DNA of 64,000 nt from Nitrospina sp. (GTDB lineage: Bacteria; Nitrospinota; Nitrospinia; Nitrospinales; JACRGP01), in contig JACAVV010000028.1 in the NCBI GenBank assembly GCA_024648695.1, positions 1 through 64,000 of the forward strand. Reading direction: 5' to 3'. Of the stretch, positions 1 to 64,000 are shown piece after piece (position 1 is the stretch's first letter; the number at the start of each line of letters is the position of its first letter). Under the pieces are notes generated by a model that worked only from the letters and a program-made list of their open reading frames with translations, did no database searches and had not been told where the DNA came from. The translations under genes and the position numbers were made by a program.

Positions 1-129
1 TTTCCAAATCCACTTTTTATTTGCATCTTAAAGAGTGTGAGTTTAGGTTTAATCATAGAGATCAAGATCTCTATAAATTGCTACTAAAAATCATCAAAAA
101 ACGACCTCTTAACTAGTCTTGTACCATTA

Positions 130-1311
130 TCAATTAACCAGATAGGGAGCAGGGCTATCAGCCCATATTCCTATCCATTCATTTTGATAATCGGGATCGT
201 GAAGAATCAGCCAACTCCTTTTGGTCAATTTTCCTTTTTGTAAAGTGTTTTGAATCACAGGAATTGCTTCATCAAGTTTTTTTACAGCCAAGTCAATATA
301 AGAATAGCGTAGTCCCGTTCCCGTGCCGATCATTCGCCCCTGCCCATTTAAAGCTAACTCCAGAGCGTCCTCAATGCTGGCCTTGTCTTCGAATAACTCC
401 TGATCCAGATCTTCTGAGCTTCCGTCCATTTTTAGATAGAGAAAAATTTCTCCATGGTTGGAAAAGCGTTCTGCCGAGAATGTGGTTCTCTCTTCGTGCA
501 TCGCTCTAAAAAGTGCCTCTGAAACAAAGCGCGCCACAAACAAATCTTCCTTGAACGCATAATCCTTTTTCTTTTCCGGTTTTAAATTCAAAACGACCCA
601 GGGGTCCTCCTCGAAATCTTCGTAATACGGTTTCCTCGGCAAGGTTGATTTTATTTCCTCTATCCTTTTCTGTACCTCGGCCGCTAAATGATTTAAAGAT
701 ATGGCGTCTTTGTTTCTCACTTTTAAAAACCCGATATTCCTAAACGGAGGCTGTTCTTTCACTTCAATGAAACCCACCCATTTTTCAAAAGTTTCCTCTC
801 CGAGAAGGCGTTCGGTTATAAAGCGGAGTTTGTCGAGTTGGGTTTTCTTATTGTCTTTAAATCGACTGTAACAGGTAATCTGGATCCTGTTAAAATCATC
901 GACGGCAGTTTTAAAATCGATGCTGGATAAATCCGGCCATTGATAGATGGCTTCCGTCATCAAGCTGGTCTGCTTGATACTTTGCGGCAAACGATATTCA
1001 TAAAACTCGAAGTGTTCCAGTTCCGGGGCTTCCCGGAGAATATACTTGATGAGAGATCTAAGTTCCTTCCGTGATCCGGAGGTTATTACCAACCGATGCT
1101 TTTTTTTCAATCCCGGACCAAATTCCCACATAATTCTGGCATCGATAGACTGAAGCGTATTCCGCATCCAGGACACTAAATCAAACTCATTTTGCAAACA
1201 CTCCGAGAAATACAAATGAAGGTCCTCTTGATTCTCCTGAAATGAGGTCCACCATTTTCGAACTTCACTTTTTTGACTCTGAGTAATGGATCTTGAAAAG
1301 AGATCATGCAT
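130..1311 (-). CDS. Hypothetical protein, 393 aa
   Basis: I do not recognise this protein. It is a soluble-looking polypeptide without signal peptide or membrane segment, rich in charged residues. Around residues 70-110 the pattern of a hydrophobic strand, a helix and then APELEHFEFYEYRLP loosely recalls DUF695-like proteins, in which a similar stretch precedes an aromatic-rich strand; this is only a resemblance. The start is an ATG, and the stop lies at 130-132. It is transcribed away from purE, and the 129 bases to the left edge hold nothing I can identify. Coding use looks normal for the window. Confidence 0.75.
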   Translation of the reverse strand: MHDLFSRSITQSQKSEVRKWWTSFQENQEDLHLYFSECLQNEFDLVSWMRNTLQSIDARIMWEFGPGLKKKHRLVITSGSRKELRSLIKYILREAPELEHFEFYEYRLPQSIKQTSLMTEAIYQWPDLSSIDFKTAVDDFNRIQITCYSRFKDNKKTQLDKLRFITERLLGEETFEKWVGFIEVKEQPPFRNIGFLKVRNKDAISLNHLAAEVQKRIEEIKSTLPRKPYYEDFEEDPWVVLNLKPEKKKDYAFKEDLFVARFVSEALFRAMHEERTTFSAERFSNHGEIFLYLKMDGSSEDLDQELFEDKASIEDALELALNGQGRMIGTGTGLRYSYIDLAVKKLDEAIPVIQNTLQKGKLTKRSWLILHDPDYQNEWIGIWADSPAPYLVN

Positions 1312-1372
1312 GGGAACGACCTGATTTATTCTGCTTTATTTACCAGACACCCAAATGGAAATGTCATTTTAT

Positions 1373-1420
1373 CCCCTCACTCTGGCCCTCTCCCGCCAGA
1401 TGAGAGGGGGTTCCTTTTTC
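1373..1420. repeat. GC-rich imperfect hairpin in the gap before purE
   Basis: The left arm CCCCTCACTCTGG (1373-1385) pairs imperfectly with CCAGATGAGAGGGG (1396-1409) around a short C-rich loop, and TTCCTTTTTC follows. The CCCTCxCTCTGGCCCTCTCCC style of sequence is common as an intergenic repeat in many bacteria. It lies in the 366-base gap between two divergently transcribed genes, so a terminator role is not obvious. Nothing else could be identified in that gap. Confidence 0.4.
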
Positions 1421-1677
1421 CTTACCGGTAGAAGGCTGATTAGAATTTGATCTAATGTATTTGGAAACTGTTTGTCCATTTAGACAAGTATGACTCAAGC
1501 CTGGAGAATGAATTTAATGTGAATTATAGTAGAATGTCACCATCAAAAAACTATTTAAATGTATTAGAAGAAGGAATTTTATTTACCTGGCTCTCGCATA
1601 AGCTTGCCCCTTTTTCTTTTTTTCTAATCGCTTGAATGCTAGAATTTGCGATTACAAATTGGGAGATTATTCAATCA

Positions 1678-2184
1678 ATGAAAAATGAACACCAGGCGCT
1701 TGTTGGTATTGTGATGGGTTCCAAGTCTGACTGGGAAACCATGCGTCATGCATCAGAAACTCTGGAGTCACTGGATGTACCGCATGCCGTGGAGGTGGTC
1801 TCGGCGCACCGCACTCCGGACAAATTGTATCAATATGCTAATGGCGCTGAGCAAAAAGGAATTGAAGTGATTATCGCGGGAGCTGGAGGCGCGGCACATT
1901 TACCTGGCATGATGGCGGCTAAAACCACTTTGCCGGTATTGGGAGTTCCGGTGCAATCCAAGGCGCTTAATGGAATGGACTCGTTGCTTTCAATCGTTCA
2001 AATGCCAGCCGGGATACCTGTAGGGACCCTTGCTATTGGCCGGGCAGGCGCGGTCAACGCGGCACTGCTGGCCTGCAGTATCCTCGCCAGCAAACATCCA
2101 CAAATCAGAACGGCAGTAAAAAACTATCGCAAACAACAAACCGATACAGTGTTGGAGAATCCTGATCCCCGGGAAGACGCTTGA
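1678..2184 (+). CDS. purE: PurE, N5-carboxyaminoimidazole ribonucleotide mutase
   Basis: Class I PurE, which converts N5-CAIR to CAIR in de novo purine synthesis, working directly after PurK. The signature GSKSDW near the N-terminus, SAHRTPD in the middle and [11 protein letters not shown] form the substrate phosphate and base pockets. The open frame reaches back to an ATG at 1636, but that codon has no ribosome-binding site. The ATG at 1678 has GGGAG about 12 bases upstream and gives 168 aa, the usual PurE length, so I prefer it. The stop codon overlaps the purK start, which implies translational coupling. Confidence 0.95.
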
Positions 2185-3296
2185 TGAATATCGGTGTCTT
2201 TGGGGGCGGGCAACTCGCCCGCATGTTGGCTCAGGCAGGGCGCAAGCTTGAACTGGACTTTATGTTTTTTTCTCCCTATAGCGACTCTTGTGCGGCCCCG
2301 TTTGGAGACCATCTCTGTGCTCCCTTTGATGACCCATTGGCACTCCAGCGCCTTGCCGAATGGGCGGATGTAGCGACTTACGAATTTGAAAATATTCCAC
2401 TGGCATCGCTTGAATCCGTAGAGCAACGCGTTCCCCTTCATCCATCGTCGACCGTTCTGGCGGTGGCGCGGGATCGGCTCCTGGAAAAGCGCCGGTTTGA
2501 CTTTCTTGGGATCCCGACACCCAGATACGCTCCCGTCGAAACCCTGACGGAATTGACCAATGCGGCGAAAGACATCGGCCTGCCGGCAATTCTCAAGACC
2601 CGCACTCAAGGTTACGATGGCAAAGGACAGGCGGTCTTGCGCGAGGAGAGCGACCTTGCTGAGGCATGGGAACGGCTTGGGAAATTTCCATGCATTGTCG
2701 AATCCAGGATAGCGTTTGACCGTGAAATTTCCATCATAGGAGCGCGCGATCAGAAGGGCGAAATGGTGTTCTATCCCATAAGCGAAAACCACCATCGGGA
2801 CGGTATACTGCGTCTGTCGATCAACCGTTTAAATGACCCGTTTCAGGATCGGGCCAATGCAAAACTTAAAAAAATCATGGAGGACTTCAATTACGTGGGA
2901 GTCATGGCCCTGGAACTTTTTCAGGTCAATGATCAGTTGATGGCCAACGAGTTCGCGCCCCGAGTGCACAATAGTGGCCACTGGACGATTGAAGGAGCAT
3001 CCACTTCGCAATTTGAGAATCACCTCAGAGCCATTTGTGGTTTTCCTTTAGGGAAAACCACATCGACGGAATCTGCGGCAATGGTTAATTTGATCGGAAG
3101 TTTGCCAGACGAAAATAGAATCCGGGAGATCCCGGGTGCCACTTCGCATTATTATGGCAAAGCAGAACGACCCGGGAGAAAGCTGGGGCATATTACCCTG
3201 ATTGGCAAGGATGGTAGTAGTGATAAAATCGAGCAACGCTTAACGGCTTTGCTTCAATTGGCTGACGAACCGGAATTAGCCAGTCGAAATTTCTAA
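2184..3296 (+). CDS. purK: PurK, N5-carboxyaminoimidazole ribonucleotide synthase
   Basis: ATP-grasp enzyme that makes N5-CAIR from AIR, bicarbonate and ATP. Seen are the N-terminal Rossmann-like start GVFGGGQLARML, the ATP-grasp lysine and loop LKTRTQGYDGKGQ (about residues 136-148), and the conserved metal and substrate segment NEFAPRVHNSGHWT followed by GASTSQFENHLRA. The ATG at 2184 shares its A with the purE TGA; a TTG just before it is also in frame but is less likely. The length of 370 aa is normal. It forms a two-gene operon with purE. Confidence 0.95.
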   Translation: MNIGVFGGGQLARMLAQAGRKLELDFMFFSPYSDSCAAPFGDHLCAPFDDPLALQRLAEWADVATYEFENIPLASLESVEQRVPLHPSSTVLAVARDRLLEKRRFDFLGIPTPRYAPVETLTELTNAAKDIGLPAILKTRTQGYDGKGQAVLREESDLAEAWERLGKFPCIVESRIAFDREISIIGARDQKGEMVFYPISENHHRDGILRLSINRLNDPFQDRANAKLKKIMEDFNYVGVMALELFQVNDQLMANEFAPRVHNSGHWTIEGASTSQFENHLRAICGFPLGKTTSTESAAMVNLIGSLPDENRIREIPGATSHYYGKAERPGRKLGHITLIGKDGSSDKIEQRLTALLQLADEPELASRNF

Positions 3297-3422
3297 TTAT
3301 CGAGAGAGGGTAAAAAAGCATAGAGGACCGGGTTTATAGACTTACGACTTTTATCGGAAAAAAAGGGAACCGATTTATAGCGACGTACACATCCGGGAAA
3401 TAATAAGTAGAGCGACCGGACG

Positions 3423-3654
3423 TCATTCTGAGCATAAAAGTGGTTCCCATGTTTCTTAAGCAGAAAACTGTAAGGAGGATCACGGTGAAGGATCTCTAGT
3501 TGAGTACCGATCTTGAATTTAAACTGGGTTACCCCCATATAATAATCTCTCCAGGTAATGGAACCGTCTTACTGGCAAAAATATTTCACCAGAGATTCTT
3601 CGCTATGCTCATCACAAAACAAACTTGAAACACCATGTCTTATGCTCAGAATGA
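3423..3654. repeat. Degenerate palindromic intergenic repeat (MITE/REP-like)
   Basis: A perfect 15-base inverted repeat bounds this segment: TCATTCTGAGCATAA at 3423-3437 and TTATGCTCAGAATGA at 3640-3654. Inside it a second imperfect inverted pair occurs, TGAAGGATCTCTAGTTG near 3486-3502 against CACCAGAGATTCTTCG near 3586-3602. The same four blocks occur in a compact 83-bp copy at 34961-35043, so the two belong to one family. It occupies most of the 459-base gap between purK and mltF. A minus-strand open frame through it looks like repeat sequence, not a gene. Confidence 0.6.
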
Positions 3655-3755
3655 ATATGAAAAAATGAGATTAAATTCAAATGCCTTCAAACCAAAAAAT
3701 GTAAGAGATTAAAATGAAGTAATGTATCGGATCTTCGCAATCCTAAGGAATTTTG

Positions 3756-5237
3756 ATGAAGCGAGAAAAGTTGTTCCGGGGAAGAGTAAAGGAGTTGCTT
3801 CCTATTATTGGAGGGGGTTTGTTGGTGGCAAGTGTCAGCTATTTTTGGGCTGGCATGTTTTCCGAAAACATCCAGCCTAGGGAATCGAATTCTACCAACT
3901 CCGAACAGGCGCCGGAAAAAAAGTTTGGCGACCTCGAATCGATTCTCGCCCGGGGAAAACTGGTTGTGTTCACACGGAACGCCCCCACCACCTATTATTG
4001 GGATGCCCATAACCTTGAGGCCGGCCCTGAATTCGACTTGATCCAGGCATTTTCCAAATACCTTGGGGTGGGTGTCGAGGTTCATGTCAAAGATACCGTG
4101 AATGCGTTGATTGCCAGCTTGAGATTAAACCAATCCGATTTTCTGGCCTCTGCTTTATCGAAAACCAAAATGCGTGGACAGGAATTTTTATTTGGTCCCG
4201 TCTATGATTATGTCACGCCCCAAACGGTTTGCCACCGCAAAGGATCGCAACCGGAAACCATTTCCGATCTTGTTGATTTGAATCTGAAAGTCCCCGCCAA
4301 GACCAGTTACATAGAACATCTAACCGCTCTGAAAAAAGAACACCCCACCCTCAATTGGAGGGTGAGCGGACAGCTGGACACGGAAGATATTATGGAACAG
4401 GTGAATACGAAAACCATAGATTGTACTGTTGTGGACTCCAATCTCTTCAATATTTACCGCCGCTATTATCCGGACCTGAAATCAATGTTTCCCTTGAAAG
4501 ATCCGGATGCATTGGTCTGGGTTTTACCAAAGCAAGCCACGGCACTTCAAAAAAAGATGGAAGACTGGTTTTCCCAATTCAAAAGCGAAGGCAAATTGGA
4601 AACATTGCTGAATAAGTATTACGGCCACATTGAGAACTTTGGTTATGTGGATACGATCCGGTTTCACAAACATTTGAAAACCCGTTACCCCAAATACAAA
4701 ACCTGGTTTGAGGAAGCCGGACGAAAGTATGGAATATCTCCCCTGATTCTGGCCGCACAAGCTTATCAGGAATCCAAATGGAATCCACGCGCCAAAAGCC
4801 CGACTGGGGTTCGGGGCATAATGATGCTGACTTTGACCACATCAAAGGAGATGGGCATCCGTAACCGTTTGGATCCCCAAAAAAGCATTTTTGGCGGTGC
4901 CAGGTATCTTGCCAAATTAAAGGAAAGGTTCAAATCCGAATTTCAGGAACCTGATCTGACTTGGGTTGCATTGGCGGCTTATAACGTTGGGAGTGGTCAC
5001 ATTCGCGATGCCCAGGTCCTCGCCTATTCAATGCATAAAAATCCATACAAGTGGAAAGACTTGAAAACCCTCCTTCCTTTACTTCAAAGAAAAATGTTTT
5101 ACAAATTTCTCAAGTTCGGTTACGCGCGGGGAAAAGAACCCGTAGAATACGTCCGAAGGATTCGAAACTATACTGAAATTCTGAAAAACCGTTCTGACCT
5201 TCTTCTATCTAACAATTCAAAAAAAAACAGCCCATAA
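3756..5237 (+). CDS. mltF: MltF-type membrane-bound lytic murein transglycosylase
   Basis: Two-domain periplasmic murein lyase. After a membrane anchor at about residues 15-35 comes a periplasmic solute-binding-protein-like domain (about 55-290), then a lysozyme-like SLT domain (about 300-450). The catalytic glutamate is E319 in AYQESKWNP; the following TGVRGIMMLT and AAYNVGSGH motifs are typical of MltF. It cleaves the MurNAc-GlcNAc bond to a 1,6-anhydro product. The length of 493 aa fits the family. The start ATG at 3756 follows AAGGAA with good spacing; the TTG immediately upstream is an unlikely alternative. It appears monocistronic. Confidence 0.9.
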   Translation: MKREKLFRGRVKELLPIIGGGLLVASVSYFWAGMFSENIQPRESNSTNSEQAPEKKFGDLESILARGKLVVFTRNAPTTYYWDAHNLEAGPEFDLIQAFSKYLGVGVEVHVKDTVNALIASLRLNQSDFLASALSKTKMRGQEFLFGPVYDYVTPQTVCHRKGSQPETISDLVDLNLKVPAKTSYIEHLTALKKEHPTLNWRVSGQLDTEDIMEQVNTKTIDCTVVDSNLFNIYRRYYPDLKSMFPLKDPDALVWVLPKQATALQKKMEDWFSQFKSEGKLETLLNKYYGHIENFGYVDTIRFHKHLKTRYPKYKTWFEEAGRKYGISPLILAAQAYQESKWNPRAKSPTGVRGIMMLTLTTSKEMGIRNRLDPQKSIFGGARYLAKLKERFKSEFQEPDLTWVALAAYNVGSGHIRDAQVLAYSMHKNPYKWKDLKTLLPLLQRKMFYKFLKFGYARGKEPVEYVRRIRNYTEILKNRSDLLLSNNSKKNSP

Positions 5238-5548
5238 TAAAATCCTTTACGCAAACCAGGCTTTAACTTTCCCCCTTGTGGTTGTGTTTAGATTTTTTCT
5301 GGATAAAATCAGATAGAAAGCCCTAAATTGGATCGCTCAATTCACCTCATAAGGCATGTAGCAATTCATCATAATGTTACCAGAAAACTACAAAGCGCCC
5401 CAATACCCCCAATGCCAAACCTGAAAAAACGGAAAAAACAGGCATTTTTTCCCATTGCATGAAAAAAAACGGATTTAAACGTCCAAACCTTTTAAAATCA
5501 CAATGAATTCAGTTGACAAATCCTTATAAATAAAATAATCTTTCGAAT

Positions 5549-5570
5549 TATAATAATGATTCTCATTTTT
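5549..5570 (+). promoter_or_regulatory. Candidate -10 box overlapped by a Fur-box-like sequence
   Basis: TATAAT at 5549-5554 runs into a 19-base sequence at 5552-5570 that matches the classical Fur consensus at 14 of 19 positions by my count, with the GATnnTCAT core intact. The next gene, a lipoprotein, starts at 5702. A convincing -35 is not visible. Iron-dependent repression of the lipoprotein is an inference. The remainder of the 464-base gap (5238-5701) is AT-rich, and I see nothing else in it. Confidence 0.4.
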
Positions 5571-5701
5571 AAAATAAGGCAAGGTCATACAAATAATTGC
5601 GTAAAAATCGATCCAAATTCAAATTGAATACAAAAATTTTTGCAATTCATAGGGTAAAATGCTAACTATTAATTAGGAAATAACTTTGTTGGGAGGAGTT
5701 C

Positions 5702-6163
5702 ATGTCAAAGAAAATATATCTTTTTCTTTTAATTTTATTGGCCGGTTTTGTTTTTTACGGTTGTGCCGAGACGCAAGGAACGGTTCAAGGAGATTTGGGA
5801 GGTGGCGTGATGGGTCAAGGCGGCTCCTCCAATAATGCCTGTAATGCTTCGGGCGCCCCGGCGTGGAAATGCGTCACTCCCCTTGAAGCTGGCGGTGGTT
5901 GTAATACCGGCGGCGTGGAAAGTGTCATTATGAACGACCATCAGGCTAAAACCATTGTAGCAAAGGTGAGAACCACTATGCGACCTGACGCGGTCGGCTC
6001 CAAATACCCGCGAACGGACGCCTATACCCTCAAGCCAGGAGAATCCAAAGTGGTCGGTTGCTCGCGCGGAACCATTGGTGGACGATGGTTGTTTTACTTT
6101 GATGTGACCAGCTCAAAATTTGTAGATAGCGGAAAAGGTGGGGACGGAATGGCTGGGTACTGA
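5702..6163 (+). CDS. Cysteine-containing lipoprotein of unknown function
   Basis: I do not recognise the family. The protein has a lipoprotein signal peptide: a hydrophobic stretch at residues 5-18, then the lipobox FYGC with the lipidated Cys at 21. The mature part starts glycine-rich (about 30-45) and has further cysteines near 49, 57, 68 and 120, which suggests disulfides. The C-terminal half (about 70-145) looks like a small beta domain. The ATG is preceded by GGGAGGAG, a very strong ribosome-binding site. A terminator follows directly, so it is a single-gene unit, possibly under the Fur-like site at 5552-5570. Confidence 0.8.
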   Translation: MSKKIYLFLLILLAGFVFYGCAETQGTVQGDLGGGVMGQGGSSNNACNASGAPAWKCVTPLEAGGGCNTGGVESVIMNDHQAKTIVAKVRTTMRPDAVGSKYPRTDAYTLKPGESKVVGCSRGTIGGRWLFYFDVTSSKFVDSGKGGDGMAGY

Positions 6164-6198
6164 TTTATTACCTTCATTCTTCCATCAATAAATTTTCA

Positions 6199-6227
6199 AG
6201 GGAGCCCCCAAAGGGCTCCCTTTTTTT
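6199..6227 (+). terminator. Rho-independent terminator after the lipoprotein gene
   Basis: A perfect 9-bp stem, AGGGAGCCC with GGGCTCCCT, closes a CCAAA loop, and a run of seven T follows. It ends transcription of the lipoprotein gene before uvrB. Confidence 0.9.
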
Positions 6228-6256
6228 GTTTTTGAAACACGGTATAATAGGTGTCC

Positions 6257-8245
6257 ATGGATCCTTTCAAACTTATTTCCGATTTTGAACCCAGTGGTGA
6301 TCAACCGAAAGCCATCGATAAACTCTCCGATGCTCTTTCCAAAGGGCCCGGAAGGGAAACCCTGCTGGGTGTCACCGGTTCCGGTAAAACATTCACTGTC
6401 GCCAATGTTGTTCAGAATCTGCAACGCCCCACATTAGTTCTGGCCCACAACAAAACCCTGGCAGCTCAACTCTACAACGAGTTTAAAAGTTTTTTTCCGG
6501 AAAACGCGGTGGGTTATTTCGTCAGCTATTACGATTACTACCAGCCCGAGGCCTACCTCGCCCAAACGGACACATATATTGAAAAGGATGCATCGATCAA
6601 CGATGAAATCGACAAGATGCGCCACAGTGCCACTCATGCCCTGTTCGAACGCAAGGATGTATTGATCGTCGCCAGTGTTTCCTGTATCTATGGTCTGGGC
6701 TCACCGGAAGCCTATCACGGCATGTTGCTGTTTATGGAACGCGGTATGCGAATAGACCGCGACAAGGTGCTCAAGAAACTGGTTGATATTTTATACAAAC
6801 GGAACGACTTGGATTTACAACGTGGCACCTTTCGCGTGCGCGGCGACACGGTGGAGGTTCTTCCAGTTTACGAACGTGATGAAGCGATTCGCATCGAATT
6901 TTTTGGTGACGAAATCGAGTCGATCACGGCTTTCGACCCCCTGACCCGCCAGCATATCAGGGATGTTGACCGTATTGGAATCTACCCGGCCAGTCATTAC
7001 GTCACCCCCAAAGAAACTCTGGAGCGGGCCATCGCGGCCATCGAAGCAGAACTGCAGGAACGCATCGCTTTCTTCCGCAATCACAATAAACTCATCGAAG
7101 CCCAACGCATCGAACAGCGAACGATGTTTGATCTGGAAATGATTCGCGAAATGGGATATTGCCAGGGCATTGAAAATTATTCCCGGCACCTTACAGGCAG
7201 AGAACCCGGCCAGTCCCCCCCTACCCTGATCGATTATTTCCCAGACGATTTCCTGCTGGTGATCGACGAAAGCCACGTCACCATTCCGCAATTGAACGGG
7301 ATGTACAAAGGCGACCGTTCGCGTAAAGAAAATTTAATCGAGTATGGCTTTCGCTTACCCTCGGCCCTGGATAACCGACCTCTCCAGTTCATGGAATTTG
7401 AAAAGGTGATGAATAACACCATATTCGTATCTGCCACCCCCGGTCCCTATGAGCAGGAGCATTCGAGCGAAGTGGTGGAGTTGATTGTTCGCCCCACAGG
7501 ACTGATCGATCCAGAAACTATCATTCGCCCTATTGAAGGGCAAGTGGACGATCTGTATCACGAAATCATAAAGCGGGCGGAACGGAACGAGCGCACCCTG
7601 GTGACCACCCTGACCAAACGTTTCTCGGAGGATCTGACCGAGCATTACACGGAAATGGGTTTGAAGGTAAAATACTTACATTCGGATATCACCACACTCG
7701 ATCGCATGCAAATCATCCGCGAACTGCGATTGGGAGAATTCGACGCATTGATTGGAATCAATTTATTACGTGAAGGCCTCGACATTCCCGAGGTATCTCT
7801 GGTCGCCATACTGGATGCGGACAAGGAAGGTTTTTTGAGATCGGCCACCTCCCTGATTCAGACCTCAGGTCGGGCGGCCCGCAATGTCGAAGGCAAAGTG
7901 ATTATGTACGCCGACTCCATCACGAAATCCATGAAAAAAGCAATTGAAGAAACGGATCGGCGGCGATCAATTCAAACCGCTTTCAACACACTGCACGGAA
8001 TCACACCCAAATCCATTGTCAAATCGGTGCAGGAATCCATGGGCTATCAGGAAGAACCCGAAGAAGTGATGATGGTTCAGGAAGAGGAAGAAGAGTATAT
8101 CACCAAAGGCGAACTGACCAGGATCATCAAGAAACTGGAAGAGCAAATGTACGCCGCCGCACGCAACCTGGAATTCGAAAAAGCCGCAAAACTTCGCGAT
8201 AAAATCAACCGCCTGAAAGAACGTGATATCGAGTTGATTGCCTAG
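6257..8245 (+). CDS. uvrB: UvrB, excinuclease ABC subunit B
   Basis: DNA-damage-verifying helicase-like subunit of the nucleotide excision repair UvrABC system. Visible are Walker A GVTGSGKT (residues 38-45), the beta-hairpin region [10 protein letters not shown], Walker B-type [20 protein letters not shown], the helicase C-terminal motifs [10 protein letters not shown] and QTSGRAARN, and a C-terminal UVR domain ([13 protein letters not shown]) that contacts UvrC. The length is 662 aa, as usual. An in-frame GTG at 6251 is also possible. TATAAT at 6243-6248 lies only nine bases before the ATG, so the transcript may start almost at the start codon. No LexA-type palindrome was noticed. Confidence 0.96.
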
Positions 8246-8703
8246 GGGACCCAGTAAGGCTGTTTTCTACGAGTCCATTGAAACAGATTGTGTTTTTCCG
8301 CAATGTAATACCTGCGATAAGCTTTGACCGCATTTTTATCGCGATATATTTCGGGCATTGCCTGGGCGAAAGGTGTTACCCCCTGGTCTTCAATGCGGGG
8401 AAGTGGAAGCGATTCGATCACGTCGAATGACTTGTGATTGATTTCCTTACTAAATCGGTAACGGTATTCAACGTTCAGGGCTGTTGCCAGTTCACGCAAC
8501 CATTTCCAGTTGGATAAAGATTCCCTCGCCCAAAGGGAACAAGGGTGATTGCGATGTGTCAGTTTGTATCCTTGGTCGATTCCGCTGATTCTCAGAGCCG
8601 AACTCAAGAGTTGAGCCGATTCCAGAATCATTTTTACGACATGTTTGTCGCAATGAAAACGGGCGCATTTTTCAGTATCTTTATCAAGAATAAAAATATT
8701 CAT
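8242..8703 (-). CDS. Conserved phage-type hypothetical protein, 153 aa
   Basis: Small basic protein starting MNIFILDKD with the block [18 protein letters not shown], followed by [14 protein letters not shown] and [10 protein letters not shown] recall this arrangement from conserved proteins of unknown function found in phages and scattered bacteria; I cannot give a biochemical role. The many invariant-looking His, Cys, Asp and Trp residues suggest an enzyme. It is convergent with uvrB and the two stop codons share the tetranucleotide CTAG at 8242-8245. The proximity to uvrB may be chance. Confidence 0.75.
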
Positions 8704-8802
8704 AACCAGATCAAGTTTAATTGTTCAACTATTTTAATGATAGAATACCTAGTAAAAACAATAACCATGATAAATAATTGACAAACTGAAATATCAAAGC
8801 CC

Positions 8803-9765
8803 ATGGCCAAATTTACCATAAATGAAGAATCCGTCTCACGTGCCAGGACTCAACTGAAACACAATTACAGTCCGTCCAGAAAATCCGGGCTCCCAGCTTG
8901 GGTCCCCGTTATTTTTGGCCTCCCTTTTCTGATTGCCGGCACCTATTTCTTTTTAGCCGGATTAGGAATTATAGAAGTCGACCCAGATTTGTTTTTGGCC
9001 CCTCCCTGGGTTATCTCGATCATAGGGTTTGCCTTTATGGTAGCCGGTGTAGGGTTGATGGCTTCCGGAATTAACCAGCTTAAAAAACAAAAAACCGAAA
9101 AACGGGAGAGGCGGGGGGAGCCACAAACTCCCTGGGAAAGGGACTTTCCAGAGGGGTCATCGGGTCTCCGCGAAAAAAGGGGCCAGGAAGTTTTCCAAAA
9201 CTTGTTTTTCTCCCTCATATTCTTCGGCATACTGGCTCCCTTCAACTGGTGGGCTTTTTTTTCCGGGGACAGCAATATTTTGCTCGTCATATTCATTGGT
9301 TTGTTTGACTTGATCGCGGCCGCCGTGGTTTATCAGTTTTTCTACCGGATGAAACAATATTTTAAATTTGGCAACAGCTATCTGGAATTCAAACGATTTC
9401 CATTTTTTCTTGGCGATATAGTTTCTGTCAATATAAAAGGACTCCCAAGAAATCTCCAAACCAAAGAACTTGAACTATTTTTGTATTTCATAGAAGAAGT
9501 TGAGGAAACCTTTGAAAACGAAGAAGGAGAAACCACCAAAAAGGTTGCCTACCAACTTTATGAAGACAAACGTAGCCTGCCTGCAAGCGATCTGAATGAA
9601 AATGGTAAACTTTCTATCGATTGGGAATTACCCAAAGAAAACTCATGGGAAACTGATTTGAGTGAGGTCCTGGTTCGCTATTGGGAGTTATACGTCAAGG
9701 CGGAGATACCTGGCGTCAATTACGAAGCCCGCTTTCATCTGCCAGTTTACAGCAAAAACTTGTAA
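8803..9765 (+). CDS. Four-TM membrane protein of unknown function
   Basis: I do not recognise it securely. Hydrophobic segments lie at about residues 32-53, 67-91, 131-151 and 156-178, with a basic loop (KKQKTEKRERRGE) between the second and third, so this loop is probably cytoplasmic. The C-terminal 140 residues look like a soluble beta-rich domain. The layout resembles DUF3592-like membrane proteins, but that is only a guess. There is no clear ribosome-binding site before the ATG. It converges with the lipocalin gene, leaving a 15-base gap. Confidence 0.75.
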   Translation: MAKFTINEESVSRARTQLKHNYSPSRKSGLPAWVPVIFGLPFLIAGTYFFLAGLGIIEVDPDLFLAPPWVISIIGFAFMVAGVGLMASGINQLKKQKTEKRERRGEPQTPWERDFPEGSSGLREKRGQEVFQNLFFSLIFFGILAPFNWWAFFSGDSNILLVIFIGLFDLIAAAVVYQFFYRMKQYFKFGNSYLEFKRFPFFLGDIVSVNIKGLPRNLQTKELELFLYFIEEVEETFENEEGETTKKVAYQLYEDKRSLPASDLNENGKLSIDWELPKENSWETDLSEVLVRYWELYVKAEIPGVNYEARFHLPVYSKNL

Positions 9766-9780
9766 CAAAATACTTTAAGC

Positions 9781-10329
9781 CTACCTTGGCGTATTCATTA
9801 AATAGCTTAAATCAAATCCCATTTTTTCAATCTTGCCTTTCAGCTTTTGTAGAGTGCCATCATCCATATCCCGCGAGCGGCTTAAAATCCACAGGTACTG
9901 TCTGTTGGGTTCACTGACCACAGCGTAGCGGTACTCCTTATCCAAATCGATGATCCAATAGTTTCCTTCAAAAGGCCAAAAGAATTGCACTTTTAATTTG
10001 GCGTTGGTATTGGGATCCACCACACGCGCCTTGCCAATGGCTTCGTCCAGTTCTCCTTGAGAACTTCCTTGCCTGCACTGATTTATCACCCGAATTTTGC
10101 CATCATCCATTTTTTCGTAAAGGGCGGTGGCTCCATAACAACCCTCTTCGAAGGAGTGGGGGTAGCGCGCAATTTCATACCATTTGCCCAGGTAGCGGTC
10201 TATATCCACATACCCGACTACCCCCAACTCCGGGTCTAATTTTTTGGGGACGCTGGAGCAAGAGTTCATAAAAAGTAAAATCAGACCCCATACAATTGTT
10301 TTTAATGTTACCGCCAAACCATATCGCAT
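9781..10329 (-). CDS. blc: Blc-like outer-membrane lipocalin
   Basis: Bacterial lipocalin lipoprotein. The signal peptide ends in the lipobox MNSC. The lipocalin signature YLGKWYEIARYPHSFEEGC follows, and a C-terminal strand motif YLWILSRSR matches the second structurally conserved region. Family members bind lysophospholipids or other lipids at the outer membrane and are often stress-induced. The ATG at 10329 has GAGGAG upstream; a TTG one codon earlier is in frame but unlikely. At 182 aa it has normal length. It is the last gene of a minus-strand run of secreted proteins. Confidence 0.9.
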   Translation of the reverse strand: MRYGLAVTLKTIVWGLILLFMNSCSSVPKKLDPELGVVGYVDIDRYLGKWYEIARYPHSFEEGCYGATALYEKMDDGKIRVINQCRQGSSQGELDEAIGKARVVDPNTNAKLKVQFFWPFEGNYWIIDLDKEYRYAVVSEPNRQYLWILSRSRDMDDGTLQKLKGKIEKMGFDLSYLMNTPR

Positions 10330-10374
10330 CAACTTCTCCTCAAAAATATATCTAAAAACAAGAATGTAATCACA

Positions 10375-10593
10375 TCAAGGCCATTGATATTCTGAATAGC
10401 CTTTGTCTACCAGACAATCCAGAAACACCTTTCGGTTGCCAAAATAGGACTTGTCCGGACCTGCCCAGGTTTGAAACCTGCACTCTTCATTCGCGTCCTG
10501 GAAGCTATGAGTATTCATAGCGATTTGTTGTGACGTTGAAGCACACGCGCTTAAAACGCTGAATATTATTGAAACCAATATTATTTTATTCAT
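10375..10593 (-). CDS. Small lipoprotein, 72 aa
   Basis: Short lipoprotein with a hydrophobic N-terminus and lipobox LSAC (Cys at 17), followed by a mature part of about 56 residues with two more cysteines (ECRFQTW and FLDCLVDKGY). GAGGA sits 9 bases upstream of the ATG. The function is unknown; the Cys pair could form a disulfide. It lies 45 bases upstream of the lipocalin gene on the same strand and may be cotranscribed with it. Confidence 0.75.
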   Translation of the reverse strand: MNKIILVSIIFSVLSACASTSQQIAMNTHSFQDANEECRFQTWAGPDKSYFGNRKVFLDCLVDKGYSEYQWP

Positions 10594-10735
10594 GGCTCGA
10601 AATCCTCTGTTACTTCAAAACGAATTTTGAGGGGTAAATCCAAAAGTTCTTGAAACCCGAAATGGCTGGCCCGGATCAAACTTTGACATTCAAACCAGGC
10701 CAAACTTTCGGTTTTCGATACATGCCTGCCTCATT

Positions 10736-11122
10736 TCAACAATGAACACTTACCCTGGAGTTTTTACTCAGATTTTCTATCAAGGCGACATCATCGATGT
10801 TTACTGTTTTTCCCAACTGCTTTGCAAAGGATAAATTGTAAATCAAATCGTAACCACGTTTACTCCATTTCTGAATCGTGTCTTTCAATTCGCCGTCAAC
10901 CCCCATTCGCACCTTTATTTGCGCCGGTCGGTTTCCCAGATTTTCGACAACGAAACTTGAGTCACAACTCGAGCGCCAACCCGGTTCCAAAACAATTCGG
11001 TTCATGGGTGTCATGCCAGTTTCGGCCTCACTGTAATCGGCTTGTACTTGAGCCGGTTGAGCAACAGCCAATCCTATTCCTACCAGTCCTGCAATTCCGA
11101 GTTTATATGCATTCTTTAGCAT
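10736..11122 (-). CDS. Small secreted protein of unknown function, 128 aa
   Basis: N-terminal Sec signal peptide with hydrophobic core at about residues 8-22 and probable cleavage after VQA at 28. The mature protein contains two cysteines (SSCDSSF and the C-terminal VHC) that may pair, and its strand pattern suggests a small beta-sandwich. A perfect AAGGAGA ribosome-binding site precedes the ATG. I do not recognise a family. It is the second gene of the secreted-protein run that starts at 11851. Confidence 0.75.
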   Translation of the reverse strand: MLKNAYKLGIAGLVGIGLAVAQPAQVQADYSEAETGMTPMNRIVLEPGWRSSCDSSFVVENLGNRPAQIKVRMGVDGELKDTIQKWSKRGYDLIYNLSFAKQLGKTVNIDDVALIENLSKNSRVSVHC

Positions 11123-11155
11123 GGTGATTCTCCTTATTTATTGTTTTTTTTTGAA

Positions 11156-11851
11156 TTACATTCGGGAATTTGCACTATGAACCATAGCCACACCATCCAC
11201 TTCCACATGATTGATTACTTTTAAACCAGAAGAAGTACGTTCAACCAGAAACCTTTGTCCAGCGATAGAGGTTTGAAATGTGTTGCCGGGACGGATGTCA
11301 TAATTTTTTAAGAGAGATTGTTCGAAGTTGTTAAGGCCTACAAAAACGGATCCCATTTTTTGGGAGAACCCATTAATAATTTTTGATTGAGTTTCCGATC
11401 CAAAGGTCCATTCATAAGGGAGACTGACGTGATTGTGTCCGATATGATTTTTGGGATTGAAGAAAGTTCGTGTCGCCATTTTGATTTTACTTAAGGGAAT
11501 CCGCTTCATTTGGGACACTTGCTCAATGCGGGTAGCATCAACGATTTTCATTCCGGCAGAAGTCCTTTCAATAAGAAAATTAATTCCTATAACCTCGGTA
11601 TAAAATTTATTGCCGACCTTGATTTCGTAATGATTCATTTTTTTCTGTTCAAAGTGGTTTAAACCAATCGAAGCTGTAGGATTTACAGAGCTTAATTTTC
11701 TTTGCACTTTATCTTTAAGTCCCTTGGAAAGCTCCCATTTATAAGGAGCCGTGGAATGATCATGGTTAGAATGCGCCATTGTGGCAGTAGAAGAAAAAGT
11801 CATTGCGCTTACGATGGCGATGGCATTGAGGATATATTTATTCGAATTCAT
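11156..11851 (-). CDS. Secreted two-repeat His-motif protein
   Basis: Unrecognised secreted protein of 231 aa with a signal peptide cleaved near TMA-HSN (residue 26). It is an internal duplication: each unit opens with HxxHxH-x3-PYxW (H27, H30, H32 with P36; H136, H139, H141 with P145) and continues with GLNxFEQ, a KVG/RPG strand and the matching ends FLIERTSAGMKIV and FLVERTSSGLKVI. The repeat period is 109 residues. The His triads suggest binding of Cu, Zn or Ni, which is an inference. The ATG at 11851 has AGGAG eight bases upstream; the open frame extends 15 codons further but without a better start. Confidence 0.8.
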   Translation of the reverse strand: MNSNKYILNAIAIVSAMTFSSTATMAHSNHDHSTAPYKWELSKGLKDKVQRKLSSVNPTASIGLNHFEQKKMNHYEIKVGNKFYTEVIGINFLIERTSAGMKIVDATRIEQVSQMKRIPLSKIKMATRTFFNPKNHIGHNHVSLPYEWTFGSETQSKIINGFSQKMGSVFVGLNNFEQSLLKNYDIRPGNTFQTSIAGQRFLVERTSSGLKVINHVEVDGVAMVHSANSRM

Positions 11852-12202
11852 CTTGGTCTCTCCTAAATTTAAATTAAAAATACGTATAAATTTCAATCTG
11901 AATACTCTCTAAATATAGACTTATGACGCATTTTTGTCAAGGAAAGAATCAAAAAATTTAGATAATTATCTAATAAATATTATATCTTATTATTTTTATT
12001 AAACTTTTTTAAATAAAATTATTTTAATAATGTAGGTTAATTGCCTGAATCCCCCTTTATCTGGTAAATTTTCTAACCAATTGACCCAAAAATCTAAACA
12101 AAATTTCAACTTATTTAGACAAAATATCCCATTCAGAGGGCGAATCTTTTTCCTCAGTCTTGGAACCATAAATCATCCCTTGAAAAAAAATCTGTTTTAT
12201 AC

Positions 12203-12231
12203 TTGACTAACTAGTTAATTAAATATAGACT
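12203..12231 (+). promoter_or_regulatory. tetR promoter with embedded palindromic operator
   Basis: TTGACT (12203-12208) and TATAGA or TAGACT (12224-12231) make a plausible sigma-70 promoter. Between them lies the perfect palindrome TAACTAGTTA (12208-12217), part of a 16-base sequence (12206-12221) that recurs 14/16 at 12845-12860. This fits autorepression by the adjacent TetR. The start codon at 12239 is only a few bases past the expected transcription start. The AT-rich 390-base gap to the left (from 11852) holds nothing else I can name. Confidence 0.6.
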
Positions 12232-12238
12232 TTTTCAC

Positions 12239-12823
12239 ATGACACCTCGTGGACGTACAACCGCAAAAGAAAAAATCATCGAAGCCGCATCCGACCTGTT
12301 TTATCAGCAGGGGTATCAGGCAACCACCATCGATCAGGTGATCGAGCATTCGGGAGTTTCGCGCCCTACGGTTTATTCACATTTCTCTACTAAAGAGGAT
12401 TTGTGTGTGGCTTATTTAAAAAACCGCAGGCACATTGACCTGGAAGCTATGAAAGTGTTTGTAGAGAAACAACCGACTCCGAAAGGAACGTATTTAGGCG
12501 TCATAAAATTCGTTCGGGAGGCGATGCTCAAAACAGATTATCGTGGTTGTGGCTACTTCAATATGATCTCCGAGTTTCCGGACGAGCAAAATCCTATTGT
12601 TAAAGAAGCAAAAGTTTATGTCGACGGGTTTCGGGAGGTCATACACCAGGGGGTGGATGCACTTAAGCAGTCAGATTCGAAGCTGAAGAAATTAGACCCG
12701 GATTTTATCTCCGATGTTTATTATCTGCTTGTTTGTGGAGCGATAATGGCGGGACAGGAATACAAAGACCCCTGGCCCCTGGATCGGGCCGTCAAGGCAG
12801 TTGAGAATTTGATCAAACAATAG
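12239..12823 (+). CDS. TetR-family transcriptional repressor
   Basis: A 194-aa regulator with an N-terminal TetR helix-turn-helix: helices in KEKIIEAASDLFYQQGYQ, then IDQVIEHSGVSRPTVYSHF (about residues 31-49). The C-terminal ligand domain contains Cys 56, 104 and 156; C104 lies in YRGCGYF. Related TetR repressors sense electrophiles or oxidants through cysteine, so this may be a thiol sensor, which is inference. It stands upstream of the OsmC-like gene in the same direction, and both carry the same operator, so it probably represses both. No ribosome-binding site is visible; a leaderless mRNA is possible. Confidence 0.9.
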   Translation: MTPRGRTTAKEKIIEAASDLFYQQGYQATTIDQVIEHSGVSRPTVYSHFSTKEDLCVAYLKNRRHIDLEAMKVFVEKQPTPKGTYLGVIKFVREAMLKTDYRGCGYFNMISEFPDEQNPIVKEAKVYVDGFREVIHQGVDALKQSDSKLKKLDPDFISDVYYLLVCGAIMAGQEYKDPWPLDRAVKAVENLIKQ

Positions 12824-12842
12824 TTTTTTTTACAACTAAACT

Positions 12843-12860
12843 TAACTAATTAGTTAGTTA
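12843..12860 (+). promoter_or_regulatory. Palindromic TetR operator before the OsmC-like gene
   Basis: TAACTAATTAGTTA at 12843-12856 is a perfect 14-base palindrome. The 16 bases at 12845-12860 match 14/16 with the site in front of tetR, the two differences lying at the centre and one flank. It lies 31 bases upstream of the OsmC-like start codon. Confidence 0.6.
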
Positions 12861-12890
12861 TTTTTTTAATTTTTTTGAAAGGAATTAACC

Positions 12891-13454
12891 ATGTCCAATT
12901 CAGCACAACAAGAACAAAACTGCATCAACGGAGTCAACATCGACCAATTGCAAGAAACCGTACAAGCGGTTTCAGATCAACCTGCACTCGCAAAATTCAA
13001 GTTCCGCGCCAATAACCAATGGCAGGAAGGCGGACACAATAAAATCCGCATCAACGGGTATTACGGAACGTCACAGGAAATCAAACGTGACAAAGGCTTC
13101 GAATTCGATGCTGACGAGCCCCCCGTATTATTGGGAAGCGACAAAGGTGCCAATCCGGCAGAGTACCTGTTGACCGCACTTTCGTCCTGCATGACCACGT
13201 CTCTGGCCTACCACGCCGCCGCTCAGGGTATCGAGGTGGAATCGGTAGAATCAAATTTCGAAGGGGATATCGATTTGCAGGGATTTCTCAACCTGGATCC
13301 GAAAGTCAGAAAAGGCTACGAGGAAATTCGAGTCCAGTTCAAAGTAAAATCTGATGCGGACAAGGAAAAACTAAACGAACTGGTTCAAAACTCGCCTATC
13401 TATGATGTAGTGAGGAATCCAACGCCAATCAAGGTGGAGTTCGTTACGGAGTAA
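12891..13454 (+). CDS. OsmC-like protein
   Basis: OsmC/Ohr-superfamily protein of 187 aa. The family comprises thiol-dependent peroxidases of organic hydroperoxides. The core is seen in GANPAEYLLTALSSCMTTSLAYHAA, with Cys 100 on the central helix. The position where Ohr/OsmC enzymes have a second active-site Cys reads NSPIYDVV, with Ser 168 instead. Another Cys is at residue 11. So a one-Cys mechanism or a non-peroxidase role is possible. AAAGGAA lies 6-12 bases before the ATG. Downstream of tetR and sharing its operator, it is probably the main regulated target. Confidence 0.88.
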   Translation: MSNSAQQEQNCINGVNIDQLQETVQAVSDQPALAKFKFRANNQWQEGGHNKIRINGYYGTSQEIKRDKGFEFDADEPPVLLGSDKGANPAEYLLTALSSCMTTSLAYHAAAQGIEVESVESNFEGDIDLQGFLNLDPKVRKGYEEIRVQFKVKSDADKEKLNELVQNSPIYDVVRNPTPIKVEFVTE

Positions 13455-13491
13455 AACGTTGAACAGACGAGATTATCTTGAACTGTTCCAT

Positions 13492-15408
13492 TCACAACTC
13501 TTTTGGTGGACTATTGGGTTCCACTTTGGGCGGGGTTTGGGAATCGGCTTTCGCTTCGGTTCCATCCGGTTCAGGCAAAGGGTACAACTTAAAATACTTC
13601 TGGATCGCTTTCTTGGCGATAGGGGCCGCTACGGCCCCTCCGTGCCCGCCATGTTCTACAATCACCGCTACGGCGATCTCCGGTTTTTCATAGGGGGCGG
13701 AGGCGACAAACCAGGCGTGGTCACGGAACTTGTAGGGAACCTTTTTATCTGGATATTCAGACGCCGATTTCAACCGCACAACTTGCGCGGTTCCGGTTTT
13801 TCCCGAGACTTTTATAGATTTCATTCGAGCCCGCCACGCGGTTCCCTTTTTCTCGTTTACCACGCCTAAGAGGGCTTCCCTTATTATTTTCAGATTTTTT
13901 TGGTTAAATTCAGGGTCTTTTAAAAGTTCGGGTTGAAACTTGTTTACGACTTTCCCTGAATTATCATGGATCGATTTCACCAGCATGGGACGAAAGCGTT
14001 TGCCCCCGTTAACGACGGTTGCCATCATGATCACCTGTTGAAGTGGAGTGACCAAATTATACCCCTGGCCAATAGACGCTGATATAGTTTCACCCGGATA
14101 CCATTGCTCTTTTTTCAGCTTTTCTTTCCAACTAGACGTTGGCACCAGACCGGCTTTTTCGCCAAGCAACTGAATGCCGGTCGGACTGCCCAATCCGAAT
14201 AATCGACCGTACTTGGCCAGGGTATCGATTCCCAGGCGATTGCCTACACTGTAAAAAAACACGTCGCAGGATTGCACCAGGGCGTCGTGGACATTCATAT
14301 AACCATGCCCACCCCGTTTCCAGCAACGGTAACGTCCGCGCCCCAATTTGTAAAACCCGGGACAATACACCCGGTCTTCAGTGGTGATCAACTTTTCCTG
14401 CAAACCTGCGTATGCCGTTATGATTTTATAGGTGGATCCCGGAGGATACTGGCCGTCGATGGCTTTATTTTGAAGGGGATGAGATTGCGCATTGATAAGT
14501 CGCTTCCAGTCTTTGGCCGAGATTCCGGCAGAAAACAGATTTGGATCATAGGACGGTTTGCTCGCTATAGCCAACACCTCGCCGGTATCCACTTTAAGGA
14601 CCACAGCGGAACCGGCAAAAGGTCCATCGTCCTTCGCTTTCATATAATCTTCCAAAGCTTTCTGAAGTCTGAAGTCCAGGGTGAGGGTCACATGGTTGCC
14701 GGTTTGGGAAGGAAGCGATTTCAAAACCTTCAATTCGCGTCCCGTCACATCCACCTCGACTTCCTTGGCTCCCTTACCTCCCCTTAAATAAGGTTCCAGA
14801 ATGCTTTCCAGTCCGCCTTTGCCCACTAAATCGCCTTGCTGGTAATCTGCGTATTCCGGTTTCTTTAAATGATCCTTACTCACCTCTCCCAGGTAACCCA
14901 GAATATGGGCAGAAGATTCTCCATGGACATAAAACCTTAAAGGCTCCACGATCACTTTGATGCCCGGAAGGTACAAATTATTTTCCTCAACCTGAGCCAC
15001 TTCCTTGCGGCTGATGTCATGTTTCACCAGAACGTTTTTAAATGAAGGAACGCCTTTAACTTTTTTCAGAACCGCATCCCTGTCTATTTCAATAAACCGT
15101 GACAAATCCCCAAGGGTTTTCTTGAGGTCAGGAACGTCCTCCGGTGTCAGGTAGACATTGAAAGAAGGGCGTACGCTGACAAGAATCTCTCCATTGCGGT
15201 CCCGAATGGTGCCTCTTTTGGGAGCGAGCAAAGTGCGCCGAACCCGGTTTTTTTCGGATAACTCGGTGAACTCATTGCCTTTGATAATTTGCAGATACCA
15301 TACCCGCATCAACAATGTAACAAAGCAAAAAATGGCTATATAGGTAAAAACTTTAACTTTTTTTTTCACTTCTTCAGACGAGTTGGATTGATAACTGGAA
15401 TGACTCAT
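13492..15408 (-). CDS. mrdA: PBP2, peptidoglycan D,D-transpeptidase MrdA
   Basis: Elongasome transpeptidase that crosslinks peptidoglycan in the lateral wall. A single membrane anchor lies at about residues 18-42, followed by the pedestal domain and the penicillin-binding domain: nucleophile S325 in PGSTYK, SCD at 380-382 and KTG at 537-539. C349, C362, H368 and C381 are placed like the zinc site described in E. coli PBP2. I chose the ATG at 15408, which overlaps the mreD stop as ATGA; the frame continues upstream inside mreD but without a reason to start there. Its length is 638 aa. rodA does not follow in this window. Confidence 0.95.
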   Translation of the reverse strand: MSHSSYQSNSSEEVKKKVKVFTYIAIFCFVTLLMRVWYLQIIKGNEFTELSEKNRVRRTLLAPKRGTIRDRNGEILVSVRPSFNVYLTPEDVPDLKKTLGDLSRFIEIDRDAVLKKVKGVPSFKNVLVKHDISRKEVAQVEENNLYLPGIKVIVEPLRFYVHGESSAHILGYLGEVSKDHLKKPEYADYQQGDLVGKGGLESILEPYLRGGKGAKEVEVDVTGRELKVLKSLPSQTGNHVTLTLDFRLQKALEDYMKAKDDGPFAGSAVVLKVDTGEVLAIASKPSYDPNLFSAGISAKDWKRLINAQSHPLQNKAIDGQYPPGSTYKIITAYAGLQEKLITTEDRVYCPGFYKLGRGRYRCWKRGGHGYMNVHDALVQSCDVFFYSVGNRLGIDTLAKYGRLFGLGSPTGIQLLGEKAGLVPTSSWKEKLKKEQWYPGETISASIGQGYNLVTPLQQVIMMATVVNGGKRFRPMLVKSIHDNSGKVVNKFQPELLKDPEFNQKNLKIIREALLGVVNEKKGTAWRARMKSIKVSGKTGTAQVVRLKSASEYPDKKVPYKFRDHAWFVASAPYEKPEIAVAVIVEHGGHGGAVAAPIAKKAIQKYFKLYPLPEPDGTEAKADSQTPPKVEPNSPPKEL

Positions 15409-15917
15409 AGGGGTTTTAAGACGGTTGTGGGAAATTGTTCCACCGTCCATTTTCGGCTTTTGTTCAGGATCCAGAAAAGAACAGGACTTACCGCCGCATT
15501 GTATCCCACATACACAATGAAAGGAGGAAACAAGTACCAGCTTGGCCCTCCTTTTAGAAGCATGGTCCAAACTGCATAAAAAACCAGTGCATCAAAAACG
15601 GAAGCGAATAACGTAAAGAACACAACCGAAAACAGCCCTTCCACCATGATTTTATTTCTCAGCACGGTAAAAAAATAAGCCGTCAAACTTTTTGATAATG
15701 TATTGATTCCCAGCATTCCGCCGGACAGGCAATCCTGTACGAGACCTGCAAACATCCCCATCCAGATGCCCGAATTCCCGAGAAGATGGACTCCGCAATA
15801 AATACTGAAAATTAAAAACAGGTCGGGAACCACCTGGGAAACAGATATCCATTCGCCCAGCGTTGTCTGCAACACCGACACCACCAATAACCAGAACATA
15901 AAAACGAGGAACCACAT
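15405..15917 (-). CDS. mreD: MreD, rod-shape-determining membrane protein
   Basis: Small polytopic protein (170 aa, about five hydrophobic segments) of the elongasome. PDLFLIFSIYCGV and GMFAGLVQDCLSGGMLGINTLSKSL are the recognisable MreD blocks. It follows mreC and overlaps mrdA by four bases, so coupling is likely. AAGGA precedes the ATG by about nine bases. Confidence 0.92.
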   Translation of the reverse strand: MWFLVFMFWLLVVSVLQTTLGEWISVSQVVPDLFLIFSIYCGVHLLGNSGIWMGMFAGLVQDCLSGGMLGINTLSKSLTAYFFTVLRNKIMVEGLFSVVFFTLFASVFDALVFYAVWTMLLKGGPSWYLFPPFIVYVGYNAAVSPVLFWILNKSRKWTVEQFPTTVLKPL

Positions 15918-16014
15918 TCGTTTTTTCCTTCACAATTTAATTAAGGGAACCCTTTGATTTTGAACCTTTGGAGGGATGACCCTAAGCGCATCCTTTCAGG
16001 CAAAGAAAAATAAA

Positions 16015-16860
16015 TCAGCTTTTTTCCGCTGACGCTTCTTTCACGCGCGGCCTGGACAGGATCAAGACATTTTCCAAACGGTTGAAATCTGCGCTGGGAG
16101 AGAGGGTGATCTCCTGAAACAAGCCCTGGCCCGTTTTATTCGCTCGCACCACTTCGCCAATTTTCAACCCTTTTGGATAAATACCACCTAAACCAGAGGT
16201 AATAACAGGTTCTCCCACAGTCAACGGGGCATCTTTGGGAACGTATTTCATGATGAATTGATTCTGGCCGGTACCCTGCACCACTCCCGTCACCCGCGAA
16301 TTTTGAAGCAGAGCATCCATAGCACTTCGGTTATCCAGGATCAATAACACCTTGGAACTGGATTTCATAACCTCCATGACATGGCCCACCACGCCTTCAT
16401 GACTGGCGACCGCCTGATTGATTTGAACCCCATGGTCTGCACCCTTATCCAAAAAAATGGTGTGAGACCACTGGGTCGCATCCCTGCCAATGACGGTGGC
16501 GGCAATTGCAGGTCTTCTTTCTTTCAAGCTGTATTTGAGAAGCTGGGCGATCCGTTCATAACGCTTGATTTTTTCCAGCAACTCGTTTTCCCTTTTCTTG
16601 TACTTGCTTATTTCCTGTCTCAACTTTTCATTTTCTTTAGCAACATCCACCAACCAAAAATAGTTGCTAAACACATCTGTTGTCAAGCGGGTGGAACTGG
16701 TAACACCAGACTGCAATGGCGCCATTAAACTGCCGACAAAAGACGAACCTGTCGTAGCGCTCTCAGGATCTTTGATATTGATGGATAAGAGAGAAAAGGA
16801 AACCAGAATGACAAACGAAAGAATGAAAATTCTGTTTTTTTTGGGTTCTTTTTGTTTCAC
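16015..16860 (-). CDS. mreC: MreC, rod-shape-determining periplasmic protein
   Basis: Bitopic elongasome protein of 281 aa that organises PBP2 and MreB. A membrane anchor at about residues 9-27 precedes a coiled coil (about 70-105, NEKLRQEISKYKKRENELLE) and the double beta-barrel domain with VIGRDATQWSHTIFLDKG and VTGVVQGTG. The only sensible start is GTG at 16860, six bases after the mreB stop. The 97-base gap to mreD is unusually long for this operon. Confidence 0.94.
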   Translation of the reverse strand: MKQKEPKKNRIFILSFVILVSFSLLSINIKDPESATTGSSFVGSLMAPLQSGVTSSTRLTTDVFSNYFWLVDVAKENEKLRQEISKYKKRENELLEKIKRYERIAQLLKYSLKERRPAIAATVIGRDATQWSHTIFLDKGADHGVQINQAVASHEGVVGHVMEVMKSSSKVLLILDNRSAMDALLQNSRVTGVVQGTGQNQFIMKYVPKDAPLTVGEPVITSGLGGIYPKGLKIGEVVRANKTGQGLFQEITLSPSADFNRLENVLILSRPRVKEASAEKS

Positions 16861-16866
16861 AAAAAA

Positions 16867-17886
16867 TTACAGGGCAACTTTTTTCAAAAGTTTTGGGTTG
16901 GAAATGATTTTTCCTACGCCCATGGCCACCGCAGAAAGGGGGTCACTGGCTAAGGTGATGGGCAGGCCTGTCGCTTCCCGCAGAAGGATGTCCAGCCCTT
17001 TTATCATGGAACCCCCGCCGGCGACGACTATTCCTTTATCCACGATATCTGCGGCCAGTTCGGGGGGGGTGCGTTCCAGCGAAATTTTCACCGCTTCGAC
17101 AATCGCTCCAAATGTTTCAGCAAGAGCTTCATAAATTTCTTCATCGTTCACCACAAGGGTTTTTGGAATTCCGGCAATCAGGTCCCTGCCCTTGATTTCC
17201 ATTGTCAAACGCTCAGGAAGAGGATGAGCAGACCCTATTGTCATTTTGATTTCTTCAGCCGTCCGTTCACCAATCAGGAGATTATTTTTTCGCTTCACGT
17301 AATTGACGATCGCTTCATCCATTTCATCGCCCGCGATTCGAATGGATTTGCTATAGACTACACCTGAGAGCGAGATGATAGCGACCTCGGTGGTTCCTCC
17401 ACCGATATCAACAATCATGTTTCCGGAGGGTTCCTGAATGGGCAAATCGACTCCGATTGCGGCGGCCATCGGTTCTTCCACAAGAAACACTTCCTTGGCG
17501 CGTGAACTGAGCGCGGCTTCCCGGACGGCTCGTTTCTCTACTTGAGTGATCCCTGAAGGAACCGCGATAACGACTCGTGGACGTACCATTGTTTTTCTGT
17601 TGTTATGGACTTTTTCCACAAAATGGCGGATCATCTTTTCCGTCACTTCGTAATGCGCGATCACCCCATCTTTCATCGGGCGAATAGCCTCGATACTGCC
17701 GGGAGCCCTGCCCAGCATCTGCTTGGCTTCGGCACCGATCGCCTGAATTTCCCTGGTATGGCTGTTCAGAGCCACTACAGAAGGCTCGCGCAAAACCACT
17801 CCCTGGCCTGCAACATAAACCAAAGTATTGGCCGTGCCTAAATCAATTCCTAGATCATTCGAAAACAGATTCCAAAGAGAACTCAC
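16867..17886 (-). CDS. mreB: MreB, actin-like rod-shape protein
   Basis: Cytoskeletal ATPase that guides lateral wall synthesis. The actin-fold motifs are present: GIDLGTANTLVY (phosphate 1), IVDIGGGTTEVAIISL (phosphate 2) and VVAGGGSMIKGLD (adenosine). The length is 339 aa. The start is GTG at 17886 with AAAGAGG five bases before it. It is the first gene of mreB-mreC-mreD-mrdA; a perfect 22-base palindrome lies 108-129 bases upstream of the start. Confidence 0.96.
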   Translation of the reverse strand: MSSLWNLFSNDLGIDLGTANTLVYVAGQGVVLREPSVVALNSHTREIQAIGAEAKQMLGRAPGSIEAIRPMKDGVIAHYEVTEKMIRHFVEKVHNNRKTMVRPRVVIAVPSGITQVEKRAVREAALSSRAKEVFLVEEPMAAAIGVDLPIQEPSGNMIVDIGGGTTEVAIISLSGVVYSKSIRIAGDEMDEAIVNYVKRKNNLLIGERTAEEIKMTIGSAHPLPERLTMEIKGRDLIAGIPKTLVVNDEEIYEALAETFGAIVEAVKISLERTPPELAADIVDKGIVVAGGGSMIKGLDILLREATGLPITLASDPLSAVAMGVGKIISNPKLLKKVAL

Positions 17887-17993
17887 GGGACCTCTTTAAA
17901 GTGAAGGGCATTTTTCAAAGCAGTGAAGAATCCGTCGCAAGCGAACGGGGTAAACGAGGGAAATTACTACATAACGCACAATCTGGTGGCAAG

Positions 17994-18015
17994 CGTTCTT
18001 CCAATTGGAAGAACG
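17994..18015. promoter_or_regulatory. Perfect 22-bp palindrome upstream of mreB
   Basis: The arm CGTTCTTCCAA (17994-18004) is followed without spacer by its exact complement TTGGAAGAACG (18005-18015). It sits in the 484-base gap between the divergent mreB and ppiD genes, much nearer mreB. A spacerless dyad fits a dimeric regulator site better than an RNA hairpin. There is no T run. I found nothing else definite in this gap. Confidence 0.5.
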
Positions 18016-18370
18016 AGTTGTTGCCTGACCTGCGGTAATATGACCGAGGCAAGTAACAAGCTCTCTTAACTTATATCAGCCAGAATTTTAAATTTCAAGT
18101 AAATTCAAAGACTTGAAGAGATAATCGGAATTGTTTATTTTAATGAGTAAGTCTTCTTCATTTAAGACCCGGACCTTCATTATACGGTTGCGATTTGAAT
18201 AGGCCTCATATAGTATACTTTTCTCCATAAGGAACTAAAAAAAAACAACTGTTCCCTGAAACCCGGATAAAATTAACTAATGGATCAAAGGTTAACTTTT
18301 ACGGAAGTTTCAGTTTGTTTCGATTTTTGAACACACCCATAAACAAGTTTGGCTAAAGGAGTCACTTTTC

Positions 18371-20323
18371 ATGTTGCATCTGGTTAGAAAGCACGCCCAT
18401 TCCTGGTTGATCCAGGCAGTCTTGTGGACCATTATTCTGGCTTTTGTCGGAACGATTTTTTATTCCTGGGGAATGGGTGGGTCGACGCGCCTGACCGGAG
18501 GTGTCGTTGCCACCGTGGGTGATCGGGAAATCCATATGAATGAATACGATCAGGCTTTTAATAATCTTGTGGATTTTTACCGGCAACAGTTTAAGGACCG
18601 TTTTTCCGAGCAGATGATTGCCAGCCTCAATCTGAAGACTGCCGCGATGGATGCCTTGATTCAAAAGAAACTCCTTCTTATGGAAGCAGACCGGCAAAAT
18701 ATTCAGGTGAGCGACACCGAACTGGCAAGCCATATCTCCAGCATTCCCGCCTTTCAAAACGAGGGCAAATTCAGCTCAAGAATGTACCGGAACTTTTTAA
18801 CCTTCAGACGGTTGACCCCTCTGGAGTTTGAAGAAAGCCAAAGGGAAGTCCTGCGGGTGGACAAGGTTCAGAAGTTGATCCAGGAAAACGTAAAAGTCAC
18901 ACCGACGGAAGTGATGGAAGTGTTTAAGCATGAAGAGGAAAAAGTTAAATTGAAAATGCTGGCGATTCCGGAAGACTTTTTCAAAGATGAATCGGAAGTG
19001 ACCGACGAGGAAAAGAAAGACTACTACAAAAAACACAAGGCCGAGTTTGAAGTCCCGGAAAAAATAAAAGTTCAATACGTAAAAATAACACCAGAAAGTT
19101 TTGCAAAAGACATCGAGCTTAAGGATGAGGACATTGAAGAATTTTATAATTTGAAAATCGCCGATTATATGGTGAAGAAACAATTTAAAGCGCATCATAT
19201 TTTGCATCGCGTTGAGACGCCATCCTTCGATGACAAATCCAGCGAAGAAGAAAAAGAAAAGAAAAAGAAGGAGAATGAAGAAAAGGTCAAAAAAATGGCC
19301 GACGAAACTTTGAAAAAATTGAAAGACGGCGCCTCCTTTGAAGAAATGGCCAAAGAGGTGTCCGATGACAAAGCCTCCGGAAATAACGGCGGAGATTTGG
19401 GACAGTTCTCAACGGGAACGATGGTCCCCGAATTTGAATCTGCTTTGGACAAACTGAAACCCGGCGAGCTTAGCGAACCGGTGTTGTCGCCATTCGGGTA
19501 TCACATCATTCGTCTGGATGAAAAGAAGGAAGCGCGCACAAAACCGCTTTCGGAAGTTAAAGATCAGGTGGTCAAATCCTTGAAGGAAATCAAGGGAAGG
19601 CAAAGGGCGCGGCGAACGGCCAAGCATATTAAAAAGCTGGCGGATAATGATAAAAACCTGGCCAGCGCCGCCAAAAGCAAGGGCGTTCAAGTTAAAGAAA
19701 CGAAATTCTTTTCTACCGATGACAGAAACCTGGAAGATATCGGAATCGCTCCCAAATTCTATGAGCAAGCGTTTAAGTTGAAAGTCAATGAGATCAGTGA
19801 AACCATCAACACGCCCAAGGCTTCTTTTGTGCTTAAAGTTGCAGAGGTCAAGCCACCCTATGTCCCGGAAATGAAAGTTGTCGATGATGATTTGGTCAAG
19901 GCGGTGAAGAAGCAGAAAAACCGGGACGCTACCTTGAAAAAATTCAAGGAACTTAAGGATAGCATAAGCGAAGAAAACACACTGGAAAAAATCGCCAAAG
20001 ACAATGGCCTAAGTGTTCGCAACACCCCCCTCTTTAACCGGGAAGACTCCATTCCGGGTGTTGGTAATATCAAGGAAATCAAGGACAAGGCCTTCGCTAT
20101 GAAATTGGGGGGATACGCTTCAACTACTGTTCGCAAACGTCATTATATTTTCAAGCTGGAAGAGCGCAATAAACCGGGTGAACCTAAAGAGGATCAAAAG
20201 CTGGATATTTACAATCGCCTGAAAACGCAAAAAGGCAACAGTCTCTTTCAGGAATGGATCGACAAACTCCGCAACGATATGACGGAGCGGCAGGAACTTA
20301 AGATTGATTCGACTTTGCTTTAA
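18371..20323 (+). CDS. ppiD: PpiD/SurA-type periplasmic peptidyl-prolyl isomerase
   Basis: Membrane-anchored periplasmic foldase of 650 aa. A short cytoplasmic N-terminus (MLHLVRKHAHSW) leads into one membrane segment at about 14-34, then a SurA-N-like helical chaperone domain (about 40-200), and a parvulin rotamase domain (about 272-385) with FKAHHILHR, GGDLGQFSTGTMVPEFE and PVLSPFGYHIIRLDE. A second degenerate parvulin-like unit may follow. A lysine/glutamate-rich insertion (about 290-315) interrupts the parvulin domain. PpiD helps newly exported proteins leave the Sec translocon. AAAGGAG lies about ten bases before the ATG. Confidence 0.88.
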   Translation: MLHLVRKHAHSWLIQAVLWTIILAFVGTIFYSWGMGGSTRLTGGVVATVGDREIHMNEYDQAFNNLVDFYRQQFKDRFSEQMIASLNLKTAAMDALIQKKLLLMEADRQNIQVSDTELASHISSIPAFQNEGKFSSRMYRNFLTFRRLTPLEFEESQREVLRVDKVQKLIQENVKVTPTEVMEVFKHEEEKVKLKMLAIPEDFFKDESEVTDEEKKDYYKKHKAEFEVPEKIKVQYVKITPESFAKDIELKDEDIEEFYNLKIADYMVKKQFKAHHILHRVETPSFDDKSSEEEKEKKKKENEEKVKKMADETLKKLKDGASFEEMAKEVSDDKASGNNGGDLGQFSTGTMVPEFESALDKLKPGELSEPVLSPFGYHIIRLDEKKEARTKPLSEVKDQVVKSLKEIKGRQRARRTAKHIKKLADNDKNLASAAKSKGVQVKETKFFSTDDRNLEDIGIAPKFYEQAFKLKVNEISETINTPKASFVLKVAEVKPPYVPEMKVVDDDLVKAVKKQKNRDATLKKFKELKDSISEENTLEKIAKDNGLSVRNTPLFNREDSIPGVGNIKEIKDKAFAMKLGGYASTTVRKRHYIFKLEERNKPGEPKEDQKLDIYNRLKTQKGNSLFQEWIDKLRNDMTERQELKIDSTLL

Positions 20324-20440
20324 AAATGTAAAGGTAGAATTAGAGATTTTATTTTATTGTTAGATCCCAATAAAACTTTTTCTCCCAATTTTCGAAAATT
20401 GAATAATTCAGAATTTTTTTCAGGCGAGCCTGCGATGGGA

Positions 20441-20617
20441 TTAAAGAATTCCCAAATTTATTATTAAATCTTCAGGGAATTTCTCGTCCTGTTTTTTCAC
20501 ATCCTTCCATACCTCATAAAAATGGACGGCCGATTTAGCATCTTCAAGTGTAATTAAAAATACTATATCGAGTGCTTTTATGTTTTCAACTTTTGAGGCC
20601 TTACAACACACAAACAT
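20441..20617 (-). CDS. Small ORF, 58 aa, possibly the 3' part of a frameshifted gene
   Basis: An open frame starts ATG at 20617 and encodes a protein-like sequence with DIVFLITLEDAKSAVHFYE and KFPEDLIINLGIL. I do not recognise it. Directly upstream, in another frame, a reading from TTG at 20673 (overlapping the thiDN stop) gives IEDLFKKENGMSVNDAIKC, which also looks coding; the frames meet in a T/G-rich stretch near 20605-20617. Together they could be one protein of about 75 aa broken by a frameshift. There is no ribosome-binding site before the ATG. The remainder of the gap back to ppiD is AT-rich and includes a 16-base palindrome at 20386-20401. Confidence 0.35.
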   Translation of the reverse strand: MFVCCKASKVENIKALDIVFLITLEDAKSAVHFYEVWKDVKKQDEKFPEDLIINLGIL

Positions 20618-20669
20618 TTAATAGCATCATTTACCGACATTCCATTCTCTTTTTTAAATAAATCTTCAA

Positions 20670-22049
20670 TCAAATGCGTTTCTTATTAGCCCGATGGATT
20701 TTCAGAACTCGATCTACTAGTTCTGTTACGTTCGGGGCTAGGACTCGAATCATTTCTTCTTTGCCCATACCACCAACATCGTAAATGATATCGGGAACAA
20801 AACCGCATTTCAGGATCGTTGTTTCTGTACCCCATTCCAATGAAGAACCTTCTTTCACCTTTACATTTTTTGGCTCGTCCGCGCGGTTAAAGGAGGCGAT
20901 GCTGAACTTTAGCTTTTTGCAAGCGTTCAAAATGGCCTCTGTATATTTTATATTGATCACAGCCCGCTTGCTTGAATCATATTTCATTGCGGTCAGCACA
21001 ATGTTGGCTACATGCCGTGAAGCACCAAATGCGGGTGATGCGAAAGTATTAATATCTTCTCCCACTTTAATGATGCGGCCAGGGATGCCCAAAACGTCGT
21101 CATGATTGCGAGCGCTTTTCAATCCGACTCCCATATTGGTTTGAACTTCCGGGACAAGATCGCCGATTTTGTGATCCTTCAAGGTTTGCAATCCGGCACT
21201 CATTTCCTGAAAAAGTGCCCAGCGCTCTGCATCCTGATAAAGCGATGCCAAAGGCTCCACACTCCCCATTCCTTCAGCAGGTTGCACATTTCCCAGAATA
21301 GCTTTCTGAATGAAAACCTTTGCTGACCGCACTGCCGATTCCAGCGAATCACCTTGCGAGAGCTTCCCCGCAATTGCAGCAGACAAAACACATCCGGTAC
21401 CATGAAGGTTTTCCTTTACCAGTCTCTCAGACTCCAAAACCAATCCTTTTTTCCCGTCATAGAAAAAGTCGTCCGGATTTCCCTTGGAATGACCACCTTT
21501 GATAAGAACGTTTCGGGCTCCCAGTTTACATAAGGCTCGGGCGGCTTTTAACTTTTGCCGCGAGTCTGAAGCTTTAACTCCTGTCAAAGCCTCGGTCTCC
21601 GGCAGGTTGGGAGTGACTAACAATGCCAAAGGCAACAGTTTTTCCTTGAGCGCTTCCACGCCTTTTTTGGAAATCAAACGTTTACCGGAAGACGACACGA
21701 TCACCGGATCCACCACCAGGTTTCTGACCCGGTTATTTTTTAGTATTTTGGCAACGATTTCGACAACCTCTTCATTTCCCAGCATTCCCGTTTTAACAGC
21801 TTGCGGTTTGCGGTCGGCAAAAAGAGCGTTCAATTGGTTTTCGACCACTTCCCCCGGCAAATGATGGGTATTCACCACGCCATGCGAATTTTGCGAGGTA
21901 ATGGAAGCGATGACCGATTCACCAAACACTCCCAGCGAAGCAAAGGTTTTAGTGTCTGCCTGAATTCCTGCGCCACCACTGGAGTCAGAACCGGCAATGG
22001 ACAGGGCTAATGGAACCGAATTTGATTTCGACTGATTTTTTGTATTCAT
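20670..22049 (-). CDS. thiD: ThiDN: HMP(-P) kinase fused to thiamine-phosphate synthase ThiN
   Basis: Bifunctional thiamine enzyme. The N-terminal half (about residues 12-265) is ThiD, which phosphorylates hydroxymethylpyrimidine and its phosphate; it shows SIAGSDSSGGAGIQAD and the C-terminal LHGTGCVLSAAIAG. The C-terminal half (about 285-455) is ThiN, an alternative to ThiE that joins HMP-PP and thiazole phosphate; seen are PAFGASRHVANIVL, RAVINIKYTEAIL and VPDIIYDVGGMGKEEMIRV. The ThiDN fusion is best known in archaea and some bacteria. I chose ATG at 22049 (459 aa) over an upstream TTG. It is 63 bases behind glmS. No thi-box riboswitch is visible. Confidence 0.92.
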   Translation of the reverse strand: MNTKNQSKSNSVPLALSIAGSDSSGGAGIQADTKTFASLGVFGESVIASITSQNSHGVVNTHHLPGEVVENQLNALFADRKPQAVKTGMLGNEEVVEIVAKILKNNRVRNLVVDPVIVSSSGKRLISKKGVEALKEKLLPLALLVTPNLPETEALTGVKASDSRQKLKAARALCKLGARNVLIKGGHSKGNPDDFFYDGKKGLVLESERLVKENLHGTGCVLSAAIAGKLSQGDSLESAVRSAKVFIQKAILGNVQPAEGMGSVEPLASLYQDAERWALFQEMSAGLQTLKDHKIGDLVPEVQTNMGVGLKSARNHDDVLGIPGRIIKVGEDINTFASPAFGASRHVANIVLTAMKYDSSKRAVINIKYTEAILNACKKLKFSIASFNRADEPKNVKVKEGSSLEWGTETTILKCGFVPDIIYDVGGMGKEEMIRVLAPNVTELVDRVLKIHRANKKRI

Positions 22050-22112
22050 GGAATTTAATGTATAAGGTACACCGCACAAAGCGCGGTTCAATTAATAACT
22101 GAAAATGACAGC

Positions 22113-23933
22113 TTAACCCACCGTGACCGATTTTGCCAGAGAACGTGGCTTGTCGACATCCCTCTTCAGGGAAGTGGCTGTAAAATAGGCGAACAATTGG
22201 GCGATCACCAATTGTAATAATGGAGCTATCATGGGGGAAACTTTGGGAAGGATCAACTCTTCACTGAACAGATTTTTATTTTTTCCGCGCTCGTCAAAAT
22301 GGATACCGAGGACAAATCCCGACCGCGCCCGAATTTCCTCGACGCAATGCATGGTTGCCTCATACAGTTTCTTATCCTCTTTGGGAGGAATGAAAACGAT
22401 GGAATTGATTTCGTTGTCAATCATCGCCAGAGTCCCGTGTTTCAGAAAACCGCCAGGCATTCCTTCGGCGTGGACATAGGCCACCTCTTTCATTTTCAAT
22501 GCGGATTCCAGGGCAATGGGATAATACACCCCGCGTCCCAGATACAACCAGTGTTTCATCTTGTAATGGGCATTTGCGATACGGTGAATAAAGCCAGACC
22601 GCTCATTCAAAATGGCCTCAATGATTCCGGGGAATTCCCGCAAGGTCGACATGGCCTGATTCATCTGCTGTTTGTTAATGACTTTCTTTTTCAGCGCCAG
22701 TTTCAATCCAATTTGTACAAGGATGATCATTTGTGACAAGGCGGCCTTGGTGCTGATGACACAGATTTCGGGACCCGACCCTTGCAAGATCACTTTATCG
22801 ACAAAACGCGAAATAGAGGAACCCATCACGTTCACAATCGCCGCCGTCTGCGCACCCTGCGCATGAGCAAATTTCAATGCAGACAGGGTGTCGTAGGTTT
22901 CGCCCGATTGGGATATCGCCAGTACCAGACTCTTTTTTGTCACATTCGAGAGGGACACAAACTCATCCGAACTCAGTGAGGGCAAAAACTCGCGAGCCAG
23001 CGAGGAGATCATGTATTGGCCATATTGGGCAACATAATAAGTGGTGCCCACACCTACCAGATAGGTATGGTCGCTCTTGTATATCATATCCACCACTTCA
23101 TCCAGCAGTTCGCTCTGTATGTCCAACGAGTTTGTCACCGTTTGCGGTTGCTCGTAAATCTCTTTGAGCATGTAATGAGGATATCCGCCTTTTTTCGAAG
23201 ATTCGCTGTCCCATTCGATTTTGGTGATCGGTTTGGTCACTTCAGCACGCGTCAGATAATTTTTCACGATATAGCTGTCCCTGGATATGATTGCAAATTC
23301 ACCATCGTCCAAGACGATAGCGTTTTTTGTATAATCAATGAACGCATTGAAATCGGAGCCCAGATACATACAGCCATCGGCTATACCCAGCATCAAAGGC
23401 GATTCCCTTTTCGCGCAGATGATCTGGTCCGGGTTGTGGCTGGAAATGAAGGCCATCGCGAAGGTCCCTTCCAATTGATGCAGAGTTTTGATAAGCGCCG
23501 TTTCCACATTCCGCGTTTGCTTGAAATACTTATCCAGAAGGTGAGGAATCACTTCGGTGTCTGTTTCGGAATCAAATTTAAAACCTTCACGCGACAACTG
23601 CGTTCGCAAATCGCGATAATTGGAAATGATGCCGTTATGGACCACTGCAAAATTACCATCCTGCGACTGAAAGGGATGCGTGTTGTTTTTAGTAACCTTC
23701 CCATGCGTGGCCCAACGGGTATGGGCGATACCCACTTTACTTTTTATGCGCAACACATTTTCTTTTCGAAAGAAATCTTCCACACCACCCACGTTTTTTT
23801 TAACCGTGATCTTGTCCCGGTTCATCAGCGCCACACCGCACGAATCGTAACCGCGATACTCCAGGCTTCGAATTCCTTCGTACAAGGCATTGGAAATATC
23901 TTTCATTCCGACCACACCACTGATTCCGCACAT
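22113..23933 (-). CDS. glmS: GlmS, glucosamine-6-phosphate synthase
   Basis: Isomerising glutamine:fructose-6-phosphate aminotransferase, first step to UDP-GlcNAc. The N-terminal class II amidotransferase domain has the nucleophile Cys2 in MCGISGVVG, then EYRGYDSCGVAL and HTRWATHG. Two SIS sugar-isomerase domains follow (AISQSGETYDTLSAL; the second around YPIALESALKMKEVAYVHAE) and the C-terminal DKPRSLAKSVTV. The length of 606 aa is standard. It follows the archaeal-type nucleotidyltransferase by five bases. Confidence 0.96.
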   Translation of the reverse strand: MCGISGVVGMKDISNALYEGIRSLEYRGYDSCGVALMNRDKITVKKNVGGVEDFFRKENVLRIKSKVGIAHTRWATHGKVTKNNTHPFQSQDGNFAVVHNGIISNYRDLRTQLSREGFKFDSETDTEVIPHLLDKYFKQTRNVETALIKTLHQLEGTFAMAFISSHNPDQIICAKRESPLMLGIADGCMYLGSDFNAFIDYTKNAIVLDDGEFAIISRDSYIVKNYLTRAEVTKPITKIEWDSESSKKGGYPHYMLKEIYEQPQTVTNSLDIQSELLDEVVDMIYKSDHTYLVGVGTTYYVAQYGQYMISSLAREFLPSLSSDEFVSLSNVTKKSLVLAISQSGETYDTLSALKFAHAQGAQTAAIVNVMGSSISRFVDKVILQGSGPEICVISTKAALSQMIILVQIGLKLALKKKVINKQQMNQAMSTLREFPGIIEAILNERSGFIHRIANAHYKMKHWLYLGRGVYYPIALESALKMKEVAYVHAEGMPGGFLKHGTLAMIDNEINSIVFIPPKEDKKLYEATMHCVEEIRARSGFVLGIHFDERGKNKNLFSEELILPKVSPMIAPLLQLVIAQLFAYFTATSLKRDVDKPRSLAKSVTVG

Positions 23934-23938
23934 ATTCC

Positions 23939-25153
23939 TTATCCTCTTCGCCCTGTACCGACCGAGTAACGGGCCGGAACGATTTTACCGTGGGGAACGA
24001 TGGTCCCCGGTTGTATCGAATTACCCGCACCGATCACTACATTGTCGCCTATAAAAGCACCCAGTTTGGTTCGGCCTGTGGGATACGAACTTTTTCCATT
24101 TTTTACCGTCACCGGTTTCCAGTCCACGTTCCGGTTCACCGTCATGGTCCCGGCCCCGATATCCGCGTTCTCCCCCAATACGCTGTCGCCGATGAAGGAC
24201 AAGCGCCCGATGCGGGTGTTATCGAGAACCACACAGTTTTTCAATTCCACACCATAACCGACCGAACAATTGTCGCCGACGGCGGTGTAACTGCGTATCA
24301 ATGAATTGTTGCCGATATAGCATCCTTTACCAATACAACACGGACCTTCCAGAACCGCGCCGGCTTTTATCATAACGTCGTCTTCGATACGGACGATTCC
24401 CTGAATGGTGACATTGGCTTCCAGCGTCGCGGTTTTTGCGATTGATGACTTCTCCCAGGAATCCATAATAATCTTGTTGGCTGTTAAAATTTCCCATGGG
24501 AATACGATGTCCATCCAGTCCTCTTCCCACATGGATGCGCGCAATCCGTCGTCCTTCACCATTGCCTTCAGCGCGGCTTCCATTGACTTGTTGTTTTTCT
24601 CCAACAGGTCGAAAAAGGTGGATGGCAAAATATAAACTCCAGACAAAACGTAATTGCCCAAATCGTTCCCCTTGGGTTTTTCTATAACCTTTGTGATTTT
24701 CATTTGTGCGTTCAGGAAAACATTTCCGAACATAGCGTTGGATGGAGGCAGGCAAATAGAGGCGACCGGACTCTTGAAAAAATGAAACGATTGCTGAACC
24801 TTCGAGAAAATGTTGGATGCGGTCAGCGTATCGCCATAAATCAAAAGGAAATATTCACCGGGAACGATTTTGTTTTTCACTTGAAGAATCGCGTCCCCTA
24901 TTCCTTTAGCCGACTTTTGCTCGAAGTATTGTACATTGATTTCGTTATTGGCCAACTCGCCAATGCGTTCAATGAGGGATTCCTTTTGATGCCCAACCAC
25001 AACGAAAATGTCGTTGATGCCGGAATTCCTGAGAAGCTCCAGGTTGCGGTCAAACAGGTATTGCCCCGCCAGACGCATCATGGGAATAGGACGTGTGTTG
25101 GTAAAAGGCTTCAGGTGAGACCCTTTTCCTGCGGCAAGAATGACTGCTTTCAT
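23939..25153 (-). CDS. Archaeal-type bifunctional sugar-1-P acetyltransferase/nucleotidyltransferase
   Basis: Protein of 404 aa with an N-terminal nucleotidyltransferase domain (about 1-230, LAAGKGSHLKPFTNTRPIPMM) and a C-terminal left-handed beta-helix of hexapeptide repeats (about 245-390). This layout and the TRPIPMM signature resemble archaeal GlcN-1-P acetyltransferase/UDP-sugar pyrophosphorylases. It lies between a GlmU uridylyltransferase domain and glmS, so it probably acetylates GlcN-1-P and may also transfer UMP. The nucleotide-binding start GKGSHLKP differs from the usual GxGTRxxP, so the transferase half may be weaker or altered. Confidence 0.82.
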   Translation of the reverse strand: MKAVILAAGKGSHLKPFTNTRPIPMMRLAGQYLFDRNLELLRNSGINDIFVVVGHQKESLIERIGELANNEINVQYFEQKSAKGIGDAILQVKNKIVPGEYFLLIYGDTLTASNIFSKVQQSFHFFKSPVASICLPPSNAMFGNVFLNAQMKITKVIEKPKGNDLGNYVLSGVYILPSTFFDLLEKNNKSMEAALKAMVKDDGLRASMWEEDWMDIVFPWEILTANKIIMDSWEKSSIAKTATLEANVTIQGIVRIEDDVMIKAGAVLEGPCCIGKGCYIGNNSLIRSYTAVGDNCSVGYGVELKNCVVLDNTRIGRLSFIGDSVLGENADIGAGTMTVNRNVDWKPVTVKNGKSSYPTGRTKLGAFIGDNVVIGAGNSIQPGTIVPHGKIVPARYSVGTGRRG

Positions 25154-25169
25154 GGCATCATGACCTTAT

Positions 25170-25946
25170 TCAGACCCTAGGAGGTTCCGGGACCCTGAAC
25201 TGTTCGGGGTTTTCTTTAACAATCTGCTCGGCGCGTTTCAAGTCGTCAAGGGTATTGATTCCTAAAATTTCATCTGCATCGTTTGTGAACTCAGCTACGA
25301 CCTTATGTTGGTGATTTACCATATATTGAATCGTATCGGTCAAATAGTATTCCTTCTGAGCGTTGTCGTTGCCCAGCGACGATAACGCCTTAAATAACAA
25401 ACAGTTATTAAAACAATAAATTCCCGCGTTGTATTCGTCAATAGTTTTTTCGGTTTCATCGCAATCTTTATTTTCGACAATGCGTATCACCTGTCCTTGA
25501 GGATCTCTTACAATCCGACCGAAATCTTTTAGTTCAGTCGTTTTAAGGACCAGCAAGGTGCAATCTGCAAATGACTTTCTATGGGTGTCCAGCAGATTTA
25601 ATAGTGTCCCGGATTTCACTAAAGGCATGTCGCCACACAAAACCAAAACATCCCCCTCGAAGTCCTTGAGTACAAGCTCTGCCTGCTGTACCGCATGCCC
25701 GGTGCCCAATTGTTCTTCCTGCAAAACGCACTCAATATTTTCATGCGCAAAACGCGACTTGACTGCATCGGCTTGATATCCCACAACCACCAAAACGCGC
25801 TCGGCCTGGAGGGGTTTCAGCGATTCCAAAACAAAAGAAAGTAAAGGTTGACCCTTTAAAGGATGAAGCACCTTTGCTGAAACCGATTTCATTCGGGTTC
25901 CCTTTCCTGCCGCTAAAACGATTACAGCAAGTGGATTATCTGGCAT
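25170..25946 (-). CDS. glmU: GlmU uridylyltransferase domain, stand-alone
   Basis: GlcNAc-1-P uridylyltransferase (258 aa), matching only the N-terminal half of bacterial GlmU. The signature LAAGKGTRMKSVSAKVLHPL, then QEEQLGTGHAVQQA, VLCGDMPLV and the substrate-binding EYNAGIY are clear. The left-handed beta-helix acetyltransferase half of normal GlmU (about 450 aa) is absent, and the reading frame ends cleanly. The neighbouring archaeal-type protein 16 bases downstream can provide it. This gene starts the glmU-(AT/NT)-glmS-thiDN series. Confidence 0.9.
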   Translation of the reverse strand: MPDNPLAVIVLAAGKGTRMKSVSAKVLHPLKGQPLLSFVLESLKPLQAERVLVVVGYQADAVKSRFAHENIECVLQEEQLGTGHAVQQAELVLKDFEGDVLVLCGDMPLVKSGTLLNLLDTHRKSFADCTLLVLKTTELKDFGRIVRDPQGQVIRIVENKDCDETEKTIDEYNAGIYCFNNCLLFKALSSLGNDNAQKEYYLTDTIQYMVNHQHKVVAEFTNDADEILGINTLDDLKRAEQIVKENPEQFRVPEPPRV

Positions 25947-26178
25947 GGATATGAACCTGAAAAAGGGGTATCAACAAGAAACGAAATTTGAGGCAGGAAC
26001 TTTGAAATGCAAATAATATAAGGATTAAAGGCTTGTTAGGCCTTGACTCTGGAATATAACAAAGGGCTTGAAGAGGGTCAAGGAAAATACCCATTCTGGT
26101 TTTTTATTAAGAAATGAAGGCATTATTTTTCAATAAATTACAACCCGATGCTTTCTATTGATATAATTAATCCGATTG

Positions 26179-27465
26179 ATGGACTGCCCTTTAAATGAGT
26201 TATTGAATTTTTTTTGGACCCACCAACCAAGCAAAATTATGATTCAAAGTTCTTTTTCTAAAATTCCATTTTGTGACCTAATATGGTATTTTCCGAAATC
26301 CCTTATTATAAAAATCAGTTCGTTTCTGCTTTTAGGTTTCATTATTCATTGGTCCCTTTTAAGCACAGCAGATTCGCAGGAATTAGTAATCGGCCAGGAA
26401 GAATTGGCGAATAATGAACAACTGTTTATTTCCAGCGAACGTCTTCCCAAAGGTTGGAGAGTGGCTTCCGACCCAGAATTGGTCAAATTTGGAAAGCGAT
26501 GGTGGTTGTTTTTCAATTCAATAGAATTGAATCGAAAGAAAAGTTTTCCCATTCACATACTTTCTGCCAGCTTACCCGCAGGTAAATCTCTTTCCGCTCC
26601 TGCGTCCCTTTGGAAAGTGAATCCAGTCCCTGCAATATCACCTGGTCCCAAAGGTACCTGGGACGATCACACAACAGAAACTCCCAAGTTTGTTCATGGC
26701 TACGATAATCAGCGTGAAGAATGGGTGGGCCGGATCTACTATCTGGGTTGGAGCATAATTGAAAAAAGAGTCAAGGATTATCGTATCGGCTTTGCAGAAT
26801 GGGATGGCAAAAGCTGGGTCAAGCATCCTGATCCAGTGATTACCGGAACCCATCGCTGGGAAAAGTTACACGGCTACAGTTTCATCGGCGATCAAACAGC
26901 CTGGTACGAACCGGGCGACGGACCCAATGGCGAAAACGGAACCTGGCATATGTGGTACCAGACAGCAAGTAAACCTAAAGAGGGAGGCGTTTCCCTGGTA
27001 CATGTAACGAGCAAGGACGGTGTAGTTTGGTCGGAGAAAAAACGGCTCACCCACAAAGTTCCCTTTGCAAACCAGTTGACCAAAACCGGTCCGTTTCACA
27101 TGGATGTTTTAGTCAAAAACAACAAATTTTATTTCGCAGGATTTTTATACAATCAGGCGGACATAACCAAGCAAGGCCTTTGGCTTACGACTTCCACAAC
27201 GCCTGACGGTAGCGCTCCCGGTGATTTTTCCAAGTGGTATCCACTGATATACGAAAACAACGGAATCTCGTGGCATGACTCTGGACGCGAAAGTTCCAAA
27301 TGCCATAAGACAGGTTTGTTTTCTGCCACGATTAAAGAAGATGCGGGAAAAACCTGGCTTTTTTATCATGGGTACTTTCGCAAAGGAAAAGTAAAGAACG
27401 TGTGTCAGGACAACTCAAAAAACGACGGGGCTATAGGCCGGGCATTGATTTCAGAGCTACCCTGA
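26179..27465 (+). CDS. Membrane-anchored or secreted beta-propeller-like protein
   Basis: Protein of 428 aa with an N-terminal signal anchor at about residues 43-62, followed by a soluble domain with repeated beta-blade-like segments: PELVKFGKRWWLFFN, VGRIYYLGW, RIGFAEWDGKSWVKHPDPVI, GTWHMWYQTASKP and KTWLFYHGYF. The pattern of an aromatic strand followed by a short strand resembles the five-bladed propeller of GH43/GH32-type glycosidases, but I cannot place catalytic acids securely, so no activity is assigned. The start could also be ATG at 26239. It is a single gene, with MarR convergent. Confidence 0.7.
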   Translation: MDCPLNELLNFFWTHQPSKIMIQSSFSKIPFCDLIWYFPKSLIIKISSFLLLGFIIHWSLLSTADSQELVIGQEELANNEQLFISSERLPKGWRVASDPELVKFGKRWWLFFNSIELNRKKSFPIHILSASLPAGKSLSAPASLWKVNPVPAISPGPKGTWDDHTTETPKFVHGYDNQREEWVGRIYYLGWSIIEKRVKDYRIGFAEWDGKSWVKHPDPVITGTHRWEKLHGYSFIGDQTAWYEPGDGPNGENGTWHMWYQTASKPKEGGVSLVHVTSKDGVVWSEKKRLTHKVPFANQLTKTGPFHMDVLVKNNKFYFAGFLYNQADITKQGLWLTTSTTPDGSAPGDFSKWYPLIYENNGISWHDSGRESSKCHKTGLFSATIKEDAGKTWLFYHGYFRKGKVKNVCQDNSKNDGAIGRALISELP

Positions 27466-27494
27466 GGAGAAAAACTCACAAGATTTACCAGTCT

Positions 27495-28064
27495 TCACAC
27501 TTTCGGTTGCTCATGCTCCCGGCAAATGAGTTCGGTGTCATTCATACTCAGATTTTCTTTTGTTAATTCGCAGAAAAACTTTCCTTCACCCTTTTTGGAA
27601 TTAAAACGGCACGTCCGGCACAGACCAAACGATTTCATGCCATTGGCCATTTGCATTTGCAAAAGCTGTTGCCTCAAAATCTCAGTCACTTGAGTTTGCT
27701 CGGACTTTTTTAATCCCTCCCAGAAACCTGAAACCATGGGCGATGGCAAAGATTGTTTTAATAGTTTCCGTCCCGAACCGGTAACTTTCAGATGCACCAC
27801 CCGACCATCCTTTGAATCCGGACTTTTCTGAATCAAACCCTTTTTTTCCAGGGCCTTCAGGGTTTGGGACACGGTTCCCTTCGTCAAACCAAAATAGTCC
27901 GAAACCCCCTGAGGCGTATTGGAATACCGGTTCGCCCGGCTCAAATAATACAATGCACTCAACTGGATGGGTTGAAGGTCATACTCCACCCCTGTTAACC
28001 GAGCCTCCGACCGTATCAGACTTGAGATACGTTCTATATATTCCTGAAAAAGATAAGCACTCAT
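27495..28064 (-). CDS. MarR-family regulator with C-terminal four-Cys cluster
   Basis: Winged-helix regulator of 189 aa. The MarR core lies at about 30-95, with VSDYFGLTKGTVSQTLKALEKKG as recognition region and DGRVVHL as wing. After the dimer helix comes a short C-terminal module with Cys 139, 142, 155 and 171 (GLCRTCRF, FFCELT, CREHE), fit for Zn or an iron-sulfur cluster. I chose ATG at 28064; a TTG at 28088 is in frame but would overlap the operator. It probably controls itself and the divergent cytochrome P460 gene through the two dyads at 28085-28149. Confidence 0.85.
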   Translation of the reverse strand: MSAYLFQEYIERISSLIRSEARLTGVEYDLQPIQLSALYYLSRANRYSNTPQGVSDYFGLTKGTVSQTLKALEKKGLIQKSPDSKDGRVVHLKVTGSGRKLLKQSLPSPMVSGFWEGLKKSEQTQVTEILRQQLLQMQMANGMKSFGLCRTCRFNSKKGEGKFFCELTKENLSMNDTELICREHEQPKV

Positions 28065-28084
28065 AGAAAACAAATTGTATCGAA

Positions 28085-28149
28085 TCAAAACTAGTTTGAC
28101 AAAGCATTTTTTATGCGATACTCTACTTTTAGTTTCGAGTCAAAACTAA
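28085..28149 (+). promoter_or_regulatory. Divergent promoter with two MarR-type operators
   Basis: On the plus strand TTGACA (28096-28101) and TACTCT (28119-28124), 17 bases apart, form a promoter pointing to the P460 gene. Two dyads share TCAAAACTA: site A (28085-28099, core AAACTAGTTT) overlaps the -35, and site B (28129-28149, arms TTAGTTT and AAACTAA) covers the expected transcription start. This is a typical position for repression by the adjacent MarR. Confidence 0.55.
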
Positions 28150-28160
28150 TTTAAACCTCT

Positions 28161-28458
28161 TTTCAGGACACTAGTGTCCGGGGAAAATCAAAATATTCTT
28201 TGAAAACGTGAGGCTTAATTGGGCTGTTTTTTAACCGGACAGCACGAATAAGCTCCTAAAATGGCTGTAAATGCCTGTTCCCACACTGATAAGGATTTTC
28301 AGCGATCTCAGAAAACTCTTTCAGGGGATGTAGATTCAGGTTTTCCCGGACAGCATGGATCGAAAACAGGTAACTCCTTAAAAAACAATGAAATATTTTT
28401 TAATACTGGACTATCAACCCAATGTTAAAAATTTCCCCGGACAGTAGTGATTTCAGGA
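28161..28458. mobile_element. Non-autonomous MITE, 282 bp, with 8-bp target duplications
   Basis: Terminal inverted repeats of 18 bases agree at 17 positions: CACTAGTGTCCGGGGAAA at 28169-28186 and the complement of TTTCCCCGGACAGTAGTG at 28432-28449. The element is flanked by perfect direct repeats TTTCAGGA at 28161-28168 and 28451-28458, which look like a target-site duplication. CCGGACAGCA also occurs inside at 28235-28244 and 28346-28355. There is no transposase gene, so it must be moved in trans. It lies between the MarR-controlled promoter and the P460 gene; the right duplication provides that gene's AGGAGA ribosome-binding site. Confidence 0.8.
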
Positions 28459-28467
28459 GAATAATCA

Positions 28468-28950
28468 ATGAAAGCATTTCAAAGTCTGGTTGTGGCAGGT
28501 GTATTGATTCTTTTCGCTCTTACAAGCGAAGCAAACGATCCCAAAGTAAAATATCCGGATGACTACCGTAAATGGACACACATCAAAACCATGTTAATCG
28601 AACCCGGGCATCCACTTGAGAACCCGTTTCAGGGATTGCACCATGTGTATGGAAACTGGAAAGCAGTGCAAGGATTAAAAGAAGGGTCTTTTCCCGATGG
28701 TTCAATCCTGGTCTTCGACCTGGTGGAATACAATAAAAGCGATCACACCATTCAGGAAGGAGAAAGAAAGCTGGTAGGAGTCATGGAGAAAAATCAATCC
28801 GATTTTCCATCAACAGGCGGCTGGGGATTCGAGGCGTTTTCAAAAAACTCCAAACTGCAACGTATTGTATCGGATAGAGGAAAGAGTTGTTTCTCCTGCC
28901 ACAACTCGCAAAAGGAACACGATTTCGTTTTTTCCAAACTTAGAAATTAG
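28468..28950 (+). CDS. Cytochrome P460-family c-type cytochrome
   Basis: Periplasmic mono-heme cytochrome of 160 aa. A signal peptide (about 1-22) is followed by a compact beta domain with GNWKAVQGLKEGSFPDGSI and a C-terminal heme c site CFSCH (C141, C144, H145). The layout matches the cytochrome P460 family, whose members oxidise hydroxylamine or bind NO. In P460 a lysine crosslinks to the heme; K65 or K71 might serve, but the sequence alone cannot tell. A good AGGAGA lies before the ATG. It is probably under MarR control; the MITE lengthens its leader by about 290 bases. Confidence 0.85.
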   Translation: MKAFQSLVVAGVLILFALTSEANDPKVKYPDDYRKWTHIKTMLIEPGHPLENPFQGLHHVYGNWKAVQGLKEGSFPDGSILVFDLVEYNKSDHTIQEGERKLVGVMEKNQSDFPSTGGWGFEAFSKNSKLQRIVSDRGKSCFSCHNSQKEHDFVFSKLRN

Positions 28951-29007
28951 GTGTCGGCTCTCATTAACCGGGAAGCAAAAATTTGCCCAACCCCCAATAC
29001 AAACATT

Positions 29008-29039
29008 AAGGCCGGCATCACCCTGGTTGCCGGCCTTTT
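29008..29039 (+). terminator. Terminator after the P460 gene
   Basis: A perfect 10-bp stem, AAGGCCGGCA (29008-29017) with TGCCGGCCTT (29028-29037), and a short T run follow the stop codon of the P460 gene by 57 bases. Confidence 0.85.
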
Positions 29040-29282
29040 CGGCTTTTTCATTTTTCACAAATTTAATTCATATTTTGTTCTCCGTCCACCACCCAAACGG
29101 TTAACTTGATCCCTTCCATCACTATCAAGTCGACCAAGCCCTCATTTTGTGAGTCCTCCGACAAGTCTTCCAAAAGTCACCTACCTACCAGCTCGTTTGG
29201 AAAATGCGAACAAGGCAAACTCGAACTTATTAAGATCATATCTTAAATGGGGCAAATCAGACCGTTTCCAGTTGTATTTCAT

Positions 29283-29329
29283 GAGCCGATTGTTAAATTT
29301 ATTCGGCTCAAAATATTAAATATTTTGAG
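29283..29329 (+). other. Two overlapping hairpins upstream of mtaB
   Basis: GAGCCGA (29283-29289) pairs with TCGGCTC (29303-29309). CTCAAAATATT (29307-29317) pairs exactly with AATATTTTGAG (29319-29329). The two structures share the bases CTC at 29307-29309, so they cannot both form completely. They lie about 190 bases before the mtaB start codon. The remainder of the 29040-29514 gap shows no recognisable gene, though one open frame crosses it (see rejected items). Confidence 0.4.
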
Positions 29330-29514
29330 TCAATTAAGTATTGCCACGGAGATAATTTTTTTCAATCATTTTGGTGAACAGGTTCCTTTGGGGAAACATT
29401 ATCCAAATATTTCACTGTTTAGAGGGAAAGAACAAATCCTGTTGATTCAAGTCAAGTTTCTGGACTATGATGATGATTATTATTCTTTTGTAAATTCAAA
29501 CGGATTTTCTATTG

Positions 29515-30843
29515 ATGAAAGTAGCTTTTACCACACTGGGTTGCAGGACCAATCAACACGATACGGCGGAGATGCAGACGCTTTTGGAGGAAGACGGGTT
29601 TTCCATCATCGACCCCAAAGAGAGAGCGGATATCTATGTCGTGAACACGTGTACGGTCACGCAAAAGAGCGATTACAATTCGCGGCTCGCGGTTAAAAAG
29701 TCTCTGGCGATCAATGAAAACGCGATGGTGGTGTTCACAGGCTGTTATGCGCAGATGAATCCCGAAGAAGCGCTGGCGCTTCCTGGTATGGATATTGTTC
29801 TTGGCAATAGCAACAAACTGGAAATAGCATCCGTTATTCGCAAAAAATTGTTTGGACTGGAAAACGGATTCAAGCTGGATGAGCCCTACCTTTATATGAC
29901 CGATATCAATGCGGAGAATCGGGAATTCACCACGATCCCTGTCAGTCACGCGTCTATTGGCAAAACCAAGGCTTTCATCAAAGTTCAAACCGGGTGCGAT
30001 GAGGATTGCTCGTTTTGCACCGTCACTCTTGCTCGTGGGCGATCCATCAGCGATTCGCGAGAGAATGTTTTGAACAATGTGCGCGAGGCGGTGCGTGGAG
30101 GCTACAAGGAGATCACTTTAACCGGAATCAATCTTGGAACCTATGGAATGGAAAAGGTTGTACCGGAAACTTTTTCTTCTCTGGTCGCAGACGTTGTTCG
30201 TATTCCCGGCGATTACAGGGTACGCATCAGTTCCATCAACCCGATGGAAATCGACGATGACCTGATTCACCTGATTGCCGATACCGAATCCTTGTGCCCT
30301 CATTTACACATTCCCCTGCAAAGCGGTGACGACACGATTTTAAAAGCCATGCGCCGCAATTACAATTCCGGTCAATATCGGGATGTCGTCGAGCGGGCGG
30401 TGAAGGACATTCCAGACCTCGGGCTGGGTGCTGATGTCATTGTCGGGTTTCCTGGTGAAACGGAAGCGATGTTTGAGCGCACTTTGAAGATCGTCGAGGA
30501 TTTGCCATTCTCCTATTTACACGTGTTTAGCTATTCCCCACGAAATTCTACTGACTCTGCCGAGTTGAAGAATGATGTTCCCAACGCGGTAAAAAAAGAA
30601 CGCAACAAGATCCTCACCGACCTGGCAAAAAATAAAGGCCTGCAGTTCAGGAAAAACTTTAGCGGTCAATCGTTACAGGTGCTGGTAGAAAACCAACGTG
30701 ACACCAAAACGAAGGATCTTAAAGGGCACTCAGAAAATTTCATCCCGGTCCATTTTGAAGGGGACAACTTATTGATGAATCGCCTGGTTTCCATCCGAGT
30801 CCAGGAGGTTACAGAATCCCGGGTATCGGGATGCGTCCAATAA
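29515..30843 (+). CDS. mtaB: MtaB, tRNA t6A37 methylthiotransferase
   Basis: Radical-SAM methylthiotransferase that converts t6A37 to ms2t6A37 in tRNA. The N-terminal cluster-binding domain has C10 (TLGCRTNQHD), C46 (NTCTVT) and C77 (TGCYAQ). The radical SAM motif is C161, C165, C168 in CDEDCSFC. The C-terminal 60 residues form a TRAM-like RNA-binding domain. TLGCRTNQ, rather than TxGCQMN, is typical of MtaB instead of MiaB or RimO. The ATG at 29515 follows an in-frame TTG. The 3' end overlaps the next gene by 13 bases. Confidence 0.93.
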   Translation: MKVAFTTLGCRTNQHDTAEMQTLLEEDGFSIIDPKERADIYVVNTCTVTQKSDYNSRLAVKKSLAINENAMVVFTGCYAQMNPEEALALPGMDIVLGNSNKLEIASVIRKKLFGLENGFKLDEPYLYMTDINAENREFTTIPVSHASIGKTKAFIKVQTGCDEDCSFCTVTLARGRSISDSRENVLNNVREAVRGGYKEITLTGINLGTYGMEKVVPETFSSLVADVVRIPGDYRVRISSINPMEIDDDLIHLIADTESLCPHLHIPLQSGDDTILKAMRRNYNSGQYRDVVERAVKDIPDLGLGADVIVGFPGETEAMFERTLKIVEDLPFSYLHVFSYSPRNSTDSAELKNDVPNAVKKERNKILTDLAKNKGLQFRKNFSGQSLQVLVENQRDTKTKDLKGHSENFIPVHFEGDNLLMNRLVSIRVQEVTESRVSGCVQ

Positions 30844-31634
30844 TCACACTCACCACGGATTTCGGAACCCAGGATCCTTTTGTAGGCATCATGAAAGGCG
30901 TGATTTTGTCCATTTGCCCGGACGCCCAGGTGGTCGACATCACTCATGAGATCGAGCCACAAAATATTCGGCAAGGAGCGCTCGCCATTCAGTCAGCCTG
31001 GAGCTGGTTCCCAGCCGGCACCGTTCACGTCGTGGTGGTAGACCCGGGAGTGGGTAGTGCACGGCGACACGTGGCGGCTACATTTAAAGATCACGTGTTC
31101 ATCGGTCCAGACAACGGTGTGCTGGCCCCTTCTGTTGAAGGTGGGGGCCAGTTTTTTGAACTTGCGGAGAGCAAGTTTTTTCTTAAAACGGTATCCACCT
31201 CTTTTCACGGTCGCGACGTGTTTGCTCCCACAGCTGGCTGGGTGGCGAAGGGAACGCCCCTTTCTGAAATGGGACTGGCGATCACGGACCCTGTTCAGCT
31301 ACATTTAACCCAGGCAAAAATAGACAAAACCTCCATTATCGGTGAAGTGGTGTATATTGACCGCTTTGGAAATTTGATGACCAATATTCAAGAAGCACCC
31401 CTTAGAAATCTGATGCAATTAGGGCCTCTGACGATTACAATTGGAAATCTCACTCTTCATGGCTTTAACGACAATTATGCGCAGGGAGAAAAGGGACAGG
31501 CTGGAGCCATCATCAGCAGTTGGGGTCAGTTGGAAGTTTTTGTACGTGATGGAAACGCCGCTGATATATTTGACTGCGACGTAGGGAAAGCGGTTCTTAT
31601 TAAAGTAAATCAGACAAACGAAAGCATAGAATGA
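30831..31634 (+). CDS. SAM hydrolase (adenosine-forming), DUF62 family
   Basis: S-adenosyl-L-methionine hydroxide adenosyltransferase family (267 aa), related to bacterial fluorinases and chlorinases. The N-terminal [18 protein letters not shown] and DPGVGSARR, together with FIGPDNGVL and FHGRDVFAP, are family hallmarks. Members split SAM into adenosine and methionine. A C-terminal small beta-barrel follows from about residue 175 ([11 protein letters not shown]). It overlaps mtaB upstream and smpB downstream (ATGA), so the three genes are one operon. Confidence 0.92.
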
Positions 31635-32086
31635 CTGGAATCAAAATCATCTGCCAGAACAAAAAGGCTCGCCACGATTATTTTATCGAGGACACCCTTG
31701 AGGCGGGCATGGTTTTGACAGGAACGGAAGTGAAAGCTTTAAGGGATGGTAAAGCCAATCTAGTAGACAGCTATGTGAGCGTCGAGCGTGGTGAGGCCTG
31801 GTTGTTGAGTTGTCACATATCACCTTACGATCCGGCACATCAGTTCAATCACGTACCGACTCGCAAACGCAAACTTCTGCTTCACAAAAAGGAAATCAGC
31901 CGCCTCATCGGGAAATCGCAGGAAAAGGGATTGAGCTTGATTCCGTTAAAAATTTATTTTAAAAATGGCCGAGCCAAACTGGAAATGGCCGTAGCCAAGG
32001 GAAAAAAGATGTACGATAAACGCGAATCGCTCAAAAAACGCGAGGCCCAAAGAGAAATCGACAAAGCCATGAAACAAGACCGTTAA
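31631..32086 (+). CDS. smpB: SmpB, tmRNA-binding protein
   Basis: Binds tmRNA and brings it to stalled ribosomes in trans-translation. The OB-fold core contains [39 protein letters not shown] and [13 protein letters not shown]; the basic C-terminal tail ([24 protein letters not shown]) enters the decoding centre. The length of 151 aa is normal. The start overlaps the upstream stop as ATGA. No ssrA gene is seen nearby. Confidence 0.96.
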
Positions 32087-32104
32087 CCTACCCGAAACCT
32101 CTAA

Positions 32105-32299
32105 ATGTCAGGATCAACCTTGATACCCAACCGAATCGTCCGATACTTTGTCTATCTTGGATACGCCTTTAGCCGGGGCGGGTTCACACCCTTTTCAGCG
32201 TTTCGTATCAGCCTCACCCGCTTTTATCTGGACCATTTGCGTGACAGCAAATATGTGAAGGAACCTATGGACTACCCGAACAATTACGGTATCAATTGA
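32105..32299 (+). CDS. Small hypothetical protein, 64 aa
   Basis: Short basic, aromatic-rich protein (RIVRYFVYLGYAFSRGG and FRISLTRFYLDHLRDS). It lies 18 bases behind smpB on the same strand and has protein-like composition, but no strong ribosome-binding site and no family that I recognise. It ends 21 bases before the convergent ccdA gene. Confidence 0.45.
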   Translation: MSGSTLIPNRIVRYFVYLGYAFSRGGFTPFSAFRISLTRFYLDHLRDSKYVKEPMDYPNNYGIN

Positions 32300-32320
32300 G
32301 GCCTCGATTCCTCAAAGTTT

Positions 32321-33058
32321 TCAAAATCTCCGGCCAAACATTTTATCCAGCAGTAATGTTTCAATAGGGTTAGTGCCCATTCCTGCATCGATCATTTTCA
32401 ATTCAATTGACTGTTCCCAACCTGTTGCAATCAAAATGCCAAAAATGACTAATAGCCCACCCACAGCCTTTTTGACCGCGTTATCAGGATGAGCCAACCA
32501 TTTGAGCCGGGCAGACGCCTTGCTACCCAAATAAGCTATCAACAAAATCAACAGGACCATTCCGAAAATGTATGAAATAAGATAAATCAATCCAGATACC
32601 GGGTCTGCAGGCAAGACGGTAGCCAGAATCACTGCATAGGTCGGTGAGCAACTATTGAAAACGGGTCCCAACGCCGCTCCCAGCATAGCGGTTTGCCAAT
32701 ACCCCGAATCGGCCTTTTCGGGAGGAAGCCGATGGTATCCGGTCCTTGCAACCTTAACCTGCACCCACTCCCAGGCTTTGGGAAATGCCATGAGCCCTCC
32801 GGCCAAGGCCAGGAGTAAACCGGAAAGATAAGACCAGGTTTCAGGAGGAACATCAACAAGAAGGCTGGACACTTTTAAAAGGAAGGTGAAAAGAATGATA
32901 CTTGCTGAAAGCGAACCCACCAGCACCCACAACCGCAAGTCGTTGCCCTGATTCAACATCCCCGCAATAATTACAGGCAAAACGGGAAGAACACAGGGAG
33001 ACGCCACGGAAAACCCACCTGCGATAAAAGCCACCCCTGCAAACAATACACTCAACAC
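32321..33058 (-). CDS. ccdA: CcdA-like thiol:disulfide transmembrane protein
   Basis: Polytopic membrane protein of 245 aa with about six hydrophobic segments. Two conserved cysteines lie in the mirrored sites SVASPCVLPVLPV (about residue 22) and GPVFNSCSPTYAVIL, as in CcdA/DsbD-beta proteins that carry electrons across the inner membrane to periplasmic thioredoxins. It starts at GTG 33058, five bases after the thioredoxin gene with which it pairs. The pair may serve cytochrome c maturation or disulfide reduction. Confidence 0.88.
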   Translation of the reverse strand: MLSVLFAGVAFIAGGFSVASPCVLPVLPVIIAGMLNQGNDLRLWVLVGSLSASIILFTFLLKVSSLLVDVPPETWSYLSGLLLALAGGLMAFPKAWEWVQVKVARTGYHRLPPEKADSGYWQTAMLGAALGPVFNSCSPTYAVILATVLPADPVSGLIYLISYIFGMVLLILLIAYLGSKASARLKWLAHPDNAVKKAVGGLLVIFGILIATGWEQSIELKMIDAGMGTNPIETLLLDKMFGRRF

Positions 33059-33063
33059 AACTT

Positions 33064-33642
33064 TCAGGACCTGATATCTTTGAGCAATTTAACGATGGCG
33101 CCTTCAGTTTCTCGGTACCGACCTTCCCCATAGTGGGTGTAGCGCACGATTCCATCCGCATCCACCAAAAACAAAGCCGGCCAATAACGGTTTTTGTAGG
33201 CCCTCCAGAATTTGAAATCATTGTCCTGCACCACAGGGTACTTGATTTGAAAACGTTTCACCGCCGCTTGAACATTCTCCAACTTACGCTCGTATTGAAA
33301 TTCTGGAGCATGCACACCCAAAACCACCAGTCCGCGGTCAGCATAGCGATTATGCCATTCCTTCACATAAGGCAACGTATGAATGCAGTTGACACATCCG
33401 AACGTCCAAAAATCCACCAGCACCACTTTTCCTTTCAGGTCATTCATCGACCTTATAGGATCTGAGTTGATCCAGTTGGACAAACCTCTGAACTCGGGTG
33501 CTTTGAACAATCGGGGAAGGTCGCTCGTCCTGGTCTTTAGTACTTGAGCCATGGAAGGGTCATGAGAATAAAAGGCGAAAAATGCAAAAAGGCTTGCAAT
33601 AACAATCGATATCGTTGAGAGGGTTTTTAAATTGGTAATCAT
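33064..33642 (-). CDS. Periplasmic DipZ-like thioredoxin
   Basis: Membrane-anchored thioredoxin-fold protein of 192 aa: N-terminal hydrophobic segment at about 9-28, then LKGKVVLVDFWTFGCVNCIHTLPYV with the redox pair CVNC, and the cis-proline region RYWPALFLVDADG. GVHAPEFQYERKLENV is typical of the DipZ/TlpA-like type, which in mycobacteria is fused to a CcdA domain; here the two are separate neighbours. The ATG at 33642 has GCAGGA upstream; a GTG 13 codons earlier is also in frame. Confidence 0.88.
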   Translation of the reverse strand: MITNLKTLSTISIVIASLFAFFAFYSHDPSMAQVLKTRTSDLPRLFKAPEFRGLSNWINSDPIRSMNDLKGKVVLVDFWTFGCVNCIHTLPYVKEWHNRYADRGLVVLGVHAPEFQYERKLENVQAAVKRFQIKYPVVQDNDFKFWRAYKNRYWPALFLVDADGIVRYTHYGEGRYRETEGAIVKLLKDIRS

Positions 33643-33862
33643 GGAAACTATCCTGCTTGAGTTTAAAATTTTCAAAACCACTCCCCTGGGTCGGCAGAAA
33701 CCAAGTCACCTTACACCTTGAATTTTATTTATCCCTAATTTGTGGAGCGTGAAATTTTCTGTAGCTTTGAATGGATCGCAGAAGCTTCCACTATTGATCG
33801 TAAGGGGTTGACCATTTATGATCATAGCAACAATCCATTATTATAAAAAAGGAAGCGGAACC

Positions 33863-34855
33863 ATGGATGACATACAAAAAAAACTCTGGCAAATGCTCCA
33901 GGGTTACCAACCTGCCACCATCCTTACTACGGCAAATCGTTTGAAGGTATTTGATCAGATATCAGAGGATTTTGTAGACGCCCAAACGGTTGCAAAAACC
34001 TTAGGCATGTCTACGGAACCTATGAAAAGGCTTCTCAATGCCCTGGTGGGGTTGGGTTTTGCAGATAAAGACCATGAAAACTTTCGCCTGCTTCCTGAAT
34101 ATAAAAAATTCTTAACACAGGACGGCGAACATTGCCTTCATCAATGGATCCATTTGACAGGAGAACTGATGGGGGCCTGGCAAGAGCTTCCCAGGTTTAT
34201 AGAATCGGGAAAAAACGTCACCAGCATTATGGAGATGTTGGGATCGGAACCGAAAAAAATGCGCGCTTTCACCGATGCCATGCACGATAAAGGTCTGGAA
34301 GCCACCTGGTTGCTCGCCCGCGAAATCCCTGTGGGCGAATATTCCCGCATGCTTGATGTTGGCGGCGGTCCGGGCACCTATTCCCTGGAATGGGCCAAAT
34401 TGCATACAAAGTTGAAATCCACGGTGTTCGATATTCCTCCAGTTGTGGAAATTGCGAAACAATATATCGCCCGTTATGGCCTGAAAGATAGAGTCGATAC
34501 CCTGGCCGGGGACTTTCAAAAGGATGATTTGGGAACGGGCTACGATTTGATCTTATTGGCGAATGTCCTGCACATGTATGATCCGGAATCAGCAAAGAGC
34601 CTTGTCCTAAAAGCCTTTAATGCTCTCGATTCGAAAGGAAGACTGGTCATTCACGGGTTCTGTACGGATAAAACCGGAACTCAACCCATAGAAGATGTAT
34701 TGTTCAGCATTAACATCGGATTGTTAACGCCAGGGGGCCGGGCACACAGCGTACAAGAAAAGTCGCGTTGGATTGAAGAATTGGGAATGAAAGATATTCG
34801 ACATTTCAGGGTCGATGCTATACCCACAGGTGTGATCACTGCAGTGAAGCCCTAA
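33863..34855 (+). CDS. O-methyltransferase, SAM-dependent, winged-helix type
   Basis: Small-molecule methyltransferase of about 330 aa. The N-terminal winged-helix dimerisation domain (about 1-95, QTVAKTLGMSTEPMKRLLNALVGLGF) and the class I SAM-binding domain with MLDVGGGPGTYSLEWAK, STVFDIPPV and DLILLANVLHMYD fit the acetylserotonin/hydroxyneurosporene O-methyltransferase-like family. The substrate cannot be told. The ATG at 33863 has AAAGGAAG upstream; the alternative start at 33818 adds 15 residues. It stands alone. Confidence 0.85.
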   Translation: MDDIQKKLWQMLQGYQPATILTTANRLKVFDQISEDFVDAQTVAKTLGMSTEPMKRLLNALVGLGFADKDHENFRLLPEYKKFLTQDGEHCLHQWIHLTGELMGAWQELPRFIESGKNVTSIMEMLGSEPKKMRAFTDAMHDKGLEATWLLAREIPVGEYSRMLDVGGGPGTYSLEWAKLHTKLKSTVFDIPPVVEIAKQYIARYGLKDRVDTLAGDFQKDDLGTGYDLILLANVLHMYDPESAKSLVLKAFNALDSKGRLVIHGFCTDKTGTQPIEDVLFSINIGLLTPGGRAHSVQEKSRWIEELGMKDIRHFRVDAIPTGVITAVKP

Positions 34856-34960
34856 GTATTTTCAATAATATTAATAAGTTCATAAGTAGAAATACACAAA
34901 AATGGATAAATTTATTTCTAGCGAGCATCAGCTTTTGGATTATTTTTCGGCGTACAGTAC

Positions 34961-35043
34961 GTCATCCTGAGCGTCAGCGAAGGATCTCTGGTCAAAATTT
35001 ATCCAGAGATTCTTCGTCGCCTTAAAAGGCTCCTCAGAATGAC
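34961..35043. repeat. Palindromic intergenic repeat, compact 83-bp copy
   Basis: GTCATCCTGAG at the left end pairs with CTCAGAATGAC at the right end, and GCGAAGGATCTCTGG pairs with CCAGAGATTCTTCG inside, giving an almost continuous long hairpin. The 3423-3654 segment contains the same blocks in a spread and degraded form. The family of GTCATTCTGAGCGxAGCGAAGAATCTC sequences is widespread between bacterial genes. Here it lies between two convergent genes. Confidence 0.75.
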
Positions 35044-35115
35044 AGGTTGCGCAAATTGTCTTTTTACTTTTGTACTCCTTAATAACTTTTTATTTAAGAG
35101 TGGATTGCGAGAGTC

Positions 35116-36012
35116 TCATGATTTTTGAACCACAAATATTACCCCCATAATGGCTATTAGTGCACCTATATAGCCCTGAAGTCCCATGAATTCCACCGGA
35201 ACCCGCTCTGGAAGCCATTTTGGAACCACCTGCATCAGGGATACGGTCAGCAGGGGATTGAGCGCTGTGATGACACTGATATATGCAAGAGGAATGCATC
35301 GAACCGCTTCTGCCAGTGCCCCATAAGCGAACAAGGTGTTTAAACCCAGAAACACCAGCAAACACCCATCGCCAAAACTCATTCCGGATAATTCAGAATG
35401 ATCGGCCAATGGCCACAGACTGATTGCGGCGCACCCGAAAATGAGCAAGTTCAAATTTTGCGCGGGATACCGGTCACTCAGCGTTTTCTGGCACACCATA
35501 AAAACGACCCAGGATACGGCCCCAAACAGTATGAATCCGTTGGCCAATCCATAAAGGTTGACATCGCCTACACCTTTCATTTTGTCCAGGTAAAATAGAA
35601 TAAAACCACTCAGGCATATAAAAAACCCAAGAACCTGCTCGCGGGACCAGGTTTCCTTAAACATCACAACCCCGACTATTACCAACAACACGGGCGCACA
35701 TTGAATCAAGATCGCCGCGTTGGAGGGGCCGCTGTAGTGAATCCCCTGAATCACACTGAAATAATTTGCGGCCAGGCAGACGCCCGCGATCACACCCAAC
35801 AGGGGCGGCTTTTTTATGATGTCCGCTGGACGAAATTTTTTAAAATGCAGGAGGGGAAATAAAACCAGAAAAGCTAAAACAAAACGAAACCAAACCACCG
35901 TTCCCGAGGAAAACCGGTGCAGGGCAATTTTTTGCAAGATGGGCAAAATGCCCCAAAGGACGGTGGTGATGGATACCATCATCAATCCGCGGACCAAATG
36001 TGGAGTTTTCAT
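35116..36012 (-). CDS. EamA/DMT-family transporter
   Basis: Ten-helix inner-membrane carrier of the drug/metabolite transporter superfamily (298 aa), built of two EamA repeats (about 10-145 and 158-295). The repeat ends ALHRFSSGTVVWFRF, GVCLAANYFSVIQGIHYSG and AYISVITALNPLLTV are typical. The substrate is unknown. The ATG at 36012 follows GGGGAG; a TTG one codon upstream is in frame. It is 25 bases behind hisH and may be cotranscribed with it. Confidence 0.85.
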   Translation of the reverse strand: MKTPHLVRGLMMVSITTVLWGILPILQKIALHRFSSGTVVWFRFVLAFLVLFPLLHFKKFRPADIIKKPPLLGVIAGVCLAANYFSVIQGIHYSGPSNAAILIQCAPVLLVIVGVVMFKETWSREQVLGFFICLSGFILFYLDKMKGVGDVNLYGLANGFILFGAVSWVVFMVCQKTLSDRYPAQNLNLLIFGCAAISLWPLADHSELSGMSFGDGCLLVFLGLNTLFAYGALAEAVRCIPLAYISVITALNPLLTVSLMQVVPKWLPERVPVEFMGLQGYIGALIAIMGVIFVVQKS

Positions 36013-36037
36013 CAAAGCTCCCCGGCCCGGAGGCGGC

Positions 36038-36658
36038 TTATTTTAATTGGGAAAATTTTTGCAGTAAGGCCAATCCCAATTTCTGGCTTTTTTCGGGGTG
36101 GAATTGAAAGGCGTAGACATTGTCGTAATGAATTCCGGAAACAAAGTCCTGGCCATAATTCGTGGTCGTTGCAATCACAGACGGGTCTTCAGGAACGACA
36201 TAATAGGAATGAACAAAATAGAAATAAGAATCTGCTGGAATGCCCTCAAACAAGGGAACATTCTTTTGAGTCCGAACCGTGTTCCAGCCCATATGAGGAA
36301 TTTTCAACTCATTTTCATTTCCGTCTGCAAATGAAAACCGGACTACCTTCCCCGGAACGATCCCCAGACCGGACACCTCACCGAACTCTATACTTTGATT
36401 GAACAGCAATTGCAATCCAAGGCAAATGCCCAGAAAGGGTTTTCCACTGCGAACGGATTTACAAACAGTTTCGACCAACCCAAAGCGTTCCAGGTTGTCC
36501 ATGCAGTCCTTGAAAGCTCCGACTCCTGGCAAAACCACCGCTGAGGCATCCAGGATTTCAGAAGATTGGCTGGTAACTTTGGCCTGGGCTCCAACTGCTT
36601 CGAATCCTTTTTGAACCGATCGCAAATTGCCCATTCCGTAATCGACAATAGCGATCAC
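36038..36658 (-). CDS. hisH: HisH, imidazole glycerol phosphate synthase glutaminase subunit
   Basis: Class I glutamine amidotransferase that feeds ammonia to HisF. Visible are DYGMGNLRSVQKGFE at the start, the nucleophile motif GICLGLQLLF with its Cys near residue 78, and the His/Glu pair in FQFHPEKSQ. The length is 206 aa. The start is GTG at 36658, two bases after the hisB stop. hisF is not in this window. Confidence 0.95.
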   Translation of the reverse strand: MIAIVDYGMGNLRSVQKGFEAVGAQAKVTSQSSEILDASAVVLPGVGAFKDCMDNLERFGLVETVCKSVRSGKPFLGICLGLQLLFNQSIEFGEVSGLGIVPGKVVRFSFADGNENELKIPHMGWNTVRTQKNVPLFEGIPADSYFYFVHSYYVVPEDPSVIATTTNYGQDFVSGIHYDNVYAFQFHPEKSQKLGLALLQKFSQLK

Positions 36659-36660
36659 AA

Positions 36661-37248
36661 TTACAATTTTCCTTTTGTAGAGGGGACTTCATTAGATCGT
36701 GGATCGAGTTGACAAGCTTCATCCAACGCTCTGGCAAAAGATTTGAACATAGCTTCTGCGATGTGGTGCAAATTCTCCCAGTAGGGGGAATTGATATGGA
36801 GGGTAGTTCCACTGTTGGCCGAGAAAGCTTGAAAAAATTCAGGAATCAATTCGACATCAAAGGTACCCAGCTTGGTTTTGGGCAGGTCAACATTGAAAAC
36901 AAAAAAGCCCCGGCCACTGATATCAATCACACAATGCGCCAAAGCTTCGTTTAGGGGAACAAAGGCCTGAGAGAACCGGCGGATTCCTTTTTTATCACCA
37001 AGAGCCTTTTCAAAAGCCTGGCCCAGGGTGATACCCACATCCTCAACGGTATGATGAAAATCGATTTCGATGTCGCCCTTGGCATGGACCTTAAGATCAA
37101 ACAACCCGTGCCGGGCCAACTGCGAAAGCATATGGTCCAGAAAAGGGATGGAAGTATTCAGGTCCTGGACCCCGGTGCCATCAAGGTCTATTTCCACGAG
37201 AATATCAGTTTCCCGTGTTGTTCTTTTTAATTGTGCAGATCTAGCCAT
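36661..37248 (-). CDS. hisB: HisB, imidazoleglycerol-phosphate dehydratase
   Basis: Manganese-dependent dehydratase of histidine synthesis (195 aa), without the HisN-type phosphatase domain of enteric His[28 protein letters not shown] and the second metal motif [17 protein letters not shown] are present. The start ATG overlaps the end of dxs by eight bases. Confidence 0.95.
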
Positions 37249-39235
37249 TCACCGGCTGTTTGATTTTTTCGCGAGATTTTTTGCTATTTCCAGGGAGACT
37301 CTTTTGAGCCGTACCATTCACTTTTTTGTTACCGTTAGAAGAAACATCAACGCCTTTGACACCCTTGTAAAACGATTGAATGGTTTCGCACAAACTTTCC
37401 GGATCCAATCCCAGGTTCTTCCGGATAAGCGCTGGCGCTCCTTGCTCAACAACGATATCAGCAACACCAATTCGCTCAAAGCGCAGGTTTTTCAAAGCAT
37501 CATGTTCCTGAAGAACTTCAAGGACCGCCGAGCCAAATCCCCCTTGAGCCGAATGTTCCTCGATAGTGATAATCGCCTTAGTATTTTCCGCATATTTCAA
37601 AACCAGTTCGGAATCAATAGGCTTGGCAAAACGCCCATTGATCACCGCGGCATCAATTCCGGCTTCCCTGAGTTTTTCGGCCGCTTCGATAGCAGGATAC
37701 ACCATATGACCGTATGCAAAAATAGCCACATCCGATCCGTCAATGAGCACCTCACCCTTACCGATTTCAAGCATTTTTATCTCTTTATCCAATGCAATGC
37801 CCAATCCAGCTCCCCGCGGATATCTCAAAGCGGCGGGGCCAGGATGATAGATAGCGGTTTTTAACATATGGCGTAATTCGTTTTCATCTTTGGGAGCCAT
37901 GACAACCATATTAGGCAAGGTTCGAAGGTATGCAATATCAAATAAACCCTGATGCGTCGCGCCATCTTCACCAACGATACCCGCACGGTCCATAGCAAAG
38001 GTCACATCCAGATTCATGAGACACACATCGTGCACCACCTGATCGTAAGCCCTTTGCAAAAAGGTGGAGTAAATTGCCGCCACCGGTTTGAATCCTTCAA
38101 TGGACAAAGCACCGGCAAAAGAAACCGCATGTTGCTCCGCCATGCCCACATCAAAAGTCCGATCAGGAAACTCCTTGCCAAACTTGCTGACCCCGGTACC
38201 ATCGGGCATAGCCGCAGTGATACCTATAATTTTTTCATCAGATTTAGCGAGTTCAATCATTGCGTCCGCGAATACGGACGTGTAATTCGGGTTGGATTTC
38301 TTTTTAATGAATTTACCGGTTTGAATATCAAAGGGAGACGCACCATGCCAAACATCCGCTTTTTCTTCCGCAACTTTGTAGCCTTTACCCTTTCGGGTAA
38401 CCACATGAACCAGAGTCGGGCCCTTTAAATCTTTTATCGTCTCCAGCGTTTCGATTAAGGTTTTAGTATCATGCCCATCAATGGGTCCTACATAGCGAAA
38501 ACCCAAATCTTCAAACAATCGCCCGGGAATGAACACACCCTTGATCGCCTCATCAATGCGATGCGCGTAGCGTGAAATATCCTTGCCAATGCCCGGAATG
38601 GCCAGCAGTAATTGATCGATCTCCTGTTTGATTTTGGTCATCACCTGACCCGTCATAATCTGGGACAAATGGGCCGACATACCACCGACATTTGCGGAAA
38701 TGGACATCTCGTTATCGTTGAGGATAACAATCACGTCGCTTTGTACGTGTCCGGTATGGTTGAGGCCTTCAAACGCCATACCCGCGGTAAGAGAACCATC
38801 TCCAATAATAGCCACAACGGAATGATCTTCCTTTTTAAGATCACGGGCTTTGGCAAAAGCAATTGCGGCAGAAATCGAGGTACCGCCATGACCACAGTTC
38901 CAGTGATCGTGCACACTTTCCTCACGCCGCGTAAACCCGCTCAACCCTTTATATTGGCGAAGCGTATCGAACCGCTCACGGCGCCCGGTGAGAAGTTTAT
39001 GGACGTAGGTTTGATGCCCCACATCCCAAAGGAATTTATCTGTCGGATTATCAAAGACATAATGCAAAGCCATGGTTATTTCCACAATACCCATATTGGA
39101 ACCGAGGTGCCCCCCGGTTTTAGAAATGGTCTGTAACAACATTTCGCGGATTTCCGCAGCAAGCTGAGGCATATCTTCAATATCGATTTTTTTTAAATCA
39201 TCTGGACAGTTTATTTGGTCTAGGAGCTTGCTCAT
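37241..39235 (-). CDS. dxs: Dxs, 1-deoxy-D-xylulose-5-phosphate synthase
   Basis: Thiamine-diphosphate enzyme that joins pyruvate and glyceraldehyde-3-phosphate, the first step of the DXP isoprenoid route. [33 protein letters not shown] with the ThDP/Mg motif, [29 protein letters not shown] and PRGAGLG are all there. The 664 aa include a lysine/asparagine-rich C-terminal tail of about 35 residues beyond the usual end. It follows ispA by 11 bases and overlaps hisB. Confidence 0.96.
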
Positions 39236-39246
39236 GGTTTTACCGG

Positions 39247-40167
39247 TTAAAAAGTTCGTTGAATAAAGAAACGGGCAATTTCCCTAAGAGGTTCTGCCCG
39301 CTCATCAAATTCCCCAAGATTGGCAATACCTTGTTCTACCAATTCTTCAGCTTTGCGTTTCGATTCTTCCAAACCGAATAATGCAGGGTAAGTGGCTTTA
39401 TTTCTATCTTGATCGCTACCCACATCCTTCCCCAACAGATCTTCATCGCCCGTGATATCCAAAATATCATCGACGATCTGAAAGGCAAGGCCAATATGGG
39501 ATCCAAATCTTGAAAGCGCACTCAGTTGGTCTTGATTCGCTTCACTTAAAATAGCTCCCACTCGAATACATGCTTTAAAGAAAAATCCCGTTTTGTAAAT
39601 ATGGATGTATTCGAGAGTTTGGGAATCGATGGGTTTGCCTTCCGACTCCAGATCGACCACCTGCCCACCAATTACACCTGTGGAGCCAATGGCCCGGGCC
39701 AATTCGTGAGCGGCCTTTAAAACATTGCCGCGCGGCACCGATTCCATTAGAAACCCGTTGGTCATCACTATAAAAGCCTGTGTCAATAAGGCGTCACCAC
39801 TCAGAATAGCAATCGCTTCACCAAACACCTTATGATTGGTTGGTTTTCCCCTCCGAAAATTATCATTGTCCAATGCAGGCAGATCGTCATGGATCAATGT
39901 ATAAGTGTGGATAAATTCTGCGGCGACAGCAAAGGGTAAGACAACATCACGGCTTCCACCGATTGCTTCAGCAGCCGCAATTACAAGAATGGGGCGTAAC
40001 CTTTTGCCACCGGCAAGAAGGCTATAATTCATTGATTCGTGAATGCTTTTTGGATAAGCACTCTCATCGGGTAAAAATTGGGCTAGAGAGCCATCAATGA
40101 ATTTCTTTCCTTCAGAAAGATATTTTTCTATAGACAAGATTTCAATAAAAAAGCCTAGTTGGATCAA
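39247..40167 (-). CDS. ispA: IspA-type polyprenyl diphosphate synthase
   Basis: Short-chain trans-prenyltransferase (farnesyl or geranylgeranyl diphosphate synthase, up to 306 aa). LLAGGKRLRPILV, the first Asp-rich motif HDDLPALDND and the second DDILDITGD bind the diphosphates through Mg. The two residues inserted in the first motif (DDLPALD) are typical of bacterial FPP synthases. No ATG fits: the frame opens with TTG at 40167, with another TTG ten codons later. It is the first gene of ispA-dxs-hisB-hisH. Confidence 0.92.
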   Translation of the reverse strand: MIQLGFFIEILSIEKYLSEGKKFIDGSLAQFLPDESAYPKSIHESMNYSLLAGGKRLRPILVIAAAEAIGGSRDVVLPFAVAAEFIHTYTLIHDDLPALDNDNFRRGKPTNHKVFGEAIAILSGDALLTQAFIVMTNGFLMESVPRGNVLKAAHELARAIGSTGVIGGQVVDLESEGKPIDSQTLEYIHIYKTGFFFKACIRVGAILSEANQDQLSALSRFGSHIGLAFQIVDDILDITGDEDLLGKDVGSDQDRNKATYPALFGLEESKRKAEELVEQGIANLGEFDERAEPLREIARFFIQRTF

Positions 40168-40749
40168 TAATGCTTCATTAAATGTACGGGTGAAATGTTA
40201 GCATAAATTCAGCTTCAGTCAACACTTATTCGCCCTATTTAACGCTTTAAATTGTTTTTTGATCTTTTTGATTTATTTCCAGTTTTTGGAATTTTAACGG
40301 TTGACAAAGAGCTTCTTAGTTTTTTCAAAATATTCAATCCAAACGATCACAATATCAGCATTGAAAATACAGCTTTACATCCGATTTGAGGGTTATCCTG
40401 AAAATAAACTTTGACTTCCTGAGTCCCTAACACAAACAAAAAGCTGATCAATTTCTAATGGAAAATTTTTTGCATATTTTGCATGGATAAGTTGCTCTGA
40501 CTCCAAGAATCTTGCCTCGTTACAAACCTCACTTCAATTTTTGAAACGAAAAAAATTCTTCTGCTTTTCATGAAGGGTAGAATTTCTTCATAAATCAATA
40601 TTTTTTTTCGGGCAAATAGTTTAATATAAGCTACCAAAAATCCAATCATGTTCAGGTTCGTTTGGCTATAAGGTTTTTACTTATCACATAATACCAATTA
40701 AACTTACAATTCCATTCTTATTCTCAATTTAACCTTGAGGGAGTTCCTG

Positions 40750-40797
40750 ATGGAAATTGTAAGCTACCTGGGTTTGATATTTTTAAAATGGGATTAA
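40750..40797 (+). CDS. Possible 15-aa leader ORF before nhaD
   Basis: ATG at 40750 has a strong GAGGGAG ribosome-binding site six bases upstream and encodes a 15-residue hydrophobic peptide, MEIVSYLGLIFLKWD, ending 34 bases before nhaD. It could be a leader peptide or a tiny membrane protein, or merely chance. The rest of the 664-base gap (40168-40831) is AT-rich and has no other recognisable content. Confidence 0.35.
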   Translation: MEIVSYLGLIFLKWD

Positions 40798-40831
40798 GTC
40801 ATTGTTTTACCAACTAGCGAAGGGATAGCCG

Positions 40832-42157
40832 ATGCATAATCTATATAGTACCTGGGTGGGATACGCTTCTTTAATTGGGTTCATTCTCGCATACTCCCTG
40901 GTCATTTTCGAAGAGAAGATCCACATGAAAAAATCAAAACCTGTGGTTTTGATAGGCTGTATCATGTGGGCTTTTATTGGCATCTACGAAGCTTCGCATG
41001 GGGGGGGCCACGCTCATGATTACATCAAAGAGTTAATCGCCGAAATCGGTGAGTTGTTTTTCTTTTTGCTGGTAGCAATGACTTACATCAATACACTGGA
41101 CGAGCGCCGTGTTTTTGAAGCTTTACGGTCCTGGTTGATCCGGAAAGGTCTCGGTTTTCGCGAGTTGTTTTGGGCTACAGGATTGATCACTTTTTTCCTT
41201 TCACCAATGGCCGACAATTTAACGAGTGCCTTGCTGATGTCCACGGTCGCCCTGGCAGTCAGTGGAGGCAATGGCAAGTTCATTGTTCCCGCGTTTGTCA
41301 ATATCGTTGTCGCGGCAAATGCAGGGGGTGCATGGAGCCCCTTTGGAGATATCACCACCTTGATGGTTTGGACTGCCGGCAAAGTGGAGACCGTGCAATT
41401 TGCCTACTTGATGATCCCCTCAGTTGTCAATTGGCTGGTACCGGCATTGATCATGTTTCCCTTTGTTCCTAAACTAAAACCAGAGGGCAGTACGGATAAG
41501 GTGCAAATGAAGCCAGGGGCAAAAATTGTAATCTGCCTGGGGGTGCTCACGATAGCAACAGCCGTCAGTTTTCATCAATTCCTGCATCTGCCTCCATTCC
41601 TTGGAATGATGCTGGGTCTGGGACTCCTTATGCTTAAGGGATATTACCTGGAGCATTGGGGCGAGAAAAAAATGATGGAATCTTTGGGCATCGACAAAGA
41701 CCGCCGCAAACATCCCCGGTTCGACATTTTCAAACAGGTGGAAACGGTTGAGTTTGACACCTTGCTTTTCTTCTTCGGCGTATTAACCGCTGTCGGCGCC
41801 TTGCAATATGTCGGTTATCTGGCTTTGGTCAGCGCAAGTATGTATGGCGGCCTGGGACCAACCACTTCCAATATTCTTGTAGGATTCCTTTCCGCCATTG
41901 TTGACAACATCCCTGTCATGTATGCAGTGCTAAAAATGGAGCCTTCTATGGGCATAGACCAATGGCTGTTGATCACACTGACTGCTGGAGTGGGCGGTAG
42001 CTTGTTGTCCATCGGTTCCGCCGCCGGCGTTGCCGTTATGGGAGTGGACCGAAAAAACTACACGTTTATGTCCCATCTGAAATGGGCACCTGCCATTCTG
42101 GCCGGATACTTTGTTAGCATAGGAGCCTGGTACCTGGTCACCTCAAGCCTGAGATGA
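40832..42157 (+). CDS. nhaD: NhaD-type Na+/H+ antiporter
   Basis: Integral membrane antiporter of 441 aa with about twelve hydrophobic segments, of the ArsB/NhaD ion-transporter superfamily. PMADNLTSALLMST, NAGGAWSPFGDITTLMVW and IVDNIPVMYAVLKM are the paired conserved intramembrane motifs of NhaD. It exports Na+ or Li+ against protons, common in marine and alkaliphilic bacteria. AAGGGAT precedes the ATG. Its 3' end is two bases from the convergent comF. Confidence 0.93.
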   Translation: MHNLYSTWVGYASLIGFILAYSLVIFEEKIHMKKSKPVVLIGCIMWAFIGIYEASHGGGHAHDYIKELIAEIGELFFFLLVAMTYINTLDERRVFEALRSWLIRKGLGFRELFWATGLITFFLSPMADNLTSALLMSTVALAVSGGNGKFIVPAFVNIVVAANAGGAWSPFGDITTLMVWTAGKVETVQFAYLMIPSVVNWLVPALIMFPFVPKLKPEGSTDKVQMKPGAKIVICLGVLTIATAVSFHQFLHLPPFLGMMLGLGLLMLKGYYLEHWGEKKMMESLGIDKDRRKHPRFDIFKQVETVEFDTLLFFFGVLTAVGALQYVGYLALVSASMYGGLGPTTSNILVGFLSAIVDNIPVMYAVLKMEPSMGIDQWLLITLTAGVGGSLLSIGSAAGVAVMGVDRKNYTFMSHLKWAPAILAGYFVSIGAWYLVTSSLR

Positions 42158-42159
42158 TC

Positions 42160-42927
42160 TCACGCACGCGCCAGGGTAAAGACATGAATGGTGAGAGCTC
42201 CGGCCTTCTTCAACACCCGTGTTGCTTCATTAAGGGTGGCTCCCGTGGTGAACACATCATCAACCAATAGCACGTTCTGGCCGGAAACTTTTTCCGGCAT
42301 CATTACTTCAAAGGCATTTTTAACATTATCAAGCCTTTCTTTCTGGTTCATTTCCGTTTGCGTGCTTGTCTTTTTGATCCGTATTAATACACCTTCCTCC
42401 AAAACAATATTTAGAAATCGCGCGACCTCCCGGGCAACGATGTAGGCCTGATCAAACCCGCGTTCTTTCAATCGTGTCGGGTGCAATGGAACCGGAACCA
42501 CTTTAAATTCCTTGTAAATTACAACAATATCCTGGAAATGATTTTCAATAAGAATTTTTAAGGGAACCATGACTCCCATGCATTTCCTGTATTTCAAATG
42601 GTGTATCAATGCCTTTAGAACAGAATCGTAAGTTCCCACTGCCCGGGCACGATCAAAACTAAACGGTTTTTTTTGACACGTCCCGCAAACAAAGGATTCG
42701 TGCGGAAAATCGTAAGATACCTCTGCAGGATATCCACAATGGATACAATAGGGGTAATCGATCAAGACCAATCCTTGCCAGCAATGGGAGCACAAGAACA
42801 AATCCTTGTTTCCGGTTTTTTCTCCGCAATAAACACAAGGTTGGGGATACACAAAATTCAACATGCTTCTGGAAAACCGAAGCCACGCCGCCAAACAGTT
42901 TTCGACGGCCTTTTTATCAGCAAACAT
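42160..42927 (-). CDS. comF: ComF-family phosphoribosyltransferase-like protein
   Basis: Protein of 255 aa with N-terminal zinc-ribbon cysteines (CVYCGEK, CSHC, CIHCG, CGTC; about residues 31-85) and a C-terminal type I phosphoribosyltransferase fold with the PRPP motif VLLVDDVFTTGAT. ComF/GntX proteins take part in natural DNA uptake in several bacteria; other com genes are not in the window. ATG start; length is normal. Confidence 0.92.
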   Translation of the reverse strand: MFADKKAVENCLAAWLRFSRSMLNFVYPQPCVYCGEKTGNKDLFLCSHCWQGLVLIDYPYCIHCGYPAEVSYDFPHESFVCGTCQKKPFSFDRARAVGTYDSVLKALIHHLKYRKCMGVMVPLKILIENHFQDIVVIYKEFKVVPVPLHPTRLKERGFDQAYIVAREVARFLNIVLEEGVLIRIKKTSTQTEMNQKERLDNVKNAFEVMMPEKVSGQNVLLVDDVFTTGATLNEATRVLKKAGALTIHVFTLARA

Positions 42928-43057
42928 AACCCCGCCTCCAGACCGGTTTCCCAGGACAAATGATTGTATAGATTAGATTTGTTACCACTCGATATTATAT
43001 GTTAAGGTTGGTTTCCTAATTTTATTCCAAGCACATTTTAATAGTAAGAATAAGCCA

Positions 43058-44266
43058 ATGCCTGCAAAAAACAAGAACGAAGAAATCATTGATCTCACTC
43101 ACAAATACGTAGCCAATACCTATGGAAGGTTTCCTATAACTTTAGTACGCGGAAAAGGGATCAAGGTTTGGGACAGAGCGGGACGCGAATATCTGGACTT
43201 CGTAACGGGTCTTGCGGTGAACAGTTTGGGGCATTGTCATCCTTCCGTTGTTTCCGCGATTCAGAAACAGGCCGGGCAACTGCTTCATGTCTCTAATTTA
43301 TACCATATTGAACCGCAGGCGCGTCTGGCTCAGGCGCTGACCAAGGTGTCTTTTGCGGACAAGGTGTTTTTTTGCAACAGTGGAACGGAAGCGAATGAAG
43401 GGGCCATCAAACTGGCGCGCCGCTATTCTTTCGATCAGGGATATAAAAATCGCTACGAGATCATCACGATGGAAAACTCGTTCCACGGCAGGACCTATGG
43501 TGGTTTATCCGCCACCGCGCAAACGAAATTCCATAACGGATTCCAACCTCTTCTACCCGGTTTCAAATATGTACCCTTTAATGATATCAAAGCGGTAGAA
43601 AAAGCCGTTACGTCCAAAACCTGCGCCGTATTGCTGGAACCCGTTCAGGGCGAAGGCGGTGTCTATCCGGCCAACAAAAATTATTTGAAGGCTCTGAAAA
43701 AGCTGTGCCAGCAAAAGGACCTGCTCCTGATTTTTGACGAAGTCCAAACGGGCTTTGGCCGAACGGGCAAACTGTTTGCCTATGAACATTATGAAGTGAA
43801 ACCGGACATAATCACCTGGGCCAAAGCGCTCGGAGGGGGCATGGCTATCGGAGCGATGGGTGGATCCAAACAGGTCATGAAGTCGCTGGTACCGGGAACC
43901 CATGCGGCGACTTTTGGTGGCAATCCCCTGGCGTGTTCAGCCGCACTCGCGTCTTTACAGGTTTTGAACCGGAAAGGGTTTCTGGAAAAAAGTTGTGCTG
44001 TGGGAAACTATTTTGAGTCGAAATTAAAAGAACTGGCACAATCCCAGAATGCAGTGAACAGCGTTCGCGGCACCGGATTGATGCTGGCTTTGGAATTAAA
44101 TGTTCCCGCAACCTCGCTCGTCACTGATTGTATGAAAAAAGGCTTTTTGATAAACTGCGTCCAGCAAAACACCTTGCGGTTCTTACCGCCGCTGACCGTC
44201 AGCAAAAAAGATATCAATGGTCTGCTAAAAGTACTCAAGGAACTGTTGGGAAAACTGCCTTCCTGA
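43058..44266 (+). CDS. argD: ArgD, acetylornithine aminotransferase
   Basis: Class III PLP aminotransferase (402 aa) of arginine synthesis. FCNSGTEANEGAIKLARRY, FHGRTYGGLSATAQ, FDEVQTGFGRTGKLFAYEHY and the PLP lysine in WAKALGGGMAIGA are clear. GTHAATFGGNPLACSA also matches ArgD. It precedes argF by 41 bases, forming an arginine pair. The ribosome-binding site is weak. Confidence 0.95.
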   Translation: MPAKNKNEEIIDLTHKYVANTYGRFPITLVRGKGIKVWDRAGREYLDFVTGLAVNSLGHCHPSVVSAIQKQAGQLLHVSNLYHIEPQARLAQALTKVSFADKVFFCNSGTEANEGAIKLARRYSFDQGYKNRYEIITMENSFHGRTYGGLSATAQTKFHNGFQPLLPGFKYVPFNDIKAVEKAVTSKTCAVLLEPVQGEGGVYPANKNYLKALKKLCQQKDLLLIFDEVQTGFGRTGKLFAYEHYEVKPDIITWAKALGGGMAIGAMGGSKQVMKSLVPGTHAATFGGNPLACSAALASLQVLNRKGFLEKSCAVGNYFESKLKELAQSQNAVNSVRGTGLMLALELNVPATSLVTDCMKKGFLINCVQQNTLRFLPPLTVSKKDINGLLKVLKELLGKLPS

Positions 44267-44307
44267 GTAATGGGTAACGTTGCGATTTATTTACAGGATT
44301 CTCTGGA

Positions 44308-45207
44308 ATGAAAAAAGATTTTCTAACTTTACAGGATTTCAACAAAGAAGAAATTGTTTCTTTTCTGGATCGCACCCAGGAACTCAAACATATGCGAAAG
44401 GAAGGCATCGCCCATTATCCTCTCAAGGGTAAAACCCTGGGGATGATTTTCAACAAGCCATCCACGCGCACCCGTATTTCCTTTGAAGTGGGTATGTTTG
44501 ATCTGGGTGGGCATTCCCTGTTCCTATCGTCCGATCAACTCCAGCTAAAACGGGGAGAATCGTTGCAGGATTCCGCACGCGTGTTGTCGCGGTACCTGGA
44601 TGGAATCCTCATCCGTACGTTTGACCATGATGATGTGGAGGAATTGGCGCGCCATGCAACGGTCCCCGTAATCAATGGCCTCACCGACCTGAATCATCCC
44701 GTTCAGGTGCTTTCGGACTTGTTCACCATCCGTGAAAAACGCGGACATCTGGACAATCTAAAAGTTGCCTATGTGGGCGATGGCAATAACTTGACTTATT
44801 CCTGGATTATTGCCGCTTCCATACTGGATTTCCAGTTAGCGGTTTCTTCCCCCCCGGATTTCCAAACGGTGCGCCCCAGAGGAATCAACAACACACACCT
44901 GCTGGAATTTATTGAAGATCCATTAGAGGGTGTTCGAGGGGCAGATGTGATCTATACTGATGTTTGGGTCAGTATGGGACAGGAGGAAAGTGATCAAAAA
45001 ATAATGAGTCTTCAAAAATACCAGATCAATAAACAACTGGTGGAGGCGGCCAAAGAAGACGCTTTGGTCATGCATTGCCTTCCTGCACACAGGGGTGAGG
45101 AAATCACTTCGGAAATTCTGGACGGGACACAATCGGTGGTTTTCGATCAGGCGGAAAACAGGCTCCACACACAAAAGTCGATTCTGGAAAAACTCCTTTC
45201 GGATTAA
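44308..45207 (+). CDS. argF: ArgF, ornithine carbamoyltransferase
   Basis: Makes citrulline from ornithine and carbamoyl phosphate (299 aa). The carbamoyl-phosphate motif NKPSTRTRISFEVG, the segment NGLTDLNHPVQVLSDL and the ornithine-binding HCLPAHRGEEI are present. It lies behind argD on the same strand. Confidence 0.96.
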   Translation: MKKDFLTLQDFNKEEIVSFLDRTQELKHMRKEGIAHYPLKGKTLGMIFNKPSTRTRISFEVGMFDLGGHSLFLSSDQLQLKRGESLQDSARVLSRYLDGILIRTFDHDDVEELARHATVPVINGLTDLNHPVQVLSDLFTIREKRGHLDNLKVAYVGDGNNLTYSWIIAASILDFQLAVSSPPDFQTVRPRGINNTHLLEFIEDPLEGVRGADVIYTDVWVSMGQEESDQKIMSLQKYQINKQLVEAAKEDALVMHCLPAHRGEEITSEILDGTQSVVFDQAENRLHTQKSILEKLLSD

Positions 45208-45240
45208 AGGTCCCGCAATAGCGGGTCACTTAAAAGCACA

Positions 45241-48133
<2,893 letters not shown>

Positions 48134-48143
48134 GCATGCAAAT

Positions 48144-49043
48144 TCATCTTTTTTGAGAAATAGGCTCCGCTCGCATGGCCAGGAACATGGGAAATTCTTT
48201 TCTTGCCAGGTTCTCCGCCCGTGACCGTTTTCCCGGTTGGCTGGTTTTATTGGAAACCCACTCTTCCAATGCGGTAATGCACAAGCCGGCGGAAGCCAGT
48301 TCGCGCACATAACTTTCAAGAGGCCGATGGTACGTTTGTGTGTATAATTTGGAACGATCCAAAGGTGGGGTCAAAATGGGAATCGTCATTTCGGCCTGAT
48401 ACCGGTCCACTCTCCTGTATTGAAGTTTCTTCTCTTCGTCCCAACCCCAATGGCTTTGGCGCGGAATTCGGAAACAAGGGTGCATGATCACCAGGACAAA
48501 CCGTCCCCCCACTTTCAACCATCGGTGAATGTTTTGAAATACTCCGGAAAGTTGTTCCATATTCTGAAGGGCTAAAATGCACGAAATTGCATCGTAACGA
48601 TTCCCTTCCAATGCTTCCGGGTCGCCAGCGTCGAAATGGCTGTAGAGAACATTGGATGACGACCGGGCTTTTGCCATGCGAATCAATTCGCGGGACAAAT
48701 CGCCTCCCAGGACGCTAAAGCCTTTTTCGTCCAGGTATCGGCAAAAAGCTCCCTGGCCACAGGCCAAATCCAGAACCTGCTCCTCTTTCTGTAATTGCAA
48801 AAGCTTTAAGAGCTTGGGGAAAATGAGGTTCTTTTGATAGAAACTTCCGTCCTCACCCACTACAGAGTCATACCATCGGGCAACGCGATCCCAATCGCTT
48901 GCCTTGGATAAAGGCTCTTTTGCGGGTTTTGCTTGTGGCCGTCTTTTCTTAATGCGGGATTGTGGAGGTCTGTTTTTCAATAACTTGCGCCAGGGACCGT
49001 CTTGCTCTTGGGGAATGTTTGAACTATAATCTGTAAAAGACAA
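48144..49043 (-). CDS. Class I SAM-dependent methyltransferase
   Basis: Methyltransferase of up to 299 aa. After a basic N-terminal tail (RIKKRRPQAKPAK) comes the SAM-binding fold with QVLDLACGQGAFCRYL, GGDLSRELIRMAK, YDAISCILALQNM and GGRFVLVIMHPCFR. This is typical of UbiE/methyltransf_11-like enzymes; the substrate is unknown. The best start is TTG at 49043, since no ATG occurs before the fold. It lies 64 bases from the divergent lipoprotein start. Confidence 0.82.
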   Translation of the reverse strand: MSFTDYSSNIPQEQDGPWRKLLKNRPPQSRIKKRRPQAKPAKEPLSKASDWDRVARWYDSVVGEDGSFYQKNLIFPKLLKLLQLQKEEQVLDLACGQGAFCRYLDEKGFSVLGGDLSRELIRMAKARSSSNVLYSHFDAGDPEALEGNRYDAISCILALQNMEQLSGVFQNIHRWLKVGGRFVLVIMHPCFRIPRQSHWGWDEEKKLQYRRVDRYQAEMTIPILTPPLDRSKLYTQTYHRPLESYVRELASAGLCITALEEWVSNKTSQPGKRSRAENLARKEFPMFLAMRAEPISQKR

Positions 49044-49107
49044 TCCGGTCCCATGTCCCGTGTGGAACCAAATTCAATTTCACCATTTTATCACAGGGAA
49101 CCCTTCC

Positions 49108-49617
49108 ATGAAATCCATCAAATTACTGCCCCTGTTTTTTGCCGCTTTAGCCATCTTTGCTTTCACCCTGTCATGCGCCAGTAAAGAGGAGCGAATGATA
49201 GAAGATGCGCTGGAAGATGCTGAAGAAATCAACGAAAACCTGGTTCGCAACATGAAACTGTTTGACAATCAATTCGAGACTCGCTCCGTAACCTCGGCGA
49301 ATTTATTGATCCAACCTAATTCCAGAGAAGAATTCCAAACCCGGTTTCCGGAATTTAAAAAACGGGTCACCTTTCATAACAGTTCCACCCTGAACATCAA
49401 ATTCCTGAATCAAGGCCAACCCATCAAGCAATCGGGTGCGTTACCTGAGCAAAAGTTTGATGAGGCAGTCGTTACCAAACGTTACGAAATCGTGGTCCTG
49501 CCCAGCAACCGCTTAAAAACTTTGGTGGTGAAACACCGGTGGGTTCTGGAAAAAGAATTCGGTGAAAAAAACTGGTTTGTCATTCCTGACCTGGATGGCA
49601 TCCTTGGTAGAAAATAA
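49108..49617 (+). CDS. Lipoprotein of unknown function, 169 aa
   Basis: The signal peptide ends with TLSC, so the mature lipoprotein begins at Cys 23. A helix of acidic residues (ERMIEDALEDAEEINEN) follows, then a domain of about 120 residues with beta character. I do not recognise it. I chose ATG at 49108, where a lipoprotein signal begins; a GTG 16 codons earlier is in frame. It converges with sfsA, seven bases apart. Confidence 0.75.
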   Translation: MKSIKLLPLFFAALAIFAFTLSCASKEERMIEDALEDAEEINENLVRNMKLFDNQFETRSVTSANLLIQPNSREEFQTRFPEFKKRVTFHNSSTLNIKFLNQGQPIKQSGALPEQKFDEAVVTKRYEIVVLPSNRLKTLVVKHRWVLEKEFGEKNWFVIPDLDGILGRK

Positions 49618-49624
49618 GCCGGAG

Positions 49625-50314
49625 TCAACAAAACACCGGAACTTGCTTGTTTAGCGAAAGGCTTGACGGGGACACGCGGCAGTTGAACCCGTAAAACTCG
49701 ACTCCCGCTGAATGTGCTTTTCGAAACCATTCTCCAAATTTGGGATCCACCTCATCATTACAAGTGATGGATCGGGTATCGGAGCGCTGGGAAACCAGAA
49801 TCACAGCGGTTCGTGTTCCTTCTTTTTTCAAGTCAATCAATTCCATTAAATGTTTTCGACCCCGCTCGGTCGGGGCATCCGGAAATTTCCCTACGGTTTC
49901 CTCTACCAGGCTAACCGATTTAACTTCAACATAAGCGGGTCCTTCAGAAAACTTTAGTTTGAAATCGAATCGGCTTTTGCCCATTTTGACTTCTGCAGAA
50001 AATCCTTTATAGTCCTTAAAAAAATCCAGCTCCCCCTTATCCAGAGCATCACCAACCAGCTTGTTCGCGAAGGCGGGAAACACACTGACCCAATGGGATT
50101 CGTGCCTTACTAACACCAGGGTATAACGGGTTTTTCTTTTAGGACCGGGATTGTCCACCAGCCGAACACGTCGTCCGGCAAGAAGGAGTCCTGGGAGGCG
50201 ACCAGGATCAGGAACATGGGCCTGGACGGGTTCGCCTTCAACTTCGACCTCCGCCAAATAACGGTTTGGCCGTTCCAGAAAGGTGCCGTCGACCACCCGC
50301 TCACCAAGTTTCAT
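49625..50314 (-). CDS. sfsA: SfsA, sugar fermentation stimulation protein homologue
   Basis: Nuclease-like DNA-binding protein of 229 aa; its cell role is not well settled. The OB-like N-terminus (FLERPNRYLAEVEV, HVPDPGRLPGLL) and the PD-(D/E)xK-like core KSRFDFKLKF, AYVEVKSVSLVEE, FPDAPTERGRKHLMEL are characteristic. It lies 30 bases behind nuoM, where nuoN is often found. Confidence 0.93.
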   Translation of the reverse strand: MKLGERVVDGTFLERPNRYLAEVEVEGEPVQAHVPDPGRLPGLLLAGRRVRLVDNPGPKRKTRYTLVLVRHESHWVSVFPAFANKLVGDALDKGELDFFKDYKGFSAEVKMGKSRFDFKLKFSEGPAYVEVKSVSLVEETVGKFPDAPTERGRKHLMELIDLKKEGTRTAVILVSQRSDTRSITCNDEVDPKFGEWFRKAHSAGVEFYGFNCRVSPSSLSLNKQVPVFC

Positions 50315-50344
50315 TTTTTAATGGGGTTATCAGGAAGGAAAACT

Positions 50345-51865
50345 TTAATGATGGCCCCCACCGCCACCTTCGCTCTTTTGATGGACCAGTTTCTCCATGT
50401 GCAAAACTTTTTGAGCGGAAGGTGAAATTTTATCGACAAATAACTTTGGGTACAAGCCGATAAAAACCACCAGAACACAGGCCGGTAGCAGGACAAACAC
50501 TTCGCTTTTATTGATGTCCTTCAAGTTACCCGGAAGCTTATTCGATGACTCCTGCATCGCTCCCTGAAACAAGAACAACATGTAAATCGACGCGAATACA
50601 ATGGCGAGTCCGCCCATCAAGACGTAAATGACGGAAAGCCCCAAAAGGGTTTTGGATTCCCAGACACCCATCAATATCAAAAATTCTCCGACAAATCCGT
50701 TAAGCCCTGGAAGCCCAAGGGCGGCGAGAGTGATCAGCATAAACAGGCCGTACAATACAGGCATCGCTTTCTTCAAACCACAAAATTCGTTCAGGTTGCG
50801 AGTGCCCAGACGTTGCTCCAGAATTCCTACAATAATAAACAATGCAGACGCTATGATCCCGTGGTTGACCATTTGTAATACACTGCCTTCAACGCCTTGC
50901 GTATTAAAAGCAAGGATGCCCAATGCAATGAATCCCAGGTGACTTATGCTCGAATAAGCTACCACAGCCTTGATATCTTTTTGCATGATGGCGATCCACG
51001 CACCATAAACCATTCCCACTGCGGCCAAACCCGCCAATGGCAAACCAAAATCGTGAATAGCTTCCGGAAACAACGGCAGGCAAAAGCGGATCAATCCATA
51101 AGCCCCGGTTTTGGACATGGCACCTGTCAACATGATCAGGACCGGTATCGGGCAAGCCAAATACGTGTGAGGGAGCCAACTGTGAAACGGAAATATTGGC
51201 ATTTTGATGGCAAAGGCCATAAAAAAGAAAGCGAACATCCATAATTGCGTTGCCGGGTCCAATTGCGTGTGCACCAGGGTACGGATTTCAAAGGTCAATT
51301 CATGAGTGGCTTCAAAATGAATAACACTCAGGGCGATGATTGCCACCAACATCAACAAACTGCCTACCAGAGTGAAAATGACAAATTTGAGTGTTGCATA
51401 CACTCGTTTGCCTTCTCCCCAAAGGCCAATCAGGAAGTAGGTGGGAACAAGCATCAATTCCCAGAACACGTAAAACAGAATCGTATCCAGGGCAACAAAA
51501 ACACCCAGGGTTCCGGTTTCAAGTAAAAGCAGTAAACCCAAATAAAACCTTAAATTGGTTTTCTGGTTTTTGGAAAGGACGATGGAAATGACCGAAAGGA
51601 AAGCAGTCAAGGCGACCAACCATACACTGATGCCGTCCACTCCAACCTGGTAGTTAATGTGGAGGGCGGGAACCCAATGAGAGGTGGCGACAAACTGGAG
51701 CCCCGGTTGTGCGGTGTCGAATCCCAGTAAAATGCAGACCACCAAAAACAGGGAGGCGCCGGCACCTGCCAAAGCGGTTTTATAAACCTGCCTTTCATTC
51801 AGGCTCTTCCTAAAAAATAAAACCAGAGCCGCTATGAGGGGTGTGAAAACTATTATAGTGAGCAT
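50345..51865 (-). CDS. nuoM: NuoM, complex I proton-pumping subunit
   Basis: Antiporter-like membrane subunit of NADH:quinone oxidoreductase (506 aa, about fourteen helices). The conserved Glu helix FYVFWELMLVPTYFLIGLWG and the Lys/His helices PIFPFHSWLPHTY and DIKAVVAYSSISHLGF are present. The C-terminus ends in a short GGGGGHH tail. It is the last nuo gene in the operon, 18 bases behind nuoL. Confidence 0.95.
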   Translation of the reverse strand: MLTIIVFTPLIAALVLFFRKSLNERQVYKTALAGAGASLFLVVCILLGFDTAQPGLQFVATSHWVPALHINYQVGVDGISVWLVALTAFLSVISIVLSKNQKTNLRFYLGLLLLLETGTLGVFVALDTILFYVFWELMLVPTYFLIGLWGEGKRVYATLKFVIFTLVGSLLMLVAIIALSVIHFEATHELTFEIRTLVHTQLDPATQLWMFAFFFMAFAIKMPIFPFHSWLPHTYLACPIPVLIMLTGAMSKTGAYGLIRFCLPLFPEAIHDFGLPLAGLAAVGMVYGAWIAIMQKDIKAVVAYSSISHLGFIALGILAFNTQGVEGSVLQMVNHGIIASALFIIVGILEQRLGTRNLNEFCGLKKAMPVLYGLFMLITLAALGLPGLNGFVGEFLILMGVWESKTLLGLSVIYVLMGGLAIVFASIYMLFLFQGAMQESSNKLPGNLKDINKSEVFVLLPACVLVVFIGLYPKLFVDKISPSAQKVLHMEKLVHQKSEGGGGGHH

Positions 51866-51883
51866 TGACTAAAAAGTCCCAAA

Positions 51884-53755
51884 TTAATAAAAAACCAGAA
51901 ACATCAAAATCATAACCGCGCCACCAACCATATTAAGAGCATAAACCCTGACCTTCCCCGACTGCCACTGGCTCAAACCCTCGCTGGTCTCTTTGACTTT
52001 CTCAGCTACTTGATCGACAACAAAATCGATTCCCTGCCGCTCCGCTTTTTCTTCCAAAAATTTTCCAATAGCTTTGGTGGGCTGAACCAGAAAGAAATCA
52101 TATAGTTCATCGATATAATATTTTCGATACAAAATTTCATGAACGGGCAGAAGCATATCTTTCACAAACTTGACGCGTTCCTCATCGGTAAGATACAAGC
52201 CTAAAGCCGCTATTACACCCACAGCCCCCAGGGTCAGGGTGATCCCTTCAAGCAAACCGTCCTCATGATGTGGGGGCACATGACCTCCAAAAACGGGACT
52301 CAGGAATTCCAGGACATCATGGCCCAAACCTCCGGCTATCAAGGACAGAAACGCCAAAATCATGAGCGGCAAAGTCATCACTACCGGGGATTCATGCGGA
52401 TGGGCATTGGGGTCTTTCTGTTTTCCCATAAATGCAAAAAAGAAAATACGAAACGAGTAAAACCCGGTCAAACCTGCAGTGACCACCGCCAGACCCCAGA
52501 AAAATATATTGCCCATAGGGGCGTGCCAGGCACTGATTATGATAGCTTCTTTACTAAAGTACCCGCTCGTTAAAGGAAACCCGATAAGGGACAATGACCC
52601 GATAAGAAAGGAAATAAAAGTCAGAGGCATAATGGCCATCAAACCACCCATTTTGCGAATATCCTGTTCTCCGGACATGCCGTGAATAACGCTTCCGGCA
52701 CTGAGGAATAAAAGCGCTTTAAAAAATGCATGCGTCATTAAGTGGAACATGCCCAAACCAAACATTCCGATACCCACAGCCAAAAACATATATCCGAGTT
52801 GGCTCATCGTGGAATAGGCGATCACACGTTTGATATCATTTTGGACCAATCCGATGGTTGCGGCAAATATAGCCGTAATTCCACCAACCGTGGCGATCAG
52901 GTACATTGTGTAGGGAGCCAGTTCGTACAAAACACTGCATCGGGCAATGAGATAGACCCCAGCTGTAACCATTGTCGCGGCATGAATCAAGGCACTGACC
53001 GGCGTCGGTCCTTCCATTGCATCAGGCAACCAGGTATGGAGCGGAATCTGCGCCGATTTGGCAAAGGCGCCCACCAGGAGCAAAAATGTAATCAATAAAA
53101 TAGCGTCGGAATTGGGCAGGTACATTTCGGGAGCTTTGGCGAACACATCGACATAATTTAAACTGCCAAAGTTTTGGAAAATCACATAAGCCGCAACGAC
53201 CATTCCCACATCGCCGATGACATTCATCACAAACGCTTTTCTTGCGGCCAAAACAGCAGAACGCTTTTCACTATAAAATCCGATGAGAAGATAGGAGGCC
53301 AAACCGACCAGAGCCCAACCGACGATCAGGAAAAAGAAATCCGCCGCCATCACCAGAACGGACATCGAAAAGATAAAAAGATTCATGTAAGACATGAAAC
53401 GGGAGTATTCCGGATCGTCATTCATATAGCCAATCGAATAGACATGAATAACAAATCCCACACCCGTGATAATCATCAGCATGAATACCGAAAGGGGATC
53501 GATCAATACGGATAAATCAAGATGAAACTTTCCAGATGTGATCCAGGGATACAATACCTCGACATGCCCGATGCGTTCAGCAGGTTCCAGATTCATCAGA
53601 TCGGTCAAAGCCCAGAAGGCCACCAGAAAGGCCAGTCCCACAGCGGAACAGGCAACAAGGCCAACCTGTTTTTTATCGAGAACAGCTCCCAAAAAACTCA
53701 GGGCCAGGAATCCCATTACAGGAAAAAATAAAATGAACCAACAATAGGAAAACAA
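51884..53755 (-). CDS. nuoL: NuoL, complex I proton-pumping subunit
   Basis: Largest antiporter-like subunit (623 aa) with the long C-terminal lateral helix. GWALVGLASYLLIGFYSEK, PLHTWLPDAMEGPTPVSALIHAATMV and NDIKRVIAYSTMSQLGYM are diagnostic. The start is TTG at 53755 with AAAAGGA eight bases before it; no ATG fits the N-terminal helix. Confidence 0.95.
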   Translation of the reverse strand: MFSYCWFILFFPVMGFLALSFLGAVLDKKQVGLVACSAVGLAFLVAFWALTDLMNLEPAERIGHVEVLYPWITSGKFHLDLSVLIDPLSVFMLMIITGVGFVIHVYSIGYMNDDPEYSRFMSYMNLFIFSMSVLVMAADFFFLIVGWALVGLASYLLIGFYSEKRSAVLAARKAFVMNVIGDVGMVVAAYVIFQNFGSLNYVDVFAKAPEMYLPNSDAILLITFLLLVGAFAKSAQIPLHTWLPDAMEGPTPVSALIHAATMVTAGVYLIARCSVLYELAPYTMYLIATVGGITAIFAATIGLVQNDIKRVIAYSTMSQLGYMFLAVGIGMFGLGMFHLMTHAFFKALLFLSAGSVIHGMSGEQDIRKMGGLMAIMPLTFISFLIGSLSLIGFPLTSGYFSKEAIIISAWHAPMGNIFFWGLAVVTAGLTGFYSFRIFFFAFMGKQKDPNAHPHESPVVMTLPLMILAFLSLIAGGLGHDVLEFLSPVFGGHVPPHHEDGLLEGITLTLGAVGVIAALGLYLTDEERVKFVKDMLLPVHEILYRKYYIDELYDFFLVQPTKAIGKFLEEKAERQGIDFVVDQVAEKVKETSEGLSQWQSGKVRVYALNMVGGAVMILMFLVFY

Positions 53756-53759
53756 CGGA

Positions 53760-54059
53760 CTATCCTTTTAAGGTATTGATATTATCGACATCCAAATCAT
53801 GACGGGTTCGGAAAATTGTAAGGATGATGGCCAGTCCCACAACCACTTCGGCCGCCGCCACGGTCATGATCAGCAAAGCAAAAATCTGGCCATCCAGGGA
53901 GTTCAACTCTTTGGAGAAACCAACCAACAGCAGATTGACCGAGTTCAACATCAGTTCCACAGACATGAACATGACCAATGGATTTTTCCGGATCATAAAT
54001 CCGGTAGCTCCAATACAAAACACAGAAGCGCTGACAAACAGGATAAAATCCGTACCCAC
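53760..54059 (-). CDS. nuoK: NuoK, complex I membrane subunit
   Basis: Three-helix subunit. [26 protein letters not shown] carries the conserved Glu of the proton path, and [16 protein letters not shown] a second one. The frame extends upstream into nuoJ, but the GTG at 54059, which overlaps the nuoJ stop as TAGTG, gives 99 aa, the usual size. Confidence 0.93.
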
Positions 54060-54598
54060 TACCTGGTCCTCCTCTTGACGGGGCTTAAGGGAAATTTCGC
54101 CAGACAAATGATTCCCACGGTCGCCACCAACAACAATGCGGACGCCAACTCGAATGGGATCAGGTGCCGGGAAAACAATTCCACACCAATCGCCCTGGCG
54201 CTTCCCACCTGCTGAATAAAATCGACTGAGAATTTTCCTTCCACCGGATTGGTCTTACCGACCGTCATCGCCATCAGCAATTCACCGAACAGCAAAACCA
54301 CAAAACTTAAAGCCATGGGAATCTGAAGTGACGAAGTATCTCGCTCTTCCTTTTTCGCGCCCAACAGGGCAATGATAAAAAGAAACAGGATCATCACCGC
54401 GCCAGCATACACGATGATCTGCACCGCCGCAATGAACTCCGCATTATACAAAAGGAACAATAAAGCCAGGCAAGTCATGTTCCCGATCAGGTAGAGCGCG
54501 GAATAGATCGGAGACGCGCAAACGATGACTCCGATACTGGCAAGAATCGCGGTGATTCCCACCACAGCGACTACGGTTTCATAGGCTATATCTAACAC
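54059..54598 (-). CDS. nuoJ: NuoJ, complex I membrane subunit
   Basis: Five-helix subunit of 179 aa. [27 protein letters not shown] and [19 protein letters not shown] are the recognisable parts; the latter includes the pi-bulge region. GTG start with GAGAG upstream. A 126-base gap without recognisable content separates it from nuoI. Confidence 0.93.
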
Positions 54599-54724
54599 AA
54601 CAATCTCTCATCCGAAATGGAACAAGCCGCCATTGGGGCGATTTATCCGCAAACAAACAATATTAACGTTCAACCCCTTCGCCACCAACAAAACTCCTGC
54701 AGTAAGGATGCGCTAAAGTTCTCG

Positions 54725-55246
54725 TTATTTTTTCACAACTGTGGTATTGCCGAGGTAATTAACCCGGAATTGATTGGGTTCGGGATAGGTCAACAGTTCC
54801 TCTTTATCTGCGATGTAACAATCCCTGTCGTAGTTTGCCAATTCATAATGCTCCCGCAAAATAACGGCGTCTTCCGGACAGGCCTCTTCGCAATATCCGC
54901 AATAAATGCAACGGAGCAAATTGATCTCATACACCCTTGCATAGCGTTCTCCCTTGGACACCCGGTTACCCTCGGAGTTTTCCGCGGCTTCCACATGGAT
55001 GCATCCTACCGGACAATTCGCCGCACACAGTTCGCATCCAACACAATTTTCCAGGCCCTCACTGTTGCGAGTCAGAAAATGGCGTCCACGATACCGCGCC
55101 GGCATTTCCCGTTTGATTTCCGGGTAACACTGCGTGGTGGGTGGTGAAATCATATTTTTAAACGTGACTCCCATACCCGTCAGCAAGTTTTTAACACCCA
55201 CAACGGTTTCATTTGCTAATTGAGTCACGCTCTGTAATTTAAACAT
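54725..55246 (-). CDS. nuoI: NuoI, complex I ferredoxin-like subunit
   Basis: Peripheral-arm subunit of 173 aa with two [4Fe-4S] clusters, bound by CVGCELCAANCP and CIYCGYCEEACP. They carry electrons to the N2 cluster in NuoB. The N-terminus contains the amphipathic stretch that lies on the membrane. The start is ATG, 18 bases behind nuoH. Confidence 0.95.
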   Translation of the reverse strand: MFKLQSVTQLANETVVGVKNLLTGMGVTFKNMISPPTTQCYPEIKREMPARYRGRHFLTRNSEGLENCVGCELCAANCPVGCIHVEAAENSEGNRVSKGERYARVYEINLLRCIYCGYCEEACPEDAVILREHYELANYDRDCYIADKEELLTYPEPNQFRVNYLGNTTVVKK

Positions 55247-55264
55247 GGCAAAACCTCAAGGTAT

Positions 55265-56299
55265 CTAGAAGATCACTATAAAAACACTGGTGACCATCAA
55301 ATTCAACATCGCCAGGGGAACCAGGATTTTCCAGCCAAAAGTCATCAGCCGGTCATAGCGGATTCTTGGAAACGTCGATCTTAACCAAATCAGGATACAA
55401 AGTAAAATAAATACTTTGACGGAGAATACCAGCAAGGGCCCAATAAAAAGCAAATCCGGTACGGGGATAATGTAGGAATGCCATCCGCCTAAAAACAATA
55501 AAGTGATCAGGGCACTCATGGTGATCATATTAATGTATTCACCCATGAAGAACATGGCAAACTTCATTCCAGAATACTCAGTGTGGAACCCGGCCACCAG
55601 TTCCTGCTCAGCCTCCGGCAAATCAAAGGGCGCACGATTGGTTTCTGCCACTCCGGCGATATAAAACAAAACAAAGGCCAAAGGTTGCAGGAGAATATTG
55701 GGTACTGTCTTTTGAGCATCTACAATTTCCTGCAGATTCAAACTACCGGTAATCATAATCACACCCAGGGCGGCTAACCCCAAAGTCAATTCGTAACTGA
55801 TCATTTGAGCGGATGACCGTAATCCCCCCATCAGAGAATATTTATTGTTTGAAGACAGGCCCGCCAAAACGATGCCATAAATTCCCATTGAAGAAATGGC
55901 AAATACGAACAAAATCCCAACATTCACATTGGCGACCCACATTCCGATCTTTTGATCAAAAATTTCGAAGGGTTTACCAAAGGGGATCAGGGAAAACGTC
56001 ACTATGGCAGTAAACACCACTACAGCCGGCGCTAAATAGAACAGGAATTTATCGGCGGAGTTTTGAACAATGGATTCTTTAAACAGCAATTTCAGGGAAT
56101 CAGCGAAAGGTTGGCCCAATCCAAAAGGACCTACACGGTTGGGACCCAAACGAACCTGAAAACGTCCCATAAGCCTGCGCTCCAACCATACCAGCAGGGG
56201 TACGGAAGAAAGCAAACCAATTGCGATGATCACTGCCTTAACCGCGCCAACGATCAAAAATGTGTATGGAGCCAGAAAATCAATCACCGAATCTATCAA
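55265..56299 (-). CDS. nuoH: NuoH, complex I quinone-site membrane subunit
   Basis: Eight-helix subunit of 344 aa that joins the arms and forms the quinone channel. ERRLMGRFQVRLGPNRVGPFG, FADSLKLLFKES and RAPFDLPEAEQELVAGFHTEYSG are complete. It starts at TTG 56299 with AAAGG upstream. Confidence 0.95.
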   Translation of the reverse strand: MIDSVIDFLAPYTFLIVGAVKAVIIAIGLLSSVPLLVWLERRLMGRFQVRLGPNRVGPFGLGQPFADSLKLLFKESIVQNSADKFLFYLAPAVVVFTAIVTFSLIPFGKPFEIFDQKIGMWVANVNVGILFVFAISSMGIYGIVLAGLSSNNKYSLMGGLRSSAQMISYELTLGLAALGVIMITGSLNLQEIVDAQKTVPNILLQPLAFVLFYIAGVAETNRAPFDLPEAEQELVAGFHTEYSGMKFAMFFMGEYINMITMSALITLLFLGGWHSYIIPVPDLLFIGPLLVFSVKVFILLCILIWLRSTFPRIRYDRLMTFGWKILVPLAMLNLMVTSVFIVIF

Positions 56300-56331
56300 T
56301 GTTCAACCTTTCAATAACACAGGCAATACAA

Positions 56332-58818
56332 TCAATTCTTAAAAGTCACCCAGGTCGGGCCACCATCGGGATTCAAAAGGGAAGCAACTCCCTGTTCATC
56401 AGAAATATATGGGACCAACGCACCACCCGGATTGCACCGGTTGTTCACTTGAACCTCTGCCTTGATTTCACCCCAATCGGATTTAATCGTCACCTCTGCG
56501 CCAGAACTTAAACCTAAAGACTTCGCGTCGTCTTCATGGATATAGATGGACGAGGTTTGAAAATGATGCGCCAGGGAAGAAGAGGCGTCGAGAATTTTAT
56601 CGTGGGCAAACAAATAATTCGAAACCCGGAGCCTTAATGCGTTTTTATCCGGAGCTTTTTCTGAAGAACCCTTTGACTCGGGCACTTTCGGATTGCTTAC
56701 CTTCTCACGCTGATGCCCGAATTTGCGTAAATTCTTGCGATTGACTTCGCTGTATCCAGGAACCGTGGATGCAATTTCAGAAGTTACCTCAAAGGAGTCG
56801 CGGTAATCTGATTCGATATCCAGCTCTTTCAACATCGCACCGAGGATTTTCCAGTCTGCTGGATTTTGCGTAACGATTCCCCGCTTTCTGAACTGCACAC
56901 GACCACCGATATTGGTAGTGGTCCCCTCATCGTAACCCGGCCCATTCGACGGAAGCACTACTTTGGCAATGCGGGTCGTTTCTGTTTCCAACATATCGTG
57001 CACCACCAGCAAGTCCAATTTCTTCAATGCCTGCTCTAACTTGGCGCCACCCGGAAAATCCACCAAAGGATTGCACCGGTAAATCCACAAGGCTTTCAAT
57101 TCACCGCTTTCCGCTTTTTGGATCAATTCACTTGCAGAAGCACCTTCAGTGACTGGGGCGGAGTCGCCCCACAACTCTCTAATTTTTGCGGCGTTGCTTA
57201 CTGGAATTCCGCCCGGATAATAATCGGGAAGCACACCCATATCCATAGCGCCCAACGCATTGGTCGCAGGCGCGGCGGGAATGGCTCCACACGTTCCTTC
57301 ACTATTTTTGTCCAAAGCGGTTAAAAAGGATTTCAAGATATGAACCGAATCACCGGTCAATTTTTCCGGATTATAAATGACACACACTTTGGTGCTTTTC
57401 TTAAGACTCGCAATCAATTCCTTAAAAGCATCCGATTCAATCCCGGTTTCCGTTTCAAACCCTTTATTCTTTTTGAAACCTTTTTTACCAAGTCCATCGG
57501 TCAAGGATTGCAAAACAGTGCCGTCAGACCCAACATTGTATCGTAAAGAATGACAGGCAAAGCAATCCATCAAGGTTTGTTGATCGCTCAATACTGCCAG
57601 TTTTGTCCCCAAACTGCTGACCGCTTTCTTCAAACGTAAATCCAGAATAGGCAATTCCTCAGTGGGATCGCTTGCAATGGTCAAAACGAGGTCGGCGGAT
57701 TCAACATCTTCCATATCGTAGTGATCAACCGGCAAGCCAGGGCTATCTGCGTAAAGCTTGTGATCAATATTATTCGTTCCCAGTCCAAGCCGGAAGAGTT
57801 TCTGGTACAGGTACAACTCTTCATTCGTCCCAAAAGGCGATCCAAGAAAACCAACACTATCGGGACCATGTTCTTCTGCGATTTTCTTGAATGAAGCGGC
57901 CACCTTTTTAGCCGTCTCAATCACTCCGGCTCTGGAATCGCCGATCCCATTTTCCCGCGGATCCAGAATCCTGTTCTTACTTTCCAGGAACTGATAACCA
58001 AAACGGCCCTTATCGCAAATCCAGCCATCGTCCACAAAATCGTTAGATACTGAGTTTTCACTCGACTTAGCCTGGACTCGCATGAACCGGTTCTGCCGGG
58101 TGCCGATCACGATATTGCAATTGCAGGCACAATGAGCGCAGAGGGATTCCGCATTTTTCAGATCCCAATTTCGCGACTTGAAACGATATTGAGTATTGGT
58201 CAACGCCCCTACAGGGCAAATATCCACCACGTTTCCGGAAAATCGGGTGTCGTAAGGCTCATTATTAAACGTACCCACTTCATTATGAAAGCCACGGTTC
58301 AACATTACCAAAGCCGTATCCTTCTCAATGATATCGCTGTATCGGGTACACCGCTGACAAGCAATACAACGTTCTCGATCAATCGTGATCACCGGGCTTA
58401 GCGGCGTGGCCTTATCATGATGCGCTCGATTGTATTCCATGCGCGTGAGGTCCGGGCCATGTTCAAACGTATTATCTTGTAACGGGCACTCGCCGCCTTT
58501 ATCACAAACCGGGCAGTCCAGCGGATGATTCAGCAAGGTGAACTCCAGCACCCCATTGCGACCTTTTTTCACTTTAGGCGTGTCGGTTTTGATCACCATA
58601 TCCTGGCTGACATTCAAGGTGCACGCAGTCGCCAATTTGGGCATTTTTTCTACTTCCACCAAACACATGCGGCAACATCCGAAAGGCCCTAGTTTTTCGT
58701 GATAACAAAACACCGGAATGTCGATGTCCACCGTTTTCGCCGCATCCACCGCGACCATTCCTTTCGGAACGGTTACCGTTTTACCGTCTATCGTTAAAGT
58801 AACTTGTTCTTTATCCAT
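56332..58818 (-). CDS. nuoG: NuoG, complex I iron-sulfur/molybdopterin-like subunit
   Basis: Catalytic-arm subunit of 828 aa. The N-terminus binds [2Fe-2S] (CYHEKLGPFGCCRMCLVEV, TACTL), then the His-Cys [4Fe-4S] site (HPLDCPVCDKGGECPLQ) and a further [4Fe-4S] (CIACQRCTRYSDII with CPVGAL). A third cluster motif, CAHCACNCNIVIG, at the start of the molybdopterin-like domain corresponds to N7, which only some bacteria keep. The C-terminal domain looks like a molydopterin-dinucleotide-binding barrel. Confidence 0.95.
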   Translation of the reverse strand: MDKEQVTLTIDGKTVTVPKGMVAVDAAKTVDIDIPVFCYHEKLGPFGCCRMCLVEVEKMPKLATACTLNVSQDMVIKTDTPKVKKGRNGVLEFTLLNHPLDCPVCDKGGECPLQDNTFEHGPDLTRMEYNRAHHDKATPLSPVITIDRERCIACQRCTRYSDIIEKDTALVMLNRGFHNEVGTFNNEPYDTRFSGNVVDICPVGALTNTQYRFKSRNWDLKNAESLCAHCACNCNIVIGTRQNRFMRVQAKSSENSVSNDFVDDGWICDKGRFGYQFLESKNRILDPRENGIGDSRAGVIETAKKVAASFKKIAEEHGPDSVGFLGSPFGTNEELYLYQKLFRLGLGTNNIDHKLYADSPGLPVDHYDMEDVESADLVLTIASDPTEELPILDLRLKKAVSSLGTKLAVLSDQQTLMDCFACHSLRYNVGSDGTVLQSLTDGLGKKGFKKNKGFETETGIESDAFKELIASLKKSTKVCVIYNPEKLTGDSVHILKSFLTALDKNSEGTCGAIPAAPATNALGAMDMGVLPDYYPGGIPVSNAAKIRELWGDSAPVTEGASASELIQKAESGELKALWIYRCNPLVDFPGGAKLEQALKKLDLLVVHDMLETETTRIAKVVLPSNGPGYDEGTTTNIGGRVQFRKRGIVTQNPADWKILGAMLKELDIESDYRDSFEVTSEIASTVPGYSEVNRKNLRKFGHQREKVSNPKVPESKGSSEKAPDKNALRLRVSNYLFAHDKILDASSSLAHHFQTSSIYIHEDDAKSLGLSSGAEVTIKSDWGEIKAEVQVNNRCNPGGALVPYISDEQGVASLLNPDGGPTWVTFKN

Positions 58819-58824
58819 AATATA

Positions 58825-60084
58825 TCAGGAGGCTGTTCCGGCTTTGGCCAGGTTGAGTAATTCTTCATAATCCTCACGGAAATTCTGAATACTGCTAATT
58901 ACCGGCGCCACCGCCGCATCTCCAAGAGGACAAAAGCATTTGAAGCTCATGTTGTCACAAATATCTTCCAGCAAGGCGATGTTGCTTTCCTTGCCTTTCT
59001 TCAAGTGGATATCGCTTAAAATCTGGTGCAACCATCGCGTTCCCTCTCGACAGGGGGTGCATTTACCACAGGATTCGTGCATGTAAAATCCGGCTAACCT
59101 CAGCGCTTCCTCCACCACGTTGGTGGTGTGGTCCATTACGATCAAGGCACCGGAACCCAGCATACTGCCAGCCGCCGCAATGGCTTCATAATCATAGGGA
59201 GTATCTACCAAGCTCGCCGGCAACATGGGTACCGAGGATCCACCGGGAATCCAGGCTTTCAGTTCATTGTCATCGCGAATCCCACCAGCCAAATCATAGA
59301 TCAAATCACGTGTGGGGAGACCCATGGGAATTTCATAATTCCCCGGCTTTTTAACATGGCCCGAAACGCTCACCAGTTTGGTACCCTTACTCTTTTCCGT
59401 CCCAACAGCCGCGTATGCTTCTGGTCCTTCATTCATAATTGGGACCACCGCACATAAGGTTTCGACATTATTAACAACCGTCGGTTTGCCGTACAAACCT
59501 TCCACCGCAGGAAACGGAGGTTTCAACCGGGGTTCGCCGCGCATCCCTTCCAGTGAATTGAGCAGGGCCGACTCCTCACCACAAATATAAGCACCTGCAC
59601 CCAGATGGGTATACATTTCCAGATTCATTCCCGAACCCAGAATATTTGCACCTAGATAGCCCGCCTCATACGCCTCTTCCAAAGCCTTATCCATAATCTC
59701 GGCCAAATCGTAAAACTCGCCACGCAAATAAATATAGGCAGTCTCAATTTGGCAAGCGTAGGCACATAAAATCATGCCTTCAATCAACAAATGCGGATTC
59801 TTTTGTAACAGCACGCGGTCTTTACATGTCCCCGGCTCACTCTCATCGGCATTACATGCCAGATAGCGCGGAAACACATCTTTAGCCAGAAAACTCCATT
59901 TGAGTCCGGTAGGAAATCCCGCACCCCCACGCCCACGCAGACCGGAGTCTTTAACCATCTGAACTATTTCATCTGGTTTTTTTGCAAAGGCTTTTTCCAG
60001 AGATCCATAACCACCCTGCTTTTTATAAACCTTGATGGAATGCAAATCTTTGGTGTCGATATTATGTGTTAAAAACAGTTTCAT
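58825..60084 (-). CDS. nuoF: NuoF, complex I NADH/FMN-binding subunit
   Basis: Flavoprotein of 419 aa that oxidises NADH. GLRGRGGAGFPTGLKWSFL is the NADH/FMN loop, ADESEPGTCKDR and GAYICGEESALLNSLEG the FMN site, and ESCGKCTPCREGTRW with CPLGDAAVAPV the N3 cluster ligands. It lies three bases after nuoE. Confidence 0.96.
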   Translation of the reverse strand: MKLFLTHNIDTKDLHSIKVYKKQGGYGSLEKAFAKKPDEIVQMVKDSGLRGRGGAGFPTGLKWSFLAKDVFPRYLACNADESEPGTCKDRVLLQKNPHLLIEGMILCAYACQIETAYIYLRGEFYDLAEIMDKALEEAYEAGYLGANILGSGMNLEMYTHLGAGAYICGEESALLNSLEGMRGEPRLKPPFPAVEGLYGKPTVVNNVETLCAVVPIMNEGPEAYAAVGTEKSKGTKLVSVSGHVKKPGNYEIPMGLPTRDLIYDLAGGIRDDNELKAWIPGGSSVPMLPASLVDTPYDYEAIAAAGSMLGSGALIVMDHTTNVVEEALRLAGFYMHESCGKCTPCREGTRWLHQILSDIHLKKGKESNIALLEDICDNMSFKCFCPLGDAAVAPVISSIQNFREDYEELLNLAKAGTAS

Positions 60085-60087
60085 AAC

Positions 60088-60558
60088 TTAGTCCAGGGAA
60101 TCCAGAATTTGATCAATTTTTTCCCGCGTCAGATTGGTATGATAAGTATCGTTGAGACGCATCACCGGAGCCGCCGAACACTCCGCCAAACATTCCTCTT
60201 TGAGCAAAGTGATTTTATTATCCGCGGTCGTTTCACCCACCTTGATATTCAACTTGTTTGCGGTGTACTCCAAAAGATCGTCGCAACCCAGCAAATGGCA
60301 ACTGATATTGATACAGAACTGGATAACATATTTACCAACCGGCTTGGTATAAAACATGGTGTAAAAAGAACACACCGATTGCACATAAGCCGGTGAGCAA
60401 TCGATTCGCTTTCCAATCTCAACCATCGCTTCCGGAGTGATGTATCCATCCTGTCTCTGCGCCAAAGCCAGCAGAGGAAGAATTGCCGATCGCTTGACCG
60501 GGTACTTCTTCATAATCTTTTCGATTTGTTTTTCGGAACTCTCAGAAAAGGTAAACAT
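60088..60558 (-). CDS. nuoE: NuoE, complex I [2Fe-2S] subunit
   Basis: Thioredoxin-like subunit of 156 aa with the N1a [2Fe-2S] ligands in CINISCHLLGCDD and EECLAECSAAPVMRLND. The helical N-terminus YPVKRSAILPLLALAQ is typical. It begins right after the nuoD stop codon. Confidence 0.95.
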   Translation of the reverse strand: MFTFSESSEKQIEKIMKKYPVKRSAILPLLALAQRQDGYITPEAMVEIGKRIDCSPAYVQSVCSFYTMFYTKPVGKYVIQFCINISCHLLGCDDLLEYTANKLNIKVGETTADNKITLLKEECLAECSAAPVMRLNDTYHTNLTREKIDQILDSLD

Positions 60559-61758
60559 TTAACGATCCACTTCCCCCATAACAATATCCACGCTACCGAT
60601 CACCGCGACCACATCAGCAATGAAACAGCCTTCCATCATTTTACACATTCCGGGAATCGCCATGTATGACGGAGCCCGCAACTTGACCCGGTAAGGAATC
60701 ACCGACCCGTCGCTGACGATATAAAATCCAACTTCACCGCGAGGCCCCTCAACAGGGACATAAGCCTCACCGCGAGGCACCTTAAATCCTTCGGCCGACA
60801 ATTTAAAATGATGGATCAAGGCTTCCATGCTGGTTTTGAGAGTTTCCCTTGGCGGAAGCGACACCTTACTATCCTCTGCCTTATAAGGACCCTCGGGTAA
60901 ATTTTTCAAAGCCTGAACAATAATTTCACGACTTTGCCTGATTTCATCAATTCGCACCTTGTACCGGTCGAACACATCCCCGTTTCTATAAACAGGTATG
61001 TCGAACCGAAACTCTTCATAACTGCTGTAAGGCCGTTTTTTTCTGAAATCCCAGTTTGCCCCCGAAGCCCTTAAACAGGGCCCACTCAAACTGTAATTGA
61101 TCGCCTCTTCACGGGAAATCACACCGACTCCCTGAGTCCGGTCCATCCAGATAGGATTGTTCGTCAGCAAGCGTTCGTACTCATCCACTTTGTCCGGCAA
61201 GTAATCCACAAAATCGCGAACTCCCTTGAGCCATTCCGGCTGAGCATCCTGGGCCACACCCCCCACACGGATGAAACTGGTCATCATCCGAACACCGGAG
61301 ATTAATTCATTCAAATCCAGAATCATTTCCCGTTCGCGCCAGGCATACAGAAACACCGTCATCGCCCCAATATCCAGCGCGTGGGTCCCCAGCCAGAGCA
61401 AATGACTGCCTATTCTCGCCAACTCACACATCATCACCCGGATGTATTGAGCACGTTTGGGAATATCAATCTCTAATAATTTTTCAGTGGTCAGGCAAAA
61501 GGCAAGATTGTTGCCGGGAGGGTTCAAGTAATCCAGGCGATCCGTCATCGGGATCACATGAGAGTACCGCTTCGCTTCCGAGGTCTTTTCGATGCCGGTA
61601 TGCAGGTAACCAATTTCCGGTTCGGATGTATTGACCAGTTCTCCATCCATTTCGAGGATGACCCGGAAAACTCCATGAGTGCTTGGATGCTGGGGACCCA
61701 TATTGAGGGTCATGGTTTCCTTATTCCGCTCCAACAATCCTTGTTCGCTTACAGCCAT
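60559..61758 (-). CDS. nuoD: NuoD, complex I 49-kDa-type subunit
   Basis: Quinone-site subunit of 399 aa related to NiFe-hydrogenase large subunits. NMGPQHPSTHGVFRVILEMDG, GYLHTGIEKTSE, GPCLRASGANWDFRK and RVKLRAPSYMAIPGM are clear. It is separate from nuoC, with which it overlaps by ten bases. Confidence 0.96.
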   Translation of the reverse strand: MAVSEQGLLERNKETMTLNMGPQHPSTHGVFRVILEMDGELVNTSEPEIGYLHTGIEKTSEAKRYSHVIPMTDRLDYLNPPGNNLAFCLTTEKLLEIDIPKRAQYIRVMMCELARIGSHLLWLGTHALDIGAMTVFLYAWREREMILDLNELISGVRMMTSFIRVGGVAQDAQPEWLKGVRDFVDYLPDKVDEYERLLTNNPIWMDRTQGVGVISREEAINYSLSGPCLRASGANWDFRKKRPYSSYEEFRFDIPVYRNGDVFDRYKVRIDEIRQSREIIVQALKNLPEGPYKAEDSKVSLPPRETLKTSMEALIHHFKLSAEGFKVPRGEAYVPVEGPRGEVGFYIVSDGSVIPYRVKLRAPSYMAIPGMCKMMEGCFIADVVAVIGSVDIVMGEVDR

Positions 61759-62294
61759 ATATTTTCTCTCGTCTCGGGCTTATCTTTTACAAGTTCCTTT
61801 TTGAAATCGCGGTTAAAAGAAAACGCAACTTCTTCCGTGATCAAGGGATAATCTTTACGTAAGGGATGACCGTCCCAGTCTTCGGGCATAATGATTCGCT
61901 TTAAATTTTCGAGGCCCTCGATATGAATGCCAAACATATCGTACAATTCCCGTTCCGGATAAGGTGCGGCTTTCCACAGATGGGAAATTGTTGGCACCGA
62001 CGCCTCATCCTCATCAATACCCACGCGTAAACGAACGGAATGATTGTGGTCGATGGAGTGCAATTCGTACACCGCTTCAAAACGCGGATCGCGATCCCAT
62101 TCCAGATAATCGACGCCACGAATATCGCTCAAATAATCAAAAGCCAAATCAGCGTCCTCTTTCAAGGTCTGGGCCACCTGGGGCAGGTTTTTCGGTTCCA
62201 GAAATACCACGGCATCACCAAGACTCAATTCCGTCTTCTGGATTTGGTCGCCCAGAGCGGACTGAATTTTTTCAATCAAATCTTGGTTGGTCAC
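61749..62294 (-). CDS. nuoC: NuoC, complex I 30-kDa-type subunit
   Basis: Peripheral-arm subunit of 181 aa. [25 protein letters not shown] and [16 protein letters not shown] are the family signature. The start is GTG at 62294, overlapping the nuoB stop as GTGA. Confidence 0.95.
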
Positions 62295-62875
62295 GCCACC
62301 CTCTTCCTGGCTTCCTGAGTTCCAGCTTCACTAAGAATTTTTTCCTGCAATTTAATAACTCCGTAAATCAGCGCCTCGGGTCCAGGAGGACATCCTGGAA
62401 CATAGACATCCACAGGTACCACACGATCCACACCCTGAACAATGGCGTAATTGTTAAAAATTCCACCACAAGAGGAACACGCCCCCATGGCAATGACCCA
62501 TTTAGGATCTGGCATTTGATCATAAATCTGTTTCAGCACGGGGGCCATTTTTTGCGACACTCGACCGGAAACAATCATTAAGTCCGCTTGCCGGGGGGAA
62601 GCCCGAAACACTTCCGCACCAAACCGTGCCGCATCCCAGCGGGAATTAGCCATGGCCATCATTTCAATGGCGCAACACGCCAAACCAAAAGTTGCAGGCC
62701 ATAAGGCATTTTTTTGCGCCCAGCCCACCACTTTACCGAGTTTGGTGGTCAAAATCGTATCGTAAATGGAGCCCGCAAGATCGTCACCCAACTGATCCAC
62801 GGCATCTTTTACATTTAATTTTAAATTATCAACTTCGGTCTCAAAAGCGCCGACTGCTTCATCAATCAATCCCAT
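62291..62875 (-). CDS. nuoB: NuoB, complex I N2-cluster subunit
   Basis: Carries cluster N2, the last iron-sulfur centre before quinone. The tandem cysteines in [11 protein letters not shown], plus [10 protein letters not shown] and [11 protein letters not shown], are the ligands. The ATG at 62875 has GAGGAGG upstream and overlaps nuoA by ten bases; a TTG seven codons earlier is in frame. At 194 aa it has an N-terminal extension of about 40 residues before the core. Confidence 0.95.
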
Positions 62876-63219
62876 TCCAGGCCTCCTCGTCCCCAAATAT
62901 AGACGTAAGCAATTCCGAGAATAAAAATAAACAGGAACATCTCAATAAGGCCAAAAAAACCGAGCTGATCCAGAGCCACCGCCCAAGGATACATGAACAC
63001 CACTTCAATATCGAATATGATGAACAACATGGCAATGGTGGCAAAACGGACGGGGTATCGGCCTTTGGCTTCTTCAGTTGGAATTATACCACACTCATAG
63101 GGAACCGTTTTTTGAGGAGACGGATTTTTGGGTCCCAAAACTGCGGAGAGGATGAGAATCCCGGCCACAACAACCAGTGCGACCACGGCAAACACTGCAA
63201 TAAAAAAATATTCACTCAT
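62866..63219 (-). CDS. nuoA: NuoA, complex I membrane subunit
   Basis: Three-helix subunit of 117 aa with [20 protein letters not shown], which lies near the quinone channel, and [13 protein letters not shown] in the second helix. I prefer ATG at 63219, just before the first helix; ATG at 63237 would add six residues and has no ribosome-binding site. It is the first gene of nuoABCDEFGHIJKLM. Confidence 0.93.
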
Positions 63220-63311
63220 ATTGGGATCATTCCGCATCGATTCGCTGATAAAGGTTAAACAAGCCTTTATTCAACGTGTTAATTAAAAACATTCCCGGCT
63301 TTTCTGGTTTT

Positions 63312-63327
63312 TTCACAAATATGTGAA
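63312..63327. promoter_or_regulatory. Short dyad upstream of the nuo operon
   Basis: TTCACA and TGTGAA, four bases apart, lie about 95 bases before nuoA. The symmetry resembles a small regulator site, though it does not match the CRP or FNR order. The remaining gap (63238-63646) is AT-rich without a definite promoter or gene. Confidence 0.25.
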
Positions 63328-63646
63328 GAAACGGTACCTAAAAAACCATCGTTCATGCAAGAAACCCGGCCCACGTTCAGAAGGACGCCCATTGGTTGAA
63401 AAATTATTCAAACCTCTACGGGTAAAATTCCTTCAAGGTGAAACCTGGAGGGGGATTATATTGAGCCCTTCACCACGTGTCAATCAAAGAATTAAAGCCT
63501 GCATCATTTTTACTAATTAGAATCAATAACAACAATAATTTAAGCCGAATCCAGACTTCAAAAGAATCCTTCAAAATCTTCTCTTGTATTATTATCAATT
63601 GCAATAAACCCTAAAGATGGGAAAGGACTTAAATCTAAAATGGATC

Positions 63647-64000
63647 CTACTCTGAATATTCCATATCCAGCCGGAAGATCAACCCGGTTGGATTGTCCTC
63701 CGGATTGGATGCTTCCGGATGCGCAAACGAAATCAGTTCGAACTGAAGGGTATTCTTTCCTGATTTCAGATACTTGACAATATCAACTATAAAAGGATCG
63801 GGAAATTCCGCTCCACCAAACTCCTGGTTTAAACCGATATCATTTACAGTCACCCGGCACACATCGTCTCCCCTGAGAAACAGGTCGGCACGGACAATTG
63901 AACTGGCCGAAGTCATTGGCAGGTCAAAATTGATCCGAAACTTGTTTTGGGTTCCGGTTTTGGCCTCTTCAATTGATAACGATTCCTTGATCCAGATCCA
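63647..64000 (-). CDS. Beta-sandwich-like protein, 5' end cut by the window edge
   Basis: The frame stays open from the stop at 63647 to the edge, giving at least 118 residues; an ATG at 63916 is probably internal, since the upstream codons continue the same domain (WIWIKESLSIEEA, NKFRINFDLPM). The strand pattern with RADLFLRGDDVCRVTVND, followed by DIVKYLKSGKNTLQFEL, resembles galactose-binding or glycosidase sugar-binding jelly rolls, in which a helix and a GxN turn precede the last strands. No function is assigned. Confidence 0.6.
   Translation of the reverse strand, partial: WIWIKESLSIEEAKTGTQNKFRINFDLPMTSASSIVRADLFLRGDDVCRVTVNDIGLNQEFGGAEFPDPFIVDIVKYLKSGKNTLQFELISFAHPEASNPEDNPTGLIFRLDMEYSE

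Follow-up and report, generated by a model that had tools for sequence, protein, structure and literature searches.

A GlmU-like protein with altered active sites encoded between a truncated GlmU and GlmS: a possible regulator of UDP-GlcNAc synthesis in Nitrospinota

Peptidoglycan and lipopolysaccharide cannot be made without UDP-GlcNAc, and GlmU, an enzyme of its synthesis, is an established drug target. In a 64,000-nucleotide stretch of DNA from Nitrospina sp. (the window), which belongs to the Nitrospinota, major marine nitrite oxidisers, a gene for what looks like half of GlmU stands next to one for a two-domain, archaeal-type relative of the same enzyme. This raises the question of what the second protein contributes. 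The initial annotation saw a division of labor, with a truncated bacterial GlmU for uridylyl transfer and the archaeal-type protein for acetyl transfer. The evidence below instead suggests that the latter probably does neither.

The operon and its recurrence

Both reading frames were confirmed on the minus strand, and the order of transcription is GlmU-N (P0002), P0001, and GlmS (P0003), with stop-to-start gaps of 16 bp and 5 bp, respectively (Table 1). Where no end cuts the locus, P0001 has GlmU-N as its immediate upstream neighbor in 55 of 62 Nitrospinota loci and GlmS as its immediate downstream neighbor in 59 of 61; these counts add G041 and G070, read locus by locus, to automated tallies of 54 and 58. 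A layout that recurs in this way across the phylum is not a matter of chance. The exceptions are G002, G003, G030, G070, G072, G073, and G075 for GlmU-N and G067 and G069 for GlmS.

Downstream of glmS by 21 bp, and hence probably in the same operon, is a 473-aa reading frame that, judged by eye, resembles a hydroxymethylpyrimidine kinase fused to a ThiN-type domain. In one relative (G041; L041/L034), the P0001 gene is interrupted by an in-frame TAA, which is present in two matching records.

Table 1. Features of the operon and of related loci
Feature	Position	Strand	Basis
GlmU-N (P0002), uridylyltransferase domain of GlmU only, 258 aa, probable GlcNAc-1-P uridylyltransferase	25170..25946	-	TIGR01173, residues
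P0001, GlmU-like two-domain protein, 404 aa, probable double pseudoenzyme	23939..25153	-	TIGR03992, 2ggo/ST0452, altered catalytic residues, dN/dS
P0001 nucleotidyltransferase domain	residues ~1-235		
P0001 left-handed beta-helix	residues ~236-404		
P0001 His13 codon, at place of catalytic Arg of GxGTRxxP (ST0452 R13, E. coli GlmU R18)	25115..25117	-	
P0001 Ile23 codon, at place of catalytic Lys (ST0452 K23, E. coli GlmU K25)	25085..25087	-	
P0001 Arg317 codon, at place of acetyltransferase His (ST0452 H308, E. coli GlmU H363)	24203..24205	-	
P0001 Phe320 codon, at place of acetyltransferase Tyr (ST0452 Y311, E. coli GlmU Y366)	24194..24196	-	
GlmS (P0003), 606 aa	22113..23933	-	TIGR01135 640 bits, active-site alignment
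473-aa reading frame downstream of glmS	20670-22091	-	judged by eye
P0004, stand-alone left-handed beta-helix protein, 255 aa	G000 contig C8 68971-69735		
GlmM-like phosphohexomutase, 714 aa, TASHNP site	L110 5740-7884 (G000 contig C8)		
Reading frame with GlmU/IspD-like and weak CofD/YvcK-like regions	G000 contig C15 54107-56080 (L002)		
Archaeal Arch_GlmU paralogues upstream of glmS	L217 7444-8658; L218 2832-4001; L222 2832-3998		
Second, canonical-type GlmS (Nitrospinota families f8, f9)	L069 55-1875; L195 975-2819; L198 1218-3059		

GlmU-N as the probable uridylyltransferase

P0002 matches the GlmU model TIGR01173 over positions 2-239 of 452 with 266.5 bits, below the cut-off of 366.85; with that score and a match to the first half only, it falls outside the two-domain family, and the description of the first gene as just the uridylyltransferase half of GlmU holds. 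Across 64 distinct Nitrospinota homologues, the equivalents of E. coli R18, K25, Q76, G81, T82, D105, E154, and N227 are present in all ungapped rows, and N169 is kept in 63 of 64, with a single N169S. With its active site intact, GlmU-N is a probable GlcNAc-1-P uridylyltransferase. It thus corresponds to the first 239 positions of the bifunctional E. coli GlmU and shares the catalytic residues checked; unlike that enzyme, it lacks the beta-helix half, the acetyltransferase candidate of Nitrospinota is a separate and unlinked protein, and the operon holds a third, GlmU-like protein with altered active sites.

Replacements in both active sites of P0001

P0001 matches the Arch_glmU model TIGR03992 over positions 2-387 of 393 with 313.6 bits (cut-off, 292.1), and its nearest solved structure is ST0452 of Sulfolobus tokodaii (PDB 2ggo; E 6.6e-58), to which it is homologous over the whole length. 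The reading of the second gene as an archaeal-type nucleotidyltransferase joined to a beta-helix is therefore sound. In what follows, we take R18, H363, and Y366 of E. coli GlmU and H308 of ST0452 to have catalytic or active-site roles. To compare the active sites, 66 P0001 rows were aligned with 12 bifunctional enzymes from archaea (ST0452 and 11 plasmid-borne copies), and gapped rows were skipped at each site.

In the nucleotidyltransferase domain, the GKGSHLKP motif was confirmed in the sequence, and the catalytic Arg13 is lost in all 61 relatives, its place being taken by H, N, K, D, or G (Lys in nine). Lys23 is lost in 51 of 61; the residues found at this position are I, N, Q, L, S, V, and K, with Lys retained by one row from the window's order and by all nine rows that fall outside that order. 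Further, Thr80 has become Ile (61/61; Ile85 in the window), and Asn157 has become Leu (62/62; Leu170 in the window). These replacements suggest that uridylyl transfer has probably been lost, as the departure from GxGTRxxP had led the initial annotation to suspect. The domain retains both metal-binding Asp residues, Gln73, Glu146, and Lys147, the EKP motif being kept; since the metal Asp residues and EKP persist, relatives from outside the window's order still have Lys23, and nine relatives have a Lys at the place of Arg13, some residual activity is possible.

The beta-helix is altered no less. His308 and Tyr311 of ST0452, which align with H363 and Y366 of E. coli GlmU and are found in all 12 references, are replaced in P0001 by Arg in 64 of 64 relatives and by Phe in 63 of 64, respectively. 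Two arginines that are likewise invariant in the references have also largely gone: none of 63 relatives has Arg at the place of Arg333, and 6 of 63 have it at that of Arg352. The equivalents of Lys296, Glu294, and Asn331 are retained. In the literature on other GlmU proteins, one study names E348 and H362 as key catalytic residues of the Staphylococcus aureus enzyme (PMC11947611), and another describes contacts of Lys26 and Asp114 in that of Mycobacterium tuberculosis (PMC9105790).

P0001 thus has the full-length score of an Arch_glmU protein and differs from ST0452 and its kin in that the Arg, usually the Lys, and the His and Tyr of the two sites are replaced. Taking these sequence comparisons together, we infer that P0001 is likely to be inactive in both GlmU reactions, and its annotation as a bifunctional enzyme is probably wrong. 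A literature search for GlmU as a pseudoenzyme found no report. A structure model of P0001 built from four sequences reached a pLDDT of 45.5, too low to be of use.

Selection on P0001 and conservation of its pocket

A decaying pseudogene is ruled out by the wide retention of P0001 and its low dN/dS. Of eight pairs, seven had a dS that could be measured, and in these the ratio ranges from 0.015 to 0.183. The values indicate strong purifying selection and are below those of GlmU-N in 7 of 7 pairs; GlmS, available for six of the seven, gave 0.032 to 0.069.

The ligand pocket was mapped onto P0001 from a list of E. coli GlmU ligand-site residues that we take to be correct, with N227 placed two columns off the likely metal Asp. 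Leaving aside the catalytic Arg and Lys, the 14 mapped positions vary less than the 226 remaining columns do (one-sided p = 2e-5), and positions 13 and 23 lie at the 77th and 89th percentiles of variability. A conserved pocket around a variable catalytic pair is what would be expected of a ligand-binding pseudoenzyme; in this mapping, which covers the P0001 family only, the conservation could also come from structural constraint alone. As two ligand contacts are uniformly replaced (Thr by Ile and Asn by Leu), UDP-GlcNAc may not be the ligand.

A phylum apparently without fused GlmU

The initial annotation had suggested looking for a full-length glmU elsewhere in the genome. Nothing exceeds the TIGR01173 cut-off in the window's genome (97% complete), and a search of 77 Nitrospinota genomes likewise gave no match above it, as against 9 of 14 control genomes that do have one; the phylum appears to be without any fused GlmU. 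The three GlmU-related proteins are widespread: P0001 orthologues (at least 50% identity) are found in 66 of 77 genomes and 30 of 31 high-quality ones, the exception among the latter being G028; GlmU-N (at least 100 bits) in 65 and 27, the high-quality genomes without it being G001, G028, G030, and G039; and P0004, a stand-alone beta-helix protein (at least 44% identity), in 67 and 30, the high-quality genome without it being G067. Automated tallies (70, 76, and 73 of 77, respectively) are higher because they count weaker cross-matches among the three families. Literature searches found nothing on a split GlmU in Nitrospinota and only an unrelated match for the phylum together with UDP-N-acetylglucosamine.

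Of the high-quality genomes lacking GlmU-N, G001, G028, and G039 have P0001 or GlmS at a contig end, the GlmS match of G028 beginning at the very end of its contig. G030 (97% complete) has P0001, GlmS, and P0004, with GlmU-N found neither beside P0001, which lies there on an unbroken 159-kb contig, nor elsewhere in the genome. If P0001 is inactive, this genome is left without a recognized uridylyltransferase; either GlmU-N lies in the unassembled part, or another protein makes UDP-GlcNAc there.

P0004 as the candidate acetyltransferase

P0004 is unlinked to the operon and matches the C-terminal half of both TIGR03992 and ST0452. The acetyltransferase residues His and Tyr of GlmU are kept in 68 of 68 distinct rows (one of them a second fragment of the gene in the window's genome, G000, and two from outside the phylum), and the equivalents of Lys296 and Asn331 are kept wherever a row reaches them. 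P0004 thus has all four residues (His, Tyr, Lys, and Asn) looked for in a GlcN-1-P acetyltransferase, and we infer from them that it has this activity. The ACETYLTRANSFERASE may be P0004, which is a better acetyltransferase candidate than P0001. It is accordingly quite probable that the two GlmU activities are split between GlmU-N and P0004.

In most loci with enough flank, P0004 lies directly downstream of a GlmM-like mutase of about 700 aa, which scores 123.6 bits against TIGR01455 (cut-off, 447.55); G001, G002, G003, G045, and G047 show no mutase match beside it, and none is seen in the truncated locus of G056. In G000, the upstream neighbor is a GlmM-like phosphohexomutase of 714 aa whose site reads TASHNP. 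No glmM over the family cut-off is found in this genome.

GlmS and its known controls

The window's GlmS scores 640 bits against TIGR01135, well over the cut-off. As its glutaminase Cys1 and isomerase residues are intact and it is the sole glmS in G000, it should be active. A 23-row tree sets it in a separate, deep-branching clade that includes neither the archaeal nor the bacterial GlmS sampled, which speaks against a joint archaeal origin with P0001. The earlier idea of an operon of mixed origin is therefore upheld only in part. P0001 itself probably supplies neither half of the split GlmU.

Known controls of GlmS were sought. No GlmR and no RapZ exceeded the cut-off in the 77 Nitrospinota genomes, and the Bacillus subtilis control was also unmatched by either search. 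This bacterium has GlmR and the RapZ-like YvcJ, according to PMC13046274; hence, these searches can miss, and the absences carry less weight. The glmS ribozyme was found in none of the 77 genomes, nor in the window between 20000 and 28500. One weak CofD-related match (40 bits) is present in G000. On contig C15 of this genome, one reading frame joins a nucleotidyltransferase domain of GlmU/IspD-like type to a region with a weak resemblance to CofD/YvcK.

Archaeal relatives beside glmS

A contig scan for relatives of P0001 returned only Nitrospinota (five loci), so that ST0452 and plasmid-borne copies are the basis of the comparisons with archaea. Among seven archaeal glmS loci, three have an Arch_GlmU paralogue directly upstream of glmS (those of Methanohalobium, Haloferax lucentense, and Halobaculum), and the other four have none; the Methanohalobium paralogue is annotated as bifunctional. 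Like P0001, the three are GlmU-like proteins beside glmS with the acetyltransferase His position or region altered; unlike it, they keep the nucleotidyltransferase Arg and Lys. In a 26-row tree with few references and nine open branches, they form a clade apart from P0001, and a derivation of P0001 from them is not supported. The phylogeny that had been called for thus separates P0001 from these paralogues, within the limits of so few references. With different losses in separate clades, the placement of a GlmU-like protein next to glmS seems to have had more than one origin, again on few references.

A proposed role for P0001 and its alternatives

What, then, might P0001 do? We propose that the operon-encoded GlmU-N would carry out uridylyl transfer and that P0004, encoded elsewhere beside a GlmM-like mutase, would acetylate GlcN-1-P. 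P0001 would be a former bifunctional archaeal-type GlmU that has had both active sites replaced but has retained its fold and most of its pocket for nucleotide sugars. On this simplest account it would be a partner of the pathway and not one of its enzymes: it would bind a pathway metabolite, at first guess UDP-GlcNAc, at either or both of the former active sites and, as a subunit of GlmS and/or GlmU-N, regulate them by feedback, perhaps with a scaffolding function as well. For this scheme of a metabolite-sensing pseudoenzyme as a whole, our belief and our doubt are about equal; a regulatory role as such, given inactivity in both reactions, has an even or slightly better chance.

Two known systems offer parallels. 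GMPPA, as described in PMC11228364, is a non-catalytic paralogue of GMPPB that binds GDP-mannose and inhibits GMPPB. P0001 resembles it in combining a nucleotidyltransferase domain with a beta-helix, in having lost catalytic residues while being conserved, and in standing beside an active partner; as a presumably inactive relative of sugar nucleotidyltransferases, it might work likewise without being a member of that family. The differences are that GMPPA acts on GDP-mannose in animals, that P0001 is not a close paralogue of GlmU-N, and that its ligand binding is putative. GlmR (YvcK) of B. subtilis, according to PMC13046274, binds UDP-GlcNAc and interacts with and stimulates GlmS in a feedback mechanism. 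It differs from P0001 in belonging to the unrelated CofD-related family, in being itself a uridylyltransferase, and in being over the cut-off in none of the 77 Nitrospinota genomes. If P0001 is a regulator, it would be a GlmU-derived pseudoenzyme for amino-sugar feedback, parallel to GMPPA in GDP-mannose synthesis.

Several other roles are conceivable. P0001 might sense nothing and simply lend the truncated GlmU-N the trimeric beta-helix platform that it lacks, for which its preserved helix fold and the adjacency of the two genes in 55 of 62 loci would speak. We consider such a pure scaffold unlikely: the association of P0001 with GlmS (59 of 61) is broader than that with GlmU-N, its nucleotidyltransferase pocket is more conserved than the rest, and G030 retains it without any GlmU-N. 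The lack of GlmU-N in this last genome would fit with an enzyme of changed chemistry or substrate, performing some other nucleotidyl or acyl transfer, with Arg317 and the remodeled pocket conferring the new specificity. Both metal Asp residues are kept, and the replacements Arg317, Ile85, and Leu170 are uniform, as would not be expected of random decay. Yet positions 13 and 23 hold varied residues, without any new consensus in place of the catalytic pair, and we regard a new enzymatic activity as rather improbable.

The division of labor, with P0001 giving up uridylyl transfer and serving as the GlcN-1-P acetyltransferase of the pathway, draws on its sharing an operon with glmU-N and glmS, its score over the TIGR03992 cut-off, and the retained Lys296, Glu294, and Asn331 equivalents. 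Against it stand the near-universal replacement of the acetyltransferase His and Tyr, the loss of the two arginines invariant in the archaeal references, and a stand-alone homologue in 67 of 77 genomes, P0004, with that His and Tyr intact wherever aligned. The proposal in its original form is thus not supported by the residues of P0001, and we hold it to be very unlikely.

The regulatory reading of P0001 could be carried further. The whole phylum would have dismantled GlmU and turned an archaeal-type copy into a doubly inactive UDP-GlcNAc sensor that controls GlmS and GlmU-N in place of GlmR, RapZ, or the glmS ribozyme, and GlmU-like proteins with altered acetyltransferase sites would have come to lie beside glmS at least twice, here and in Euryarchaeota. 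This extended version is tentative, and we think it more likely to be wrong in some part than right throughout.

A second type of GlmS

Some Nitrospinota loci encode a second, canonical-type GlmS (Table 1). These proteins start with MSG rather than MCG, so that the glutaminase nucleophile Cys1 is Ser. The genomes concerned carry another GlmS too, of the P0001-linked kind where seen. In two of the three loci, L195 and L198, the MSG-type GlmS adjoins GlmU-N.
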